In this document: piece by piece, positions 1 through 64,000 of the stretch | How positions within the stretch are numbered: the first letter of the stretch is position 1 | How the letters are laid out: the number at the start of each line of letters is the position of its first letter | Source: Myxococcus stipitatus | Lineage (GTDB): Bacteria; Myxococcota; Myxococcia; Myxococcales; Myxococcaceae | Assembly (NCBI RefSeq): GCF_038561935.1 | Contig: NZ_CP102770.1 | Span: 7,874,001 to 7,938,000, forward strand | Length of the DNA: 64,000 nucleotides | Direction: 5' to 3' | Program-made: the position numbers and the translations under genes | The notes under the pieces: generated by a model | Seen by the model: only the letters and a program-made list of their open reading frames with translations | The model's database searches: none | What the model was told of the DNA's origin: nothing

Positions 1-1169
1 ATTTCGTCCTGACGCTCCTGCAGCGCGGGCATGCGCACGGGCAGCACGTTGACGCGGTAGTAGAGGTCCTCGCGGAAGCGGCCCGCGCGCACCTCCGCGT
101 GGAGGTCCGCGTTGGTGCCGATGATGAAGCGCACGTCCGCCTGGCGCTCACCGGTGCCCTCGCCCAGCGGACGGTAGCTCCGGGACTCCAGCAGGTGCAG
201 AAGCCCCGCCTGCGCCTTGAGCGACAGCTTGTCGATTTCGTCGATGAACAGCGTGCCGCCGTCCGCCCGAGCCACGCTGCCGGGCGCGTCGCGCACCGCG
301 CCGGTGAAGGCGCCCTTCTTCCAACCGAAGAGCTCCGCCATCTGGAGGTCCTCGGGCACCGTCACCAGGTCCAAGGTCTCGAAGGGCTTGCCCCGACGGT
401 TGGAGCGCTCATGGCACCAGCGCGCCAGCCGGGACTTGCCCGCGCCCGTCGCGCCGCTGATGAGGATGGTCTCGTCCTGCAGCGCGAACACGCGAAGGAT
501 GGGCAGGAGCTCCGCCATGGAGCGGCCCACCACGGGCAGGAACTCATCCACCTCCGGCGTGGCCACCGGCCGCTGCGGCAGGCCCGCCAGATACGGCGCG
601 GCCACGTCCGCGAGGAGCTGGAGCTGCTCACCCGCCTCGCGCCAGACGAACTCCTGCCCCATGGCCGCGAGACAATCCGCCTCCAGGGAGATCATCCCCT
701 CGATGCTTCCGCCCGGCGTGCGCAGCGGGAGCACACAGACGTGCGTCGCGTGCCGGCCGAGGAAGCGCTGACGGCTCTCATTGCTGTGGAAGCCCGCGAG
801 TCCCGGGTCTCCCGTCACGGGCGCGTCCGGCGCGTGCGGCTGGACGGTGCCCACATTCACGTCGATGGACACGGCGCACCGGTGCTCCACCACCGCGCGC
901 CACGCCGTGGCCGACGTGAAGAACGGCGTGCCCACACTGGCGTCCGTAATCTCGGTTGAACCCACATCCAGCGCCGCCAGGCGCCGATAGGCTTCACCAG
1001 GGCGTAAGTGGACAATGCCGCGAAGCACCCGGGCCCGGGCTGCGTACCGACTGGACGCAACCGCCTCTTGAGCCACGGCCAACATGCGCTTCAATGTGGT
1101 GGCGGCCGCCGTCTCGAAATCCTTCGCCCCCCGCAGCGCGCTCATGAGCTGCGGCATCTCCTGGTGCAT
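1..1169 (-). CDS. Sigma-54-dependent transcriptional activator (5' part, runs off left edge)
   Basis: About 389 N-terminal codons are visible. A GAF-like sensory region (about residues 30-190) is followed by an AAA+ ATPase with Walker A GATGAGKS near residue 239, the sigma-54 contact loop GAFTGA near 286 and Walker B GGTLFIDEID near 304. These are the defining motifs of bacterial enhancer-binding proteins, which remodel sigma-54 RNA polymerase. The DNA-binding C terminus lies outside the window. The start at 1169 is chosen because GGAGG sits 7 bases upstream; an in-frame ATG at 1193 has no such site. The gene is divergent from the kinase at 1483, and such pairs are common in myxobacterial signalling. 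The signal sensed cannot be told. Confidence 0.93.
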   Translation of the reverse strand, partial: MHQEMPQLMSALRGAKDFETAAATTLKRMLAVAQEAVASSRYAARARVLRGIVHLRPGEAYRRLAALDVGSTEITDASVGTPFFTSATAWRAVVEHRCAVSIDVNVGTVQPHAPDAPVTGDPGLAGFHSNESRQRFLGRHATHVCVLPLRTPGGSIEGMISLEADCLAAMGQEFVWREAGEQLQLLADVAAPYLAGLPQRPVATPEVDEFLPVVGRSMAELLPILRVFALQDETILISGATGAGKSRLARWCHERSNRRGKPFETLDLVTVPEDLQMAELFGWKKGAFTGAVRDAPGSVARADGGTLFIDEIDKLSLKAQAGLLHLLESRSYRPLGEGTGERQADVRFIIGTNADLHAEVRAGRFREDLYYRVNVLPVRMPALQERQDE

Positions 1170-1247
1170 CCACTCGCCTCCGTCCGGTGCCATCCGAGAG
1201 TACCCGCCAGGGCCGCATCGGAGTGGAGGCAGTGTAGCGGAGATGAA

Positions 1248-1281
1248 GAACGCGGAAGGAGCGGCCCCTCCTTCCGCGTTC
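1248..1281. other. 13-bp perfect stem-loop in the divergent intergenic region
   Basis: Bases 1248-1260 are exactly complementary to 1269-1281, with an 8-base loop. No T-run follows on either strand. It lies within the predicted leader of the activator gene, so it may be an attenuator or RNA stability element rather than a terminator. Confidence 0.55.
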
Positions 1282-1339
1282 CCGAACCTCGCTGACGGCT
1301 GGGCGCCCGGTCACCCGCGGCGCCGCGCGGAAACCCCAT

Positions 1340-1354
1340 GCGCAACTCGTGCCA
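1340..1354 (-). promoter_or_regulatory. Possible sigma-54 promoter for the activator gene
   Basis: Read on the minus strand this is TGGCACGAGTTGCGC, with the GG-N10-GC spacing of -24/-12 elements and a perfect TGGCACG upstream half; the TT before the final GC is missing. It points at the activator gene, with a leader of about 160 bases containing the 1248-1281 hairpin. Autoregulation by a sigma-54 activator is plausible but inferred from a single imperfect match. Confidence 0.3.
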
Positions 1355-1415
1355 AGGGGCCATTTTACGTCTTTTCAATGAGTTAGCACTGGGAAGGGCG
1401 TCCGGGCGCCTGGAT

Positions 1416-1457
1416 CCGCGTCCAACTGGGACGCGGCTGCGTCCAAGTCCGACGCAG
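1416..1457. promoter_or_regulatory. Two abutting 21-bp palindromes upstream of the kinase gene (operator candidate)
   Basis: Copy 1 (1416-1436) has arms CCGCGTCC and GGACGCGG; copy 2 (1437-1457) has arms CTGCGTC and GACGCAG. The copies match at 16 of 21 positions and share GCGTCCAA and GACGC. The 21-bp period is two helical turns. A further GCGTCC half-site lies at 1398. The array ends 25 bases before the kinase start codon, a position suited to repression or to control at the leader level. The factor is unknown. Confidence 0.5.
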
Positions 1458-1482
1458 ATGGGAGGGGCCAGGGGGTGTCGCT

Positions 1483-4400
1483 ATGCTCCCAGCTCCTATG
1501 ACAGCGGCATCGAGGCTCCAAAGCCTCCCCGGGGTGGGTGCGAGGCTGGGGCCCTACGAGCTCCTCGAGGTCCTCGGCCAAGGGGGCATGGGCGTTGTCT
1601 ATCGAGGGTGGGACCCGGCCACCGGCGAGCCCGTCGCGCTGAAGACGGTGCGCGCGGCCAGCGAGGTCCCCCTGGCCAGCATCCGTCGGGAAATTCACGC
1701 ATTGCGACGTTTGAGGCACCCAGGTGTGGTGCGCATCGTCGCGGAAGGCGTGACGGATGGCCTGCCCTGGTACGCGATGGAGCTGCTCCGGGGACAGACG
1801 CTGCGCAGCGCGACCACCGCCCCACCACCGGGTCCTCTGGATGCGGCGCGATTGCGCGAGACGCTCCTCGTGATGCGCCGGTTGTGCTCGGCGCTGGCCT
1901 TCCTTCACGCCAACGGGCTGGTGCATCGGGACTTGAAGCCGGAGAACGTGTTCGTCCGGCCGGACGGCACTCCCGTCCTCGTGGACTTCGGCATCGCCGC
2001 GCGCTTCGGTGGCTCGCGGGGACGAGAGACGCTCGACGTCAGCGGCGCGGTGGTGGGCAGCGACACGTACATGGCGCCCGAGCAACTGCGTGGCGATTAC
2101 GTGGACGCTCGCGCGGACCTCTATGCGCTGGGGTGCATCCTCTACGAGCAGCTCACCGGCAGACCGCCCTTCATCCCTGGACGCGAAGGGCCCCTGCCGC
2201 ATCAGCACCTGCACCTCGCGCCCGTGCCTCCGTCCCTGCGGGTCGAGGGCCTTCCCGCGACACTCGACGCGCTGGTGCTGAAGCTGCTCGCGAAGCGGCC
2301 TCAAGAGCGACCGGGCTACGCGGAGGATGTCTCGGCGGTGCTGGAGTCCTTGGGTGCGAGCGAGGGCGAGGAGCGTGTCACCGCCGGGCCCCGGACGCCG
2401 GCCTACCTCTATCGCCCGGACCTCGCGGGGCGAGTGGGTGAGCTGGGCAAGCTGCTGGCCGCGCTGGACGCCGCGGACCGAGGACAAGGGGGCCGCGTCT
2501 TCCTCGGCGGAGAGAGTGGTGCGGGCAAGACGCGGCTCGCACTGGAGCTCGCGTCGGAAGCGGCGTGGCGGCGCATGGCGGTCGTCACCGGTGAGTGTGT
2601 CCCCGTGGGCATGGGCGGCCTGGAGCTGCACGCGGCGCCACTGCATCCCCTGCGTCCGCTGTTGCTCGCAGTCGCGGACCGATGCAACGAGCGAGGCGCG
2701 GAGGAGACGCTGCGGCTCCTGGGGCCACGTGGAGGTGTGCTGGCCGCGTATGAGCCCTCCCTGTCCCAGCTCCCTGGCCAGCGAGAGCAACCCGAGCCCC
2801 CTCCCCTGCCCGCGCCCGAGGCGCGCCAGCGAGTGCTGTCCGCGCTGAGGGACACCCTGCGCGCCTTCGCGGAGGTGCAGCCGCTGCTCCTGGTGCTGGA
2901 TGACCTCCAGTGGGCGGATGAATTGACGGTGAGCTTCCTCGAGGAGCTGGATGCGCGGCATCTCGCGTCGCGCCCCGTGCTGCTGGTGGGCACGTACCGC
3001 ATGGATGAGATGGGGGAGTCCCTGCGCGCCGTGGTCAGTGCACCCGACGCGGTGCGCGTGGAGGTGGGCCGGCTGGATGCAACCAGCGCGGGGAAGATGG
3101 CGCGCGGCATGCTCGCGCTGCGCGAGGTGCCCGGTCCCTTCGTGGACGCACTGGTGCGGGAGACCAGCGGCAATCCCTTCTTCATCGCCGAGTACCTGCG
3201 CGCCGCCATCGACGCGGGCCTCCTCTTTCGCGCGCCGTCGGGCGAGTGGCTCTTCGAGGCACAAGGCAGCGCGGGCAGTCGTCCCCTGCCGCTCCCCGGC
3301 AGCATCGCGGAGCTCATCGAACGCCGACTGGCCGACCTGGGCGCGGACGGACGCACGCTGGCGGAGGTGGCCTCCGTGCTCGGTCGGGAGCTGGATGGAG
3401 AGCTGCTCCTCGCCACCGCCGCGCTGCCGGAGAGTGCGGGACTGGAGGCCGTGGAGGAGCTCCGCCGAAGACAGGTCCTCGAGGAGTCCGGCAACGGGCG
3501 GCTGCGCTTCGTGCACGACAAGCTGCGCGAGGTGGCCTACGCGCGCATCGACACCTCGCGGCGCCGTGCGCTTCATCACCGGTGCGCCGAAGGGATGGAG
3601 CAGCGCGACGTGGGAACAGCGCCCGGGCACCTGCCGCATGCCGCGGGCCTCGCGCATCACTGGTCTCGCGCGGAGGTGCCGGACCGGGCCAGCCGCTGGT
3701 TCGCGCGTGCGGGTGACGCGGCGCGTGCGGCCTACGCCAACGGAGACGCCATCACCTTCTATGAAGCCGCGGTGCGCGAAGCCGCGGCGTCCGAGCTGAA
3801 CGCGCATGCGTCCCCACCGAACGCGCCCCCACTCCTCCTGGATGGCGTCTGGGAAGGGCTCGGCGAAGTGCTCGCGCTCACCGGGCGGCAGGACGATGCG
3901 CGCCAGGCATTTCAGGAAGCCCTGGCACGAATCGAGCAAAGCCAGCGCGTCCGTCGCGCCAACGTCCTCCGGAAGGTGGGCAAGTCCTTGCAGACGCACC
4001 ATCAGAATGAGGAAGCGCTGCGCATCTACGCCCAGGCTCAAGCCGAGCTGGGCCCGATGCCCGACAACGTCTCCTCCACCCCCGGGCACGTCGAGGCCGC
4101 GTGGTGGCATGAGTGGGTTCAGCTCCAGGGCGAGCGCATCACGGTTCATTACTGGCTGGCGCAGCTCGATGAGATGCGCGCGCTGGTCGAAGGTGTCCGC
4201 CCGGTGATGCGGGCCCATGGCACGCCCCTTCAGCGTGCGCGTTTCTTCAACTCGCTGGTCCAGATGCAACTGCGCAGCGAGCGTTATCAAGCTTCAAACG
4301 AAACCGTGGCCCACGCCCGGGCCTACGCGGAAGCCGCGCTGGAGTCAGAGGGGGACGCGGAACATGCGGGAGCCCGGTGCGTGGTCGCCATGGTGTTGCT

Positions 4401-4938
4401 CTTCCATGGCGCCCTGGACGAAGCCCAGTCCTGGATGGAGGAGTCCTTGCGGGCAGCGGAGCGGCTCGGTGATGTGACCTTGCAGACGCGCTGCCTCACG
4501 TACCTCACCGTCATCCTCCGACTGCGCGGACAGGTGAAGGCGGTGGACGAGTCCTCCGCGAGAAGCCTCGAGCTCGCCAGCCGCGCCGGCATGGCGGACT
4601 ACGCGGGGGCCGCGCACGCCCATCGCGCCTGGGTGGCCTGGAGGGCGCAGGACCTCGCCCAGGCCCGAGAGGAAGCCACCGAGGCGCTCCGGCTGTGGCA
4701 ATCCCTCTCACTCGTCTATCCGTTCCAGTGGCTGGCGCTCTGGCCCCTGCTCGCCGTGGAGCTGGAGGCGGGCCGCGAGTCGGCGGCGTTGGAACATGCT
4801 CGCGCGATGCTCGCGACACAGCAGCAGCGGCTCCCGGAGGAGCTCCTGCAATCGCTGCGAGCGGCGCTGGAGCAACCGGACACACGAAGCGCACTGCTCC
4901 AGGCGAGCGCGACGGCGCGACAGCTCGGCTACCTGTAG
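1483..4938 (+). CDS. Ser/Thr protein kinase fused to AAA ATPase and helical repeats (PknK-like)
   Basis: A 1151-residue cytoplasmic signalling protein. Residues about 20-290 are a Hanks-type kinase with glycine loop GQGGMGVV, catalytic loop HRDLKPENV near 148, DFG near 168 and MAPEQ in the activation segment. A P-loop NTPase follows (GESGAGKT near 344, Walker B-like LLLVLDDLQWADE near 468), and the rest is helical, TPR-like sequence. This kinase-ATPase-repeat order is the PknK/COG3899 arrangement, in which ATPase and repeats are thought to bind partners or ligands. An in-frame ATG at 1498 is an alternative start. The gene lies 62 bases upstream of the hypothetical-YcaO-TfuA operon and could regulate it; that link rests on position only. 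Confidence 0.93.
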   Translation: MLPAPMTAASRLQSLPGVGARLGPYELLEVLGQGGMGVVYRGWDPATGEPVALKTVRAASEVPLASIRREIHALRRLRHPGVVRIVAEGVTDGLPWYAMELLRGQTLRSATTAPPPGPLDAARLRETLLVMRRLCSALAFLHANGLVHRDLKPENVFVRPDGTPVLVDFGIAARFGGSRGRETLDVSGAVVGSDTYMAPEQLRGDYVDARADLYALGCILYEQLTGRPPFIPGREGPLPHQHLHLAPVPPSLRVEGLPATLDALVLKLLAKRPQERPGYAEDVSAVLESLGASEGEERVTAGPRTPAYLYRPDLAGRVGELGKLLAALDAADRGQGGRVFLGGESGAGKTRLALELASEAAWRRMAVVTGECVPVGMGGLELHAAPLHPLRPLLLAVADRCNERGAEETLRLLGPRGGVLAAYEPSLSQLPGQREQPEPPPLPAPEARQRVLSALRDTLRAFAEVQPLLLVLDDLQWADELTVSFLEELDARHLASRPVLLVGTYRMDEMGESLRAVVSAPDAVRVEVGRLDATSAGKMARGMLALREVPGPFVDALVRETSGNPFFIAEYLRAAIDAGLLFRAPSGEWLFEAQGSAGSRPLPLPGSIAELIERRLADLGADGRTLAEVASVLGRELDGELLLATAALPESAGLEAVEELRRRQVLEESGNGRLRFVHDKLREVAYARIDTSRRRALHHRCAEGMEQRDVGTAPGHLPHAAGLAHHWSRAEVPDRASRWFARAGDAARAAYANGDAITFYEAAVREAAASELNAHASPPNAPPLLLDGVWEGLGEVLALTGRQDDARQAFQEALARIEQSQRVRRANVLRKVGKSLQTHHQNEEALRIYAQAQAELGPMPDNVSSTPGHVEAAWWHEWVQLQGERITVHYWLAQLDEMRALVEGVRPVMRAHGTPLQRARFFNSLVQMQLRSERYQASNETVAHARAYAEAALESEGDAEHAGARCVVAMVLLFHGALDEAQSWMEESLRAAERLGDVTLQTRCLTYLTVILRLRGQVKAVDESSARSLELASRAGMADYAGAAHAHRAWVAWRAQDLAQAREEATEALRLWQSLSLVYPFQWLALWPLLAVELEAGRESAALEHARAMLATQQQRLPEELLQSLRAALEQPDTRSALLQASATARQLGYL

Positions 4939-5000
4939 CCGGAGCGGATGCACCCTTCCCTGGTCGCGGGTGGACCCCGCGGCACTCTCACGAGGTGCAC

Positions 5001-5651
5001 ATGGTGGAGCGATACTCGTACATCTTCTTCAGGCCGGAGCGGGTGAACATCCTGGAAGGCTTCACCACGAACCTCGTGGTGATGGGCGTTCCCATGCACC
5101 GCCCCGGCAAGGTGGAGAACGTGACCAGCCGGGTCACCTTCCACGTGAAGGGCCCCGAAGGCGCCATCTCCATCGTCAATCAGCCGGACACCTCCTTCGT
5201 GCAGGTGAAGGGCGTGCGCTCCGAGCCCGCCCCTTCGCTCCTCTACGCCACGCTGAAGACCCCGGATGCCAACTGGCCCCAGCTCGAGGCGAAGGCCTTC
5301 GTCACGGTGGACGAATCGGACCTGCTCCTCTTCGCTCCGGATGGCCACGTCTACTGGGTGACGACGGAGATGTGGATGAAGGCGGAGAAGTTCCCCCTCG
5401 ATTCCAAGCGCCTGAATCCGGCCCTGCACACGCTGCTTCGGAATGAAACAGTGGTGGCCAACATCCCCAACATCCCGTATCCCGACGAGCAGACCGCCCA
5501 GGGTTCCGCTCCTCCTGATTCGAGGAGGGCCGAGCCCATCACCTGCTTCCTGCTCAACCTCAACAGCATCCTCCTCAGCTACACCCCCAGCACCCAGCTG
5601 CGCCCCGCCGAGCAGGACCCCAGTCCTCCCATTCCCGGCACCGAGCCCTGA
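5001..5651 (+). CDS. Conserved-looking hypothetical protein, first gene of the YcaO-TfuA operon
   Basis: A 216-residue soluble protein that I do not recognise; it has no signal peptide, membrane segment or clear motif. It is rich in beta-strand-like hydrophobic patches and ends in a proline-rich tail. It contains a single cysteine (near residue 177, in ITCFLLNLNS). GAGGTG precedes the ATG by three bases. Its TGA stop overlaps the ATG of the YcaO gene (TGATG at 5649-5653), so the two are almost certainly co-translated. It might be a partner, carrier or the protein substrate of the YcaO-TfuA enzymes; nothing in the sequence decides between these. Confidence 0.82.
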   Translation: MVERYSYIFFRPERVNILEGFTTNLVVMGVPMHRPGKVENVTSRVTFHVKGPEGAISIVNQPDTSFVQVKGVRSEPAPSLLYATLKTPDANWPQLEAKAFVTVDESDLLLFAPDGHVYWVTTEMWMKAEKFPLDSKRLNPALHTLLRNETVVANIPNIPYPDEQTAQGSAPPDSRRAEPITCFLLNLNSILLSYTPSTQLRPAEQDPSPPIPGTEP

Positions 5652-6916
5652 TGCGCACAGACTCCGTGGACTCCCCTGTCGTCGGCGCCGCTCCCGGTAC
5701 CGCCAAGCACTTCCGCCAAGGCACCCACCGGACCGTCTCCCCCGAGGAGACCCTGGAGCGTGTGCGACGACTGATGCCCGTCCTCGGCATCACCCGCATC
5801 GCCAACGTCACGGGCCTGGATACCATCGGCATCCCCGTGGTGATGGTGACGCGCCCCAACGCGCGCTCGCTGGCGGTGTCCCAGGGCAAGGGGCTCACGC
5901 TCGCCGCCGCGAAGGCGTCGGGGCTGATGGAGTCCGTGGAGGGCTATCACGCCGAGCACATCACCCTGCCCCTGAAGCTGGCCACGTACAACGAGCTGCG
6001 CTTCCGCACGCCCGTGGTCGACGTGGCGGGGCTGCCTCGCCTGTCGGTGAGCCTGTTTCATCCCAACTGGCGCATGTTGTGGGTCGAGGGCGTGGACCTG
6101 TTGGGTGGCGGCCCGCTGTGGCTGCCGTTCGACCTGGTGCACACCGACTTCACGCTGCCCCTTCCCACTGGCAGTGGCGCGTTCCTCATGAGCAGCAATG
6201 GGCTGGCCTCGGGGAATCATGTCCTCGAGGCCACGCTGCATGGCCTGTGTGAAGTGGTGGAGCGGGATGCCTCCGCGCTCTGGCATGCCCGAGGCGAGAA
6301 GGGGCAAGCGGGGACGCGGCTGGACCTGTCGACGGTGGATGACCCCGCCTGCCGCGAGGTGCTGGAGACCTACGCACGGGCAGGCGTGGCCGTGGGCGTC
6401 TGGGAGACGACCAGCGACGTGGGGGTGCCCGCGTTCACCTGTTACATCGTCGACCAGGAGCGCGAGTCGCTGAGGCCCGTCGCCGTGGCGGGGGGCATGG
6501 GCTGTCACCCCTCGCGCGGCGTGGCGCTGCTGCGCGCGCTGACGGAGGCGGCGCAGAGTCGGCTCACGCGCATCTGCGGTGCTCGCGATGACCTGCATCG
6601 CAAGGCGTATGAGGAGGCTCGCGAAGGGGTGGACGCGGACCGGCTCCGGACGCGGCTGCGGGAGGAGAAGCCCGTGCGCCGCTTCCAGGAGGCACCGCAT
6701 CAAGACGCGAGCACCCTGGAGGAAGACCTCGGGTGGGTGCTGGCGAAGCTGCGCATGGCGGGTGTGTCGCAAGTCGTCGCCGTGGAGCTGACGAAGCCGG
6801 AGCTGGGCATCCCCGTGGTGCGTGTGGTGGTGCCTGGACTGGAGCCCACGCATGAGGCGCCGGGCTATGTCCCCGGGCCGCGCGCGCAGCGCGTCATGCG
6901 AGGAGGTGCGTCATGA
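5651..6916 (+). CDS. YcaO-family ATP-dependent backbone-modifying enzyme (TfuA-associated)
   Basis: A 421-residue YcaO protein. YcaO enzymes use ATP to activate a peptide-bond oxygen, giving azolines or, with sulfide and a TfuA partner, thioamides. Visible family features are the segment SQGKGLTLAAAKASGLMESV (about residues 76-95), the ATP-site helix ending in VEGYHAEH, and the later segment LEATLHGLCEVVERDA. There is no fused E1-like or docking domain, which fits stand-alone TfuA-dependent YcaOs. It overlaps the genes on both sides (1 base upstream, ATGA downstream). No short precursor peptide gene is seen next to it, so the substrate may be a protein or be encoded elsewhere. Thioamidation is inferred from the TfuA neighbour. 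Confidence 0.92.
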   Translation: MRTDSVDSPVVGAAPGTAKHFRQGTHRTVSPEETLERVRRLMPVLGITRIANVTGLDTIGIPVVMVTRPNARSLAVSQGKGLTLAAAKASGLMESVEGYHAEHITLPLKLATYNELRFRTPVVDVAGLPRLSVSLFHPNWRMLWVEGVDLLGGGPLWLPFDLVHTDFTLPLPTGSGAFLMSSNGLASGNHVLEATLHGLCEVVERDASALWHARGEKGQAGTRLDLSTVDDPACREVLETYARAGVAVGVWETTSDVGVPAFTCYIVDQERESLRPVAVAGGMGCHPSRGVALLRALTEAAQSRLTRICGARDDLHRKAYEEAREGVDADRLRTRLREEKPVRRFQEAPHQDASTLEEDLGWVLAKLRMAGVSQVVAVELTKPELGIPVVRVVVPGLEPTHEAPGYVPGPRAQRVMRGGAS

Positions 6917-8265
6917 AGGTGTTCATCTTCACCGGCCCCACACTGCGCCCCGAGGAGGCTCGCCAGGAGCTGGAGGCCGTGTACCTGCCTCCCGTGCAGC
7001 AAGGAGACATCTACCGGGCGACGCTCGAGAAGCCGGTGGCGCTGGGCATCATCGACGGCTTCTTCGAGCATGTGCCCGCCGTGTGGCACAAGGAGATCCT
7101 CTGGGCCATGGCGGAAGGCATCCACGTCTTCGGCGCCGCGAGCATGGGGGCGCTGCGAGCCTCGGAGCTGACCGCCTTCGGGATGGAGGGCGTCGGCGCC
7201 ATCTTCGAGGACTTCCATCGCGGGGTGCTGGAGGACGACGACGAGGTGGCCGTGGCGCACGCGAGCGCGGAAGACGGCTGGCGCCCCCTGTCCGAAGCCA
7301 TGGTGAACATCCGCGCCACGCTGTCGGCCGCACACGCCGCGGGCGTGGTGAGTGACGACACTCGGGGCGGGCTCGAGCGACTGGCCAAATCGCTGTTCTA
7401 CGTGGAGCGCGCGTGGCCGACCTTGCTGACGCGGGGAGCTCGCGAAGGACTTCCCGTGGCGGAGCTGGCGGCGCTCAAGGACTGGCTGCCACGCGGCCGG
7501 GTGGATGCGAAGCGCGCGGATGCCGTGACGATGTTGCGGACGATTCGGGAGCGCCTCGACGCGGGGCTGCCGCCGAAGGAGACCCGCTTCCCCTTCCAGC
7601 ACACGGATGCGTGGGAGGAAGCCCGGCGGCGCGCGAGCAGACTGCCCTTGCGGCCCACCGCGAATCCCTCGGAGGGAGTGGCTTCGGAGGCCCTGCTCGA
7701 TGAGCTGCGCCTTCGCGGCGGGATGAGGGACGCACGGCGGGCCAGCATGGCGCGTGCGCTCGCGGTGGAGGAGGCCCGGAGGCTGGGACGCGTCCCGAAT
7801 GCGGCGGAGCTCCATACGACGGAAGCCCTGCTGCGCCAGGAGCGGGAGCTCACCCCCGAGACCTTCGAGCGGTGGAAGTCCGAGCAACACGTCGACGACG
7901 TCGCGCGCCTGCTCCGGGATGAATCACACGTGAGATGGGTGGAGACCCTCTTCGAGCCCGATGTGATGCGCCACCTGGCGGACCATCTGCGGCTGACGGG
8001 TCAGTACGGTGAGCTGCTCCACCGCGCGCGCGACAAGGAGACGGTGCTCGCGGAAGCCGGGCTGTCGGCACCTCGACTCGAGGACGCGGGCATCACCGAG
8101 CCGGCGCTCTGGGCCTGGTACTACGAGGAGCATCAGGGCCGGATGGTGCCCGTGGCGCTCGAACAGGCCGCGCGGGAAGAGGGCTTCCCGGATGTGGCGT
8201 CCCTCCGCAGGGCCGCGCTGCGAGAACTCTGCTACGTCCTCGCGAAGGCCGGCGCCACGGGCTGA
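6913..8265 (+). CDS. TfuA-like protein with long C-terminal extension
   Basis: A 450-residue protein whose first 130 or so residues match the TfuA core: an opening strand VFIFTGPTL, then LPPVQQGDIYRA, GIIDGFF and the segment HVFGAASMGALRASEL with a conserved glycine/alanine-rich turn. TfuA proteins partner YcaO enzymes in thioamide formation, as in methanogen McrA thioglycine and some thioamidated peptides. The remaining 300 residues are helical and charged with no motif I can name, making it about twice the length of a minimal TfuA. ATGA overlap with the YcaO gene indicates translational coupling. A hairpin terminator (8276-8300) closes the operon. Confidence 0.88.
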   Translation: MKVFIFTGPTLRPEEARQELEAVYLPPVQQGDIYRATLEKPVALGIIDGFFEHVPAVWHKEILWAMAEGIHVFGAASMGALRASELTAFGMEGVGAIFEDFHRGVLEDDDEVAVAHASAEDGWRPLSEAMVNIRATLSAAHAAGVVSDDTRGGLERLAKSLFYVERAWPTLLTRGAREGLPVAELAALKDWLPRGRVDAKRADAVTMLRTIRERLDAGLPPKETRFPFQHTDAWEEARRRASRLPLRPTANPSEGVASEALLDELRLRGGMRDARRASMARALAVEEARRLGRVPNAAELHTTEALLRQERELTPETFERWKSEQHVDDVARLLRDESHVRWVETLFEPDVMRHLADHLRLTGQYGELLHRARDKETVLAEAGLSAPRLEDAGITEPALWAWYYEEHQGRMVPVALEQAAREEGFPDVASLRRAALRELCYVLAKAGATG

Positions 8266-8275
8266 TGAGTCACCC

Positions 8276-8300
8276 GCGGCCCCGTCTCCAGGGGGGCCGC
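8276..8300. terminator. Bidirectional hairpin between convergent TfuA and methyltransferase genes
   Basis: GCGGCCCC (8276-8283) pairs perfectly with GGGGCCGC (8293-8300) around a 9-base loop, just after the TfuA stop and just after the stop of the converging methyltransferase gene. There is no T-run, as is common in very GC-rich genomes. Confidence 0.6.
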
Positions 8301-8314
8301 TGCGCCTCGCGGAC

Positions 8315-9214
8315 TCAGCGCGCCTTGCGAGCCGGCTCCTTCGCGGCGGACTTCTTCACCGAGGCTCGCTTCTTCGCGGGCTTCGCCGCCTTGGCGGGAG
8401 CCTCCGGCGGAGGCGATGCGCTCGCCGCGCCAGGCACCGGCTTCAGCACGAAGACGCGGTCCAACCGGCGGCTGTTGCGCGTCTCGGGAGCCTCCAGGTT
8501 GTAGTCGAAGTTGTACTCGGCCACGACGTGCAGCCCCGCGTCCCGGAAGAGCTTGCGCGCCTGGGCTCCGTCGTAGGTGCGGAAGAACCACGTGGTCTCG
8601 ATGAGCCAGTCCTTCCCGGGCCCGGTGATGCGCAGCCGGTTGCGCATCGGTGAGCGGCGGGCGCGGCGGTCGGGAGTGCCCTCGTGCGTGTTGCAGACGA
8701 CCTTGTCCTTCCCGACCTTCCCCAGCCAGCGCTCGTGCTCGGGCGTCGTCCTCGCGTAGTCGGTGAGGTGGAAGCCCAGCACGTAGACACCGTCGGGCTT
8801 GAGCAGCCGCCGGGTCCCCTTCAGGTGCGCGAGCGCCGCCGCCTCGCTGTCGAGATACCGGAAGGTGGAGACCAGGTTGTGCGCGACATCCACCTGCCCC
8901 TCCAGCTCGGGTGAGAAGAACTCCTCCATGCGGGACGGAGACAGCTTCACCCGCCGACGCTCGGCGGGCGTCAGCCGCTTGCGCGCATGGGCGAGCATCG
9001 CCTCGGAGATGTCGTAGCCGGTGACCTTCAGCCCGCGACGGGTGGCCTCCTCGACCAACCGCCCCGCGCCACACGCGGGCTCCAACCACTTTGAGCCGCC
9101 CGTGCCATGGCGTGCGCTCAGCGCCTGGAGGAAGTCCACCTCGCGCACGGTGTCCGTGCCGAAGATGGCCTCGTAGTACTCCGGGTGCTCATACCAGTCC
9201 GTGCGTTTTTCCAT
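8315..9214 (-). CDS. Class I SAM-dependent methyltransferase with basic C-terminal tail
   Basis: A 299-residue protein with a Rossmann-type SAM fold: motif I EPACGAGRLVEE near residue 44, an acidic strand end in VTGYDISEAML, then VDVAHNLVSTFRYL. The substrate cannot be inferred. The last 30 or so residues are a lysine/alanine/proline-rich tail (PAKKRASVKKSAAKEP), resembling histone H1-like tails and suggesting contact with nucleic acid or another polyanion. It converges on the TfuA gene across a terminator, so membership in the YcaO operon is unlikely. Confidence 0.88.
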   Translation of the reverse strand: MEKRTDWYEHPEYYEAIFGTDTVREVDFLQALSARHGTGGSKWLEPACGAGRLVEEATRRGLKVTGYDISEAMLAHARKRLTPAERRRVKLSPSRMEEFFSPELEGQVDVAHNLVSTFRYLDSEAAALAHLKGTRRLLKPDGVYVLGFHLTDYARTTPEHERWLGKVGKDKVVCNTHEGTPDRRARRSPMRNRLRITGPGKDWLIETTWFFRTYDGAQARKLFRDAGLHVVAEYNFDYNLEAPETRNSRRLDRVFVLKPVPGAASASPPPEAPAKAAKPAKKRASVKKSAAKEPARKAR

Positions 9215-9292
9215 GAGTGCCGTGCCCGCCGTGAGGGGGCGCGCATCCTCAGGTTCCTCGCGACGAAAGCCAAGCCAAAGTGTGTCAGCGCC

Positions 9293-10381
9293 TCACGCGT
9301 GGCTCCGATGGGGCGACTCCGCGGGCGAATCCTCGGACTCGTTCCGAGAGCGTGACATCACATCGCGCAGCCGCATCCCCAACATGCGATGCAGGAACAC
9401 CACCCCCAGCGGCAGCGGCAGCCACAAGGTGAAACCCCGCAACAACAGCACCGCGGTGAGCGATACCTCCACCGGCACGCCCAGCGAGGCCAGCGTCCCC
9501 ACGGCGGTCGCCTCGAACGTCCCCACGCCGCCCGGGATGATGCTGAGGGTCATCACCAGCGTGGCCAGCATGAAGGCCGCGAACACGCTCGGGAAGCCCA
9601 CCGGGTGCCCCACCGCGAGCAACATGCACGACAGCGTGAGCGCATCCGCCACGAAGACGCCCAGCTGACACGCGGTCGCCTTCGCCAGGAGCCCCCGGTT
9701 CCTCACCAGCTCCGGCGGAACCTGGGAGATGGAGTCCAGGAGCGAGGTGAGCCCCGGGATGCGGCGCACCCACTTCGGCGGCGTCCAGCCTCCATGCCGC
9801 GTCAGCCAGAGGATGGCGAATGGCACCACACACGCGAGCACCGCGAAGGCCGTGGCCAGCCCGAGGATGGCCGCGTGCAACGCCGCATGGAGCCACAGCG
9901 TCACGATGGCGAAGACCACCGCCAGCGCATGCGCGATGTAGAAGGACACCATGTCCACCAGCAGCGCGGCCGTCGCGATTCGCGGTGGAGCCCCTTCACT
10001 CTGAAGCCCCTTCATCACCACCACCGAGCCGCCGATGCCCGCCGTGGGAACGAGCTGGTCGAACGAGAGCTTCATCACCGACAGGCCCGCGGTGCGGAAC
10101 CAGGGCGGCCTCACGTTCGCCATGCCCAGCACCAGCCGCCAGCAGGCCGCCATGACGAGGTACGAGAGCACCTGGAGCGCGACACCGCACAGCAGCCACT
10201 CCGGCCTCGCGCGCTTCAGCATGAGCGCGAACTGCTTCTCCTCCCCGAAGCGCGCCACCACGAACACGGTGAAGGCCCCGAGCAACAACACCCCCGGAAG
10301 CCAACCCCAGACACCGTGACGGCGCGAGGAACCCTCCGCCTCCACGGGCTCCACCCTCACCTCCGAGATTGCGTCATCCAC
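9293..10381 (-). CDS. Flippase-like membrane protein (lysylphosphatidylglycerol synthase TM family)
   Basis: A protein of about 362 residues with seven or eight membrane helices and the family signature region SVMKLSFDQLVPTAGIGGSV followed by LLVDMVSFY; the C-terminal half has the loop SIIPGGVGTFEA. It matches the membrane half of LPG synthases and related glycan or lipid flippase-like proteins, without the cytoplasmic aminoacyl-transferase domain. The GTG at 10381 is preferred because GGGAGG precedes it and it clears the CBS gene; an ATG at 10447 would overlap that gene by 50 bases and has no ribosome site. The transported lipid is unknown. Confidence 0.85.
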   Translation of the reverse strand: MDDAISEVRVEPVEAEGSSRRHGVWGWLPGVLLLGAFTVFVVARFGEEKQFALMLKRARPEWLLCGVALQVLSYLVMAACWRLVLGMANVRPPWFRTAGLSVMKLSFDQLVPTAGIGGSVVVMKGLQSEGAPPRIATAALLVDMVSFYIAHALAVVFAIVTLWLHAALHAAILGLATAFAVLACVVPFAILWLTRHGGWTPPKWVRRIPGLTSLLDSISQVPPELVRNRGLLAKATACQLGVFVADALTLSCMLLAVGHPVGFPSVFAAFMLATLVMTLSIIPGGVGTFEATAVGTLASLGVPVEVSLTAVLLLRGFTLWLPLPLGVVFLHRMLGMRLRDVMSRSRNESEDSPAESPHRSHA

Positions 10382-10397
10382 GAGCGCACCCTCCCGC

Positions 10398-10835
10398 TCA
10401 ATGCGCGGAGACTTCCGCCTCTTCACCACCTCGCGTCCGCGCCGCATCCAGGAGCCGCGCCGCCAGGCGCATGAAGTCCGCCTCCGTGACGATGCCCACC
10501 AGTCGCCGGTCCCGATCCACCACGGGCAGACACCCGAAGCGATGGTCCAGGAGCTTGTAGATGGCGTCGCGCACGGACAGGTCCAGCCCCACCGCCTCCA
10601 CGTCGCGCGACATGATGCTGGCGACGGCGATGGGCTTGGCGCCAGAGGACGCCAGCTGGCGCGACAGCGCGCGGATGAGGTCTCGATGGCTCACCAGCCC
10701 CACCAGCCGCCCCTCCCGCACCACGGGCAGGTGACGGATGTGATTGAGCTTCAGCAGGTCATCCACGCGAACCAGGTCATCCGTCTCCTCCAGCGTGATG
10801 ACGTCGCGGGTCATCAGTTCGCCCACGGTGAGCAT
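10398..10835 (-). CDS. Tandem CBS-domain protein
   Basis: A 145-residue protein made almost entirely of two CBS repeats: TVGELMTRDVITLEETDD to GLVSHRDLIRAL, then SIMSRDVEAVGLDLSVRDAI to GIVTEADFMRLA. Each repeat ends in the G-[LI]-V-[ST]-x-x-D pattern. Such pairs bind adenine nucleotides and act as energy or ligand sensors. It is followed after 16 bases by the flippase-like gene and may regulate it. Confidence 0.9.
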   Translation of the reverse strand: MLTVGELMTRDVITLEETDDLVRVDDLLKLNHIRHLPVVREGRLVGLVSHRDLIRALSRQLASSGAKPIAVASIMSRDVEAVGLDLSVRDAIYKLLDHRFGCLPVVDRDRRLVGIVTEADFMRLAARLLDAARTRGGEEAEVSAH

Positions 10836-10996
10836 GACGAGGTCGCCTCCCGTCCGGACCGCACGGCAGACGCCGCGACAGGGTCCAGTCCCACAAGGGT
10901 GCGTCCACGCCCCGGTTCGCGCACCCACGCGGCGAGCCCACGGGCAGGGGCCCGCTTCCACGCGTGCCCTCGCCATCGCCCCACCAAGCAGGCGGC

Positions 10997-11776
10997 TCAG
11001 TGCGCCGGGTGCCCCATGACGCGAGCGAGCATGAACATGAGGGCCAGGCCCACGAAGAGCGCCAGCACGTTGCGCCCCGGCTGGTCCTTGCCGTGCCGGT
11101 GCACGTGCGGCAGCAGGTCCGACACGGCGATGTACAGGAACGTGCCCGCGGAGAAGGCCAGCGCCTTGGGCGCCATGCTCTCGAAGGCCAGCACCGCGTC
11201 GAACGCGAAGAACAGCAGCGCACCGGCGGGCACCATCAAGCCGTACAGCACGGCGAGCAGCAGGATGGACCCTTTCGAGCGCCCCTCCGTCTTCAGGATG
11301 GAGGCCAGCGACAGTGCGGAGGGGACCTTGTGCGCGACGATGGCCAGCAGCGCCATCAACCCCACGCCCTCCTCCACCGCCGAGCCCAGCGCGATGCCGT
11401 CGAACAGCGTGTGCGTCGACAGCCCGAGGAACGCCGTCAGCCCGAGCACCTGCCCCGCCTCGGCGCCGTGTCCCGAGCCCGTGCCGGACATGTGGTCCCC
11501 AGGCACGTCCTCCCCCGCGTGCGCCACCAGGTAGCGCTCCAGCACGAGCAGGAAGACGAAGCCTCCAGGCACCAGCGCGAAGGCCCACCAGCCTCCGCCC
11601 TCATACGCCTCCGGCAACATGTGGAAGAAGGCCGCGCCCAACATGACGCCAGCGGCGAAGGCCAGGAAGCGGACCAGTTGCGTCGGGCGCTCATTCCAAA
11701 GCACCACCAACGCGCCAAGGAGCGAGCCGACGACAACTACCAGGGAATAGAGGGCCACCGTGGCCAGGACCGACAT
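10997..11776 (-). CDS. ZIP-family divalent metal transporter
   Basis: A 259-residue inner-membrane protein with about eight helices. The ZIP metal site in the middle is visible as HTLFDGIALGSAVEEG, and the next helix carries AHKVPSALSLA, where the usual Pro-Glu of the second motif is Pro-Ser. A histidine/glycine-rich loop (DHMSGTGSGHGAEAG) and a second one near the C terminus (HVHRHG) are typical zinc-sensing or delivery loops. Import of zinc or another divalent metal is expected from the family; specificity is not shown. Confidence 0.88.
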   Translation of the reverse strand: MSVLATVALYSLVVVVGSLLGALVVLWNERPTQLVRFLAFAAGVMLGAAFFHMLPEAYEGGGWWAFALVPGGFVFLLVLERYLVAHAGEDVPGDHMSGTGSGHGAEAGQVLGLTAFLGLSTHTLFDGIALGSAVEEGVGLMALLAIVAHKVPSALSLASILKTEGRSKGSILLLAVLYGLMVPAGALLFFAFDAVLAFESMAPKALAFSAGTFLYIAVSDLLPHVHRHGKDQPGRNVLALFVGLALMFMLARVMGHPAH

Positions 11777-11807
11777 GGGGCGCGCACCCTACAACAAAAC
11801 CGCCGTG

Positions 11808-13058
11808 TCAGTAGCGTCGCACCACCACCAACCCCACCCGACCGGGTTGGACGTCCACCACGTGCTCGGAAACCCGCCCGCCTGCCTCCACACGCACCAG
11901 GTGCTTCCCCGCTGAGACGCGGAACCGCGCCACCTGGAACTCGGCGGGCAGGGAAAGCCAGGAACGCAGGTCCGGCGCGTTCCCCGCGTTGAGCAGGATG
12001 AAGGCCAGGGCCCCCAGCTCCTCGCTCTTCGTCGCCGCGCCCAAGCCGGCCGCGAGCCCCGCCTTCACGGCCACGCCGGCAATCTGCTTGGCGAGCATGC
12101 CCCCGATGCGGGTGTCCAGGTGGAGCCGGGCCACGTCCGCCAGCGACGTCACCGTCGCGGCCCGCGCGTCCTGGTCGCCCAGCGAGACATGCACCGCGGG
12201 CGCGCTGCCCCGGTCCCGATAGGCGGGCACCTCGATGAGGCCGCCGCCATCCTGGTTGCGCGACGCGGGATGCTTCTCCGGAGACAGCCCCGCCTCCACG
12301 ATGACCACGACCTGGGCCTCGTCGCGCCCCAGCGGAGGATGGGCCACGTCGGGATACTTCGCCTTGAGCTCTTCGTAGAGCTGGTCGCGGCCCGTGTACT
12401 TCGCCAGCCGCAGCAGCGGCTCCACGAGCGCGCCCAGCCGGGGCTCCAGCTCATACGCCTTCGCGTAGTCGATGAAGGCCGAGTCCCAGTCGCGCTGGTC
12501 CTCGCGGATGACGCCGCCCAGGTAGCGCGCGATGGCGAGCTGCTCGTACGGCTTCTTCTCGTCGGTGACCATCTTCTGGAGGCGCTCGTTGACCTGACGC
12601 ACCTCCACCATGGCCGCTTCGTCATCCCCCAGCTTCGCGTAGTTGAGCGCCTGGATGACGGAGATCATCAGCTTCTCGAAGTCCTCCCCGCGGTAGGCGC
12701 GCTGGCGCTCGTTGGTGACCAGCGCCCCGGCCTCCTCGCTGACGGAGGTTCCGTCGAGCTGCGCGCTGAGCTTCTCCGCCCGCTCCAGCACGGCGTTGCT
12801 CTCCGTCCACTTGCGCGCGGAGTGCAGCACCATGCCCCGGTCCAGGAGCACGAGCAGCTCGTCCTTGTCCGTGCCTTCCTTCTCCACCGCGTCCAGCTCC
12901 GCCAGCGCGTTGGGGTAGTCCTCCGACTGATAGGACATGCGGACGCCCCGCGTGCGAGCCACGTAGTCCCCCGCACAGCCGGACAACAGGAGCACGCTCG
13001 CCAGCGCGAGCGCGCCCCAACCCCGAGGGCGCGCCGTGAGGCCGAGATGAGAAGTCAT
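11808..13058 (-). CDS. TPR-like lipoprotein (COG3014 family)
   Basis: A 416-residue lipoprotein with signal sequence and lipobox LLSGC at Cys28. The mature part has helical tetratrico-like repeats (for example NALAELDAVEKEGTDKDELL) and a C-terminal beta-rich region ending in VGLVVVRRY. It resembles COG3014 proteins, found beside LpoB-type lipoproteins in many Gram-negatives, as here with the next gene 46 bases upstream. A role in envelope or cell-wall assembly is inferred from that pairing. The ATG at 13058 is preferred over a TTG at 13064. Confidence 0.83.
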   Translation of the reverse strand: MTSHLGLTARPRGWGALALASVLLLSGCAGDYVARTRGVRMSYQSEDYPNALAELDAVEKEGTDKDELLVLLDRGMVLHSARKWTESNAVLERAEKLSAQLDGTSVSEEAGALVTNERQRAYRGEDFEKLMISVIQALNYAKLGDDEAAMVEVRQVNERLQKMVTDEKKPYEQLAIARYLGGVIREDQRDWDSAFIDYAKAYELEPRLGALVEPLLRLAKYTGRDQLYEELKAKYPDVAHPPLGRDEAQVVVIVEAGLSPEKHPASRNQDGGGLIEVPAYRDRGSAPAVHVSLGDQDARAATVTSLADVARLHLDTRIGGMLAKQIAGVAVKAGLAAGLGAATKSEELGALAFILLNAGNAPDLRSWLSLPAEFQVARFRVSAGKHLVRVEAGGRVSEHVVDVQPGRVGLVVVRRY

Positions 13059-13104
13059 GAGCAATCGAGCCTTCGCGTGGAGCCGGCGGCGCCGACGACG
13101 GGAA

Positions 13105-13713
13105 CTACCAGCTGACTCCGCGCTTCTCGAACTTCTTGCGGATCTGCTTCTCGTCCGTCCACTCGATGAGGCCGGTGCGCACGTTGCTCAGCTTCGCCGT
13201 CATCTTGTAGTACACGAGCTTGTCGCGGCCGACCTCCTGGATGATGGAGGCCAGGTCTCCCGACATCAGGAAGTCCACCGACACCTGACCGCCCGGGCCC
13301 TTGGCCGTCTTGGCGTCGACGTAACCGGACTGCTGGTACTCGTACTCCTCCGCGATGTCCTGGCGCGCGGCCTGGTCCACCATGGCGAAGCGGCCCGTCT
13401 GCGCCAGCGCCGTCTGGATCTTGTCGCCCAGGGAGCGCATGTCGATGTGCTCGGAGGTGCTGTTCTTCAGCTTGCCCACCAGGACGATGGGCAGCGAGCC
13501 ATCCGGGCGCGGCGTGGAGAAGCGCGGCGAGTTGGCCAGCGACTCCGCCATCTTCTTGGCGATGAGCTGCAGGTCGTTCTCGTTGAACTGGTCCGACAGC
13601 ATCTCGATTTCGTTCGGGTCCTCGTACGTCCCGCGCGTGAAGGCACGCGGGCCACTGCACGCGGCGAGCGAAGCGGCGAGGCAGGCGGTGAGAATCAGGC
13701 GGTGGGTCTTCAT
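13105..13713 (-). CDS. LpoB-like penicillin-binding-protein activator lipoprotein
   Basis: A 202-residue lipoprotein (lipobox LAAC, Cys19). The mature domain carries the COG3417/LpoB pattern: RGTYEDPNEIEMLSDQF, then LANSPRF, VGKLKNSTSEHID, QTGRFAMVDQAARQDIAEE and DFLMSGDLASI, with the terminal EWTDEKQIRKKF. LpoB is an outer-membrane lipoprotein that stimulates PBP1b peptidoglycan synthesis in enterobacteria; a matching partner in this organism is assumed. It sits in an operon with the COG3014-like lipoprotein and two upstream exported proteins. Confidence 0.87.
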   Translation of the reverse strand: MKTHRLILTACLAASLAACSGPRAFTRGTYEDPNEIEMLSDQFNENDLQLIAKKMAESLANSPRFSTPRPDGSLPIVLVGKLKNSTSEHIDMRSLGDKIQTALAQTGRFAMVDQAARQDIAEEYEYQQSGYVDAKTAKGPGGQVSVDFLMSGDLASIIQEVGRDKLVYYKMTAKLSNVRTGLIEWTDEKQIRKKFEKRGVSW

Positions 13714-13727
13714 GGTGCGGGTCACTC

Positions 13728-14558
13728 CTAGTTCCATTCGCATTCGAAGCGGCTGCCCTCGAAGTTCCACTTGTAGGCGAGCACCGCGTCGCGGCGGTAC
13801 CCGGCCGTCAGGCGGCACAGGCTCATCAGCGAGGAACGGGGATAGTCGAACGTATAGGTCTGCGACTTCGCCCGCTCCTGCTCATTGAGCTGGGAGGGAT
13901 GGGTGAGCGTGGGGCTGGCGCTGGCGGCCACCATCACCGAGTGCTTGCCGTACGTCTTCAGCGGCACCCGGCCAGCGAACTGCACGCGGCGCACCGTGCG
14001 CGCGACGAGGATGTCGCTGCGGTCCACGCTCGTCTCGTGGCGGTTGCGGCGCTGGAGCAGCTCCGAGATGTTGGCGGTGAAGACGCGGGTGAGGTCCCCG
14101 TCGTCGACGAAGAAGTAGAGGAACGTCTCACGGGCCACCCGGCTCTCGCCGGTGAAGTCCATGGTCACCAGCAGCTCCAGCTCGCGGTTGGGCGCAAGGC
14201 CATGCCGCGACACCGCCGCGAGCACGCTGGCGTTCACCCCCGCCTTCTTCAGCTTGATGAGGCCGTCCGCGCTGGCGTCACACGCGCAGCGCCGCTCCTC
14301 AATCATCTTCACGAGCTGCGCGGGCTCGAAGCCCGCCTGGGACAGCTTGGTCAATTCCTCGTCCGTCAGCGGGAGCTGGTCCGAGCGCTCGTAGATGCGC
14401 GGCAGCTGGTTGGGGTCCCACTGGATGATGTTGTACGTCTGCGTGTTCCCCGAGGGGAACGGCAGGGAGAGCTGAGGGGCGCCTCCAGCGGAGGAGACAC
14501 TGACGGGCGCCTGGGTGGTGGCCAGCGCCAACGTCGCGGCGAGCAGTTGGGCAATCAT
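13728..14558 (-). CDS. Exported hypothetical protein
   Basis: A 276-residue protein with a short hydrophobic N terminus (MIAQLLAATLALATTQAPVS) that looks like a Sec signal peptide. I recognise no family. The middle holds a helical segment with a Cys-x-Cys pair (RRCACDAS), followed by beta-rich sequence that includes TFLYFFVDDGDLTRVF; the C terminus holds two more cysteines. The ATG at 14558 has GGAGG eight bases upstream and is preferred to the longer frame from 14621. It lies between an outer-membrane protein gene and the lpoB-like gene with gaps of about 15 bases, so it probably belongs to the same envelope function. Confidence 0.78.
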   Translation of the reverse strand: MIAQLLAATLALATTQAPVSVSSAGGAPQLSLPFPSGNTQTYNIIQWDPNQLPRIYERSDQLPLTDEELTKLSQAGFEPAQLVKMIEERRCACDASADGLIKLKKAGVNASVLAAVSRHGLAPNRELELLVTMDFTGESRVARETFLYFFVDDGDLTRVFTANISELLQRRNRHETSVDRSDILVARTVRRVQFAGRVPLKTYGKHSVMVAASASPTLTHPSQLNEQERAKSQTYTFDYPRSSLMSLCRLTAGYRRDAVLAYKWNFEGSRFECEWN

Positions 14559-14571
14559 GGCGTTCCCTCCA

Positions 14572-15138
14572 CTAGAAGCGGTAGCCGACGCCCAGACCCA
14601 GCCGGTGCGAGACGCCGCCACCGCCGATGGGAATGTCCGGGTTGTAGTTGAGGCCGAGCACGATGTTGTCGCGCGCGCCCATCAGCACCTCGGCGCCCAG
14701 GTGGGGCGAGATGCCGAAGCGCAGGCCCTCATCCTCGGGGATGTAGATGGCGCCTGCCCTCAGGCCCGCGCTGAACACCAGCGGCCAGCCCCAGGTGCGG
14801 AAGCGAGGGCCCACCATGCCGATGACCCGGCCACCATCGAAGACATAGGCGAAGCTCGCGTCGAGCGAGTACCAGTCCGCGCCCCACACCGACAGCGTGG
14901 CGCCCGCGTAGAGCGGAGGGCCTTCCGGAGCGTCTCGATGGGGCTTCTCGGCGTTGACCGCCGCGCCCCAGTCCAGCTGGAGCGACACGCCCGTTCCACC
15001 CGAGCGCGAGTAGCCGCCCTTCCCATACTCGGATTCCTCGGGCCCGTCCGTGCGACCCCGCTCCTGAGCAACCGCGGACACCGGCGCCGCGACGGCCAGC
15101 GACAGAAGGGCGCCGCACAACCTGGAATGACGCTTCAT
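14572..15138 (-). CDS. Outer-membrane beta-barrel protein
   Basis: A 188-residue protein with a cleavable signal peptide (cut near VSAVAQ-ER) and alternating aromatic beta strands through to a C-terminal GVGYRF. A terminal phenylalanine with alternating hydrophobics is the Bam recognition signature of outer-membrane barrels. The length suggests about eight strands. It is the first gene of the operon leading to the two lipoproteins. Function beyond the barrel fold is unknown. Confidence 0.8.
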   Translation of the reverse strand: MKRHSRLCGALLSLAVAAPVSAVAQERGRTDGPEESEYGKGGYSRSGGTGVSLQLDWGAAVNAEKPHRDAPEGPPLYAGATLSVWGADWYSLDASFAYVFDGGRVIGMVGPRFRTWGWPLVFSAGLRAGAIYIPEDEGLRFGISPHLGAEVLMGARDNIVLGLNYNPDIPIGGGGVSHRLGLGVGYRF

Positions 15139-15254
15139 CTCGAAGACTCCCCACATGAGGTAGGTGCGATTTTCCGACACATCGACGGCCCGGCACCGCC
15201 AATATTCAAAACACCTGAGTAACGGACAAGTGCACTTCCCTTGTCGGAATTCCG

Positions 15255-16913
15255 TCAGGACAGCCGAGGGCCCGGAGGTGGCGCATCCTGAGGCGCGTCG
15301 GGCTGAGGGTCATCCCGGGGCTCCGGGAGCGGCGTGGGCGCCTGGCGCGACTCGGTGCGGGTGAAGGGCAGCCACTGAGGGTGTGCTCGGAGGAAGGCGA
15401 CCAGGCGCTCGCGGACGAGAGCGCGCAAATCGAAGAGCTTGTCCGGGTTGGCCGCGCTCACGAGGGCCCGGATGGTGAGCGTCCGGTCCTGGGCCTCCAG
15501 CACCACCACCGACTGGAACCGCCCGTCCCACAGGCGCTGGGCCTCTCCGGAGAGGATGCGCTGGAGCTCCGCGCGCATGGCGTCCACGTCCGTGGAGTAG
15601 TCCACCTGGAGAGTGACGGCGCCCAGCAGCTCGGGGCTGACCTTGCTCCAGTTCTGGAAGGGCTTGTCCAGGAAGTAGGTGATGGGGATGACCATGCGGC
15701 GCTGGTCCCAGACGCGCAGCACCACGTAGGTCAGCGTGATTTCCTCCACGGTGCCGAACTCGGTCTCCACCACCACCTGGTCGCCGATGCGGATGGGCTG
15801 GGTGATGGAGAGCTGGATGCCCGCGAGCAGCGTGGAGATGGACTTCTGCGCGGCCAGACCAATCACCAGACCGGCGATACCGGCGGAGGCGAGGAGCGAC
15901 ACGCCGACGTTGCGCACCACCTCGAACTGCATGAGGAGCAGCGCGGCGGCCACCACGTATGTCGCCGCCTCGAAGACGGCACGCAGCACGGCGAACTGGG
16001 TGCGCAGCGAGCGGGCCCGCGCCGCGTCCTGCGTCTCCGAGGACACGCGGCTCTGGACGAACGCGGCGAACACGCGCAGGAAACGCAGGATGAACCACGC
16101 CACCGAGACGATGAGCAGCGAGTAGCTCACCCGGTTGGCCACGGTCTGCACGGGACGCGGCAACAGGAGGAAGGACGTGCCCACCACCAGCAGCGCCGCG
16201 AAGAAGGGCAGCCTCAGCGGCCCGCGCCCCGCCTCCACGAGCTGGTCATCCAGCGTCGCGTCCGTCCAGCGCGCCACGCGCAGCGCGATGGCCAGCGTCA
16301 CGCGCTCCAGGAGCAGCGACAGACCCAGCGCCCCCAGCAGCGTCACCAGCAGGCCCAGCCACTGCCACGGCTCCAGCCCCAGCACCGTCCCGGAGAAGAA
16401 GAACGGCGGCATCCACTCCGCCACGCGCGGGCCATAGGCCTCGAAGAGCGAATCCACCATGCGCACCGTGGACTCGCTGAAGACCCACACCAGCGTGCTG
16501 TCCTGCGTGACGCGCTGGAGGCGGATGGAGACGTTCGCCCCCTCCAGCGGGATGACGCCCAGCTGGTCGAAGCGCGCGTCGGCGGGGTCTCCCTCCGGGA
16601 CCTTGCTCACCGAGGACAGGTCGATGGCCAGCTTCCGGTCGAGCACGAACTTGAGCCGGCGGGCGAGCTGCGCGCCGCGCTCGGGCTGCTGGGCGCGGGG
16701 GATGAAGTCCAGGTCGAGGTAGTGCGCGGCCGTCGCGTAGTCCCCTCGGTGGGCCGCGGAGAGGAAGCCCTGCGCGGCGGCCTGGGGCGTCTGGCGGTCC
16801 ATGGGGGACGCGGGCGGCGCCAGGCCCGAATTGAGTGCCAGGGCGGGGAGCGTCCAGAGGAGGCATCCCACCAGGAGCAGCGCCGTCCAGGCATGGCGGA
16901 CTCGGGGCATCAT
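15255..16913 (-). CDS. MscS-family mechanosensitive ion channel
   Basis: About 552 residues. A signal sequence precedes a periplasmic region (about 30-170) and several membrane helices; the MscS core follows, with pore-lining helix NVGVSLLASAGIAGLVIGLAAQ, then the beta domain with VVVETEFGTVEEIT and the closing strand VVIPITYFLDKPFQNWS-like sequence. Family members release solutes on hypo-osmotic shock; this is a large-type member with an extracytoplasmic N-terminal domain. The C-terminal tail is proline-rich. Start at 16913 (ATGATG) is tentative. It is divergent from the receiver gene at 17083. Confidence 0.9.
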   Translation of the reverse strand: MMPRVRHAWTALLLVGCLLWTLPALALNSGLAPPASPMDRQTPQAAAQGFLSAAHRGDYATAAHYLDLDFIPRAQQPERGAQLARRLKFVLDRKLAIDLSSVSKVPEGDPADARFDQLGVIPLEGANVSIRLQRVTQDSTLVWVFSESTVRMVDSLFEAYGPRVAEWMPPFFFSGTVLGLEPWQWLGLLVTLLGALGLSLLLERVTLAIALRVARWTDATLDDQLVEAGRGPLRLPFFAALLVVGTSFLLLPRPVQTVANRVSYSLLIVSVAWFILRFLRVFAAFVQSRVSSETQDAARARSLRTQFAVLRAVFEAATYVVAAALLLMQFEVVRNVGVSLLASAGIAGLVIGLAAQKSISTLLAGIQLSITQPIRIGDQVVVETEFGTVEEITLTYVVLRVWDQRRMVIPITYFLDKPFQNWSKVSPELLGAVTLQVDYSTDVDAMRAELQRILSGEAQRLWDGRFQSVVVLEAQDRTLTIRALVSAANPDKLFDLRALVRERLVAFLRAHPQWLPFTRTESRQAPTPLPEPRDDPQPDAPQDAPPPGPRLS

Positions 16914-17082
16914 GGCGCCCTGCATACTCCTTTTCGGAGGCTTTGCTGGAAGAAGTCGGGCCTGCCCCCAGGGGGGACGGCCAGGAGGGGGACTCCCGGG
17001 ACACCGGCCCATCCCAGCAGGTGGGAAAGGCGTTGGTGCCCCGAACAGGGGTAGGATAGAAACGGAGCCAAGGAAGGTCGAC

Positions 17083-17466
17083 GTGTCCGAGAAGCGAAGA
17101 ATCCTCCTGATTGACGACAGCGAAATCACGCTCGCCATGGAGAAGGCCGTGCTGGAGGCGCGCGGCTATGAAGTCGTCGCCACCTCCACGCTCATGGAGT
17201 TCGAGAAGACACTCCAGGCCTGGCGGCCGGACCTCATCCTCACCGACATCCACATGCCCGAGGCCAAGGGCACCGATATCTGCCGCACGCTGAAGAACGA
17301 GTACGGCACGCAGGACATCCCCATCGTCCTGTTCTCCAGCCTCCCCGACGACGAGCTGTCCAAGCTGGCCGAGCAGGTGGGCGCGGACGGCTTCCTGTCC
17401 AAGATGAACGGGCTGGAGGCGATGGGCGAGAAGATCGACGAGCTGGTGCAGAGCATTCTCTGGTGA
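17083..17466 (+). CDS. Stand-alone response-regulator receiver protein
   Basis: A 127-residue single receiver domain with all key residues: acidic pair in LLIDDSE, phospho-acceptor Asp in LILTDIHMP, switch Ser in VLFSS and Lys in GFLSKM. There is no output domain, so it must act by binding a partner or relaying phosphate. A GTG start preceded by AAGGAAGG is used. The stop overlaps the start of the cytochrome lipoprotein gene (GTGA at 17463-17466), which ties its expression to that gene. Confidence 0.9.
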   Translation: MSEKRRILLIDDSEITLAMEKAVLEARGYEVVATSTLMEFEKTLQAWRPDLILTDIHMPEAKGTDICRTLKNEYGTQDIPIVLFSSLPDDELSKLAEQVGADGFLSKMNGLEAMGEKIDELVQSILW

Positions 17467-19058
17467 TTCGGATGATGCGCCCCGCCCTGGTCGCTGCCCT
17501 GTTGGGTTCGCTGTCGGTCCTGGGGGGGTGCATGCGCAAGGAGCCGGCGCCCCAGGCGTCCACGCCCGAAGCGGGGACCTCGGCGCCAACGCAGTCCTCC
17601 GGTGCCATCCTCTTCGTCTCCGCGGACACCCGCGGCTATCTGGGCCCGTGCGGCTGCAGCGAGAACATGCGCGGTGGCATCGGCCGCGCGGCCTTCCAGG
17701 TGAGCGAGGCGCGCAAGGGCGGCCTTCCCGTGCTGTACGTGGACGGCGGCAACAGCCTGTTCGGTGAGACGACGCTCAAGCCGGGCCAGGTTCCCCAGGA
17801 GGAGCTGAAGGCCCGGGCACTCGCGGACGCCATGCGGTTGATGGGGCTGGCGGTGCGCGCCACCGGACCGCTGGATGACACGCGCGGGGCGGCCTTCCGT
17901 CAGGGGCTGGGCCTGCCCGAGGTGGGCGACGGCGCGGTGAAGCTGCTGCCCGCGGGCTCGCGACAGGTGGGCATCGTCTCGGCGGAGACGGGGACTCAGT
18001 TGGTGACAGCCAGCGCCCAGGCCCGCTCGCAGGGCGCGGACTTCGTGGTGGGGCTCCTGGATGCTCCGCTCGAGGAGGCACAGAAGGCGGCCGAGCTGCC
18101 GGGACTCGCGGTGGATGTGCTGGTGGCCACGCGTTCAGCGACGGAGCTGAGCGGCGAGCAGAACCGGCTGGTGAAGTCGGCGGTGCCCGTCGTCGCGCCG
18201 CAGAGCAAGGGCCGCTCGCTGGTGCGCGTGGACCTGAGCTACGCGCCTCGGCCGGGACGCTTCTCGCTCCAGAAGGGCCAGGCCGACATGGAGCGCGAGG
18301 TCGCCGCGCTGGAGCAGCGCGCGGTGCTCCTGGACAAGGACATCAACCAGCCGGGCATCGACCCGAAGCTCAAGGCGCTCAAGCAGGCGAAGCGCGATGA
18401 GCTGGTGGCTCGCAAGCAGGCCCTGGTGTCGGCGCCTCCCGCCGCGGCCTCGGACGTCAATGGCTTCACGGTCCGCTTCGTGCCACTGGAGGCCGGGCTG
18501 CCGTCGCTTCCGGACGCGCAGGCGCTGGTGGCTCGCTATGACGCGGAGGTGGGCAAGCTGAACCTCGCGTGGGCGAAGGAGCACGGCCAGGACTGCCCTG
18601 CTCCCGCGAAGGGACAGTCCTCGTTCGTCGGCAACGCGCCGTGCAAGTCGTGCCACGAAGAGGCGTTCCCCTTGTGGGAGAAGTCCAAGCACCACCATGC
18701 GTGGGAGACGCTGGTGGACCTGGGCAAGCAGCACCACCTCAACTGCGTGGGCTGCCACGTCACGGGCTGGGAGCAGCCGAGCGGCGTGTGCAGGCTCGAC
18801 AAGGTCGAGGGTCGCGAAGACGTGGGCTGCGAGAGCTGCCACGGTCCGGGCTCCGCGCATGTGGATGAGCCGAGCAGCGACAACATCGTGGCGTCGCCCG
18901 GTGAGGCCCTGTGCGTCACCTGCCACAACGCGGAGAACTCGCCTCACTTCGACTTCGCGACCTATTTGCCGAGAATCCTGGGTCCGGGTCACGGTGAGCC
19001 CGTGAGTGCGAAGCCTTCAGGCTCGCCCGCGGATGCTCAAAAACCCGCGAAACCGTAA
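17463..19058 (+). CDS. Tetraheme cytochrome c lipoprotein with UshA-like phosphoesterase domain
   Basis: A 531-residue lipoprotein (lipobox LGGC, Cys23). The N-terminal half resembles the metallophosphoesterase/5'-nucleotidase family as seen in many deltaproteobacterial cytochromes: SADTRGYLGPCGCSENMRGG, then VLYVDGGNSLF. The C-terminal half has four heme sites, CKSCH near residue 394, CVGCH near 427, CESCH near 455 and CVTCH near 483, in a cytochrome c554-like order. Periplasmic electron transfer is expected from the hemes; a redox partner is not evident. Start GTG at 17463 overlaps the previous stop; ATGs at 17472 and 17475 are alternatives. Confidence 0.88.
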   Translation: MIRMMRPALVAALLGSLSVLGGCMRKEPAPQASTPEAGTSAPTQSSGAILFVSADTRGYLGPCGCSENMRGGIGRAAFQVSEARKGGLPVLYVDGGNSLFGETTLKPGQVPQEELKARALADAMRLMGLAVRATGPLDDTRGAAFRQGLGLPEVGDGAVKLLPAGSRQVGIVSAETGTQLVTASAQARSQGADFVVGLLDAPLEEAQKAAELPGLAVDVLVATRSATELSGEQNRLVKSAVPVVAPQSKGRSLVRVDLSYAPRPGRFSLQKGQADMEREVAALEQRAVLLDKDINQPGIDPKLKALKQAKRDELVARKQALVSAPPAAASDVNGFTVRFVPLEAGLPSLPDAQALVARYDAEVGKLNLAWAKEHGQDCPAPAKGQSSFVGNAPCKSCHEEAFPLWEKSKHHHAWETLVDLGKQHHLNCVGCHVTGWEQPSGVCRLDKVEGREDVGCESCHGPGSAHVDEPSSDNIVASPGEALCVTCHNAENSPHFDFATYLPRILGPGHGEPVSAKPSGSPADAQKPAKP

Positions 19059-19102
19059 TCGCAGCGTCCGAGACAGGAAGGCTGCTCCTACCAGGTGTCC
19101 TG

Positions 19103-19158
19103 GGTACAGTCGTACCGCACGACTCCTTGTTTGACTGTCAAGAAAAGTCGCGAATACT
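19103..19158 (+). promoter_or_regulatory. Sigma-70-type promoter with upstream palindrome
   Basis: TTGACT at 19131-19136 and AATACT at 19153-19158 are separated by 16 bases and match the primary sigma factor consensus at 5/6 and 4/6 positions. A palindrome GGTAC-agtc-GTACC lies upstream at 19103-19116. Transcription would begin near 19165, 35 bases before the transglycosylase start. Confidence 0.45.
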
Positions 19159-19200
19159 TCGCCCCTCGCCTGCTTCTGGGCGCACTCTTCTTGCGACCCC

Positions 19201-21528
19201 ATGCTGCCTCTCTGCCTGCTCGTGCTCACCCTGGCCTCGGCTCCCTCGTCGGGAGCAGCGCCCACGCCGCCCCTGCCTCCGCCTCCGGACGGCCTGCGCG
19301 TGCTCGCCGCCGATGAGACTCGAGCCTCCAGCACTCCGCCGCAGTCATCTCCCGCAGCGGTGGGCACCGAGTCCGCGCCCGCTCCTGTGACGACCCCGGG
19401 CACCTCGCCCGCCTCCACCGCGACGGAGCAGGCACCCGCGAGTGTGGGCGCGGCCGCGAAGCCCGTGGTCGCCGCTCCGGCACAGGAGGAGCAACAGCCG
19501 TCGAGCACAGGCTCCGCGACGGGTGCCAGCACGGGCAAGACCGCGCAGCCCTCCGTGGCTTCTCAGCCCGACAAGGCGGCGAACACCGGCATGAGCAAGA
19601 CAGCGCAGCCCACCGTGAACTCGCAGCCCACCGATGCGGCGAGCAGCGCCAGCACGAGCAAGCCGGCTGCGGCTGACGCGAAGCTCTCGACACCGGGCAA
19701 CTCGGGTGCCTCGGAGCTCGACGAGAAGCGCGCCTTCGCGAACAGCACGGACGCCCCGGAGGATGAGCCCGAAGCCGCTCGCGAGATGGTCGAGTCCGAG
19801 TCCGCCGAGCTCGAGGAACTGCGTGCACTGGAAGGCGCGACGCTCGACCCGGCGGCGCGGCCCAGCGCGGAGGTGATGCAGTCCCTGCGGAGACTCGGCC
19901 TCGCGAACCCGCTGCGCATGCGCATGCTGGACGCGCTGGAGGAGCCCACCTTCCGCGACGACGACACGCCCGAGCAGCTGCCGCTCATCACCGACCTGGC
20001 CAACTTCGACGTCCGCAAGATTCAAGACCGCTACGACATCCCGGTCGAGATGCAGCCGCTGGTGGCTCAGTACATCCAGTTCTTCCAGGGGCCAGGTCGC
20101 CGGTGGTTCCGCAAGTGGATGGCCCGCTCCGCGCGCTACCTGCCCGTGATGCAGCCCATCCTCGACCAGCACGGCCTGCCTCGCGACACCGTGTACCTGG
20201 CGATGATTGAGAGCGGCTTCTCCGCGCACGCGTACTCCTGGGCGCACGCCGCCGGCCCCTGGCAGTTCATCTCCAGCACGGGCAAGCAGTACGGCCTCAA
20301 GCAGGACTTCTGGGTCGATGAGCGCAGAGACCCCATCAAGGCCACCCACGCCGCGGCGACCTACCTCAAGGACCTCTACGGAGAGCTGGGTCACTGGTAC
20401 CTGGCCTGGGCCGGCTACAACACGGGCTCCGGCCGCGTGCGGCGCATGGTCGAGCGTCACGGCACCCGCGACTTCTGGGCCCTGTCCGAGGAGAAGGGCC
20501 TCGCGAAGGAGACCAAGCACTACGTCCCCAAGCTGATTGCCGCGGCGCTGGTGGCCAAGAACCCGTCCGCCTTCGGCTTCTCCGAGGCGGAGTTCGAGTA
20601 CGAGCAGCCGCTCGAGTTCGACGTGGTGGACCTCACGGACGCCACGGACCTCGACGTGGTGGCCCGCGCCGCGGGCGTGCCCATCCAGTCCGTGCAGGAC
20701 CTGAACCCGGAGCTGAAGCGCTGGTGCACCCCACCCGCCACGGCCAAGCGCCCCTACAAGCTGCGGCTGCCCATGGGCGCGGGCCCTCGCTTCGTGGAGG
20801 GCTTCCAGAAGATTTCGCCCTCCGAGCGGCTCACCTTCCGCGTCCACAAGGTGAAGCGCGGCGACACGCTGTCCCAAATCGCGGAGCGCTATGGCTCGGC
20901 CTCCGAGGCCATCCTCCAGATGAACCGGCTCAAGAGCGCCAAGACGCTGAAGCTCAACTCGGAGCTGGTGATTCCAGTGCCCGCGGGCAAGGCGAGCCCC
21001 CAGGGCGGCGGCGCGCTGGCGAGCAAGGTCGCGCAGGCCCGTCGCAGCGGCGTCGTGGTCCACCGTCCCGAGGACGAAGTGCCCGCCGGCACGCCCAAGG
21101 GCCCCCTGGCCGCCGGCCCCGTGAAGACGGAGATCGTCAACGGCCGCACGCGCATCACGTACGGCGTGCAGTCCGGCGACAGCCTGTGGATCATCGCCAC
21201 CAAGTTCAACGTGGGCGTCGATGACCTGAAGAAGTGGAACAACCTGCGGCGGCGCAACCCGACGCTCCAGATTGGCTCGCTCGTGTACGTGTGGCCCAAC
21301 GGCCCGGCGCAGGTGGCCCCTCCGACGAGCTCCGTCGTGGTGGCCAGGCAGGTCGCGTCGAACGCGGGGAAGCCCGGCGGCAAGGTCCATGCGCTCGCCG
21401 AGGGAGAGACGCTCTGGTCCATCGCGCAGCGCTACGGCGTCACCGTCGAGGACATCATGCGGTGGAACAACATCAAGGACCACCGCACCATCCCCACGGG
21501 GAAGGTCCTCTCGCTCAGCGCCCCGTGA
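19201..21528 (+). CDS. Lytic murein transglycosylase with three LysM domains (MltD-like)
   Basis: A 775-residue exported protein. After a signal peptide comes a 170-residue Ala/Ser/Thr/Pro-rich linker with repeated AQP-x-V motifs. The SLT catalytic domain spans about residues 290-450 with catalytic Glu in YLAMIESGFSAHAYS (near 337), then AAGPWQFI, and ends with WAGYNTGSGRV. Three LysM peptidoglycan-binding modules follow, near 545-595 (VKRGDTLSQIAERYG), 660-705 (VQSGDSLWIIATKFN) and 730-773 (LAEGETLWSIAQRYG). The enzyme cleaves glycan strands to 1,6-anhydro products. It is followed 35 bases later by an L,D-transpeptidase, a second wall-active enzyme. Confidence 0.93.
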   Translation: MLPLCLLVLTLASAPSSGAAPTPPLPPPPDGLRVLAADETRASSTPPQSSPAAVGTESAPAPVTTPGTSPASTATEQAPASVGAAAKPVVAAPAQEEQQPSSTGSATGASTGKTAQPSVASQPDKAANTGMSKTAQPTVNSQPTDAASSASTSKPAAADAKLSTPGNSGASELDEKRAFANSTDAPEDEPEAAREMVESESAELEELRALEGATLDPAARPSAEVMQSLRRLGLANPLRMRMLDALEEPTFRDDDTPEQLPLITDLANFDVRKIQDRYDIPVEMQPLVAQYIQFFQGPGRRWFRKWMARSARYLPVMQPILDQHGLPRDTVYLAMIESGFSAHAYSWAHAAGPWQFISSTGKQYGLKQDFWVDERRDPIKATHAAATYLKDLYGELGHWYLAWAGYNTGSGRVRRMVERHGTRDFWALSEEKGLAKETKHYVPKLIAAALVAKNPSAFGFSEAEFEYEQPLEFDVVDLTDATDLDVVARAAGVPIQSVQDLNPELKRWCTPPATAKRPYKLRLPMGAGPRFVEGFQKISPSERLTFRVHKVKRGDTLSQIAERYGSASEAILQMNRLKSAKTLKLNSELVIPVPAGKASPQGGGALASKVAQARRSGVVVHRPEDEVPAGTPKGPLAAGPVKTEIVNGRTRITYGVQSGDSLWIIATKFNVGVDDLKKWNNLRRRNPTLQIGSLVYVWPNGPAQVAPPTSSVVVARQVASNAGKPGGKVHALAEGETLWSIAQRYGVTVEDIMRWNNIKDHRTIPTGKVLSLSAP

Positions 21529-21563
21529 GCCCGCCGGGCGAGTGATTTGCAACGGACGAGGTC

Positions 21564-22595
21564 ATGACCTCGTCCATCTCGCGAATCGAATCACTCCATC
21601 CGCTCACCCCACTCGAAGCCAACGACGCTCCGTTGGGAGGGCGTTGGCCCTCCGCGCGCCTCCTCGACAACACCGTGGAGCACGCGCCGCGGGCCCCCGC
21701 GCCCATCTCGCTTTCGCGACCACCGTCCGCGCGCGTCGAGACGGGGCCCACGCCCCCCGCGCGCCCTGCCCCACCGCTCACCCACGCGCGCTTCACGCGG
21801 CAACCCCAGCTCACCGACGTGGCTGCGGGACAGCTCATCCTGGGCCCGGGCTCACGGGGTGACGGCTTGCGCGCGGTGCAGACGGCGCTCTTGAAGATGG
21901 GCTTCGCGCTCCATGGAGGCGCGGACGGACACTTCGGCGCCCAGACCCAGCGAGCGCTGCGCAACTTCCAGACGCACGCGAGCCTCACCTTCCCCGCGGT
22001 CAAACCCACGGGCCTCCTGGACTCCGCCACGCTCCATGCGCTCGATGCCCTCGCGCCCGAGCCCGGCATGCGAGGCCAATCCCAGGGGATTCCTCCCGCG
22101 ACCTACGACGGCCAGCCGGTGAGAGTCATCGTCGCGCTGCGAGAGCACCGCACGTTCCTCTACGACACCCAAGGGCGCGTCGTGGACATCGTCCCGAATG
22201 CCTCGGGCACCACGGCCACGCCGACACGGCCGGGGCTCAAGGTCGTCAAGACCCGGCTCCATCAAGCCGCCGCGGAGGCCGCGGGCGAGCGACTGTGGAA
22301 CGACCGGTCCGTCTTCGGCGCGCGCATCCTGGACCTGTCCTGGGCGGATGGACGCCACTCCGGCGAGGAGCTGCACGGCACCAACGCCCCCGCGCTGCTC
22401 GGCGGGGACGTGTCCCACGGCTGCATCCGTCACTCGAACGAAGCCATCATCGCGCTCCACGATGCCCTCTCCGTGGGAGACCACGTGGCCATCGTGGAGC
22501 ACGTGAACGACCCGCGCCTGGGAGCCCAGGCGCCCGTCGCTCGTGGGACTACCCTTCCTCGAGCAGCGCCTTCAGCTCGCGCACCCGCCGGGTGA
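21564..22595 (+). CDS. L,D-transpeptidase (YkuD fold) with peptidoglycan-binding domain
   Basis: A 343-residue protein. Residues about 95-150 are a PG_binding_1 domain (GDGLRAVQTALLKMGF, DGHFGAQTQRALRNFQ). The YkuD catalytic domain begins near 185 (VRVIVALREHRTFLYD) and holds the active-site block LHGTNAPALLGGDVSHGCIR, with the nucleophile Cys near 286. These enzymes make 3-3 crosslinks or attach proteins to meso-DAP. The N terminus is Pro/Arg-rich with no clear signal peptide. The last 47 bases overlap the 3' end of the converging AAA ATPase gene. Confidence 0.9.
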   Translation: MTSSISRIESLHPLTPLEANDAPLGGRWPSARLLDNTVEHAPRAPAPISLSRPPSARVETGPTPPARPAPPLTHARFTRQPQLTDVAAGQLILGPGSRGDGLRAVQTALLKMGFALHGGADGHFGAQTQRALRNFQTHASLTFPAVKPTGLLDSATLHALDALAPEPGMRGQSQGIPPATYDGQPVRVIVALREHRTFLYDTQGRVVDIVPNASGTTATPTRPGLKVVKTRLHQAAAEAAGERLWNDRSVFGARILDLSWADGRHSGEELHGTNAPALLGGDVSHGCIRHSNEAIIALHDALSVGDHVAIVEHVNDPRLGAQAPVARGTTLPRAAPSARAPAG

Positions 22596-24312
22596 TGAGG
22601 TCCCGGTCGATGGAACGGTAGGCCTCCGGCAGCAGCTCCCGGCTGGTGCACTCCTGCACCGCGACCAGGTTCTGGAGCTCGATTTCGAGCGGATAGCTGG
22701 GCGGCACGAAGTCCGCGAGCACCGCCGCCAGGTCTTCCTTCGACACGGCCTCGCGCCCCTCCGCCAGCGCGCGGAACTTCGAGCGCACCATGACGGCTTC
22801 GATGTCCGCGCCGCTGAAGGCGCGAATCCCTTGCGGAATCAACGTGGAGAACGAGTCGATGCCTTCCACCGACACGCCCGTCTTCTTGGACATCACCTTG
22901 AAGAGCTCGTCCCGCTCCGCGTCCGTCTGCGGATAGAAGAGCGCCAGGTGCTCCTCCGCGCGGCCCTGCCGCTTCAGGTCGATGGGCAGCAGGTCCGGCC
23001 GCGCCGTCATCAGGAACCAGACAATCTTGCCGCGGTACTGCGTGTTGCCCATGAAGGAGGCAATGGAGCCGAAGACGCGGCTGCTCGTGCCGGAGTCCCC
23101 GCCCGAGTCGCGGTTGCCGAGGAAGGTGTCCGCCTCGTCAATCATCACCGCCACCGGCCACAGCGCCTTGAGGAGGTTGAAGATCTTCTCGAGGTTCGCC
23201 TCGGTGACGCCCTGCCACTGGCTGCGGAAGTTCAGGAACTTCACCACCGGGATGCCAATCTCACCGGCGAAGCAGCTCACCATGAACGTCTTGCCCGTGC
23301 CCACCGGGCCCGACAGCAGGTAGCCCATGGGCATGACTTCCAGGCGGCCCTTCTTCAGCGCCGAGGCGGCCTGCCGCAGCATCTGCTTCGCCTTGGCGTG
23401 TCCCGCCACCGCGTCCAGGGTGTGCACCGGCTCGATGAACTCGAGGAGGCCGTGGCACTCCGCCTGGATGATCTCCTTCTTCTTCTCCTTGAGCAGGTCG
23501 GAGGTGATGCGAATCTCGCGCTCGAGCGCCTCCGTCAGCACGCGGTCCAGGTTGATGCGGGACAGGCCCGCCGTCATCTTCGCCAGGCCCGCCAGCGGCA
23601 CGTCCGACAGCGACTGGAGGCGCTTGCCCTCCAGCTTGTAGCGCACGTACTCCAGCCGCTCCTCCTCGGTGGGAAGCGGCAGCTCGATGGGCGCCACGTA
23701 CGGGTTGCGGGAGATGCGCGGAGAGATGTCCGCGAGGTTCTCCGCCAGGAGCACGATGGACACGTCGCCCGCGAGGAACTGCGGGTCATGCGCCCACTTG
23801 TCCATCGTCGCCAGCACGAAGCGGTCCTCGGACGACAGGTGGGAGATCTCCCCGCCCGGCACCAGCGTCTCCGCGAAGTCGATGATGAGCGCCAGCGAGC
23901 GTCCCTCGCTCAGCCGCATCCGCAGGAAGTTCTCCAGGACCTGGAGCGCGCGGCCCGGGTCTCGCGGCATCACCTTCGCGTAGTCCGTGCCGTACATCGC
24001 GTCGTAGCCGGACATGACCCGCGCCAGGTCCTTCTGCGTCTCCGGCGTGGCCGAGCGGATGCCCGACGAGCGGTCATAGAAGAGGACGTGGTCCCGGCCG
24101 CCGAACAGCTCCTCGGAGAGAAAGGTCTTCAGCGTGCCGAAGCCCTTCGCGTTGTCCTCCATCTGGAGCGGCTGCAGGTCCCTCACCGCGCCGTAGAGCA
24201 GGAAGGTGTTGACCGTCTTCGTGTAGTACTTCCGAGCCAACTGCTGCGCCCAGCGGGGGAGGTCCGCCAACGGATCTTCCTTCTGGACCTTGCGTACCTT
24301 GCTCACGGACAC
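22549..24312 (-). CDS. AAA-family ATPase with degenerate N-terminal ATPase half
   Basis: A 587-residue cytoplasmic protein. The C-terminal AAA module has Walker A SGPVGTGKT near residue 335, Walker B VAVMIDEADTFLG near 385, sensor-like WFLMTARPD and an arginine-bearing DLKRQGRAEEH. The N-terminal 290 residues look like a second AAA-like fold without Walker A (SLALIIDFAETLVPGG, VSIVLLAENLADI). This architecture fits remodelling ATPases of unknown substrate. The GTG start follows a strong GAGAGGAGG site. The gene lies 80 bases downstream of the PEGA kinase, likely in one transcript. Confidence 0.88.
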   Translation of the reverse strand: MSVSKVRKVQKEDPLADLPRWAQQLARKYYTKTVNTFLLYGAVRDLQPLQMEDNAKGFGTLKTFLSEELFGGRDHVLFYDRSSGIRSATPETQKDLARVMSGYDAMYGTDYAKVMPRDPGRALQVLENFLRMRLSEGRSLALIIDFAETLVPGGEISHLSSEDRFVLATMDKWAHDPQFLAGDVSIVLLAENLADISPRISRNPYVAPIELPLPTEEERLEYVRYKLEGKRLQSLSDVPLAGLAKMTAGLSRINLDRVLTEALEREIRITSDLLKEKKKEIIQAECHGLLEFIEPVHTLDAVAGHAKAKQMLRQAASALKKGRLEVMPMGYLLSGPVGTGKTFMVSCFAGEIGIPVVKFLNFRSQWQGVTEANLEKIFNLLKALWPVAVMIDEADTFLGNRDSGGDSGTSSRVFGSIASFMGNTQYRGKIVWFLMTARPDLLPIDLKRQGRAEEHLALFYPQTDAERDELFKVMSKKTGVSVEGIDSFSTLIPQGIRAFSGADIEAVMVRSKFRALAEGREAVSKEDLAAVLADFVPPSYPLEIELQNLVAVQECTSRELLPEAYRSIDRDLITRRVRELKALLEEG

Positions 24313-24391
24313 ACGCCTCCTCTCGCTCCTCCGGTCGGGGAGCTGGCGTACCCACTTCCCACGGAGGAAGCGGGCCTCGATTTCATGAAGA

Positions 24392-27040
24392 CTAGCGGCA
24401 GCCTCGCTGCCGTTTGAGTGAAACCGCCGGCATGGTGACGATGGATTCTCCGGCCGCGGGAGCCGGGACCTCCACCTCCGCGTCGGTGTGGCACTTGAGC
24501 TTCAAGGTGAGCCGCCGCACGCTCGAGGACACGAGCACCGTCCGAGGCGTCTCGCCCAGCTCCTCGCCATTCGCGTAGATGACGGCGCCTTCCGGACGGG
24601 ACTCGACCTTCACCGAGACCTTCGTCACCAGGGGCTCCAGCTTCACGTTCACCTCGGCCGGCGCCTCACCCGACACCGGCACGCGCTTGGACACGGGCTT
24701 GTGCTGCGGAGCGCTGACCTCCACCACCCACTCCTGGCCGGACACGACGACGCCCTTGATGAAGGCATCCGAGCGGCCCTGCTCCCGCACCACCTTGCCA
24801 TCCACCTTCACCTGCGCGTCGGTGGGGTGCGTGACGAGCACCAGCGACGCCGTGCGCACCAGGCTCTCCAGCGTCACCTCCACCTGCTTGACCTCCTTGC
24901 CGCTGGGGACCTGGATGGTCTGGGTGAAGGTCTTGTAGCCCTCCGCGCTCACCGTCACCATCACCAGCCCGGCCTGCACCTCGCGCAGCAGCGTGGGGTT
25001 GCCTCCCTCGACGGCGACGGCCTGCGTGTCCAGCATCACCTGGACCCGGCCGCGCACCTCCTGCGGCACCCGCTGGAGGTCCAGCATGACGTAGCCCACG
25101 CCCGGACGCGTCACAGCCCAGCCGACGACGGAGAGCACGACGAGCGCGAGCACGCCGACCACCGCGTACAGCACCCGCTTGTCCAGGCCCCGCTGGTTCA
25201 GCGCGGGCACGGACGCCGTGGGCCGCTCCTCGAAGTCCTCTTCCTCCGGCCGGGACTGCGGAGCGGGACGAGGCGGCCTCGAAGGAGCGCCCGGGCCCAG
25301 CATGGGCGGAGCCCCCGTGGAACGCGCGCCCCCCTGAAGTCCCTCCGCCAGCGCCGCGCGGGAGATTCCCTGCGACACATCCGGCGGCAGCGCCGCGCGC
25401 GAGAGTCCCTGCGAGACATCCGGCGGCGGCACATCCCGAGCGATACGGGGCAGTCCGTCTCCCGCCCCGCGGCTGCCGCGAGGACCGGGCGCGGAGGCCG
25501 CGACCTCCGAGGGAATCACCGTGGGCAGCGTCACCGACGGACGGGACGACTGCGGAGCGGACGCCGTCACCACGGGGATGTTGGCGTGGGACAGCCGAGG
25601 CGCGGAGGGCGGGGCGACGGGCGCGATGACGGCCGTCTTGCCCGACAGGTTCTCTTCATCCTCGTCGAGCTGCGTGGCGCGCGACTCCAGCGGAGTGATG
25701 GTGCGCCCGACGCTCGCGCCGGGGTCCGTGGTGGGCTCCGGGCTGTCGTCGAAGACGTGGTCGCTGGAGACGAGCTGCGTCGCCATGACCTCGTCTTCCT
25801 TCGGCGTGGGCGCCGCGGTGGCGGCGGTCAGCTTGGGCAGCGCGGCCAGCGTGGGCGAGCGCCGCACGGGCGCAGGCGCGGGCGACGGCGACACGACGCC
25901 CATGGCCGCGGTGGCGCGGGGCGGCGAGGCCACCGGCTGCACCACCGGCACCTGCGTGAGCGAAGGCGAGGACATCGCGGGAGGCGGCGCGGACAGCCCC
26001 CCCGGGCCCACGCCCGAGGAGGCCTCCAGCGCCGCGAGCATTCCATCGGGAGGACGGATGTCGGCGTAGTCGGACAGGCGCTGCTTCTCGCGCTCCACTT
26101 CCTCCGCGAAGGTGGACTTCATGTACTGCATGAGGTCCTTGCGGCCGAAGATGGTCTCGCTGGTGATGAGGAAGCGCTGAAGGTCGTCGCCCAGCTCGCT
26201 GGCGTACTGGTAGCGCTCGTCCACGTCCTTCGCGAGCGCGCGCATGACAATCTTCTCCAGCACCTCCGGGATGCGCCGGTTGTACGTGGAGGGCGGCGGA
26301 ACCTCCGCCTTGCGCACCTTCTCCAGCACGCTGAAGTCGCTGTCGCCCACGAAGAGCCGCTCGCCGGTGAGCATCTCGTAGAGACACACGCCGATGGCGA
26401 ACACGTCCGAGCGCCGGTCCAGCGGCAGGCCGCGGATCTGCTCCGGGCTCATGTAGCCGAACTTGCCCTTGAGGATGCCGGCCTGCGTCTTGGTCGCCTT
26501 GCCCGCAGCCTTGGCGATGCCGAAGTCGATGACCTTGACCTCGCCCTCGAAGGAGATGAGGACGTTCTGCGGCGAGATGTCGCGGTGGACGATGTTCATG
26601 TCCCGCCCCATCCCGTCCTTCTTCCGGTGGGCGTAGTCCAGGCCCTCGCACATCTTGGAGATGCAGAAGGCCACCAGCGGCACCGGAGCAGGCTCCCCCT
26701 TCTTCCGACAGCGGTCGAAGATGGCCCGCATGTCCTTGCCGGGGATGTACTCCATCGAGATGAAGTAGCTGCTGGTGATCTGCCCCAGCTCGTAGATCTG
26801 CGCGATGTTGGCGTGGCTCAGCTGGACGCTGATCTTCGCCTCATCGATGAACATCGAGATGAACTCTTCGTCCTCCGCGATGTTCGGCAGGATGCGCTTG
26901 ATGGCGACGAGCCGCTCGAAGCCGCTCGCGCCGAACTGCTTCCCGCGCCACACCTCCGCCATGCCGCCAATGTTGATGCGGTCCAGAAGGAGGTACTTCC
27001 CGAATGGAATGGGCTGCCGCTTCGGTTGAGAGGTCGTCAC
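24392..27040 (-). CDS. Membrane Ser/Thr protein kinase with C-terminal PEGA-type domain
   Basis: An 882-residue kinase. The Hanks domain (about residues 13-290) has the loop NIGGMAEVW, catalytic HRDISPQNV, DFGIAKA and YMSPEQIRG. A 330-residue Pro/Ala/Ser-rich linker follows, then one membrane helix (about 620-645, VLYAVVGVLALVVLSVVG) and an extracytoplasmic beta-rich region of PEGA-like repeats (VYANGEELGETPRTV near the end). Such kinases convey envelope signals to the cytoplasm. The linker includes a 13-residue in-frame tandem duplication. The start is GTG with no visible ribosome site, so a leaderless message is possible. Confidence 0.92.
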   Translation of the reverse strand: MTTSQPKRQPIPFGKYLLLDRINIGGMAEVWRGKQFGASGFERLVAIKRILPNIAEDEEFISMFIDEAKISVQLSHANIAQIYELGQITSSYFISMEYIPGKDMRAIFDRCRKKGEPAPVPLVAFCISKMCEGLDYAHRKKDGMGRDMNIVHRDISPQNVLISFEGEVKVIDFGIAKAAGKATKTQAGILKGKFGYMSPEQIRGLPLDRRSDVFAIGVCLYEMLTGERLFVGDSDFSVLEKVRKAEVPPPSTYNRRIPEVLEKIVMRALAKDVDERYQYASELGDDLQRFLITSETIFGRKDLMQYMKSTFAEEVEREKQRLSDYADIRPPDGMLAALEASSGVGPGGLSAPPPAMSSPSLTQVPVVQPVASPPRATAAMGVVSPSPAPAPVRRSPTLAALPKLTAATAAPTPKEDEVMATQLVSSDHVFDDSPEPTTDPGASVGRTITPLESRATQLDEDEENLSGKTAVIAPVAPPSAPRLSHANIPVVTASAPQSSRPSVTLPTVIPSEVAASAPGPRGSRGAGDGLPRIARDVPPPDVSQGLSRAALPPDVSQGISRAALAEGLQGGARSTGAPPMLGPGAPSRPPRPAPQSRPEEEDFEERPTASVPALNQRGLDKRVLYAVVGVLALVVLSVVGWAVTRPGVGYVMLDLQRVPQEVRGRVQVMLDTQAVAVEGGNPTLLREVQAGLVMVTVSAEGYKTFTQTIQVPSGKEVKQVEVTLESLVRTASLVLVTHPTDAQVKVDGKVVREQGRSDAFIKGVVVSGQEWVVEVSAPQHKPVSKRVPVSGEAPAEVNVKLEPLVTKVSVKVESRPEGAVIYANGEELGETPRTVLVSSSVRRLTLKLKCHTDAEVEVPAPAAGESIVTMPAVSLKRQRGCR
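25353..25430 (-). repeat. 39-bp in-frame tandem duplication inside the kinase linker
   Basis: Two copies with a 39-bp period encode PPDVSQGLSRAAL and PPDVSQGISRAAL. The repeat lies in the disordered linker between kinase and membrane helix and is likely a replication-slippage product tolerated there. Confidence 0.7.
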
Positions 27041-27161
27041 GTGGGGAAGGGTCCGTTCGAGGGGAGCCTAGCGATCACCCATTCACAGGGTCAACCACAC
27101 GGCAGCCTCTCACGCGCCCTCCAGACAGGCAGGCAACAGGGACGTAGCACGCTTGTTTTTC

Positions 27162-27944
27162 TCAAGGTTGGAGACTCGAAGTCCCTCCGTCCGTCGCCCC
27201 GTCGAGCTGCGAGGGCGTGGCGTCTCGGAACGCGTCGCCTGGCTCGGGCGGGGCCTCGTCCGGAATCGCGGGCTGGACCAGGAGGAAGCGCACCTCGCCC
27301 CGGGCCGCGAGCATCTCCGGCGCCCCGAAGCGCGTCTCCGCCGAGAGGCCCACCATCGTCACCCACGCGGCCTTGCGCTCGGGGGCGACACAGTAGAGCA
27401 CCGTGCCAGGGAGCACACCTGGGGCATCGCGGACGGGGCCCTCGCAGTCCTTCCGGACCTGGAGGGTATAGGCCGTCATCGGCTCCCCCCGCACGAGGTA
27501 GGGAGGACGGCCCATCTCCTCCAGCAAGGGCTGGAGCACGCGAGGGTCCTCGGCGACGGCGGTCTGGGTGGATAATTCCTGGGCCAGCTTCTGGAAGCGC
27601 TGCAGGGACATGGAGGCCATGTCCGTGGAGTCGATGGGGATGCGGCTCTCGGCCAGGACCAGGTCGGCGAACAGCGCGCCCACCAGCAGGATGGGCAGCA
27701 GCCGGTAGCCCTTGAAGTCCTCGGCCTTGCCGCGCACGAGGCCCCCCAGCACCCCCACGCCAACGGCCAGCACCGTCAGCGAGAGCACCACCGCGGGGCG
27801 CACGGGCGAGGGCAGCTCAACGAGCGCGGACACCTCCGCGCTGCGCGCCCGCACCGCGTCCGACAGGTCTCCTCCGTAAATCCAAGCGATGGCGGCCAGG
27901 CTGAGCACATTGCCCAGCAGTGTCTTGCGGGAAGGAAGCGTCAT
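27162..27944 (-). CDS. Hypothetical membrane protein at the end of an ABC-exporter operon
   Basis: A 260-residue protein with three hydrophobic N-terminal segments (LGNVLSLAAIAWIYG, AVVLSLTVLAVGVGVLGGLV, LLPILLVGALFADLVLA) followed by a soluble domain with two cysteines. I recognise no family. Its ATG overlaps the stop of the ABC permease gene (ATGA, 27941-27944), so it is the fourth co-translated member of the operon running from 31574. It probably works with the transporter. Confidence 0.78.
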   Translation of the reverse strand: MTLPSRKTLLGNVLSLAAIAWIYGGDLSDAVRARSAEVSALVELPSPVRPAVVLSLTVLAVGVGVLGGLVRGKAEDFKGYRLLPILLVGALFADLVLAESRIPIDSTDMASMSLQRFQKLAQELSTQTAVAEDPRVLQPLLEEMGRPPYLVRGEPMTAYTLQVRKDCEGPVRDAPGVLPGTVLYCVAPERKAAWVTMVGLSAETRFGAPEMLAARGEVRFLLVQPAIPDEAPPEPGDAFRDATPSQLDGATDGGTSSLQP

Positions 27945-29221
27945 CCGGCGAGCGTCCGTGCGGGGTCGGTGGCGGCGGCGCGGCGGCTGGGGAAGTACGC
28001 TCCGGCCAACGCGGCCAGGAGCCCCAGCACCACTCCGCCCAGCACCACCGGCCAGGGGAATGAGAAGAAACTGTCGGGCTTGAAGGGGAAGTTGGGCAGG
28101 TAGCCCGAGGCGAACCGGTCCACGCCGAAGGACGCGGCCAACGCCACCGCGGTGCCGATGGCGCCGCCCGCCAGTCCGACGACGGCGGCCTCCGCCAGGA
28201 CGATGGCCCGGATGTCCGAGCGCGACGCGCCCACCGCCTGCATGACGCCAATCTCCCGCGCCCGCGCGCGCACCGAGGCGGACAGCGCGTGGGCGATGTT
28301 CACCGCCGCGAGGACGCAGATGAGGATGGACAGGAGCGCCAGCGCGGACGTGGTGAGCGCCACCGCCGCTCCCGTGTTCTCCGCCATGCGCCGCTCCTGG
28401 TCGTCAATCTCCAGCCCCATCGCCTTCACCGCGTCCACCAGCTCGGGGACTCGCGAAGGGTCCGTCGCGACGAGCGTGAGGCCGGAGTAGTTCTCCGCGT
28501 CCACGCCCGCCTCGCGGTTGATGCGGATGGCCGTCTCGAGCGGAATGGTGATGCCCGCGAACATCGCCCGGTCGGACGCGCCCACCACCTGGGTCTGCAT
28601 CGAGCGACTGGGCCCCGAGGCCGACGCGGACACGTAGGAGCGGTTGAACTCCACCGGGAAGCCGAAGCCCACGATCATGCCCGCGGAGAGCTGCGGCAGC
28701 TTGCGCGCGGGGGCGAACGTCTTGTTGTACAGCTCCAAGAGGCGCGTGGAGACGACGGCCGGAATCGGCTGGCCTTCGCTCGGGTCCTTGAACTCGCCGA
28801 GCTGCACGTCGCCCTTCACCAGCGCGGGCTCCACGCCCAGCGCCAGCACCTCCATGCCCATGCGCAGCCTGGTGCCGAAGAAGACGCCGTCATACCGGGT
28901 CACCGCCGGCACACGCACGTTCATCTTCCGATAGGCCGCCTCCACACCGGGCAGCGCGCGCAGCCGCTCGACGGCCGCGGCGTCCAATTGGCCACCGCCC
29001 AGGAGCGAGCCCAGCGACACCGACGAGGGCACCACGTCCACCAGCCGCGCATCGGTGGGGAAGATCTTCTCGCGGATGACCTGGCCCACCCCGAGGCCCA
29101 GGCCGATGAAGAACACGAGCGTGCCCACGCCCATCGCCACGCCGAAGGCGGAGAAGAATGCGCCCCGACGCTCACGCGCGAGGCTCAGCCGCACCAGTCG
29201 CGACAGCGCATCCCACCTCAC
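27941..29221 (-). CDS. ABC transporter permease, MacB/LolC-FtsX type
   Basis: A 426-residue inner-membrane protein. One N-terminal helix (GAFFSAFGVAMGVGTLVFFI) is followed by a large periplasmic MacB-like domain (about 45-270), then three C-terminal helices with the FtsX motif REIGVMQAVGASRSDI. This four-helix plan belongs to exporters that act on the outer membrane or periplasm (LolCDE, MacB), not to importers. The GTG start overlaps the ATPase stop (GTGA, 29218-29221). Confidence 0.92.
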   Translation of the reverse strand: MRWDALSRLVRLSLARERRGAFFSAFGVAMGVGTLVFFIGLGLGVGQVIREKIFPTDARLVDVVPSSVSLGSLLGGGQLDAAAVERLRALPGVEAAYRKMNVRVPAVTRYDGVFFGTRLRMGMEVLALGVEPALVKGDVQLGEFKDPSEGQPIPAVVSTRLLELYNKTFAPARKLPQLSAGMIVGFGFPVEFNRSYVSASASGPSRSMQTQVVGASDRAMFAGITIPLETAIRINREAGVDAENYSGLTLVATDPSRVPELVDAVKAMGLEIDDQERRMAENTGAAVALTTSALALLSILICVLAAVNIAHALSASVRARAREIGVMQAVGASRSDIRAIVLAEAAVVGLAGGAIGTAVALAASFGVDRFASGYLPNFPFKPDSFFSFPWPVVLGGVVLGLLAALAGAYFPSRRAAATDPARTLAG

Positions 29222-29919
29222 GGAGCACCTCCCAGGACGGCCCGCTCCGAGGCACGCTCCTCCACGAGCTTGCCCTCCTTGAGCCGCAGCACCCGCCGCG
29301 CCGCCGCGCTCATCCGCTCCTCATGCGTGACGGCCAGCACGGTGAGCCCCTCGCGGTGCAGCTCGCGGAACAACTGGATGACGCCATCGCCCGTGGCCGC
29401 GTCCAGGTTGCCCGTGGGCTCGTCGCACAGGAGCAGCCGAGGCCCGCCGTAGAGGGCTCGCGCGATGGCCACACGCTGACGCTCGCCGCCGGACAAGCGC
29501 ACCGGCGCGCGGTCCTTCTTCGCGCCCAGGCCCACGCGCTCCAGCAGCGCCTCCGCCCTCTTGACGGCCTGCGCGTCGCGCGGCCCGAAGTACGAGGGCA
29601 GGAGCACATTCTCCAGCGCGGACAGGTTGGGGATGAGGTGGAAGGACTGGAAGACGAAGCCCACGTGCGTGTTGCGGAAGCGCGCCAGGGCCTGGTCCTC
29701 GAGGCCGCGCAGCGTCACTCCGCCCACCTTCACCTCGCCCCGGTAGTCGACGTCCAGGCCGCCCAGCAGATGCAACAGCGTGGACTTGCCGCTGCCGGAC
29801 GGGCCCACCACGGCGACGAAGTCCCCCGCCTCGACATCCAGGGACATTCCGTCGAGCACCCGAACCTGGGTGCCATCTCCATCCACATATTCCTTGGTGA
29901 TATCTCGGGCGTGAATCAC
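29218..29919 (-). CDS. ABC transporter ATP-binding protein, LolD/MacB type
   Basis: A 233-residue ATPase with Walker A GPSGSGKST, Q-loop FVFQSFHLIPNLSALENV, signature RLSGGERQRVAIARAL and Walker B LLLCDEPTGNLD. The sequence around the Q-loop and signature is typical of LolD/MacB partners. It overlaps the upstream lipoprotein gene and the downstream permease gene by four bases each. Confidence 0.93.
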   Translation of the reverse strand: MIHARDITKEYVDGDGTQVRVLDGMSLDVEAGDFVAVVGPSGSGKSTLLHLLGGLDVDYRGEVKVGGVTLRGLEDQALARFRNTHVGFVFQSFHLIPNLSALENVLLPSYFGPRDAQAVKRAEALLERVGLGAKKDRAPVRLSGGERQRVAIARALYGGPRLLLCDEPTGNLDAATGDGVIQLFRELHREGLTVLAVTHEERMSAAARRVLRLKEGKLVEERASERAVLGGAP

Positions 29920-31574
29920 GGAGTGGCCGGCTGGGTCGTGGTGGGAGTCGAAGCAGCGGGAGTCAGACGCAGGGACATCTCGGCCTGGAGGGCTCGCTCC
30001 TTGCGAGACACCGCCAAGGTCACCGCGCGCAGGTCATCGGTGGCCTCCAGCCAGCGCACGGTGGTGGCCTTGATGGCGAAGCCTCCAATACCCCACGCCT
30101 CCGAGGGAAGGTTCTTCACCGCGTCCGCCAGCCGGCGCAGGTCCAACACCACGCTGATGGCGGCGTCCTGGCCCACGTCCTTCAGGTCGGCGGCCACCGG
30201 CCCGTCCTCGGCCTTCCGCGCGAGCGCGGTGAGCGTGGCCTCGAGCTGCGAGCGCGGCGAGGCGACCAGCAGCTTGCCGTTGGGCCCCAGCGCGAAGTGG
30301 GCCCCCTCCCCCGCCCGGTACGACGTGAGGTAGATGCGCTGGCCCTTCAGGTCCGCTCCCTCCACCTTCGCGCCGAAGTGCGTGGACATCTCCGGCAGCT
30401 TCTCCAGGAGGGCGCTCGTCCTCGCCGCGTCCTTCAGGTCGGACAGCGCGACGAGGTTGACGAAGCGGAAGGGGTTGGTGCGGCGCAGGTCCAGCACGGG
30501 CATGCCCGTGCCCAGCTGCACCTGGGGCGACAAGGACAGGCCCAGCACCATGCCCGGCTTGAAGTTGTCGAGCACCTCCGCCTTCATCTCCAGCCCGCTC
30601 TTCTGCACGGCGCGCGTCAGGTAGTCGCCCACCAGGTAGGGCCACACGCCATCGAGTTGCGACGGGTCCCCCCGGAAGCGCACCACCAGGAAGCTGTCCG
30701 CGGGCAGCCACCCGCGCAGGTCCGGCGCGTCCTTGACGACGTCCAGCGCGGCGAGCGACGCCTGGGTGTCCGGCCACGGCGCGTCCGCGTGCACGGTGAT
30801 GGCGCGCGGCTCGATGAGTCCCGCGAGCGTGAGTCCCTGCACGGTGCCGGCGGGCAGCAGCCCAGTGCCTCCCGGGAGGTACACGTGGAAGTCCCGCTTC
30901 GAGGGCAGGCGGTTGAGGGACGCGGCCAGCACGGGCTCCTTCGCGAGCGACTTCTCCTCGGGCTGACTGGCCAGGGGGCGCAGCGCGGCGACGGAGGGCC
31001 CCGCGCCGAGGAGGGCGTACTGCCCGCCGTCGATGAAGAGCAGGCCCAGCGCCGCGTCGGGAGCGCCGGGCCGGTGGAAGGTGACGAGGTTTCCGCCCGC
31101 GCCCTTCTCCTGCTTCTTCTCGGAGGCGCCCAGCCGCGTGCGAGCGAAGCCGGCGAAGGTGGCCTCGAGCTTCTCCGCGTCCTTGACGCCCACGACGGAG
31201 ACGGCGCGGTTGTCGCCCAGGAAGGCCGCGCCGGCGCCGCGCTCCGGAGCCAGCCCCGCGGCCTCGAGCGCCTGGCGGCTGCGCAGGTCGACCCCCACCT
31301 GCCGCATCACCGCGTTCACATAGCCCTCCGCGGAGGAGAAGCTCTGGAGCTGCGCGGCGAAGGAGGCGGCCTTCAGGTTCTGGAAGCGCGCCAGCTTCTC
31401 GCCGAGCGCCCCCAGGTCCTGGATGACGATGGAGGCCTGGGCATCGCGAGGCAGGTAGCGCGAGAGGTTCGCGTCCTGCTGCGGGGCGACGGGGCCCTGG
31501 TCCTTGCCACAACGCGAACAGCCCGCGATGGCGAGCAGGAGGAGGAGGGTCGGCAACCAGGCTCGGCGGAACAT
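29916..31574 (-). CDS. Large lipoprotein, first gene of the ABC-exporter operon
   Basis: A 552-residue lipoprotein (lipobox IAGC, Cys19, followed by a second Cys). The mature protein shows a fold rich in short strands and helices with repeated LxxFxxLKAASF-type and VSVVGVKDAEKLEATF-type segments, resembling DUF3352-like periplasmic proteins; the match is weak. It ends in a threonine/proline tail. Overlap with the ATPase gene (GTGA, 29916-29919) places it in the exporter operon, so it may be cargo, chaperone or outer-membrane partner of the transporter. Confidence 0.8.
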   Translation of the reverse strand: MFRRAWLPTLLLLLAIAGCSRCGKDQGPVAPQQDANLSRYLPRDAQASIVIQDLGALGEKLARFQNLKAASFAAQLQSFSSAEGYVNAVMRQVGVDLRSRQALEAAGLAPERGAGAAFLGDNRAVSVVGVKDAEKLEATFAGFARTRLGASEKKQEKGAGGNLVTFHRPGAPDAALGLLFIDGGQYALLGAGPSVAALRPLASQPEEKSLAKEPVLAASLNRLPSKRDFHVYLPGGTGLLPAGTVQGLTLAGLIEPRAITVHADAPWPDTQASLAALDVVKDAPDLRGWLPADSFLVVRFRGDPSQLDGVWPYLVGDYLTRAVQKSGLEMKAEVLDNFKPGMVLGLSLSPQVQLGTGMPVLDLRRTNPFRFVNLVALSDLKDAARTSALLEKLPEMSTHFGAKVEGADLKGQRIYLTSYRAGEGAHFALGPNGKLLVASPRSQLEATLTALARKAEDGPVAADLKDVGQDAAISVVLDLRRLADAVKNLPSEAWGIGGFAIKATTVRWLEATDDLRAVTLAVSRKERALQAEMSLRLTPAASTPTTTQPATP

Positions 31575-31713
31575 GGCGCCAGGACAGGACGGCTGGGCCA
31601 GAGAGTCAATGGATTCCTGGGCAGGACGGGCGTTCGCCACCCGAGCAGGAAGGCCGGGTGACTGACAGCCAACGTCCCACGTCCTGGACCGTCGAGCTCC
31701 CCGGCCCCTCCGC

Positions 31714-33516
31714 TCAGGGCTGCGGATAGCTCAGCTCCGCCGTGAGGTAGCCCTGCTGCGGCTCGTAGTAGAAGGGCAGGAGCTGCAGCTGCTTCACCAA
31801 GACCCGAGGGTTGTGGTTGATGTGCGAGGTGTGAACGTCGATGTAGTAGTGCGGACGGACCTTGTCGACGTACTGCTCGATGGTCATCGACTGGCCAAGC
31901 AGGTAGCGCGCGGCCTCGTCGTTCGCGAGCCCGTCCAGGTTGAGCACGTGCCCGGGGAGAATCATCCCGAGCGCTCCACAGCTGAAGCAGGCGACCCGGT
32001 CCCCAGGCTGGAGTTGGACGTTGTTCTTCAACCACATCCCGCTGCGCATCATGTTGTGCGACCAGCTCTCCGTCACCTCGCGGAAGGTCTCATAAGGCTT
32101 CAGCGCGGACAGCTTGCCGTACTCGCGAGGCACGCGCGCGATGAGCACGGACACCGCCAGCAGCGCCAGCACGCCCCCCAGCGACGCGACGAGCGCCCCC
32201 GGCACGACTCCACCGGACCTGGCGCGCAGGCGCTCCACGGCACCTTCCAGCATGGACACGCCGTACACCGCCGCCAACCCCAGGGACAGGGCGACGACCA
32301 CCGGCAGGTCGAAGAAGTACCAGATGTAGTACGTGAACTCGCCGGGACGCCGCGTCCAGATGAGCGAGCCCTGAGCCACATACGCGAGGCACACGCCCGC
32401 GGCGAGCAGCGCCAGCATCCCCACCATGAACGGCACGCCCTCCAGGAGGCTCACGCGCTCACGTCGCGCCTTGAGGACTCCCTGGACCGCGGCCACCACC
32501 AGCACGGCGACCACGACGAACCCCAGCGCCAGCCACAAGGAGCCCTGGCGCGACGGCAGCACCACCTGCCCCACGTCATACTGGGGAACCCACATCTGGC
32601 CGGGCAGCCCCATGGCGAACTTGAACGCGCCGGTCAGGTACTCCACGCCCTTGGTCGAGATGATCTCCCAGGTGACGGGGACGCTGTGTCGTAGCGCCTT
32701 GACCCGCACCGAGGTCGGGAGCGGATGACCAAACGCGAGGGTGGCATAGGTGCCCCACGCGATGATGGGCAGGGCAAACGAGGCAAGCAGTGCCACCGGC
32801 TTCCGCCAGCGCATCAACACCACCAGCCCCACCAGCGACAGGATGCCCAGCGTCGTCGGCAGCAGGCGGCACAGCAGCAACGCCGCGAGCGCGCTTCCCA
32901 CCCCGATGGACAGCCACCTGCGTCCGCGCTCCGTCGATGGCCGTGAGGTGGCGAGGAGAAGCACCCCCACGAACAGGGCAGAGGCCAGGGAGTTCTCCTT
33001 GCACGTCATGACGCTGTAAAGGACGGTGCCTCGCGTGAAGTAGAAGAGCCCCGCGGCGGCGGCCAATCCACACTGCACCCATCGCAGCCAGGACGCCTTC
33101 GCATCCACGATGCGCACCACCAGCAGCGTGACCATCAGGCTGGTGAGCACGTGCAGTCCGACACCCATGAACATCGCACCGCGGAAGAAGGACTCGAAGT
33201 CGCTGTAGAAGAACGCCAGCCCCGTCAGGAACAGCGCATACGTCGGCTGAAAGCCATAGCTGGGCCCCACTCCGTCGAACGTGAAGAACAGCTTCGACTT
33301 GAAGTGAAAGGCAGGCAGGAGATAGTAAAAACTATCGTCCTGAATCGACGCGGCGAGCTCATAGAAGTTGCTGTCGAACACACGCGCGAAGAGCCGGGGC
33401 AGCGCTGTCGCGACAACCAGGGCAACCATCCCCACCGCAACCCACTGCAGCTTGGGGGTCACTCCGTGCATCCGCGGAGTCTCCGCGGAGGAATTCCTCG
33501 AGTCAGACACAGTCAT
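31714..33516 (-). CDS. Polytopic membrane protein, glycosyltransferase family 39-like
   Basis: A 600-residue protein with about ten membrane helices. The first periplasmic loop holds acidic residues after helix one (ASIQDDSFYYLLPAFHF), in the position of the catalytic Asp pair of GT-C enzymes, then YGFQPTYALFLTG. The C terminus is a soluble domain with a Cys-x-x-Cys pair (ACFSCGALGMILPG). GT-C enzymes use polyprenyl-linked sugars. The assignment is by topology and the acidic first loop only. Start at 33516 is chosen for the AGGAAGG site upstream. Confidence 0.75.
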   Translation of the reverse strand: MTVSDSRNSSAETPRMHGVTPKLQWVAVGMVALVVATALPRLFARVFDSNFYELAASIQDDSFYYLLPAFHFKSKLFFTFDGVGPSYGFQPTYALFLTGLAFFYSDFESFFRGAMFMGVGLHVLTSLMVTLLVVRIVDAKASWLRWVQCGLAAAAGLFYFTRGTVLYSVMTCKENSLASALFVGVLLLATSRPSTERGRRWLSIGVGSALAALLLCRLLPTTLGILSLVGLVVLMRWRKPVALLASFALPIIAWGTYATLAFGHPLPTSVRVKALRHSVPVTWEIISTKGVEYLTGAFKFAMGLPGQMWVPQYDVGQVVLPSRQGSLWLALGFVVVAVLVVAAVQGVLKARRERVSLLEGVPFMVGMLALLAAGVCLAYVAQGSLIWTRRPGEFTYYIWYFFDLPVVVALSLGLAAVYGVSMLEGAVERLRARSGGVVPGALVASLGGVLALLAVSVLIARVPREYGKLSALKPYETFREVTESWSHNMMRSGMWLKNNVQLQPGDRVACFSCGALGMILPGHVLNLDGLANDEAARYLLGQSMTIEQYVDKVRPHYYIDVHTSHINHNPRVLVKQLQLLPFYYEPQQGYLTAELSYPQP

Positions 33517-33701
33517 CGGCGCCCTTCCTACCCGCTCCATGAGCGTGGAAGCAACGCCGCGCATCAATCGTCAGGAAGCAGGCCCGCCCCTCGAGTCACT
33601 CCCTGCACTCGAGCCTCATGCTCGCCTGACCTCCGAGCATGTTCCCCGGTCGCGACGCGAGAGGCATGCGGTCCGAACAGTCGGTAACCTCTCGCCCGAC
33701 C

Positions 33702-33971
33702 ATGCGCCTCTTCGAGCTCTACTCGCTGCTCTGCGCCCTCGCGGGCTCCGTCATCATCGGGGTGCTTGCCTGGCGCATCCACCCCATCGCGGGCATCGTC
33801 GGGCTCATGGTGGGCATCCCCGTGGGCGCCCTCGTCGGCCCCTTGCTCGCCGCCGCGGTCTTCTTCGTCGGTACGTTGTTCTCGAAGACGGGGCCCCGGG
33901 GCCTCGACGCGTTCCGCTCGCGCCCCACGCCCACACGGGAAGGACCCGAGCGGAAGCCGCCCGAGTCCTAG
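33702..33971 (+). CDS. Small two-helix membrane protein
   Basis: An 89-residue protein opening MRLFELYSLLCALAGS, with two membrane helices separated by a short loop and a charged, Arg/Pro-rich C terminus. I recognise no family. The ATG at 33702 is preferred over upstream in-frame starts because it begins directly at the first helix. It converges on the next gene with a 7-base gap. Confidence 0.65.
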   Translation: MRLFELYSLLCALAGSVIIGVLAWRIHPIAGIVGLMVGIPVGALVGPLLAAAVFFVGTLFSKTGPRGLDAFRSRPTPTREGPERKPPES

Positions 33972-33978
33972 CGCCCGC

Positions 33979-34785
33979 TCACCGCACCCGCGAGCCATGC
34001 GGCAGCGGGCCGCGCGTCTCCTCGGTGAACTCCAGGAACTGCTCCATCTGCCGCACGGACTCCTCGGTGGCCTCGGCCTCCGCGCTCAACATGGTGAGCT
34101 GACGGTTGACGACCTCCGGGTCCCGGATGGCGATCGACTGCTCGTGCGTCAGCCGCATCATGTCCTCGATGCTGGCGAGCTGATGGCTCACCAGCTCGCG
34201 GCTCTCGCTGGCCTGCTCGAAGCGCGCCAGGCGCTTGCGCAGGATGTCCACCCGGTTCTGCTTCACGTCCTTCAGCCGGGGGTTCGTCTCGCGCTCCACG
34301 TCCTCCTGCAGCTCCCGTACGTCCTTCTCGAGGTTCCCCCGGTCGGGGCTGTTGAGGTACGCCCGGTACTGGTTCAGCGTGGAGATGAGCCGCAGGAACG
34401 ACGTCAGCATCGCGTCCAGCCGCGTCTCGCTCTCCGTCTCCAACACCTTGCCGCCCGGCAGCTTGCGGTAGTTGGCGAGAATCTTCTCCTTGAGCCCCAC
34501 GAGCTGCTGGTAGTGCTCGCGCTGCGAGGGGGCCAGGTCGGACAGGAGCGAGTCCACCGCCTTGCGCGCCACCTCCGGGTCCGTCGGCTCCCGCGAGCGC
34601 ACCGCCCGCTGGAAGCGCGGCATCGACGAGAAGACGCCCAGGTACAGCCCCTCCAGCCCCAACGCGACCAGGGCGGGCAGCGGCTCCCCCGTCAACACCG
34701 CCGAGGCAGCCGCCGTGCCCAGCCCCACCAGGTTGGCGGGCATCAGGAATGCGGCCTTGATGTAGTTCGGCGACTTCTTCGCCAC
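33979..34785 (-). CDS. Membrane-anchored coiled-coil protein in a PspA operon
   Basis: A 268-residue protein with a hydrophobic hairpin at residues 8-50 and a long charged helical region (about 60-255) that reads as coiled coil, including [21 protein letters not shown] recognise no named family; it resembles TelA-like helical proteins only in general character. The GTG start is preceded by GGGAGG. It is the third gene after pspA-like and substrate-binding-protein genes and probably shares their membrane-stress role. Confidence 0.78.
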
Positions 34786-34820
34786 GTCCGACCTCCCCTT
34801 CCCAGCGCCAGCCCACCGCG

Positions 34821-36008
34821 TCAGGGACCGCGCGCCTCCGACACGTACTTCAACGCTCCCAGGTCCCTCGTATCCTCCGCGAGGGGCACCTGCGGGCCCT
34901 GCTTGAGCTTCTGAAAAAGCGCGGCGGCGCTCTGGTAGAGCTCGTCATAGGTGACTGGCGCCTCGCCGGAAAGACCGAAGAACGCTCGATTGTCCGCCAG
35001 CGTGGCGGGCGGCGCGCTCCGGATGGCCTCCGTCGGGTCGCCCAGGTACGGCGCCACCTCACCGAGCATCCGAGCCCCCGCCGACGGGTCCTTCAGCACG
35101 CTCTGCCCCGCATCCAGCATCCCGCGCAGCACGCGCCTCACCGCGTCCGGGTAGCGCGCCGCGAAGTCACCCCGCGCCACCAGCACCGTGGCCACCAGGT
35201 GCGGCGCATCCGCCGTCGTCGCGAGCACCGCCCCTCCCCTGTCCCGCGCCGCCAGCTCCACGTCGCCCCACAGCCCCACCACCGCGTCCACCCGGCCCTC
35301 GCGCAGCGCCCGGCCCGCGTCCAACGTGGAGGGCAGCTCCACCCACCGCACGTCCGTCGTCCGCAGGCCGGCCCGCGCCAGCACCCACAGGGCGAAGTAG
35401 TGCGTGGAGCTGAAGGGATAGATGCCCACGCGCTTGCCTCGCAGGCCCGCCAGGTCCGTCACCCCCACCGCCGCGAGCGCCTCCTGCCCTCGGCTGCGCC
35501 CCGCCAGCATCACCGTGCGCGGCGCGGCGTCCCGCAGGCCCGGCGCCCAGGAGGCCAGCCGGTCCACCGACAGCATCGCCATGTCCACGCCGCCGTTCTC
35601 CGCGCCGATGGACAGGGCCTGCCGCAGCTCCTCTTCGCGAGCGAAGAGCACCGCCCGCGCATCCAGCGCGTAGGCCGTCTTCAAGAGGCCCTGCGCGGCC
35701 CCCGGAGGAAGCGCCGGGTTGTCCAGCGTCGTCGCCCCGCCCGCCGCCACGAGCAGCCCCGCCGCCGAGCCTCGCGGCGTGAAGCCCACCAGCACGGGCC
35801 GGAGCGGGACGGACGCCACGTCCGCCACGGGCGCGGACACCCCCGCCGGGAAGTCTCCGGGGGACAGCCGCACCGCCTCGCGAACGGCGGGAAAGAAGCG
35901 GGCCTGGAGGGTGTCCAGGTAGCCACTGCGGGACGCGAACACCCAGGCCGCGCCCAACACGCAGAGGAACAAGAAGAGGAAGAGACCTGGCCCGCGGTGG
36001 AGCTTCAT
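34821..36008 (-). CDS. ABC-type substrate-binding protein, NMT1/SsuA-like, membrane-anchored
   Basis: A 395-residue protein with an N-terminal hydrophobic anchor ([17 protein letters not shown]) without a lipobox at its end. The mature part is a type II periplasmic binding fold: [37 protein letters not shown] and the SsuA-like [21 protein letters not shown]. No permease or ATPase gene is adjacent. It sits between a PspA-like gene and a coiled-coil membrane protein, so it may act as a ligand sensor rather than a transporter component. Confidence 0.83.
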
Positions 36009-36047
36009 CCGTCAGTTCCCGGGTCTCTTCCCATCACCATGCCGGGG

Positions 36048-36785
36048 CTACTCGACCCCGACCTTCTTGCCGATGGTCTTCCCCGTCTGTCCGCTGACAT
36101 CCGACACCGGGGCGGGGCTGTCCATCAGCCCCATCTCCATCTTGAACTGCTTCACCAGCTCGTTGGCCTGGATCTTCTCGGCCTCTTCTTCAATCTGCGC
36201 GGACTGGTGGTCCACGGACTCGAGCGCCATCTGCATGCGCGCCTCGTTCACGGCGGTGCGCTCCTCCACCTTGCGGAGCATCTCGTCGTGCGTCGAGTCG
36301 ATGCCGGCGACGGTGAAGGACTCCATCGTGTCGGCCACCTTGGCCTGCCACTTGGCGCGCCGCGCGTCGCGAATGGCCGTCATGGCCTCCGCCGTCTTGC
36401 GGTCCTTCTCGCGCATGAACGCCTTCTTGACGTTCAGCGCCTTCTCGTACGCCAGGCGCGCGGTGGACAGCTGCGCCTCGTTGCGCTCGAGCGCGTCCTT
36501 CTCCACCTGGAGCTTCGTCGCGTACGACGCCGCCAGGTCGTCGCGCCCGGCCTGGATGGCGGCCTTCACCTTGGCCGTCAGCCCCCGGACGTCGTCCTTG
36601 TACTTGGCGTTCTCCTTCTCGAGCAGCGTCACGTTCGCCCGAACCATGGCGATGGACTCGTTCATCTTCGGGACCTGGTCGTTCAGGTCGCGAATGTTCT
36701 GCTCGAGGATGAGCTCCGGATCCTCGATGGAGGAGACGAAGAAGCCCGCGAAGCTACGCAATGCCCTTTTGAGTCTGTCCCACAT
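36048..36785 (-). CDS. PspA/IM30-family membrane-stress protein
   Basis: A 245-residue, almost wholly helical protein. The amphipathic N terminus ([17 protein letters not shown]) and following [19 protein letters not shown] match the PspA/Vipp1 family, which forms ESCRT-III-like scaffolds on stressed inner membranes. The C-terminal 40 residues are less helical. No PspF-type activator is next to it and no convincing sigma-54 site was found upstream. It leads a three-gene set with a binding protein and a coiled-coil membrane protein. Confidence 0.92.
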
Positions 36786-37036
36786 GTCGGCGGTCTACCT
36801 CCGTCCAGACCAACTCCCAGCCACCTTACACGAACTCCGGGGCGGGCAAGCAGCCACATCCGCCCCGCTGATCAGTGCTACGCGAACTGACCTAAGGCGA
36901 TTGCCGGCCACCCACAAGTGCGTTCCAACACCCGCGCGGGCGCCCCCTCGGGAGACCCCACGAGGCGTCCCCCGGTGGGCAGGATTCCCAGCAGGGACTT
37001 GCCTGGAGGGCACGAAGTGCGGGAAATCGCACGGGC

Positions 37037-38404
37037 GTGGACAGCGTCCTGGGTTGGCCTCACTCCTCTTTCGATGAGTCGCTGGCACGGGCGGTGGACG
37101 CCCAGCGGCGAAGCGTGCTCGGCACGGGCGCGGCGGTGCGCCTGGGCGGCGCGGCCATCTTCCTGCTCGTCACGACGGCGCTGTGGCTGTCGGGCGGTGA
37201 GGATTGGGCGCCCTACCCTCCGCTGCTCGCCCCCTACGTCGGCGTCGCGGGCGTGCTCTTCGCCGTGCGCCATCGCCCGGAGGCGCGGTGGCTGGGGGTC
37301 GTGCAGTCGCCGGTGGACGTGGCGCTCGTCTACGGCCTGCAGCACCTGGCGCTCCCCATCTCCCCGTTCCCCGCGGGGGTCGCGGGCTTCAGCCTGGGGC
37401 TCTTCGCCCTGGTGGTGAACCTGAGCGGGCTCACCCTCCGGCCCGCGGTCGTCTACGCCACCGCGGCGCTCGCGTCGGTGGCGCAGGGCGCGTTGATGCG
37501 CGAGGCGGGCGTGGGCTGGGGCGCGGTGGTCATTGCCATCGTCACGCTGTTCCTGGTGGCCGCGGTGAAGCAGTACAGCACCGCGCGGTTGCGCATGCTC
37601 GCGGGCGCCCTCACCCGCGCGGAGGTGGACCGGGCCCTGGAGGCGCGACGCTCCCAGGAGGTCGAGGAGGCGCGGCGCACCATCTCCCGCATGCTCGACG
37701 AGGAGCACGCGAAGAACGAGGAACTGCGAGCGCTCCAGCGGGACAAGGAGCTGCTCACGCAGTTCCTCATCCATGACCTGCGCTCGCCCCTGTCGGCGCT
37801 GACCATGACGCTCGGGTGGATGGAGCAGGAGCTCCCCGCGGGGCCCCTGCACGAGTCCGCGCGCACGGGCCTGACGGTCACCGCGCGGCTGGACCGGATG
37901 ATCGCCGACCTGATGGACGTGCCCCGGCTCGAGCAGGGCCGGCTCACGCCGCGCCTGGCGCCGCTGGACGTCGTCCGGTTGCTGGAGGACGTGCGGCGCT
38001 CACTCGAAGGCGTGGCCCGCGCCCGGAAGATCACCCTCGATGTCGTGACACCGGACGCGCTCACGCTGAGCGCGGACGAGGACCTGCTCACCCGCGTGGT
38101 GGAGAACCTGGCCACCAATGCGCTGCGCTACGCGCCCACCGGTGGACACGTGCGGCTGGAGGGTGGCACGGACGCGCAGGGAGTCTGGCTGGCGGTGCGC
38201 AACAACGGCCCGCCCATTCCCCGTGAGCTGCGCCCGCGCATCTTCGACAAGTACGTGCAGGGAGACCGGGAGCTGGACACCCGCCGAGGCTATGGCCTGG
38301 GGCTGTACTTCTCCCGGCTGGCGGCCGAGGCCCATGGAGGCCAGCTCGCCGTGGAGGACGCGCCGGGCTGGTCCACGTCCTTCGTGGTGAGGCTGCCCGC
38401 GTAG
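37037..38404 (+). CDS. Membrane sensor histidine kinase
   Basis: A 455-residue kinase. Residues about 25-190 form six membrane helices with no PAS or other sensor domain. A coiled coil follows, then the H-box LIHDLRSPLSALTMTL (phospho-acceptor His) and a full ATP-binding domain: N-box VENLATNALRYAP, G1 VRNNGPPIPRELRPRIFDKY, G2 GYGLGLYFSRL. No response regulator is adjacent, so it is an orphan. The GTG start has only a weak ribosome site. A 10-bp hairpin overlaps its stop codon. Confidence 0.92.
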   Translation: MDSVLGWPHSSFDESLARAVDAQRRSVLGTGAAVRLGGAAIFLLVTTALWLSGGEDWAPYPPLLAPYVGVAGVLFAVRHRPEARWLGVVQSPVDVALVYGLQHLALPISPFPAGVAGFSLGLFALVVNLSGLTLRPAVVYATAALASVAQGALMREAGVGWGAVVIAIVTLFLVAAVKQYSTARLRMLAGALTRAEVDRALEARRSQEVEEARRTISRMLDEEHAKNEELRALQRDKELLTQFLIHDLRSPLSALTMTLGWMEQELPAGPLHESARTGLTVTARLDRMIADLMDVPRLEQGRLTPRLAPLDVVRLLEDVRRSLEGVARARKITLDVVTPDALTLSADEDLLTRVVENLATNALRYAPTGGHVRLEGGTDAQGVWLAVRNNGPPIPRELRPRIFDKYVQGDRELDTRRGYGLGLYFSRLAAEAHGGQLAVEDAPGWSTSFVVRLPA

Positions 38405-38419
38405 GACACCGCGGGCAGC
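38392..38419. terminator. Bidirectional terminator hairpin overlapping the kinase stop codon
   Basis: GCTGCCCGCG (38392-38401) pairs perfectly with CGCGGGCAGC (38410-38419) around an 8-base loop. It lies between the convergent kinase and amidohydrolase genes, and its left arm includes the last kinase codons. Confidence 0.65.
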
Positions 38420-38429
38420 GGGGGCTTCG

Positions 38430-39770
38430 TCAGCCGCGAGCGCGCTGGCGAAGGCCCAGGATGCGGTCCACGTTGGACTTCGCGTTGGCCATCACCGAGG
38501 CCGCGTCCAGCGTGGTGAGCACGCCGTCCTTCAGCACCGCCTGCCCGTCGATGAAGACGTGCGTGACGTCGCTGGCGCGCGCCGAGTGCACCAGCGGCGA
38601 GAGGGGGTCCTCCGCCGTGGGGCCCGCGTGCAGGCCGCTCACGTCCACCACGGTGATGTCCGCGCGCTTGCCGACCTCGAGCGAACCCACTTCATCCTCG
38701 AGCCCCAGCGCGCGGGCGCCGTGCAGCGTGGCCATCTCCAGCACGCGCATGGGCGTCATGGCGCACGGCCCCACGCGCGGGTTGTGCAGCACCGCCGCGA
38801 GCCGCATCTCGTGGAAGATGTCGAGCGTGTTGTTGCAGGGCGCGCCATCCGAGCCCAGCGCCACCGGCACTCCCGCATCCAGGAGCTCCGGCACCTTGGC
38901 GATGCCCGACGCGAGCTTGAGGTTGGAGCCCGGGCAGTGACACACCACGGTGCGCGTCTCGCGAAGCTGTGACTGCTCCTGCTCGGACAGCCACACGCAG
39001 TGGGCCAGCGTCACGTGCTGCCCCATCAACCCCACGGTGTGGAAGTAGTCGACGTTGTCCCGGCCGCCCGTGTACTGGCGCACCGCCTCCGTCTCCTTGG
39101 AGTTCTCGCTCGCGTGCGTGTGGATGCGCACCCCGTGCTCGCGCGAGAGCCTCACGACCTCACGCAGGAGCTCCGGCGTACACGTCAGCACGAAGCGGGG
39201 CGCAAACGCATACCGCAGCCGCCCCTCGTGCGACTTGTGCCAGCGCTCCAGGAGCGCCAGGCTTTCGGCCAGCGAATCGGCGGTGGACTCGAGCAGTCCG
39301 GCGGGCACGCCCAGGCCCGTGTCCATCATCGCCTTGCCGCCCACGAGGCGGAAGCCGGAGTCCCGCGCGGACTCGAAGACAGCGTCGTAGTGATGCACGC
39401 TGCCCATGTCGAGCGCCGCCGTGGCGCCCGAGCGAATCAACTCCGCGAAGGTCAGGTCCGCCGAGGCACGCATCGAGGCCGCGTCGTGCGACGCCTCGTA
39501 GGGCCAGATGCACTCACGCAGCCAGTCGAGCAGCTCCCGGCTGTCCGCGCGGCCCCGGAACAACGTCTGACACGCGTGCAGGTGGCCATGGATGAGGCCG
39601 GGCAGCACCATCTTGCCCGTCACGTCCACCACGCGCCGCGTGCCCCGGGGCTTCAGGCCCCTGCCCACCTTCGCGATGCGCCCATCCTGGATGAGCACGT
39701 CCGCGTCCACGAGCACTTCCCGCTCGCGGTTCATCGTCACCACGGTACCGCCGGTTAGAAGCAGATCCAC
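38430..39770 (-). CDS. Amidohydrolase, MTA/SAH or related nucleoside deaminase type
   Basis: A 446-residue metal-dependent deaminase with the full amidohydrolase site: HGHLH near residue 62, HTHASEN near 217, LAHCVWL near 256 and the late aspartate in GSDGAPCNN. The overall pattern is that of the MtaD/SsnA/cytosine-deaminase branch, which deaminates adenosine-like nucleosides or related bases. The start is GTG with no good ribosome site. The cytidine deaminase gene lies just upstream, which supports a nucleoside or nucleobase substrate. The exact substrate is not fixed. Confidence 0.85.
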   Translation of the reverse strand: MDLLLTGGTVVTMNREREVLVDADVLIQDGRIAKVGRGLKPRGTRRVVDVTGKMVLPGLIHGHLHACQTLFRGRADSRELLDWLRECIWPYEASHDAASMRASADLTFAELIRSGATAALDMGSVHHYDAVFESARDSGFRLVGGKAMMDTGLGVPAGLLESTADSLAESLALLERWHKSHEGRLRYAFAPRFVLTCTPELLREVVRLSREHGVRIHTHASENSKETEAVRQYTGGRDNVDYFHTVGLMGQHVTLAHCVWLSEQEQSQLRETRTVVCHCPGSNLKLASGIAKVPELLDAGVPVALGSDGAPCNNTLDIFHEMRLAAVLHNPRVGPCAMTPMRVLEMATLHGARALGLEDEVGSLEVGKRADITVVDVSGLHAGPTAEDPLSPLVHSARASDVTHVFIDGQAVLKDGVLTTLDAASVMANAKSNVDRILGLRQRARG

Positions 39771-39787
39771 AGGTACTCAAGCTCGCT

Positions 39788-40192
39788 TTAGAGAAAATCC
39801 TTGGTGAAGGCGTGCGGCAGCAGCTCGCCCAGCGTGTAGCGCGCCACCTCGCCCTTGGGGGTGCGGCTCTGGACCGGGAGGTTCGGCCCCGCGAACTCGG
39901 CCATCACCTGCCGGCACATCCCGCACGGAGGCACGGGCGTCGCCGTGTTCGCGACCACCGCCACCGCCACGGGCTGGGAGCGCCCCTGGGCCACGCCCGC
40001 GGCCAGCGCGTTGCGCTCGGCGCAGACGGTCAGCCCGTAGGTGGCGTTCTCCACGTTGCAGCCGGACACCACGGAGCCATCCGCGTAGAGGACGGCCGCG
40101 CCTACCGGGAAGCGGGAGTACGGCACGTGGGCTCGCCGCGCGACCCCGATGGCCTCGTCGAACAGCCGCTCCCAGGGAATCTCATCCGCCAT
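39788..40192 (-). CDS. cdd: Cytidine deaminase
   Basis: A 134-residue protein of the small tetrameric cytidine deaminase type. The zinc site is complete: CAERNAL (Cys and catalytic Glu) and PCGMCRQ, and the substrate loop GCNVENA is present. It converts (deoxy)cytidine to (deoxy)uridine. GAGAGGAAGG precedes the ATG. It is followed after 17 bases by the amidohydrolase gene and lies 3 kb from the thymidine phosphorylase gene, fitting a salvage role. Confidence 0.95.
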   Translation of the reverse strand: MADEIPWERLFDEAIGVARRAHVPYSRFPVGAAVLYADGSVVSGCNVENATYGLTVCAERNALAAGVAQGRSQPVAVAVVANTATPVPPCGMCRQVMAEFAGPNLPVQSRTPKGEVARYTLGELLPHAFTKDFL

Positions 40193-40224
40193 GTCGCCTT
40201 CCTCTCGAGGTGTAGGGATGGACC

Positions 40225-40569
40225 TCAGTGCTGCTCGCTCGCCAGCCGCATGTCGTCCAGGTGCCGGGCAATGGCCAGCTCCGCCTCCACGGGCATGTCC
40301 GCGAAGCGCACGTGCACGGTGGGGCCCTGGGGCCCCTGCGTCACATGAAGCACCTCCCCCTTGGCCTCCACTTCATCGGGGAGGATGGGGAGCTTGAAGC
40401 GGGCCTCCACCTGGGCCCCCGCCTCCAACCCCTCGCCATTCCAAGCGCAGCCCCCCAGGGACAGGTCCCCGTCGCGCTCCTCGAAGTCCGCCGAGCTCCC
40501 CGCCCGGCGCAACTTCAAGCGCATGGGAATCCGGGGAGAGTCGCGCCGGTCCTCGGCCTTGTCGCTCAT
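40225..40569 (-). CDS. PilZ-domain protein
   Basis: A 114-residue protein with the PilZ opening RRDSPRIPMRLKLR and the downstream D-x-S-x-x-G variant DLSLGGCAW, the two motifs that bind cyclic di-GMP in this family. The first motif RxxxR is only partly met (RRDSPR), so binding is not certain. Start at 40569 is chosen for GAGAGGA upstream; ATGs at 40590 and 40614 are possible. Confidence 0.78.
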   Translation of the reverse strand: MSDKAEDRRDSPRIPMRLKLRRAGSSADFEERDGDLSLGGCAWNGEGLEAGAQVEARFKLPILPDEVEAKGEVLHVTQGPQGPTVHVRFADMPVEAELAIARHLDDMRLASEQH

Positions 40570-40946
40570 CGAGTTGTTCCTCTCGGCCATCGCCGTTCCA
40601 ATCTTGCCGCTCATGTCCGTGTCACCGCCCCAAGCGCCCGGGAAGGGGCCCACCCCCGGAGACACCTCTCCGGAAGCCGCGCATCCACACCCGGTCCGCC
40701 TCCGCGACGCCGCTCGGGAGGTCGAAGCCCACCTTCGGCTCCCTCATTCAATCCCCCGGCGGACGGCCACCGCCGCCTTGCCCACGTGTCCATGAACCAC
40801 CATCGGCGGACCATCATACGCTCGCCCCCTCGCCAGGGAGACGGCGAATTTCGTCCACCTCCCCGGTTATTCCCAGGATTGTCTTCTACCGGGAGTGAGC
40901 CTGGTTGCACCCCGCATCAGGGTGACGCCCTCGGGGGCAGGGTCCT
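40570..40946. other. Intergenic region without a recognised gene
   Basis: This gap of about 377 bases between the PilZ gene start and the SET-domain gene stop shows no convincing coding frame, RNA or repeat. It presumably holds the promoter of the PilZ gene. Confidence 0.5.
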
Positions 40947-41357
40947 TCAGGGAGGCACGCCCTGGCCCCGGGAGTCCCACCACTCCTCGCCATAGCTGAT
41001 GCAGATCTGCTCGCCGGGGTGGATGTCCCGCAGGGCGTAGAAGGTGAAGAGGTCCCGGTCCAGCGCGCGGTAGTACGCGGCGCTGGGCTCCTTGGCGTGG
41101 TTGTAGAGCATGCCGTAGCCCAGGACGAGGGCGACCCAGTCCCCCGCGGGCTGCTGCTCGCGCTCGCTCCAGCGAATCTGGAAGACGTAGTCGTCCAGCG
41201 GAGGGTGCCGCGTGTGCTTCTGCAGCACCTTGAGGTAGCGGCACTCCTCGATGAGCTCGCCGCTCTTGATGAATTCGTCCGTGAAGACACCGTAGCCCCA
41301 TTCACAGGGCCGGACCTTCACGCCCGGATGGAGGTAAAGCGCTTCGCCCGTGTTCAT
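40947..41357 (-). CDS. SET-domain protein (putative protein lysine methyltransferase)
   Basis: A 136-residue single SET domain. The opening GVKVRPCEWGYGVFTDEFIK matches the N-terminal SET strand, GYGMLYNHAKEPSA carries the N-H motif of the SAM site, and HPGEQICISYGEEWW carries the closing GE-x-x-x-x-Y-G motif. Such stand-alone bacterial SET proteins methylate lysines of unknown targets. The ATG at 41357 follows AGGGA. It is adjacent to the TetR gene but has its own 66-base gap. Confidence 0.85.
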   Translation of the reverse strand: MNTGEALYLHPGVKVRPCEWGYGVFTDEFIKSGELIEECRYLKVLQKHTRHPPLDDYVFQIRWSEREQQPAGDWVALVLGYGMLYNHAKEPSAAYYRALDRDLFTFYALRDIHPGEQICISYGEEWWDSRGQGVPP

Positions 41358-41423
41358 GCGTCCCTGCCGTTGGCGGCGCCAACATGCCGCGTTCCCGGCC
41401 CGGCGGGAAGCACCCTGCATTCC

Positions 41424-42032
41424 TCACGTCGGCCAGGCCAGCATCGCCATCCGGGCCACGCGCCGCAGCGACTCCCGGCTGGCCCCGCTGGCGGCCTGGA
41501 CCGCCATGCCCTGCGTGACGGTGGTGAAGTAGCGGGCCAGCTCCGCGCAGTCGACCTCGGCGGGCACGTCCCCCTCGCGCTGCCCCCGCTCCAGCCGCTC
41601 GCGAAGGGCCTTCTCCCCGGCGGCCCGCCTCGCCGCCAGCTCTCCCTGGACGGGGGCCGCGTCCGCCCCGCTCACCAGCGCGCCCTGCACGGTGATGCAG
41701 CCCTTGGGCTCCCGGGGCAGCGTCTGGGCATCCGCCAGCCCCAGCAACAGGTGCTCCACGGCGGCGCGGGCCGTCGGCTTGGCGAAGGCGTCATGGAAGA
41801 GGCCCAGCTGCCGCTCCACGTAGCGGTCCAGCGCCTTGCGGAACAAGGACTCCTTGTTGCCGAACGCCGCATAGAGGCTGGGGCGGTTGATGCCGAGCTC
41901 CTCCGTCAGGTCCGACAACGAGGTGCCCTCGTACCCCTGGCGCCAGAACAGGCGCAGCGCGCGGTCCAACGCCTCGTCCGCGTCAAAGCCCCGCGGTCGC
42001 CCGACGGGAGCGGCTGCTGGTTTGGGTTTCAT
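41424..42032 (-). CDS. TetR/AcrR-family repressor
   Basis: A 202-residue regulator. The N-terminal helix-turn-helix is complete (TSLSDLTEELGINRPSLYAAFGNKESLF), preceded by a basic arm GRPRGFD. The C-terminal ligand domain has the TetR_C pattern of YcdC-like members. It is divergent from an SDR gene, and its start codon lies inside one of three matching operator-like sites, so it probably represses itself and the SDR gene until an inducer binds. Confidence 0.92.
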   Translation of the reverse strand: MKPKPAAAPVGRPRGFDADEALDRALRLFWRQGYEGTSLSDLTEELGINRPSLYAAFGNKESLFRKALDRYVERQLGLFHDAFAKPTARAAVEHLLLGLADAQTLPREPKGCITVQGALVSGADAAPVQGELAARRAAGEKALRERLERGQREGDVPAEVDCAELARYFTTVTQGMAVQAASGASRESLRRVARMAMLAWPT

Positions 42033-42167
42033 ACCGTTCGATACTAATCCCCTTGCGCCATCGCGGACAGGGGCCTATATCCATACCACTCGGTACAAAT
42101 CACCCGCGCGCCGCCGGGCGGACCGTGCACGCGTGTGCCCAATTTCATACCGATAAGTACAAATCAC
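42030..42167. promoter_or_regulatory. Three related operator-like sites between TetR and SDR genes
   Basis: Sites at 42030-42050, 42082-42103 and 42146-42167 all begin CATACC and continue as ATACC-N4-(A/G/C)-TAC-(A/T)AATC. The middle one has a perfect inverted core TACC-actc-GGTA; the second and third share the tail GTACAAATCAC. The first covers the TetR start codon and the third ends 14 bases before the SDR start. Three copies in this short divergent region are the expected layout for a TetR operator set. Confidence 0.65.
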
Positions 42168-42181
42168 GGAGAACAACACTC

Positions 42182-42931
42182 ATGTCGAAGAAGCTCGCAG
42201 GCAAGGTGGCGCTGGTGACGGGTGGAGCGCGGGGTATCGGCGCGGCGGCGGCGCGTGCGCTGGCGGCGGAGGGCGCGGACGTGGCCATCAGCTACGTCGC
42301 CTCCGCGGAGAAGGCCCAGGCGCTGGTCCGGGAGCTGGAGTCCCAAGGCGTCCGCGCGGCGGCGTTCCAGGCGGACCAGGAGGTGCCCGAGGAGGCGGCG
42401 AAGCTCATCCACACCGCCACGAAGCACTTCGGCCGGCTGGACATCCTGGTCAACAACGCGGGAGTCGTCGCGCAGGGCCCGGTGGACGCCGCTGGAAATG
42501 ACCACACCGCGCTGGACCGGCAGCACCGCGTCAACGTCGCGGGCGTCATCGCGGCCATTCGCGAGGCGGCCCGGGTGATGGGCCCGGGCGGGCGCATCAT
42601 CACGGTGGGCTCGAGCATCACCGGACGCGTGGGCTGGCCGGGAATGGCGGACTACACGTCCACGAAGGCCGCGGTGGTGGGCTACAGCAAGGGCGCGGCC
42701 CGAGACCTGGGCCCCAAGGGCATCACCGTCAACGTGGTGCAGCCCGGCTTCACCGACACGGACATGTCGGCGGGGCTGGAGTCCCAGAAGCCCGCCATCA
42801 ACGCGGCCATCGCCCTGGGCCGCTTCGGCCGCCCGGAAGAGGTCGCGGACAGCATCGTGTTCCTGGCCGGGCCGGGTGCCTCGTACATCACGGGCTCCGT
42901 GCTCACCGTGGACGGCGGTCACGGAGCCTGA
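42182..42931 (+). CDS. Short-chain dehydrogenase/reductase (SDR)
   Basis: A 249-residue classical SDR with NAD(P) motif TGGARGIG, NNAG near residue 93, catalytic Ser in VGSSITG, Tyr and Lys in YTSTKAAVVG, and C-terminal GSVLTVDGGHGA. It is closest to 3-oxoacyl-ACP-reductase-like SDRs, which reduce varied carbonyls; the substrate is unknown. It is controlled in all likelihood by the divergent TetR regulator. GGAG lies ten bases before the ATG. Confidence 0.92.
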   Translation: MSKKLAGKVALVTGGARGIGAAAARALAAEGADVAISYVASAEKAQALVRELESQGVRAAAFQADQEVPEEAAKLIHTATKHFGRLDILVNNAGVVAQGPVDAAGNDHTALDRQHRVNVAGVIAAIREAARVMGPGGRIITVGSSITGRVGWPGMADYTSTKAAVVGYSKGAARDLGPKGITVNVVQPGFTDTDMSAGLESQKPAINAAIALGRFGRPEEVADSIVFLAGPGASYITGSVLTVDGGHGA

Positions 42932-42938
42932 GTCTCCC

Positions 42939-42964
42939 AGGGGGCGTGAGCACCCGCGCCCCCT
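42939..42964. terminator. Bidirectional terminator between SDR and thymidine phosphorylase genes
   Basis: AGGGGGCG (42939-42946) pairs with CGCCCCCT (42957-42964) around a 10-base loop, between two convergent genes. Confidence 0.6.
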
Positions 42965-42974
42965 TCCGAGAGAC

Positions 42975-44291
42975 CTACTCCACCCGCTCGCGCACCAGGG
43001 GGCGGGGCGCGGGGGCGGCATCTCCGAAGCGGTAGGCCGCCAGCAGACGGGCCTTCACGCCATTCACGGGGGCCTCGTCGTTGTAGTGCACGCGCACCAC
43101 GGGCTCGCCCTCCGCCACCGCCTCGCCCACCTTCTTCAGGAGGGTGAAGCCCACCGCGGGGTCGATCTTGCTGTCCACCCGCTGCCGGCCCGCACCGAGC
43201 GCCACGGCCGCCAGGCCCACGCCCTCCGTGTCGATGCCCGTCACGAAGCCCGCCCGGGGCGCCACCACGTCCACCGTGGAGCGCGCCTGGGGCAAGAGCG
43301 AGTAGTCGTCGACGGAGCGCGGGTCCCCGCCCTGCGACTGGATGATCTCGCGCAGCTTGCGCAGGGCGCTTCCGTCCTCGACGGCGCGGCGCAGCTTCTG
43401 GCGGGCCTCGTCCACCGTGGCGGCCTTCTTGCCCAGCACCAGCATCTCCGCCGTCAGCGCGTAGGTGATTTCGGTGTAGTCCTCCGGCGCCTCGCCGCGG
43501 AGCATGTCCACCGCCTCCATCACCTCCAGCGCGTTGCCCACCTTGCGGCCCAGCGGCTGGTCCATGTCCGTCAGGAGGGCCACCACCTTGCGGCCCATCT
43601 CCGCGCCCAGGCCAATCATCGTCTTGGCGAGCGTGCGGGCATCCTCGTCGCGCTTCATGAAGGCGCCGCTGCCCACCTTCACGTCCAGCACCAGCGCGTC
43701 GATGCCCTCCGCCAGCTTCTTGCTCATGATGGAGGACGCAATCAGCGGGATGCAGTCCACCGTCGCCGTCACGTCGCGCAGCGCGTAGAGCTTCTTGTCC
43801 GCGGGCGCCACCTGCGCCGTCTGGCCAATCAGGCAGCAGCCCACCTCGCGCACCAGCCGACGGTACTCGTCCGTGGAGAGGTTCACGTCGAAGCCCGGGA
43901 TGGACTCCAGCTTGTCCAGCGTCCCGCCGGTGTGGCCCAGGCCCCGGCCGGAAATCATCGGCACCGGGACGCCGCACGCGGCCGCCAGGGGGGCCAGGCT
44001 GAGCGACACCTTGTCCCCCACCCCGCCCGTCGAATGCTTGTCCACCTTCACGGCCGGGGTGTCGGACAGGTCCAGCACCTCGCCCGACTCCAGCATGGCC
44101 CGTGCCCAGGCCCCCAGCTCCCGGGAGTCCATCCCCTGGAAGAAGACGGCCATGCACATGGCCGCCATCTGGTAGTCCGCGACTGTCCCCGCCGTATATG
44201 CCTGGATGAAGGCGCGGATGTCCGCCGGGTCCAGCCGGCCTCCATCGCGCTTGGTCTTGATGAGCTCGTAGGGTTGCACGGCCCTGCCCAT
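42975..44291 (-). CDS. deoA: Thymidine/pyrimidine-nucleoside phosphorylase
   Basis: About 438 residues. The family opening VQPYELIKTKRDGGRL, the signature KVDKHSTGGVGDKVSL, the SGRGLGHTGGTLDKLE segment and LVLDVKVGSGAFM are present. The enzyme splits thymidine or uridine with phosphate to base and (deoxy)ribose 1-phosphate. Homologues begin close to the ATG at 44291; an ATG at 44357 would overlap the divergent transporter gene start. With the neighbouring nucleoside importer, cdd and deoC it forms a salvage and catabolic set. Confidence 0.93.
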   Translation of the reverse strand: MGRAVQPYELIKTKRDGGRLDPADIRAFIQAYTAGTVADYQMAAMCMAVFFQGMDSRELGAWARAMLESGEVLDLSDTPAVKVDKHSTGGVGDKVSLSLAPLAAACGVPVPMISGRGLGHTGGTLDKLESIPGFDVNLSTDEYRRLVREVGCCLIGQTAQVAPADKKLYALRDVTATVDCIPLIASSIMSKKLAEGIDALVLDVKVGSGAFMKRDEDARTLAKTMIGLGAEMGRKVVALLTDMDQPLGRKVGNALEVMEAVDMLRGEAPEDYTEITYALTAEMLVLGKKAATVDEARQKLRRAVEDGSALRKLREIIQSQGGDPRSVDDYSLLPQARSTVDVVAPRAGFVTGIDTEGVGLAAVALGAGRQRVDSKIDPAVGFTLLKKVGEAVAEGEPVVRVHYNDEAPVNGVKARLLAAYRFGDAAPAPRPLVRERVE

Positions 44292-44355
44292 ACCAGGAAC
44301 GAGCGCTGCAAGCACTTCTGCTAACAGCGCCTCGGCATCTGGTAGATAGGCGACC

Positions 44356-45549
44356 ATGACGCTTCGCCTTCAGGTCCTTGCCCTCACGGCGCTCCTCTGC
44401 GCCTGTTCCAAGCAGAAGGAAGAGACGCCTCCCTCGGGCGCTCCGGCCTCCGCCTCCGCCCAGCAGGAGGCGAAGAAGCCCCTTCCGGTGGGCCTCGTCA
44501 TCGACGTCGGTGGCCGAGGCGACCACTCCTTCAACGACGCCGCCCTCCGGGGCCTGGAGCTCTGGGCCGCCGGCAAGCGCTATGACGGCGGCAAGTACGT
44601 GGACGTCTCCGAGGACGAGGTCCGCAAGTCCCTGCCCGGCCACCTGGCGTCCGTCGCCTCCACCCTGAAGGCCCTGCCCATCCAGCCCGTGGTCCTCCAG
44701 AGCAAGGCCCAGGAGGACTACATCCCCAACCTCCAGCTCCTGGTGGACCGGGGCGCCCAGCTGGCCATCGGCAACGGCTACCTGCTGGCCAACGCCGTGC
44801 GGACCTCCGCGCAGGAGAACCCCCAGGCGCGCTACCTGCTCATCGACAGCCAGGTGCTCGACGCCCAGGGCAAGGTGCTGCGGCTGCCCAACGTCCGCAC
44901 CGTCCTCTTCAAGGAGCACGAGGGCAGCTTCCTCGTGGGCGCGCTCACGGGCCTGGTGACGAAGTCGAAGAAGGTCGGCTTCGTGGGCGGCATCGAGGTG
45001 CCCCTCATCCAGCGCTTCGAGGTGGGCTACCGGGCGGGCGTGAAGACGACCAACCCCGAGGCCGCGGCCACGCTGATGTCCGTCTACACCGGCAGCTTCA
45101 ACGACATGGCGGCCGGCAAGCAGGTGGCGCAGGACCTCATCGCCAAGGGCGCGGACGTCATCTTCCACGCGGCGGGCTCGGACGGCATCGGCGTCATCCA
45201 GGCGGTGAAGGAGGCGCGCGCGGCGGGCAAGAACGTGTACGCCATCGGCGTGGACTCCGACCAGTCGCACGTGGCGCCGGAGGCCATCCTCACCTCGATG
45301 ATGAAGCACTCGGACCTGGCCGTGTACCAGGCCGCCAAGGACCTGGTGGACGGCAAGTTCACCGCCACCGAGCAGAACCTGGGCCTCAAGGAGAACGGCG
45401 TGGCCATGGCGGAGGTCCGCGTGGACTTCCCCGGCAAGGCGGAGGCGCTCCAGAAGGTGGAGACGCTGCGCCAGCGCGTCGTGTCCGGTCAGATTCAGGT
45501 GCCTTCCGTCCCGGCGGACCTCGCCGCTTTCCAGGCCGCTGCCCCCTGA
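44356..45549 (+). CDS. BMP-family nucleoside ABC transporter substrate-binding lipoprotein
   Basis: A 397-residue lipoprotein (lipobox region ALLCAC, Cys15-17). The mature protein has the BMP/PnrA pattern: LVIDVGGRGDHSFNDAALRG, LAIGNGYLLANAV, KEHEGSFLVGALTG, KVGFVGGIEVPLIQRFEVGY, GADVIFHAAGSDGIGV and AIGVDSDQSHVAPE. PnrA-type proteins bind purine and pyrimidine nucleosides. Its stop overlaps the apparent start of the ATPase gene. It is divergent from deoA. Confidence 0.93.
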   Translation: MTLRLQVLALTALLCACSKQKEETPPSGAPASASAQQEAKKPLPVGLVIDVGGRGDHSFNDAALRGLELWAAGKRYDGGKYVDVSEDEVRKSLPGHLASVASTLKALPIQPVVLQSKAQEDYIPNLQLLVDRGAQLAIGNGYLLANAVRTSAQENPQARYLLIDSQVLDAQGKVLRLPNVRTVLFKEHEGSFLVGALTGLVTKSKKVGFVGGIEVPLIQRFEVGYRAGVKTTNPEAAATLMSVYTGSFNDMAAGKQVAQDLIAKGADVIFHAAGSDGIGVIQAVKEARAAGKNVYAIGVDSDQSHVAPEAILTSMMKHSDLAVYQAAKDLVDGKFTATEQNLGLKENGVAMAEVRVDFPGKAEALQKVETLRQRVVSGQIQVPSVPADLAAFQAAAP

Positions 45550-47069
45550 TTTCCCTCCGGCATATCCAGAAGCGCTTTGGCGCCGTCACGGCGCTGGACG
45601 ACGTGTCGCTCGACATCCGCGAGGGGGAGCTGCTCGCGGTGGTGGGAGAGAATGGCGCGGGCAAGTCCAGCCTGATGAACGTCCTCTACGGGCTGTACCA
45701 ACCGGACTCGGGCGAAGTGTCCGTGGACGGCGCGCCCGTGCGCCTGAAGAGTCCTCGGGACGCGATTGCCCGAGGCATCGGCATGGTGCACCAGCACTTC
45801 ATGCTGGTCCCCACCCTCACCGTGGCGGAGAACGTGGTGCTCGGCCGCGAGCCCACGCGCCGAGGCCTGCTCGACCGCGAGCGCGCCATCCGCGAGGTGT
45901 CAGAGACGTGCGCGAAGTTCGGCTTCGCGCTGGACGTGCGCGCACGCGTGGACACGCTCACGGTGGGCTCGCAGCAGAAGGTGGAGATCGTCAAGGCGCT
46001 GCACCGGGGAGCCCGGGTGCTGGTGCTCGACGAGCCCACCGCCGTGCTCACGCCCCAGGAGTCCGACGAGCTGGCGCGCGTGATGCGCGGCCTGGTCGCG
46101 CAGGGGCGCACCGTCGTCCTCATCAGCCACAAGCTCAAGGAAGTGCTGGGCGTGGCGGACCGCATCGCCGTGATGCGCCGGGGCCGGCACGTCGCGGAGG
46201 TGCGTCCGGCCGAGACGTCCGCGTCGGAGCTCGCCGCCCTCATGGTGGGCGAGACGCAGCGCGCATCCAACACCGAGGCCCAGGCGAACACCGCCGCGAG
46301 TCCTCCGGGCGAGGTGCTGCTCGAGGCAAAGGGACTCCAGGCCCGGGGCGACAACGGCCACCCGGCGCTGCGAGGCGTGGACCTCACGGTGCGCGCGGGC
46401 GAAATCGTCGGCATCGCGGGCGTGGATGGCAACGGGCAGCGGGAGCTGGCCGAGGTGCTCACCGGCCTGCGCCCGCTGACGTCCGGAGAGGGCACGCTGC
46501 TGGGCCGCAAGCTGACGGGCCTCACGCCCGCGGAGGCTCGCGCGCGAGGCGTGGGCCATGTCCCCGAGGACCGGCTGCGCCGCGCGGTGGTGAAGGCGCT
46601 GAGCGTCGAGGAGAACGTGGCGCTGGGCCGGCACAACCAGCCGCCCTTCGCCCGGGGCCCGTGGATTGATTTCAAGGGGCGCCGGGAGCGCGCCACGACG
46701 CTGCTCGCCGCGTACGACGTGCGCCCGCCCGAGCCGACGCTGGCGCTGCAGGCGCTGTCGGGTGGCAACCAACAGAAGGTCGTGGTGGCGCGAGAGCTGG
46801 ACGCGAAGCCCCGGCTGCTGGTGGTGGTGCAGCCCACGCGCGGCCTGGACATCGGCGCGGTGGCGCAGGTGCACGCGCGGCTGCGCGAGGCCCGTGCGCA
46901 GGGCGCGGGCGTGGTGCTGGTGTCGCTGGACCTGGAAGAAGTGCTGGCCCTGGCGGACCGGGTCTACGTGTTCTTCGAGGGCCGCGTGACGGGCGAGTTC
47001 ACCCGTCCGGAGTACGACGAGCGGGAGCTGGGACGACGCATGCTGGGAGCGGAGCAGGGCCATGGGTGA
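45546..47069 (+). CDS. Nucleoside ABC transporter ATP-binding protein (double ATPase), non-AUG start
   Basis: About 507 residues with two ATPase halves like RbsA/NupA: first Walker A VGENGAGKSS and signature VGSQQKVEI; second half with degenerate Walker A GVDGNGQRE and signature ALSGGNQQKVVVAREL. Conserved N-terminal strands of this fold (ISLRHIQKRFGAVTALDDVSL) lie upstream of the first ATG/GTG/TTG codon in frame, a GTG at 45603. The true start is therefore probably the CTG at 45546, overlapping the previous stop as CTGA, or the ATT at 45549. A GTG start would remove the first strands. Confidence 0.9.
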   Translation: MISLRHIQKRFGAVTALDDVSLDIREGELLAVVGENGAGKSSLMNVLYGLYQPDSGEVSVDGAPVRLKSPRDAIARGIGMVHQHFMLVPTLTVAENVVLGREPTRRGLLDRERAIREVSETCAKFGFALDVRARVDTLTVGSQQKVEIVKALHRGARVLVLDEPTAVLTPQESDELARVMRGLVAQGRTVVLISHKLKEVLGVADRIAVMRRGRHVAEVRPAETSASELAALMVGETQRASNTEAQANTAASPPGEVLLEAKGLQARGDNGHPALRGVDLTVRAGEIVGIAGVDGNGQRELAEVLTGLRPLTSGEGTLLGRKLTGLTPAEARARGVGHVPEDRLRRAVVKALSVEENVALGRHNQPPFARGPWIDFKGRRERATTLLAAYDVRPPEPTLALQALSGGNQQKVVVARELDAKPRLLVVVQPTRGLDIGAVAQVHARLREARAQGAGVVLVSLDLEEVLALADRVYVFFEGRVTGEFTRPEYDERELGRRMLGAEQGHG

Positions 47070-48207
47070 GCGCACGAGGCAGGCCCTGCCATCGGTGCTG
47101 TCGGTGTTGTTGTCGCTGGTGGTGTGCTGGTTGCTCATCGCCCTGTCGAAGGACGCGGACGGCTTCACCACCGCCACCGCGGCCTATCTCCAGATGCTCT
47201 GGGGTGGCGTGGGCGACTGGCCCCGCTACCTCGAAGGCGCCGCCGCCACCGTCCTCACCCGTCCCCTGGGCGAGGCCGCGATGAAGGCCGCGCTGCTCAC
47301 CTTCACCGGGCTGTCGGTCGCGGTGGCCTTCAAGGTGGGCCTGTTCAACATCGGCGCGCAGGGGCAGATGATTCTCGGCGCGCTCGCGGCCGCGGTGGTG
47401 GGCGCGCATGTGGCCCTGCCCGCGCCGCTGCACATTCCGGCGGCGCTCTTGGGCGCGGCGCTGGCGGGTGGCGCGTGGGCGGGAATCGCCGCCGTGCTGC
47501 GGCTCTATCGAGGCGTGCACGAGGTCATCTCCACCATCATGCTCAACTGGGTGGCGCTGCGACTGGTGGACAACTGGCTCGTCGTGGGTCCGCTGCGCGG
47601 TGTCGCGGAGGCGGGCGCCTCCATCACCGGCACCGCCGAAATCCACCCCACCGCGCAGCTGCCCAGGCTCCTCGGCGAGGTCTCGCGCCTCAACCTGGGC
47701 TTCGTCCTGGCCGTGCTCGCCGCCGTCGCGGTCTGGGCGTGGTTGACGCGCACGCGCTCGGGCTTCGAGACGCGCGCGGTGGGCCTGGGTGACGAGGCCG
47801 CTCGCGCCGCCGGCATCCCCGTGGCGCGACGCGCGGGGTTCGCCATGACGTTGGCGGGTGCGCTCGCGGGCCTCGCGGGCGCGGTGCTCGTGCTGGGCAC
47901 CGAGGGCCGCTACCCGGGCACGCTCGGCGCGCCCTACGGCTTCGACGGCATCGCCATCGCGCTCATCGGCAACAACCACCCGCTGGGCGTGGGCGCCGCG
48001 GCCCTCTTCTTCGGCGTGCTGCGCGCGGGTGGCACGCGCATGCAGCTGCTCGACGTGCACAAGAGCTTCCCCGAGCTCATCCAGGGCCTGGCCCTGCTCT
48101 TCGTCGCCGGCCGCCTCATCTGGCTGGCGGTGCTGCGCAAGCGCAACGCGACCGCCCCCGTGCCGGCCGCGCCCCCGGCCCCGGCCGCGCAGGTGCCCCA
48201 TGCTTGA
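47062..48207 (+). CDS. Nucleoside ABC transporter permease 1 (NupP-like)
   Basis: A 381-residue inner-membrane protein with about nine helices and the BPD_transp_2 features FKVGLFNIGAQGQMILGAL and GVHEVISTIMLNWVAL. It pairs with the next permease. The ATG overlaps the ATPase stop by 8 bases and has GGAGCAGGG upstream. The C-terminal tail is Ala/Pro-rich. Confidence 0.92.
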   Translation: MGERTRQALPSVLSVLLSLVVCWLLIALSKDADGFTTATAAYLQMLWGGVGDWPRYLEGAAATVLTRPLGEAAMKAALLTFTGLSVAVAFKVGLFNIGAQGQMILGALAAAVVGAHVALPAPLHIPAALLGAALAGGAWAGIAAVLRLYRGVHEVISTIMLNWVALRLVDNWLVVGPLRGVAEAGASITGTAEIHPTAQLPRLLGEVSRLNLGFVLAVLAAVAVWAWLTRTRSGFETRAVGLGDEAARAAGIPVARRAGFAMTLAGALAGLAGAVLVLGTEGRYPGTLGAPYGFDGIAIALIGNNHPLGVGAAALFFGVLRAGGTRMQLLDVHKSFPELIQGLALLFVAGRLIWLAVLRKRNATAPVPAAPPAPAAQVPHA

Positions 48208-49129
48208 AATCATCCACCGGCTCCTGTTCGCCACGCTGGACGCCGCCCCCGCGCTCGTCTTCGCCGCCCTGGGCGCGGTGCTCTCCGAGCGCGCGGGCGT
48301 GGTGGCCGTCGGCATGGAAGGAATGATGCGCACGGGCGCCTTCTGCGCCGCGGTGGCCGCGCTCGTCATGCCCACGCCCCTCGCGGTGGGCATGGGCATG
48401 CTCGCCGGCGCGGCGCTGGCCGCGGTGCATGGCTTCCTGTGCATCCGCTGGCGCTCGGACCAGGTGGTGTCCGGCATCGCGCTCAACCTGGTGGCCCTGG
48501 CCGGAGGAACCTTCCTCCTGGAGACACACTTCGGCCCCAATGGAACGCCGCCCATCCAACAGCTCGGCACGTGGGAGCTGCCGGGCCTGTCCTCCGTGCC
48601 GGTGCTCGGCGCGCTCTCCGGCCACGCCGCGCCCACCTACCTGGCACTTGTCCTTCCGTTGCTGTTGCAAGCCATGCTGACCCGCACGCCCCTGGGCCTG
48701 CGCCTGCGCGCGGTGGGCGACAAGCCTCACGCGGTGGCCACCCTGGGACTCTCCGTCCCCGCCTTGCGGTGGGGCGCGGTGTTGGGCAGCGGACTGCTGG
48801 CGGGCCTGGGCGGCGCGGTGCTCTCCACCACGGTGCTGGACCGCTTCGAGCAGCACACGCCCGCGGGCCTGGGCTTCATGGCCCTGGCCGCCATGGTGTT
48901 CGGCCGGTGGACCCCCATGGGCGCCTTCCTCGCGGCCGCGTTCTTCGCCTTCGGCAACGCGCTGCGAATCGGCCTGGCCTCCAGTTCGCCAGCCCTCCTG
49001 GACCTCGTCCCCCAGGGTGTCTTGCTGGCGCTGCCCTACGTCCTCACCCTCCTCGTCCTCACCCTCCAGGGACAGCGCAACAGCACACCCGCCGCACTCG
49101 GCGTGCCATACGAGCAGGAGTCGCGCTGA
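48200..49129 (+). CDS. Nucleoside ABC transporter permease 2 (NupQ-like)
   Basis: A 309-residue inner-membrane protein of the same family: VLSERAGVVAVGMEGMMRTG, RWRSDQVVSGIALNLVALAGG and the conserved GLGGAVLSTTV. It starts 8 bases inside the previous gene and completes a four-component importer (binding protein, ATPase, two permeases) for nucleosides. Confidence 0.92.
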   Translation: MLEIIHRLLFATLDAAPALVFAALGAVLSERAGVVAVGMEGMMRTGAFCAAVAALVMPTPLAVGMGMLAGAALAAVHGFLCIRWRSDQVVSGIALNLVALAGGTFLLETHFGPNGTPPIQQLGTWELPGLSSVPVLGALSGHAAPTYLALVLPLLLQAMLTRTPLGLRLRAVGDKPHAVATLGLSVPALRWGAVLGSGLLAGLGGAVLSTTVLDRFEQHTPAGLGFMALAAMVFGRWTPMGAFLAAAFFAFGNALRIGLASSSPALLDLVPQGVLLALPYVLTLLVLTLQGQRNSTPAALGVPYEQESR

Positions 49130-49475
49130 GGGCCACCCCCACCAATTGGGTCATTTTGAACCCGGGTATGGATTGATTCCTGGTCATAATCGACCCCAAG
49201 ATGTCCGAAGAGCAACGCCCTTGGGGTTCGGCGCCGGGGAAAGATGACGCTCCAACCCCTTGCCGTTATTGGGGTGTTCTCCGGGTTTCTCCAGGATTAA
49301 GACACAGGGCGTCGGGCTCCGCGACGGCACGCGCCTCGCATGTGCTCAAAGCGTCGGGCCACGCCGGAACGGAAGAAGGCCAGCGGGGGAGGCCTCAGCC
49401 ATTCTGACGCATGGTCCGTAGGGACTCCTTGTGAATCCGGGCCCGGTCGGTCCGGTCAACATGGCGGGGTGGGTG
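49130..49475. other. Intergenic region after the nucleoside transporter operon
   Basis: About 346 bases with one 8-bp hairpin (49193-49227) and no convincing gene. Its G+C content drops locally around 49141-49200, which is where a promoter for the following regulator-kinase gene could lie, but I could not match a clear -35/-10 pair. Confidence 0.45.
49193..49227. terminator. Hairpin downstream of the nucleoside transporter operon
   Basis: ACCCCAAG (49193-49200) pairs with CTTGGGGT (49220-49227) around a 19-base loop. It lies about 65 bases after the last transporter gene and has no T-run, so termination is likely but not certain. Confidence 0.4.
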
Positions 49476-50630
49476 ATGCTGGAGACGACGGGAACGACCG
49501 AGACGTACCGCCCCCGCGTGTTGGCGGTGGACGTGGAATCCGAGGGCATGGAGCGGCTGTGCTCCATCCTGGCCCCGGCGGGCTACGACGTGCTGCCCGC
49601 GCGTGGCGAGGAGGCGCGTCAAGCCGCGGACCTCGTATTGCTGGACGTGAAGCAGCCCGGGACTGACGGACTGGCGGCCTATCGCAGGCTCCAGGCGGAG
49701 CTGGGTGTGCCCTCGGTGCCGGTGCTGATGCTGACGCGCCGGGCGGACCGTCAGCTGCGCCGCCAGGTGCTCGAGGCGGGCGTCGACGACGTGCTGACCA
49801 CCGAGCCGCTTGATCCACTGGAGCTCAAGGTCCGCGTGCACACGCTGCTGGAACTCAAGGCCCACCGCGACCGCGGAGGCGAGCGCGCCGAGGAGCTGCT
49901 GGACCCGCGCGCCCGCTGGGTGGAGATGGAGCGGCTGGCGCGCGTGGGCACGCTGGCGGCGGACGTGGCGCAGAACCTGGACCACATCAGCGCGGGCCTC
50001 CAGCAGGCGCTGGGGCACGTGCGCGAGCGCGCCAAGCAGGGCCTGCCTCCGGACGCGGAAGAGCTCAAGAAGCTGGGCGTGGCCGGCGAGCAGATGCGGC
50101 TGTACGGCCAGCACCTGCTCTCGTTAGGCCCGACCAACCCCAAGGACATCCAGCGCTTCGACCTGCGCGACCTGGTGCCCGGCGTGGTGGAGCGGATGCG
50201 CGACAACGGCCGGCTGGGCTCCGCCGAGGTGACGGTGCTCCTGCCGGAGGACCCCATCGCCGTGGTGTTCAACCGCCGCCAGCTGGAGCAGGTGGTGGTG
50301 GAGCTGCTCGCCAACGCGGCGCAGGCGGTGGAGGACGTGAAGGACCGCCCGCACCGGATTCACGTCGGCGTGGAGATGCCGGACATGTTCGGGGACTTCG
50401 GCCCGCGCCTGTTCGTGAAGGACACGGGCATCGGCATCTTCGAGGACGAGCTGCAGGCCGTCTTCGAGCCGTACTACACGACGAAGCCGCCGGAGAAGGG
50501 CGCCGGCCTGGGCCTCACCGTCGCTCGCGCCCTGGTGGAGTCCATGGGCGGCAAGCTGACGGTGCAGAGCCGGGTCAACCTGGGCAGCACCTTCACGGTG
50601 GAGCTGCCCGAGCAGACGTCCTCCTGGTAG
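49476..50630 (+). CDS. Receiver-histidine kinase fusion with degenerate phosphorylation motifs
   Basis: About 384 residues. An N-terminal receiver (about 12-130) keeps the Asp in LVLLDVKQPG and Thr in VLMLTRR, but the usual DD pair is DV (VLAVDVESEG) and the conserved Lys is Glu (TTEPLDP). The kinase part keeps the dimer segment LARVGTLAADVAQNLDHIS, where the H-box pattern A-H-E-I-N-N-P is replaced by A-Q-N-L-D-H-I; the ATP domain is complete (N-box ELLANAAQAV, G1 VKDTGIGIFEDEL, G2 GAGLGLTVARAL). It may bind ATP without normal relay. Starts at 49431 (GTG) and 49461 are alternatives. It converges on the next gene with adjacent stop codons. Confidence 0.88.
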   Translation: MLETTGTTETYRPRVLAVDVESEGMERLCSILAPAGYDVLPARGEEARQAADLVLLDVKQPGTDGLAAYRRLQAELGVPSVPVLMLTRRADRQLRRQVLEAGVDDVLTTEPLDPLELKVRVHTLLELKAHRDRGGERAEELLDPRARWVEMERLARVGTLAADVAQNLDHISAGLQQALGHVRERAKQGLPPDAEELKKLGVAGEQMRLYGQHLLSLGPTNPKDIQRFDLRDLVPGVVERMRDNGRLGSAEVTVLLPEDPIAVVFNRRQLEQVVVELLANAAQAVEDVKDRPHRIHVGVEMPDMFGDFGPRLFVKDTGIGIFEDELQAVFEPYYTTKPPEKGAGLGLTVARALVESMGGKLTVQSRVNLGSTFTVELPEQTSSW

Positions 50631-51269
50631 CTAGAACCGGTAGGCGACGCCGAAGAGGGCCTCCATGGCGAACTCGCTGTCATCCCAGTCGGGGATGAGA
50701 GCGGGTCCCATGCGGAGGTTGAAGTTCACCGCCACGCGGCTGTCGATGAAGTACTCCAGCCCGCCTCCCACGAGGATGGGGATGACGGGGCCGATGCCCT
50801 CGCCGAAGTAGACGTGGAAGGGCATGTCGATGCCCACGTTCACCATCAGCGCGCTGGTGACGGGGATGCCCACCACGAAGGCGACCGGCAGCGCCAGGCC
50901 CACGTCGGTGTCGTGGTCGTTGAAGTAGAAGAACGGGCCCGGCTGGAACGTGAGCGCGAAGGCCACGTTGTTCGCCTTCGCCAGCTCCAGCCGCAGCCAG
51001 CCCTGCAGCTTGATTCCAGGCGCGGTGTGGCGAACCCAGCCCTCGCGGCCCCAGTTGAAGCTGAACTTGCCGCCGACATCGAGGCGCTCAGAGCTGCCAT
51101 GGAGCACCCCCAGGGTCAGGCCCGGCCAGCCAATCTGGCCGGAGAAGGCGGTATTGCCACTGCCCAGCGTGTCGGCGGCGAGGATGGACCACCCCTGCCC
51201 CCGCGCGAGGGCGGAGCCAGGAAGGGCCAGCAAGCAGGCGAGAAGAATTCCAGGAACGAGGCGCTTCAC
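50631..51269 (-). CDS. Outer-membrane beta-barrel protein
   Basis: A 212-residue protein with a signal peptide (cut near SALARG-QG), repeated amphipathic strands with glycine and aromatic residues, and a C-terminal FGVAYRF ending in Phe. It has the look of porin-like barrels of 8-10 strands. The GTG start at 51269 follows AAAGGAAAC and is preferred over the frame from 51323. It is the last gene after the phosphosugar mutase and may be co-transcribed with it. Function unknown. Confidence 0.78.
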   Translation of the reverse strand: MKRLVPGILLACLLALPGSALARGQGWSILAADTLGSGNTAFSGQIGWPGLTLGVLHGSSERLDVGGKFSFNWGREGWVRHTAPGIKLQGWLRLELAKANNVAFALTFQPGPFFYFNDHDTDVGLALPVAFVVGIPVTSALMVNVGIDMPFHVYFGEGIGPVIPILVGGGLEYFIDSRVAVNFNLRMGPALIPDWDDSEFAMEALFGVAYRF

Positions 51270-51343
51270 ACGTTTCCTTTCGACGGGGGCCCCGCGGACA
51301 CAGGGCCAGGTGCCAGACGACATCCTGAAGAGTGAATCAGGAC

Positions 51344-53071
51344 TCAGGTGGGTTGTCCGCGCTCACGAGCGAGCGCGATGAAGGCTTCGATGAAGGCCGC
51401 CAGCCGGGTCTCCGCGCGCTCACGGGCGCGGGCCAGGGGCTCGCCTTGAGCGGGCGTCTCCTTCCGCTCGAAGTAGTATTTGATTTTCGGCTCGGTGCCG
51501 GACGGGCGGAGCGTCACGCGCCCCCCACCCTCCAGCTCGAAGGCCAGCACGTTGGACGGAGGCAGTCCCTGCACACCGCGCTGGTAGTCCAGCACGGCCC
51601 GCACCGCCTCGCCTCCGATGTGCGAGGGCGGACGCGCGCGGAAGGCATCCATGATGCCGCGGATGGCCTGGGCGCCCGCGGAGCCCGGCAGCGTGACGTT
51701 GCGCTGAGCCCCCACGTAGAGCCCGTGGCGACGCTGGATCTCCTCCAGGTAGCCCAGCACGGTGGTGCCCCGTGATTCGCACCACGCGGCCAGGTCCGCC
51801 ATGACGAGCGCCGCGCCGACGCCATCCTTGTCCCGCGTCACGGTGCCAGCGGTGTAGCCCAGCGCCTCCTCGTAGCCGAAGACGAACTGGGTGCCCTCGG
51901 AGCGCTCTCGCTCCAGCGCGCGGTTGGCGATCCACTTGAAGCCGGTGAGCACCTCGTCGTACGCGGCGCCCAGCGAGCGCGCGATGTCGCCCAGCTGCGT
52001 CGACGACACGATGGTGGTGACGACGTGCGGGCGCGCGCGCTGCGTGGACTGCGTCAGCAGGTAGTGGCCCAGGAGCACGCCCACCTCGTTGCCGGTGAGC
52101 ATGCGAAGGCCGCCGCCAGACTCGCGCGCCATGACGGCCAGCCGGTCCGCGTCCGGGTCATTGGCCAGCACCAGGTCGGCCTTCACGCGCTCGGCGGTAG
52201 CGCGGGACAGGTCCATCGCGCCGGGCTCCTCCGGGTTCGGGAAGCGCACGGTGGGGAAGCGTCCGTCCGGCATGTGCTGCTCGGCCACGGGCGTGAAGCG
52301 CGGGAAGCCCGCCTCATGCAGGGCCCGCTCCGCCCAGACGCCGCCCACGCCGTGCATCGCCGTGTAGACAATGGACAACGTCTCGGAGCCCCGCTTGTAC
52401 ACACGCAGCCCGAGGATGGCGCGCAGGTAGTCCTCGCCCAGCGAGTCAGGGATGTCTCGCCACAGCCCCTTCTCCTTCGCCTGCGCCACCGTCAGGAGCG
52501 GCACCCGGTTGGCGGCCTCCACCTTCGCGATGGCGGCGGCGATGCCCGTGTCGTGCGGGGGGATGATTTGAGCGCCGTTACCCCAGTAGACCTTGTAACC
52601 GTTGTACTCGGGTGGATTGTGGCTGGCCGTCACCATGATGGCCGCGGCGGCGCCCAGGTGGAGGCACGCGTAGGCGGTGAGCGGCGTGGGGACGGGCATC
52701 GGGAAGACGTGGGCGGGGATGCCCTCGGCGGCGAGCACCGCGGCGGTGTCCTCCGCCAGCTCCGCGCTCAGCCGGCGCGCATCGCGGCCCACCACCACGC
52801 CGCGTGTGGCGGCATCCGGCACGTGAGCCTTGAGGTAGCGAGCCAGCCCCGCGCTCGTACGCCGCACGACGGCGCGGTTCATCCGGTTGGGCCCCGCGCC
52901 CAGCACACCCCGCAGGCCCGCGGTGCCGAACTCCAGGTCCCCCGAGAAGCGGTCCGCGAGCTCCGCCATGTCGCCCTGGGCCAGCAGGCGCGCCAGCTCC
53001 TCGGCGGTCGCGGGGTCCGGGTCCGCCAGACGCCACGCCTCCGCCCGCTCTCTCAGTCCGGTGTCATTCAT
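51344..53071 (-). CDS. Phosphoglucomutase/phosphomannomutase-family phosphosugar mutase
   Basis: A 575-residue alpha-D-phosphohexomutase with all four family sites: LEFGTAGLRG, active-site serine in TASHNPPEYNGYK, metal loop NDPDADRLAV, and phosphate loop LRPSGTEPKIKYYF. The length and these motifs match the phosphopentomutase-like phosphoglucomutase 2 branch (PgmB2/Pgm2 type), so it could convert ribose or deoxyribose 1-phosphate to the 5-phosphate. That role would link deoA to deoC. The alternative is glucose or mannose phosphates. Start at 53071. Confidence 0.9.
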   Translation of the reverse strand: MNDTGLRERAEAWRLADPDPATAEELARLLAQGDMAELADRFSGDLEFGTAGLRGVLGAGPNRMNRAVVRRTSAGLARYLKAHVPDAATRGVVVGRDARRLSAELAEDTAAVLAAEGIPAHVFPMPVPTPLTAYACLHLGAAAAIMVTASHNPPEYNGYKVYWGNGAQIIPPHDTGIAAAIAKVEAANRVPLLTVAQAKEKGLWRDIPDSLGEDYLRAILGLRVYKRGSETLSIVYTAMHGVGGVWAERALHEAGFPRFTPVAEQHMPDGRFPTVRFPNPEEPGAMDLSRATAERVKADLVLANDPDADRLAVMARESGGGLRMLTGNEVGVLLGHYLLTQSTQRARPHVVTTIVSSTQLGDIARSLGAAYDEVLTGFKWIANRALERERSEGTQFVFGYEEALGYTAGTVTRDKDGVGAALVMADLAAWCESRGTTVLGYLEEIQRRHGLYVGAQRNVTLPGSAGAQAIRGIMDAFRARPPSHIGGEAVRAVLDYQRGVQGLPPSNVLAFELEGGGRVTLRPSGTEPKIKYYFERKETPAQGEPLARARERAETRLAAFIEAFIALARERGQPT

Positions 53072-53129
53072 GGAGCTTCGAAGCCTCGTGCAATCAGGGG
53101 CGCTCGGGGGTCCCGAGCGCACGTGGTTT

Positions 53130-53522
53130 TCAGGTGTAGTCCGTGAGCTTGCGGCGCGTGGCGCGACCCTTCGGCGCGTCCTTGCCGCCCTGGCACGTCA
53201 CGCACAGCTCCGCATACGGCATGGCTCGAAGCCGGCCGAGCGGAACCTCATCCCCGCACTCCTCGCACTCGCCGAAGGAGTCCGGGTCATCGCGCAGCTT
53301 CGCCAGCGCCTTGAGCACACGGGCCAGCACGCCATCCATGTTCCGGTTCCGGTTGGAGGCGATGGCCTGCATCATCTCGTTGAGGGGTTGCTCGTCCTCG
53401 TCGCCGCCGATGCGCGCGTCATCGGTGCGGTTGGGTTCGATTCTCGCGGGCGCCTTCTCCGTCAGCTCGGAATGCAGCGCCAGGAGCAGCCCCTTGAGCT
53501 CGTCTCGCTGTTTGGCGTTCAT
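53130..53522 (-). CDS. DksA/TraR-type zinc-finger protein
   Basis: A 130-residue protein with a helical N terminus (coiled-coil arm, LLLALHSELTEKAPARIEP) and a C-terminal four-Cys zinc finger, CEECGDEVPLGRLRAMPY to CVTC. DksA proteins enter the RNA polymerase secondary channel and act with ppGpp; the tip acidic residues are not clearly conserved here. It lies between deoC and the mutase gene, with gaps of 14 and 58 bases, and probably shares their transcript. Confidence 0.9.
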   Translation of the reverse strand: MNAKQRDELKGLLLALHSELTEKAPARIEPNRTDDARIGGDEDEQPLNEMMQAIASNRNRNMDGVLARVLKALAKLRDDPDSFGECEECGDEVPLGRLRAMPYAELCVTCQGGKDAPKGRATRRKLTDYT

Positions 53523-53536
53523 GTCGGCGGGGCCCG

Positions 53537-54358
53537 TCAGTACTTCGCGGTGGAGACCTGCCCGGTGACGATGGCCACCGACGCGGACGCCCCCAGGCGG
53601 TTGGCGCCCGCACGCACCATCTTCATCGCGTCCTCGGCGGAGCGGATGCCGCCGGACGCCTTCACGCCCACGTCCTCGCCCACCACCCTGCGCATCAACG
53701 CCACGTCCTCCGCCGTCGCCCCGCCCCCGTTGAAGCCCGTGGACGTCTTCACGAACGCGGCGCCCGCGGCCTTCGACAGCACGCAGGCGATGACCTTCTC
53801 CTCGTCGTTGAGCTGCGACGTCTCCAGGATGACCTTCACCGGCACCGGGCCACAGGCCTCCACCACGGCGGCGATGTCCCGCTGAACCAGCGCGTAGTCA
53901 TGCGACTTGAGCGCGCCGATGTTGACGACCATATCGATTTCACGCGCCCCCGCGGCGATGGCCTCGCGGGCCTCGAACGCCTTGGCCGACGACAGCGCCG
54001 CGCCCAGGGGGAAGCCCACCACGGCGATGGGCACGGTGGAGGAGCCCGCCAGCACCCTGGCCGCGGTGGCCACGTGCGAGCTGTTCACGCACACCGTCGC
54101 GAAGCCGTGCTGCCGGGCCTCCTCGGCCAGCTTCACCACGTCCTCGGCGCGAGCCTCCGGCTTGAGCAGCGTGTGGTCGATGTACGGCGCCAGGTCCGCG
54201 GCGGTGCGGAGCGAGGCCGGGTCCACGCGGCCCAGCGCGGGACGCGGTGCGGGAGGAGTGGAGGCCGCCTCCCGGGCACCCTTCCACCCATGCAGGTGGC
54301 GGCGAGCCTGGTCGGCGATGTCCTCGACGAACTTGAAGAGGTCCTCGGAGTCGGACAT
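53537..54358 (-). CDS. deoC: Deoxyribose-phosphate aldolase
   Basis: A 273-residue class I aldolase. The Schiff-base Lys lies in [10 protein letters not shown] and the proton-relay Lys in [20 protein letters not shown] and CVNSSHV are also conserved. The enzyme cleaves deoxyribose 5-phosphate to acetaldehyde and glyceraldehyde 3-phosphate, the last step of deoxynucleoside catabolism. An N-terminal extension of about 55 residues precedes the barrel. Start at 54358 is chosen within a longer open frame. Confidence 0.95.
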
Positions 54359-54471
54359 GGCGCCCGAATAGCCCACTTCGCGGCCCTCGGGAAGCGCTCG
54401 GGCGACCCGTACGTTTCCCGCTCGCACCACAGGTGCCGAGGGTGGGACCGTGGCTGTAGAGTCCACCTGTG

Positions 54472-55674
54472 ATGTTCCGCCTCCGGCTGTTCAGCCTCCT
54501 CGTCCTCCTGCTTGCCGCGCTGCCAGGCTTCGCCGCGAGCCCTCCCTCCCCCGCTCCCGTTGCCCTGGGACAACCGCTCACGGTGCATTTCTTCGACGTG
54601 GGCCAAGGTGACGCGGCCCTCGTCATCTCCCCCACCGGCAAGACGGTGCTCATCGACGGCGGTCCTCCCGAGGCCCGGGAGCGGCTCACCGCCCGAATCA
54701 AGGAGCTGGTGAAGGGGCCGCTGGACCTGGTCATCCTCACCCATCCGCACCTCGACCATCTGGGAGGGCTCGTCTCGGCGGTGCGCGCCGTGGGCGCCAG
54801 GCGGTTCATGGACCCGGGCTTCAACCATCCCAGCGAGGCGTACCGGGACCTGCTCGACTTCGTGGGCGACAACGTGGGCCAGGTGCTGACGCCCGAGCCG
54901 GGGCCCTCGAGTGCACACGGGCTGCTCACCATCGGCCTGGGCGAGGGCGTCTCCCTCACCGTGTTCTGGCCGCGCATGCCCAAGGAGCCCTTCCTCGTGG
55001 GCACGCGCTCGGACGCGAACTCCAACTCCATCGTCCTGCGGCTGACCTACGGGAAGACGGCGTTCCTGCTCGTCGGCGACGCGGAGCCGGACACGGAGGC
55101 CGCGCTGCTCCAGCGCTCGCTGAACCTCACCGCCACGGTGCTGAAGGTCGCCCATCACGGCGGCAAGCACTCCTCCACCGCCGCGTTCCTCGCCGCGTCG
55201 AAGCCGCAGGCCGCCGTCATCTCCGTGGGCGCGAAGAACGACTACGGACACCCCGCGCCGGAGACCCTGGCGCGCCTGGCGGACGTCGGGGCCCATGTGC
55301 TGCGCACGGACCAGGAAGGTGAAGTGGTCGCCGCCAGCGATGGCCAGTCCGTCACGCTGAGGACCCACGCCGGCACGGGGGCGCTGCTGGTGCTCACCGG
55401 AAACGTGGACCCGAGCCCCGTGACGTCAGCCCCCGCCCCGCTCACCCCGGTGCGCCCTGGAGCCACCCCGCCGCCGCGCGGTGAGTCGGGGCGCGCGCCC
55501 AAGTCGTCTCCCTCGGACTCCAGCACGGGCCCGTACGTGGGGCTCAAGGGCAGCAAGGTGTTCCACCGTGAGACGTGCTCCACGCTGAAGCGTTCCAAGT
55601 CAGAACGTACGCTCTACCCGAACCGCGAAGCCGCCCTGCGCGAGCGTCGCCCCGCAGAGGATTGTCACCCATGA
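54472..55674 (+). CDS. Exported ComEC-type metallo-beta-lactamase-fold protein with Ada-like zinc tail
   Basis: A 400-residue protein with a Sec signal peptide. Residues about 35-300 are the MBL fold of the ComEC/Rec2 type: [12 protein letters not shown], metal motif [30 protein letters not shown] and [10 protein letters not shown]. The C-terminal 48 residues resemble the Ada-type zinc-binding domain ([19 protein letters not shown] to AEDCHP), with one cysteine of the final pair replaced by Ala. It is probably periplasmic or secreted. The usual ComEC hydrolase is a nuclease; activity here is unknown. ATGA overlap with the next gene. A GTG at 54469 is an alternative start. Confidence 0.88.
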
Positions 55675-56963
55675 GCCCGCGCCTTCTCGCCCTGTTGGGG
55701 ACCCTCTGGGTCCTGGGGGCCTGCCGGGAATCCCAGCCGGAAGCGGCCGCGCCGCAGGCCACCGAGGCCAGGCGCCTGTTCGGCTCCGAGCCGGATGGAA
55801 AGCTGCACGTCTACTTCTTCGACGTGGGCCAAGGCGACGCGGCCCTCATCGTCTCCCCCAAGGGGACCACGGTGCTGGTGGACGCGGGCCCGCAGAGCGC
55901 CGCCGCCCACCTGGTGAACCGCCTGCCGGAGCTGCTCATCCGGCCGCTGGACCTGGTCATCCTCACGCACCCCCATGTGGACCACCACGGGGCGCTCGAC
56001 TCCGTCCTCCGCCGGGTGGGGGCTCGCCAGCTCATGGAGCCCCAGGTTCCCGGGACGCCGCCCGCGTATGACCAGCTGCTCACGGACATCAGCGCGCGCC
56101 AGATTCAGGTCGTCTCGCCCGCACCGCCCACGTCGACGCCCAACGCGCCCCAGCGCATCAACCTGGGCGACGGGGTGTCGCTGACCATCCTCTGGCCTCG
56201 CGCCCCCGCCGAGCCCTTGCTGGATGCGCCCGAGACGGCGCTCGAGGCCAACTCCATCGTCATGCGCCTGTCCTACGGCGAGACGTCGGTGCTCTTCATG
56301 GGCGACGCGCTCGCGCAGACGGAGGAGTACCTGCTCGCGCGCGAGGTCCCGCTCAAGTCCACGCTGCTCAAGGTGGGGGCCCATGGCCTCCCTGGCGCCA
56401 CCACCGCGCCCTTCCTCGCACGAGTGGGCGCGCGTGCTGCCGTCATCTCCGCGGGCAAGGGCAACGCCTTTGGAGCGCCCGCCCCCGCCACGCTGGAGCG
56501 GATGAAGGCGGCCCACGTCCAGGTGTTCCGCACCGACGTGGACGGCGAGGTGCAGGTGGTCAGCGATGGCCAGTCGCTGGTCGTCTCGCCCCAGCGCCTG
56601 CCTCGAGGGACGCCCACGGACACGCGCTACACGCACGCGGGACAGGGCCCCACGCCGGAGCCGGATTTCTGGGCCGGGAAGCCCGCGCCCTCGAAGAAGG
56701 CGCCCGAGGAGCCGGCCGCGCCACCTCCCGAGACGCCCGCCCCCGCGCCCGCGCCTCCGGTGGCCGCCGCCAAGGAGAAGGAAAAGGAGAAGGGGGACTC
56801 GAAGAAGTACACCGGGCCCTATGTGGCCAGCCGGAAGCGGCCGCTCTTCCACATTCCGAACTGCGACGGCGCGAAGAAGATCCACGCCGAGAACCTCATC
56901 ACCTACAAGACGCGCGAAGAGGCCGCTCGCGAGCGGCGCCCTGCCCAGGACTGCAACCCATGA
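55671..56963 (+). CDS. Lipoprotein paralogue of the MBL-fold protein with Ada-like zinc tail
   Basis: A 430-residue lipoprotein (lipobox LGAC, Cys18) similar throughout to the preceding gene, so a tandem duplication. It keeps [22 protein letters not shown] and LFMGDA, but the HHG motif reads VGAHGLPG, with one histidine missing. A Pro/Ala- and Lys/Glu-rich spacer (about residues 340-385) precedes an Ada-like tail (PYVASRKRPLFHIPNCDGAK to AQDCNP) that again lacks one cysteine. Overlaps by four bases on both sides mark an operon with the first paralogue and the DUF3006 gene. Confidence 0.88.
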   Translation: MSPRLLALLGTLWVLGACRESQPEAAAPQATEARRLFGSEPDGKLHVYFFDVGQGDAALIVSPKGTTVLVDAGPQSAAAHLVNRLPELLIRPLDLVILTHPHVDHHGALDSVLRRVGARQLMEPQVPGTPPAYDQLLTDISARQIQVVSPAPPTSTPNAPQRINLGDGVSLTILWPRAPAEPLLDAPETALEANSIVMRLSYGETSVLFMGDALAQTEEYLLAREVPLKSTLLKVGAHGLPGATTAPFLARVGARAAVISAGKGNAFGAPAPATLERMKAAHVQVFRTDVDGEVQVVSDGQSLVVSPQRLPRGTPTDTRYTHAGQGPTPEPDFWAGKPAPSKKAPEEPAAPPPETPAPAPAPPVAAAKEKEKEKGDSKKYTGPYVASRKRPLFHIPNCDGAKKIHAENLITYKTREEAARERRPAQDCNP

Positions 56964-57223
56964 CGAAGCACACCCGGTCCCAGGCACAGCAGGCCACGCT
57001 CGACCGCATCGAGGACGACGTCGCGGTGCTCATCGTGGAGGGGCGCGAGGTGACGCGGCCTCTTGCCTCGCTACCCTCGGGAGTCCGCGAGGGCGACGTG
57101 CTCGACCTGGAGACGATGACCGTCAATCCAGAGGCCACCGAGGCGCTGCGAGAGCAGGTCCGCGCGGCCCGACAGCGGGCGAAGAAGGGGAAGACTCCGC
57201 CGCCTGGAGACTTCGACCTCTAG
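56960..57223 (+). CDS. DUF3006-like small protein
   Basis: An 87-residue protein with the DUF3006 pattern: ATLDRIEDDVAVLIVEG, REVTRPLASLPSGVREGDVL and a basic tail. DUF3006 genes often accompany ComEC-type MBL proteins, as here. No signal peptide is present. Its ATG lies in the ATGA overlap with the preceding gene. Function unknown. Confidence 0.82.
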   Translation: MTKHTRSQAQQATLDRIEDDVAVLIVEGREVTRPLASLPSGVREGDVLDLETMTVNPEATEALREQVRAARQRAKKGKTPPPGDFDL

Positions 57224-57310
57224 GAGCCCTCTCCCGAGCAATGCCCAGGGTGCATTCATTGCCCCGGGCAACCTCGTCCCGAACACGACGGCAGGAACCA
57301 GGAAGGAGAG

Positions 57311-57612
57311 GACTCCGCAACTTCGAGCTCACAACAGCCCTGGGGAAGTCCCCCGGGATGATGTCCACGAACTACCGCGCAGAGAGCGCGATGGGGGTCG
57401 CCCGGAGGGAGATGACTCCGTGACTTCGGTTTCCAGACAGCCCCCGGGGCAGTGAATCCCAGGGGTCTTGTCCACGAACTACCGCGCAGAGAGCGCGATG
57501 GGAGTCGCCCGGAGGGAGAGGACTCCGTGACTTCGGTTTCCAGACAGCCCCCGGGGCAGTGAATCCCAGGGGCCTTGTCCACGAGCTACCGCGCAGAGAG
57601 CGCGATGGGAAT
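57311..57612. repeat. 107-bp tandem repeat copying the 3' end of the GltJ-like gene
   Basis: Three copies: 57311-57413 (103 bp, left half diverged), 57414-57520 and 57521-57612 (the last runs into the coding sequence). Copies two and three differ at only about four of 92 positions. On the minus strand each carries the sequence coding for PIALSAR and a stop, so the last codons of the 57586-59319 gene are duplicated twice beyond it. Each copy also includes a CGCGC-agaga-GCGCG stem-loop and CCCCCGGGG. The region between 57224 and 57585 holds no separate gene. Confidence 0.85.
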
Positions 57613-59319
57613 CTCCAGGTCGACGTCCTCGCCCTTGAAGCTGGAGAAGACCATGCCCTTCGCCTGGTCCCGGATGCAGCTGCCCACGGGGTTCGCGGCG
57701 GCGTTCAGGTCCTTGCGGCTGAACGTGGTGGCCTTCACCGCGCCGGACGTCCCCACCGTCGCGGTGAGCGTCACGTTGCCCCCCTTGAACGAGGGATTGC
57801 GGCGAAGCTCCTGCGCGACACAGTCACGGAACGCGGCCTGCTTCTCGTTGACCACGCGCTCCACCTCTTCGTCGGAAGGCCCACCCACCTCGTCCTCGCC
57901 GGCGGGCGCATTCGCGCCTTCACCCGCCTGAGGCGCGGCGGCCTGCTTCTCCGTGCCCTCGGCCGGAGCCTGCTTCTCCGTCTCCCCACCAGCGGCGGGC
58001 GCGGCCTTCTCCTCTGAAGGCGTGCCTGCCGCACCCTCGCCAGCAGCGGGCTGGCTCGGCGCGGCGGGCTGCTCGTCGACGGGCGCGGGCGGAGGCTTCA
58101 CCGCGGGAACCGGCGCCGGCTTCCCGGCAATCTGGTCGCTCAGCGCGGCCATCCCCGCGCCCGAGAAGATGGAGCGCTCCACCACCTGGCCCGAGGCATC
58201 CAACGCCTTCACGCGCAGGGGCATGATGCCCGTCGCATCCAGCGCGAACGCGGCGCCCACGGGGACGACGATGAGCAGCAGGAGCACGAGGGCAATGACC
58301 TTCCCCTTCGAGCCTCCGCCACTCTTCGTGCTGACCTTCTTGCTCTTGCCACTCTTCGCCGCATTGCGCGTCGAAGACGCACGCGCCGGAGGAGCTTCGT
58401 CCTCCTCTTCGTCACGCGCCGCCGCGAGCGGATCCTCCTGCGGAATCCCGTCGTCCGACTCGCCCTTCTCGGGCAGGTCCAGGTCGGAGAACAGCTCGTT
58501 CAACGGGGCCGCGGACGCCGCGGGCGCGGCACCTCGCCGCGACGCGGGCTGCGGCTGGTTCCGAGGATCGGGCTCTCCGAAGTACGTCGTGTCCGGGTCC
58601 TCCTCCGGCACCCACTGACGCTGGGCGGGAGCCTGGGGCTCCTCCTCCGGCGGCAGCTGGGGCTCGGGCTCCGGCTCCGGCGCGAAGCGCTGCTCGGGCT
58701 CCTGGTAGGACGGCTGCGGCTCCGGCTCGCGACGCGCGGGCGCGCTCTTCGCGGCACGCGCGGGAGCAGGAGGCGCCTCCGCCACGGGAGGCGGAGGAGG
58801 CGGCGGCTCCGGCGCGGGAGCGGGCGCGAACAGCCCGGCCAGCTCCGGCACATCCGCGCCGCGCTTCCAGTCCGCCATGCCCTGCTGCCAGAAGAAGCTC
58901 CGGCCGCTGATGGTGCCCGTGGCGATGAGCTCGCGGAGCGCCCCTTCGTCCAGCGGGCCCTCCTGCTTGTTGCGCACCATCACGAACCACGGAGAGCCCG
59001 TGGCGCGCAGCGGTGCCGCACGTGTCGGCTCATCATCCCAGGGCGTCTGGAGCGCCGCGGGAGGGACTTTGTCGAGGGCAGGCGAGGCCGCCACCGGCGC
59101 GGGTGCGGCACTCGCGGCGGGCTCGGCCAAGGAGCGCTCTTGCGCTCTCAGCCGCTCCACGTCCGCGAGCGACACCACGCGGGTGCTTTCCTCTTCGGCG
59201 GGTCCTTCGACGGTGATGACGTTCTGGCAGTTCTTGCAACGGACCTTGACCGTTTTGCCGCGGACTTTTTCGTCCGCAATGGAGTACCGCTTCTGGCAAT
59301 TGTCGCAGGTGAAGTTCAA
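57586..59319 (-). CDS. GltJ/AgmX-like protein: zinc ribbon, GYF domain, TM helix, AgmX/PglI C-terminal domain
   Basis: A 577-residue protein. Residues 1-40 form a MJ0042-type zinc ribbon (CDNC and CKNC pairs), followed by a GYF_2 domain near 108-165 (PWFVMVRNKQEGPLDEGALR, ADWKRGADVPELAGLF). A long Pro/Glu/Ala-rich region, one membrane helix near 350-375 (VIALVLLLLIVVPVGAAFAL) and a C-terminal TonB-like AgmX/PglI domain (VVNEKQAAFRDCVAQELRRN) follow. This is the order of the M. xanthus gliding-complex protein GltJ, but the other glt genes are absent, so a paralogue is likely. TTG start without a clear ribosome site. Confidence 0.88.
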   Translation of the reverse strand: MNFTCDNCQKRYSIADEKVRGKTVKVRCKNCQNVITVEGPAEEESTRVVSLADVERLRAQERSLAEPAASAAPAPVAASPALDKVPPAALQTPWDDEPTRAAPLRATGSPWFVMVRNKQEGPLDEGALRELIATGTISGRSFFWQQGMADWKRGADVPELAGLFAPAPAPEPPPPPPPVAEAPPAPARAAKSAPARREPEPQPSYQEPEQRFAPEPEPEPQLPPEEEPQAPAQRQWVPEEDPDTTYFGEPDPRNQPQPASRRGAAPAASAAPLNELFSDLDLPEKGESDDGIPQEDPLAAARDEEEDEAPPARASSTRNAAKSGKSKKVSTKSGGGSKGKVIALVLLLLIVVPVGAAFALDATGIMPLRVKALDASGQVVERSIFSGAGMAALSDQIAGKPAPVPAVKPPPAPVDEQPAAPSQPAAGEGAAGTPSEEKAAPAAGGETEKQAPAEGTEKQAAAPQAGEGANAPAGEDEVGGPSDEEVERVVNEKQAAFRDCVAQELRRNPSFKGGNVTLTATVGTSGAVKATTFSRKDLNAAANPVGSCIRDQAKGMVFSSFKGEDVDLEIPIALSAR

Positions 59320-59394
59320 GGGGAGCGTCCGGCTCGCTGAGGGGAGACGAGGTCCGGGATGCTACCGCTAGAATTCTCCGGCGCAAACCATCGG

Positions 59395-59423
59395 TTGACT
59401 CCGTCTTGCGGCCCAACTATGGA
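59395..59423 (+). promoter_or_regulatory. Sigma-70-type promoter for the FYDLN gene
   Basis: TTGACT (59395-59400) and TATGGA (59418-59423) are spaced 17 bases apart. Transcription would start near 59430, about 40 bases before the FYDLN gene. The match of the -10 element is partial. Confidence 0.45.
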
Positions 59424-59471
59424 GCCGCCCTCTCCCCCTGTCTTCTCTCGCCTTATTTCAGAAGGTGGCGA

Positions 59472-59762
59472 ATGTCGGCGAAGGACCTCGGATCGAAGTT
59501 CGTCTGCTTCAAGTGCCAGACGAAGTTCTACGACATGAAGAAGCCTGACCCGCTGTGCCCCAAGTGTGGCGCGGACCAGCGGGAAAGCCCTGCCCTCAAG
59601 CCGCAGCCCGAGGGCCGTCGCGGCCGTCTGGCCGCTCCCAAGGTCATCGAGCCCATCGAGCCCGAGGAGCCAGCACCGAGCAACGACGAGGAGGAGGAAG
59701 ACCTCGACTCGTTCGATGAGGACGACAGCGCTGCCGCTGAGTCCGACGACGACGACAACTAG
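59472..59762 (+). CDS. FYDLN-type acidic zinc-ribbon protein
   Basis: A 96-residue protein of the TIGR02300 type: KFVCFKCQTKFYDMKKPDPLCPKCG, holding two Cys-x-x-Cys pairs, and a strongly acidic C terminus (DEEEEDLDSFDEDDSAAAE). The family is widespread in alpha- and deltaproteobacteria and of unknown function. A hairpin terminator follows at 59782-59808. It is divergent from the GltJ-like gene. Confidence 0.9.
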   Translation: MSAKDLGSKFVCFKCQTKFYDMKKPDPLCPKCGADQRESPALKPQPEGRRGRLAAPKVIEPIEPEEPAPSNDEEEEDLDSFDEDDSAAAESDDDDN

Positions 59763-59781
59763 CTGTTGATGGGGTTCCCGC

Positions 59782-59808
59782 GGACTCCCTGGCCAACGCC
59801 GGGAGTCC
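59782..59808. terminator. Hairpin terminator after the FYDLN gene
   Basis: GGACTCCC (59782-59789) pairs with GGGAGTCC (59801-59808); an inner GGC/GCC pairing with a one-base bulge leaves a CAAC loop. It also faces the converging small gene at 59900-60070. Confidence 0.65.
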
Positions 59809-59899
59809 CTGGGCTTCGGAAGTCCTCACGAAGCCACCTCACGGAGCGCCCCTTCCACCGGGGCGCCTCCAGACTTCCCTTACGACTCGTGTGTTCCGC

Positions 59900-60070
59900 T
59901 CAGGTTCCCGTCGACGCCGGAGTCAGCTCCGACAGCGCGCGGCGGATCTGCTCGTAGAGCCCAGGTCCCATCTCCTGCATCCCCACCGGACGCACGCTCT
60001 TGCGAGTCGCCTCAGGTCCATGGTGCGCCGGGTTCGTCAGAGCTGATCGCTTCTTGGCCTGTTGCATCAT
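59900..60070 (-). CDS. Small 56-residue protein, no known family
   Basis: An open frame from ATGATG (60070) to TGA preceded by a strong GAGAGGGGGG ribosome site four bases upstream. The product is basic at the N terminus (MMQQAKKRSALTNP) with a helical C-terminal half (GPGLYEQIRRALSELTP). Third-position G/C bias and the ribosome site make it a likely real gene, but it is short and I recognise no homologue. Confidence 0.6.
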   Translation of the reverse strand: MMQQAKKRSALTNPAHHGPEATRKSVRPVGMQEMGPGLYEQIRRALSELTPASTGT

Positions 60071-60113
60071 TCGGCCCCCCTCTCTTGTTGATACGCACCA
60101 CTACCGTAGCAAT

Positions 60114-60133
60114 TTTTCCGTTGCAGCGGAAAA
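60114..60133. other. 7-bp stem-loop upstream of the small gene
   Basis: TTTTCCG (60114-60120) pairs with CGGAAAA (60127-60133) around a 6-base loop. A T-run borders it on the minus-strand reading of the upstream side. It may terminate transcription arriving from the lipoprotein gene at 60222-60992 or act as an operator for the small gene. Confidence 0.45.
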
Positions 60134-60160
60134 CGAATCCAGTCGTCCACGTCTCAACTC

Positions 60161-60217
60161 CTAGAACGTGTAGCGAACAAATCCTTTGAGGGGATTCGCC
60201 GCGGGAGACTGGAGGGG
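60161..60217 (-). pseudogene. Possible 3' remnant of an outer-membrane protein gene
   Basis: Directly after the lipoprotein gene, one minus-strand frame reads PLQSPAANPLKGFVRYTF then stop. The ending GFVRYTF has the C-terminal Phe and alternating hydrophobics of beta-barrel proteins, and barrel genes often follow such lipoproteins. No start or ribosome site is present, so this would be the scar of a deleted gene. A short match can also arise by chance. Confidence 0.3.
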
Positions 60218-60221
60218 TGGG

Positions 60222-60992
60222 CTACTTGAGCTCGGAGACCGTCCAATCCTGTGTCACCTCGACGCGCTCCCCGGCCCGGACATTCACGGTCCGCTCCACC
60301 GGGGGGAGCCGCTCGTGCCAGAAGACCAGCGTATGGGTGCCCTCCGGGACCTCCATCCGGAAGCTTCCGTCGGGCCGAGTGGTGGTGAAGTACCCATGGT
60401 CGAAGGTGCGCACCACGGCCCTCATCCACGGGTGGATGTCGCAGTGGATGGGCAGCATGCCGGGCTGTGCGGGCAGCGGCCGGCGCGTGGTCATTCCATC
60501 CAGGGGCATGGCCACGTTGAAGTAGGAACGATTGGAGCCGGAGGCCGCGCGCACGTTGTGGACCAGCGGGTCCGAGTTGCGCAGCGTCAGCGTCGTCCCG
60601 GCGAGGGCGGCGAGGACGGGGGGCTCATAGAGACACTTCTTCTGGTCCAGCACCGGGTCGGCGGGGGGCGTCGCGGGGGGCGGGAGCCCGGCGCCGGACT
60701 TGAGGGAGACCACCGTGTAGGCCAGGGCCCCCTCGGCGCCGACGACAAGGGTGCGGTCCTCCGCCTGCTCACCACACACGGAGACGACCGTGCCGGTGGT
60801 GGGCGACAAGGTAGGGGCCGGAGGGGTGCCCGCAAGGCGGACCTTCCCCTCGAGGGTGCCCCACTTCACGTCGGCCGGCGGGCGCGCGGCCGAGGGCGCT
60901 GGCGCCGCGGGTGCCGGGGGAGCGGGCGACTCGCGACAGGCGGAAACGAGCGCGAGGAGGAGCAGCGGGCGGAAGAAAGGGGCGCGGAGCAC
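60222..60992 (-). CDS. Cupredoxin-like lipoprotein with carboxypeptidase-regulatory-like domain
   Basis: A 256-residue lipoprotein (lipobox VSAC, Cys19). A Pro/Ala-rich spacer precedes a beta-sandwich region with LTLRNSDPLVHNVRAASG and GMLPIHCDIHPWMRAVV, whose His/Cys/His/Met pattern resembles a type 1 copper site (plastocyanin-like). The last 60 residues (GYFTTTRPDGSFRMEVPEGT, FWHERLPPVERTVNVRAGE) resemble a carboxypeptidase-regulatory-like repeat. Periplasmic electron transfer or metal binding is possible. GTG start with GACGGGA upstream. Confidence 0.82.
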   Translation of the reverse strand: MLRAPFFRPLLLLALVSACRESPAPPAPAAPAPSAARPPADVKWGTLEGKVRLAGTPPAPTLSPTTGTVVSVCGEQAEDRTLVVGAEGALAYTVVSLKSGAGLPPPATPPADPVLDQKKCLYEPPVLAALAGTTLTLRNSDPLVHNVRAASGSNRSYFNVAMPLDGMTTRRPLPAQPGMLPIHCDIHPWMRAVVRTFDHGYFTTTRPDGSFRMEVPEGTHTLVFWHERLPPVERTVNVRAGERVEVTQDWTVSELK

Positions 60993-61154
60993 GCGTCCCG
61001 TCTAACGGGTGCGTGAAGCTCTTTCAAATGGCGGATGACGGTCCGAGGGCTCGGGGGATGACTCCGGGTCCATTTGGGCGTTGGACCCCCATCATCCTTG
61101 TTGGTACAAGAGCGCGCGGCCGTACACGGTGCGGCTCTGTGGGAGGCAGCAACT

Positions 61155-61886
61155 TTGCGGGAGAAATTGAAGGCGCTGGCGGAGCTTCAGAATGTGGACC
61201 TGGAGGTCGCATCGCTCCGGAAGGCCGCGGACGTCCACCCCCGTCAGATTGCCGAGCTGGAGCGGGAGCTGGGTGTGGCTCGCAGCGCCATCGAGGCTGA
61301 GCGTGCACGGGTCGCCGACAAAGAGCGGCAGAAGACGCAGCTCGAGCAGAACATCGTCGACGAAAAGGACAAGGTGAAGAAGTGGGAGGCGCGCCTGAGC
61401 GAACAGCGCTCCACCCGCGAGTACTCCGCCCTGGCCCGTGAAATCGATATCGCCAAGAAGGCCAACCTGACGATGGCCGAGGAACAGGTCGAGCTGACGA
61501 AGCAGCTCGGCCAGGACCGCGAGGCCCTCAAGGGGAAGGAGGCCGACTTCTCGACGAAGCAGCAGGGCCTGTCCGCACGGATGGCCGAGCTGCGCGGGAA
61601 GCTGGGCGAGGCCGAGGCGCAGGTGAAGGCGCTCGAGGGTCGTCGCGCGGGTGTGGCCGGCAACGTGGACGCCACGTTGCTGCGACGCTACGACGTGGTG
61701 CGGAAGAAGAAGCTGCCCGCACTGGTCGGCGTGGTTGCGGGGACCTGCCAGGGCTGCAACATGAACGTGCCTCCGCAGCTCTACAACCAGCTGCGCACGT
61801 CGCTCGGCACCGACATCTGCCCGTCCTGCAACCGCATCATCTACGCGGTGGAAGCGCTCCAGGAAACTCCCGCGGCCGCGAAGTAG
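61155..61886 (+). CDS. Coiled-coil protein with C4 zinc ribbon (CdsZ/YbgI-type family)
   Basis: A 243-residue protein with a long helical coiled coil (about residues 10-175) and a C-terminal zinc ribbon, CQGCNMNVP to CPSCNRIIY. This is the zf-RING_7/CT398 family, of unknown or RNA-related function. TTG at 61155 is the likely start: GGGAGG lies 8 bases before it, and the length then matches the family, unlike the longer frame from 61074. It is followed 9 bases later by RNase HI. Confidence 0.87.
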   Translation: MREKLKALAELQNVDLEVASLRKAADVHPRQIAELERELGVARSAIEAERARVADKERQKTQLEQNIVDEKDKVKKWEARLSEQRSTREYSALAREIDIAKKANLTMAEEQVELTKQLGQDREALKGKEADFSTKQQGLSARMAELRGKLGEAEAQVKALEGRRAGVAGNVDATLLRRYDVVRKKKLPALVGVVAGTCQGCNMNVPPQLYNQLRTSLGTDICPSCNRIIYAVEALQETPAAAK

Positions 61887-61895
61887 GCCGTCGCG

Positions 61896-62522
61896 ATGCC
61901 TCCGCCGTCCATCGTCGACATCCTCCGTCACATCGCGCGCGAGGAGCCCCTTTCGTCGACGGTTCGCACCTTCCGCGGCTTGACGCGGGAGCGGCTGGGG
62001 CAGCTTCTCGACGAAGCCGCCACCCGTCTGGACCCCGCCCCGAAGGCGGAGGACCGGGCGGCGGCAGCCTCGCCCTCCTCCGCGGACCTGGCGGAGCGTC
62101 CCCTTCCCTCGGAGACACTGGGTCGGGTGCGCGTCTATTCGGACGGCGCCGCCAGGGGCAATCCCGGGCCCGCCGGCGCGGGCGCGGTGGTGACGGACAC
62201 CGAGGGCCAGGTGCTCGCGCGGCTGGGCCGCTTCCTCGGAACCCAGACGAACAACACCGCCGAGTACCAGGGCCTGCTCTTGGGGCTGCGGCACGCGAAG
62301 TCGCTGGGGGCTCGCGAGGTGGACGTCTACGCGGACAGCGAGCTGCTCATCCGTCAGCTCGGCGGGCAGTACCAGGTGAAGAGCGCCACGCTGAAGCCGC
62401 TGTTCGACGAGGCGAGGAAGCTGCTCGCCACCTTCGCCCGGGTGCGGCTGCACCACATCCCCCGCGCGAAGAACGGCGAGGCGGATGCGATGAGCAACCG
62501 CGCCATCGACGAACGCATGTAA
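61896..62522 (+). CDS. rnhA: Ribonuclease HI
   Basis: A 208-residue protein with the RNase HI core in residues about 75-205: catalytic Asp in VYSDGAARGNPGPAGAG, Glu in NNTAEYQGLLLGL, Asp in VYADSELLIRQL, and the last Asp in KNGEADAMSNRAID. It removes RNA from RNA-DNA hybrids. An N-terminal extension of 75 residues has no known hybrid-binding motif. It sits between a coiled-coil zinc-ribbon gene and rnpB. Confidence 0.93.
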   Translation: MPPPSIVDILRHIAREEPLSSTVRTFRGLTRERLGQLLDEAATRLDPAPKAEDRAAAASPSSADLAERPLPSETLGRVRVYSDGAARGNPGPAGAGAVVTDTEGQVLARLGRFLGTQTNNTAEYQGLLLGLRHAKSLGAREVDVYADSELLIRQLGGQYQVKSATLKPLFDEARKLLATFARVRLHHIPRAKNGEADAMSNRAIDERM

Positions 62523-62604
62523 CCAGACGCGTCCGGCCTCCCTCCCCTGCGTCCGGTGTCCCCTGGAGTGGACCGACGTCCCGGGCCTGTTGTAAGGGGC
62601 AGGA

Positions 62605-63001
<397 letters not shown>

Positions 63002-63036
63002 GCTTTTCCCTCATCCCCTCCCGGGCCCGCCGCGCG

Positions 63037-63594
63037 TCACTGCGCCACGGGCACCTGGGCGAGCAGGATGCGGTTGCGGCCATCGTTGCGGACCTGGTCC
63101 GGATTGGTCAGTGCCAGACGCGAGTCCGTCCTCGGGTCCCACAGCCCCAGCCAGATGTTGAGGGCCTTGGGGCTCTCGTTCGAGGGGATGTAGATGGAGA
63201 ACTCGTCCTTCACCGTCTCCCCGGGCTTCCACTGGGACGTGGGCAGCAGGCCGCCGGCCGGCTTGTGGTCCACGTTCATCCGCTCCATGCGCCCGCCCAC
63301 GTCCTCGACGTGGACGAAGACGAGGTAGTCCTCCTCCAGGGTGTCCAGCACCTTGAAGTAGACCGTGACGGTGGCCCGCTCTCCGGGGGTCAGCCGTCCG
63401 GGTTGCACCGTGGCGGCGACCAGCTCCACCTTGCGGCCCAGGTTGGCGCCGTTGCGCACGGACAGCGGGGGAATCTGGGTGACGGTGGCGGCGCGCCGCT
63501 GCTCGGGGCTCGTGCCCCCGGGGGCCTCGACGATGCAGGCACTGCCCAGCAGGAGGACCGACGGAAGCATGACGGTGGAGAGCTTGAAGCGCAT
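63037..63594 (-). CDS. Hypothetical lipoprotein
   Basis: A 185-residue lipoprotein (Cys20 in LLGSACIVEA). The mature part is beta-rich with an immunoglobulin-like or CARDB-like feel (LTPGERATVTVYFKVLDTLE, VHVEDVGGRMERMNVDHKP, YIPSNESPKALNIWLGLWD). I do not recognise a named family. It is divergent from the gene at 63664 and is not linked to rnpB. Confidence 0.78.
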   Translation of the reverse strand: MRFKLSTVMLPSVLLLGSACIVEAPGGTSPEQRRAATVTQIPPLSVRNGANLGRKVELVAATVQPGRLTPGERATVTVYFKVLDTLEEDYLVFVHVEDVGGRMERMNVDHKPAGGLLPTSQWKPGETVKDEFSIYIPSNESPKALNIWLGLWDPRTDSRLALTNPDQVRNDGRNRILLAQVPVAQ

Positions 63595-63663
63595 GGCCCG
63601 CCGGTTCTACTCGGCCACGGGCGCTGCATCCACCGGCGTGTTGGTGTATGCGGAGCCGCGCAT

Positions 63664-64000
63664 ATGAAGACGCCCAACGCCCTCGACGCCCTGGCCGCGC
63701 AGGTGCCGCCCGCCCCCTCCCCCGCCCCCAGTGGGGAAACCTCGCAGCCGGGGACGGGCACGCCCCCCTCGGACGGCTTCTCCGCGAACGACGCGGTGGG
63801 CATTGGCGGCGCCGCCCTCTTCGTCCTGCTGATGGTGCTCGCGGCCCGTAAGCTCTTCTTCCGCAAGCGCGCCCCCGAGCCGGGCAAGAAGCCGGGGGTC
63901 CCCGCCCCCGAGCAGCAGCGGCCGGAGCTCCCCGCCACGCGGCCCGAGCTGCGCGTGGAGCTGCCGCCCTCGGAGAAGGAGGCCGCCCGGCTGCGCGAGG
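63664..64000 (+). CDS. Membrane-anchored protein (N-terminal part, runs off right edge), possibly FtsY
   Basis: The first 112 residues are visible: a Pro/Ser/Gly-rich start, one membrane helix (about 45-62, AVGIGGAALFVLLMVLAARK), then a basic, proline-rich linker leading into acidic helical sequence (PPSEKEAARLRE). Myxobacterial FtsY proteins have an N-terminal anchor and acidic linker of this kind, but the diagnostic GTPase domain is outside the window, so the name is a guess. Confidence 0.6.
   Translation, partial: MKTPNALDALAAQVPPAPSPAPSGETSQPGTGTPPSDGFSANDAVGIGGAALFVLLMVLAARKLFFRKRAPEPGKKPGVPAPEQQRPELPATRPELRVELPPSEKEAARLRE

What the first reader, a model, noticed from the sequence alone, without database searches (positions are those of the whole stretch)
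5001..8265. Hypothetical-YcaO-TfuA operon without a precursor peptide
Sequence: three overlapping genes, one unrecognised, one YcaO, one TfuA with a 300-residue extra C-terminal region. Known: YcaO-TfuA pairs install thioamides on peptides or on McrA. Inference: no small precursor gene lies beside it, and the cell is not a methanogen, so the target may be the first gene's product, another cellular protein or a peptide encoded elsewhere. This is the best candidate for an undescribed system in the window.
Basis: partly seen in the sequence, partly recalled or inferred. Interest (0 to 1): 0.72.

Follow-up and report, generated by a model that had tools for sequence, protein, structure and literature searches.

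The report
Myxobacterial YcaO-TfuA cassette with likely substrate
Some myxobacteria carry a four-gene cassette in which two enzymes of a kind known to swap an oxygen for sulfur in a protein backbone sit beside a protein whose short tail is kept unchanged while the rest of it varies, which makes that tail the likely, still untested, target.

Summary
In detail: three coupled genes, X (5001-5651), YcaO (5651-6916) and TfuA (6913-8265), preceded by a same-strand Ser/Thr kinase gene (KIN, 1534-4938). The reading "no precursor" needs changing: X itself is precursor-like. It has a fast-evolving N-terminal body resembling Leptospira Ig-like domains, a short conserved element (DxLxxAPDGxxY...AN-P) and a tail, TCFLLNLNSI, identical in 17 of 17 copies. 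The same element plus a CxLLNLxSI-like tail, sometimes in tandem, occurs in otherwise different genes of related YcaO-TfuA loci: 32 of 37 YcaO rows of this clade, against 0 of 19 more distant ones. The kinase is in 31 of 31 fetched loci with the motif and 0 of 25 without. In four genomes of the same genus the cassette is missing at the same site.

Best explanation: X is the dedicated protein substrate and YcaO-TfuA modifies its tail, most likely by backbone thioamidation, with the kinase controlling or taking part. That X is the substrate is inferred from gene comparisons, the chemistry from enzyme families; nothing is shown biochemically. Six paper searches listed no description that I recognised. 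Rated a new variant of a known kind.

The parts
1534..4938 (+). KIN: Ser/Thr kinase + AAA_16 ATPase + TPR protein (1134 aa from this start; the ORF can start at 1483)
   Evidence: Pkinase 8.5e-43, AAA_16 1.7e-22, TPR_12 4.4e-6 (below Pfam's cut-off); HRDLK, DFG, APE and a Walker A motif present; found in 31 of 31 fetched motif loci and 0 of 25 others
5001..5651 (+). X: proposed substrate protein, 216 aa
   Evidence: profile of X matches 17 of 195 Myxococcota genomes, own included; other rows 31-93% identical to the window copy
5001..5300 (+). N-terminal body of X (about residues 1-100), Ig-like (Lig type), fast-evolving
   Evidence: profile hit LigA 8gyr_B E 1.1e-5, best stretch profile positions 12-57; Foldseek first two hits LigA 5.2e-4 and LigB 1.2e-3, TM-score by query 0.33 and 0.35; model of moderate confidence
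5307..5375 (+). recognition-like element, residues 103-125 (VDESDLLLFAPDGHVYWVTTEMW)
   Evidence: alignments A1, A2, A3; profile-profile match 97.7%, E 1.3e-12
5541..5570 (+). TCFLLNLNSI, residues 181-190, proposed modified segment
   Evidence: invariant in all 16 rows of A1 and also in L026
5651..6916 (+). YcaO, the only YcaO match in this genome
   Evidence: closest solved sequence MJ1094 (6pe3) E 2.7e-39
6913..8265 (+). TfuA
   Evidence: solved TfuA 6xp8 E 2.2e-41 over residues 3-215
7573..8262 (+). C-terminal extension of TfuA, absent from 7 shorter TfuAs in motif-bearing sister loci
   Evidence: A6 alignment; lengths; weak SurA_N_3 similarity in 2 of 10 members, not in the window's
3..1169 (-). 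sigma-54 activator (cut by the window edge); syntenic neighbour, present also where the cassette is missing, so not counted as part of it
   Evidence: Sigma54_activat 6.9e-50 in the 574-aa orthologue from L020

Best explanation
The four genes KIN-X-YcaO-TfuA form one accessory system. X is the dedicated protein substrate. The DxLxxAPDGxxY...AN-P part is recognised by the enzymes and the probably disordered C-terminal tail TCFLLNLNSI is fed into YcaO. YcaO would activate a backbone amide of the tail with ATP; TfuA would release sulfide from a thiocarboxylated ThiS-type carrier; the product would be a thioamide in the tail. The variable Ig-like body of X would carry the modified tail to its site of action. 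KIN senses a signal and either gates expression or phosphorylates X. Shown: gene structure, family membership of the enzymes, homology of the X domain across sister loci, linkage, co-occurrence and joint absence. Inferred: X as substrate, tail as site, thioamide as product, role of KIN.
For: (1) Outside the three closest relatives X is 31-55% identical to the window copy, while YcaO and TfuA of the same loci are 65-90%; yet TCFLLNLNSI is identical in 17 of 17 copies, window included. (2) The element plus tail recurs in sister loci: hhalign 97.7%, E 1.3e-12, between alignments that share no rows; there it forms one unit in 115-122 aa proteins and tandem units in others, as in precursors. (3) Motif regex: 38 hits in 1.72 million six-frame residues against a shuffled mean of 1.0, maximum 3 in 20 shuffles. 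With the looser regex, 36 of 39 hits are in genes on the strand of, and within 5.2 kb of, a TfuA; one (L026) is at a contig end after KIN; two lie inside YcaO frames. (4) 32 of 37 YcaO rows of 58-100% identity have a motif gene in their locus, 0 of 19 at 30-46%; the 37 form one clade, 100/100. (5) KIN in 31 of 31 motif loci, 0 of 25 others. (6) Of 25 places hit by profile A2 in 195 genomes, 24 lie within 5.3 kb of a TfuA match on its strand and one (G121) is at a contig end; 10 of the 25 are not training rows. (7) Among ring- and thioamide-type models YcaO scores highest for the thioamide one: TIGR03266 242.7 bits, SagD 124.8; closest solved sequence MJ1094. (8) ThiS family: 3 places in the genome.
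Against: No biochemistry. Neither the McrA YcaO nor the McrA TfuA equivalog cut-off is reached (242.7 of 365; 213.3 of 235.2 bits). Five of 37 clade rows lack a motif gene: L081 is at a contig edge, L082 looks decayed, and L068, L072 and L074 have a small protein with a similar element and another tail. In the second units of L075, L077 and L078 the Cys is not at its usual place: one residue later in L075 and L078, absent in L077. The tail is unusually fixed at the codon level too, which selection on the protein alone does not explain. No exporter or protease is among the Pfam hits of the genes tested, and I see no signal peptide by eye (no tool was run). Profile A2 recovers the trio's X in only 6 of its 17 genomes and not in the window's own.
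Confidence: 0.55

Rival explanations
1. X is an adaptor, not the substrate: its conserved C-terminal part docks on YcaO-TfuA and its variable Ig-like body recruits another protein, which is the one modified.
For: The body varies while the C-terminal part is constant; Ig-like folds often bind partners (general knowledge).
Against: In sister loci the partner is little more than one or two element-plus-tail units (118 aa in L069, 122 and 115 aa in L073; tandem pairs in L069, L070, L075, L077, L078, L084), with little room for a recruiting body. A docking motif would not need tandem copies (inference).
Confidence: 0.17
2. YcaO makes a thiazoline or another ring at the tail Cys rather than a thioamide.
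For: A Cys stands first in the tail in all 16 rows of A3, and ring formation on Cys is a common YcaO chemistry (established knowledge).
Against: A TfuA accompanies the motif gene in 30 of 31 motif loci, the other (L026) being cut by a contig end; the YcaO scores higher for the thioamide-type model; no E1-like or other ring-forming partner is among the Pfam hits of the cassette; three second units have no Cys at that place.
Confidence: 0.12
3. X is only a co-transcribed partner (for example a structural protein or a regulator of KIN); the real substrate is encoded elsewhere in the genome.
For: X has no biochemical link to YcaO; the codon-level invariance of the 30 nt could mark an RNA- or DNA-level role of that stretch.
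Against: Profiles A1 and A2 gave no place away from a TfuA in 195 genomes, other than G121's X at a contig end; motif gene, KIN and enzymes occur and are absent together.
Confidence: 0.12

Closest known systems
McrA-glycine thioamidation pair (YcaO-TfuA of methanogens; TIGR03266, NF033432)
   Same: Adjacent YcaO and TfuA; these are the best-scoring NCBIfam models; a protein rather than a short peptide is the likely target
   Different: Below both equivalog cut-offs; no McrA is expected in a myxobacterium (not searched for here); extra TfuA domain; kinase and X in the operon
Thioamidated RiPP clusters (thioviridamide, thiovarsolin type)
   Same: YcaO-TfuA next to a gene with a conserved element and a short C-terminal segment
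   Different: X is 216 aa with an Ig-like body; the tail is the most conserved part rather than variable; no peptidase or exporter among the Pfam hits of the genes tested
E. coli YcaO acting on ribosomal protein uL16 (PMC13063428, passages read)
   Same: YcaO modifying a protein that stays in use as a protein (proposed here, shown there)
   Different: No TfuA there; the substrate is a ribosomal protein read by its surface; here a dedicated, co-encoded, patchy accessory protein
TOMM system kinase/cyclase fusion (TIGR03903)
   Same: KIN matches it at 260.7 bits; that such kinases sit in YcaO-type clusters is recalled, not tested
   Different: Far below its cut-off of 705.75

Membership tests
thioamide-forming YcaO-TfuA pair | complete YcaO domain with the nucleotide/Mg-region residues aligned to a thioamide-type YcaO | tested here: met
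   PF02624 positions 1-325; TIGR00702 YcaO domain over its cut-off, 212.8 of 75.65; alignment to MJ1094. Which residues are catalytic is recalled
thioamide-forming YcaO-TfuA pair | adjacent TfuA with the ASMGALRA stretch | tested here: met
thioamide-forming YcaO-TfuA pair | product contains a backbone thioamide | not testable with these tools
   needs mass spectrometry
McrA-thioamidation pair (TIGR03266 / NF033432) | scores above the curated equivalog cut-offs | tested here: not met
   242.7 of 365 and 213.3 of 235.2 bits
RiPP (peptide natural product) | short precursor with leader and core encoded in the cluster | tested here: inconclusive
   X is long, but sister loci encode 115-122 aa single-unit proteins; here the tail is the conserved part
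RiPP (peptide natural product) | protease and exporter in the cluster | tested here: not met
   none among the Pfam hits of KIN, X, YcaO, TfuA and the two genes to the right; genes further away were not scanned
uL16-type YcaO | E. coli YcaO model; no TfuA beside it | tested here: not met
   NF040716 32.2 of 700 bits; TfuA present

The most novel reading that the evidence does not exclude
A family of bacterial proteins built from varied bodies (Ig-like in the window) and a backbone-modified C-terminal tail: a dedicated, kinase-linked protein modification system in myxobacteria, with tandem-unit and single-unit versions, in which YcaO-TfuA thioamidates a co-encoded protein that is kept as a protein.
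Probability: 0.35. Interest if true: 0.82.

Novelty: new variant of a known kind. Interest (0 to 1): 0.62.

Why it matters
PMC13063428 (passages read) calls uL16 the second example, after MCR, of a protein thioamidated by a YcaO, and suggests that further protein substrates remain undiscovered. This cassette supplies a substrate candidate, a 10-residue site and a compact two-enzyme test. It could also have escaped searches for short precursor peptides (RiPPER was used in PMC8120280), since the candidate is a 216-aa protein; RiPPER's size limits are recalled, not read here.

Tried and rejected
Rejected: a hidden small precursor gene (gaps of 62 and 49 nt only). The weak X hit in G182 (E 7.7e-4): not recovered by profile A1, and no YcaO or TfuA match in the 18 kb fetched around it. 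The sigma-54 activator as a cassette member: it stays where the cassette is missing. A sigma-54 promoter before KIN: the window has fewer matches than chance (41 against 68.9), and the one in the gap (1340-1354, minus) has 2 mismatches. Anti-phage defence: PADLOC gave kinase-domain matches for KIN and weak matches, which I take for coiled coil, for one sister-locus protein; nothing for X, YcaO, TfuA. Viral relatives of X: none of 51 candidate stretches confirmed.

Led nowhere: the TfuA model (pLDDT 42.8) was too poor to use; the extension's best PDB match has E 0.044. The X model is only moderate (mean pLDDT 53.1, five rows). Profile A2 has no PDB match below E 0.2.

Limits: genes in fetched loci come from my own simple caller, not a standard one. 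Loci share ancestry, so 31 of 31 and 32 of 37 are not independent events. The trio loci were fetched because they have X, so they cannot test the link; the loci fetched from the TfuA search give 16 of 21 YcaO rows of 58% or more with a motif gene. One search listed only part of its matches, and I fetched 40 regions from that list. The motif regex was written after seeing the motif. The KIN threshold (45% identity, over 700 aa) leaves out weaker kinase or ATPase matches of about 28-34% in several motif-less loci. Some short TfuAs may be broken long ones: the tblastn matches in G081 and G080 run through 3 stops and that in G064:C329 through 1.
Full report
OBSERVATION. The three genes are present as described: X 5001-5651, YcaO 5651-6916, TfuA 6913-8265. 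They overlap by one and four bases, so translation is probably coupled (inference). YcaO and TfuA match their Pfam families at E 1.1e-85 and 6.4e-47; X matches none in Pfam, NCBIfam or PHROGs. A same-strand gene 62 nt upstream, KIN, encodes a Ser/Thr kinase with an AAA_16 region and a weak TPR match, with the usual kinase motifs and a Walker A motif. The YcaO is the only one found in this 10.17 Mb genome.

CONSERVATION OF THE TRIO. Protein X finds 18 of 195 Myxococcota genomes; the profile of X finds 17, without the weak G182 hit. In the searched set, 15 of 27 genomes of the window's genus have it. In 15 of the 16 fetched X loci (L020-L035) KIN-X-YcaO-TfuA stand in that order; the sixteenth (L026) ends at a contig edge after X. 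The tool warns that records near the window's genome may be left out. A viral scan confirmed none of 51.

WHAT X IS. Outside its three closest relatives X is 31-55% identical to the window copy, while YcaO and TfuA of the same loci are 65-90%. Invariant positions cluster in DxLxxAPDGxxY, in NE and AN-P (148-156) and in the run T181-I190, TCFLLNLNSI; L026 has it too, making 17 of 17 copies. The N-terminal body resembles Leptospira Ig-like domains: LigA E 1.1e-5 by profile, and LigA (5.2e-4) and LigB (1.2e-3) are the first two Foldseek hits, with TM-scores by query of only 0.33 and 0.35. The model has moderate confidence in the first 100 residues (ten-residue means 59-84) and very low confidence from residue 128 on, which fits a disordered tail but also a thin alignment of five rows.

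SISTER LOCI. A TfuA search of the phylum found 109 of 195 genomes with a match. I fetched 40 regions from its list. Loci of the nearest clade carry, beside YcaO, different proteins with a similar element and a tail of the type C-x-[LIVM]-[LIVM]-[ND]-[LM]-x-x-[ILFVMT]. Some are single units of 115-122 aa (L069, L073), some tandem pairs (L069, L070, L075, L077, L078, L084), some have longer bodies; two of these (L080, L083) have weak, below-cut-off Pfam matches, one of them to an Ig-like fold. Comparison of the X alignment with the unit alignment, which share no rows, gives 97.7% and E 1.3e-12 over 70 columns.

SPECIFICITY. In six-frame translations of the fetched loci and the window the motif occurs 38 times against 1.0 on average after shuffling. 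With the looser regex, 36 of 39 hits are in genes on the strand of, and within 5.2 kb of, a TfuA; one (L026) is at a contig end after KIN; two lie inside YcaO reading frames (L083, L101). Leaving out the YcaO and TfuA frames themselves, 32 of 37 YcaO rows with 58-100% identity to the window's have a motif gene in their locus; 0 of 19 rows with 30-46% do. The five without are L068, L072, L074 (a small protein with a similar element but another tail), L081 (contig edge) and L082 (only a scrap resembling the tail). The 37 rows form one supported clade (100/100) of a 55-row tree, one short row having been dropped; the label needs 4 changes against 17.9 after shuffling. KIN (45% identity or more, over 700 aa) is present in 31 of 31 motif loci and in 0 of 25 motif-less ones, L036 set aside because it holds no YcaO. 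L068, L072 and L074 have a more distant kinase or ATPase, 29-31%, and weaker kinase matches occur in some others. In 195 genomes the unit profile A2 hits 25 places in 15 genomes; 24 are within 5.3 kb of a TfuA match and on its strand, and the other (G121) is at a contig end. Fifteen are training rows and ten are not. A2 recovers the trio's X in 6 of 17 genomes, not in the window's own.

PRESENCE AND ABSENCE. In G136, G122, G119 and G127 the window's sequence is matched up to about 1342-1355 and again from about 8437-8439, with only about 160-270 nt between; the cassette is absent. G114 keeps fragments of KIN only. The sigma-54 activator on the left stays in all five, so I do not count it as part of the unit. 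L082 has a YcaO and TfuA but no KIN or recognisable X; L087 has a TfuA but no recognisable YcaO, KIN or X. The unit is thus present or absent as a whole; the G114 remnant indicates loss there, while for the other four the direction is open. A patchy unit speaks against a housekeeping target (inference).

ENZYMES AND CHEMISTRY. The YcaO scores 242.7 bits with the McrA-thioamidation model and 124.8 with the SagD ring-forming model, below both cut-offs, and passes the general YcaO domain model. Its best solved relative is MJ1094 (E 2.7e-39); TfuA's is 6xp8 (E 2.2e-41). The YcaO nucleotide region and the TfuA ASMGALRA stretch are aligned; which residues are catalytic is recalled. The genome has three ThiS-family places, so a sulfur carrier may be available; PMC13063428 (passages) says thioamide-forming YcaOs outside sulfide-rich settings tend to use a ThiS-type carrier and TfuA. 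From these I infer thioamidation of the X tail, with a lower chance of ring formation. The TfuA extension seems dispensable for the pairing, since 7 TfuAs in motif loci (242-278 aa) lack it, though some of these may be broken long forms; two of ten members of the extension alignment resemble SurA_N_3 weakly, which may hint at substrate holding.

AN UNEXPLAINED POINT. The tail is nearly fixed in codons too: mean codon entropy 0.15 bits over the ten positions, against 0.75 at other invariant X positions and an expected 0.59 from invariant YcaO codons (0 of 100,000 resamplings as low); against TfuA codons 0.8% were as low, Cys and Asn counting as zero there because TfuA has no invariant ones. Rows share ancestry, so these are not probabilities. 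Preferred codons, gene conversion or an RNA-level role could explain it. Sister loci use other codons.

KNOWN WORK. Six searches on TfuA/YcaO with myxobacteria, kinase, immunoglobulin-like and related terms listed no paper that I recognised as describing this family. I read passages of five (PMC8120280, PMC13063428, PMC6511847, PMC10676384, PMC9231227), plus the abstract and section 12 of the first; the others listed I saw as listings only. PMC8120280 names Corallococcus among the genera of its dominant proteobacterial TfuA families; the passages did not let me tell which locus that is. Supplements could not be read, so the family may be listed there unrecognised. The TfuA paper PMC8084935 is not held.

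VERDICT. A real, coherent, accessory four-gene system with a good substrate candidate; chemistry and function untested. New variant of a known kind, interest 0.62.

Noticed in passing
L089, L090, L091, L092, L093, L103, L105, L106: A second, more distant YcaO-TfuA pair (YcaO 32-34% identical) recurs in the window's family without any motif gene; by eye, several of these loci share neighbours that look like a V4R-type protein, a thioredoxin-like gene and a sigma-factor-like gene (no family search run). The window's own genome has only one YcaO match, so it lacks this pair.
   Followed up: partly
window 5541-5570: The 30-nt stretch encoding the tail is nearly fixed at the codon level across 17 copies.
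   Followed up: partly
L068 5475-5756, L072 6260-6505, L074 5638-6141: Small proteins that keep a DDG/EDGxxYR-like element but have another tail (ending SFRAR in L072 and L074), in loci that also lack KIN of the window type.
   Followed up: partly
L069 5305-6045, L070 4322-5122, L075 11683-12810, L077 2120-3277, L078 2546-3655, L084 4397-5191: Further proteins beside the tandem-unit genes, with RNVSR-like or LMCDWEA-like sequences near their ends; possible extra substrates or partners. The L069 one has no Pfam family.
   Followed up: no
L071 9552-10865: A gene that looks like a transposase by eye lies between the motif gene and YcaO.
   Followed up: no
L166 (G114): Fragments of KIN at the cassette site with X, YcaO and TfuA gone.
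   Followed up: yes
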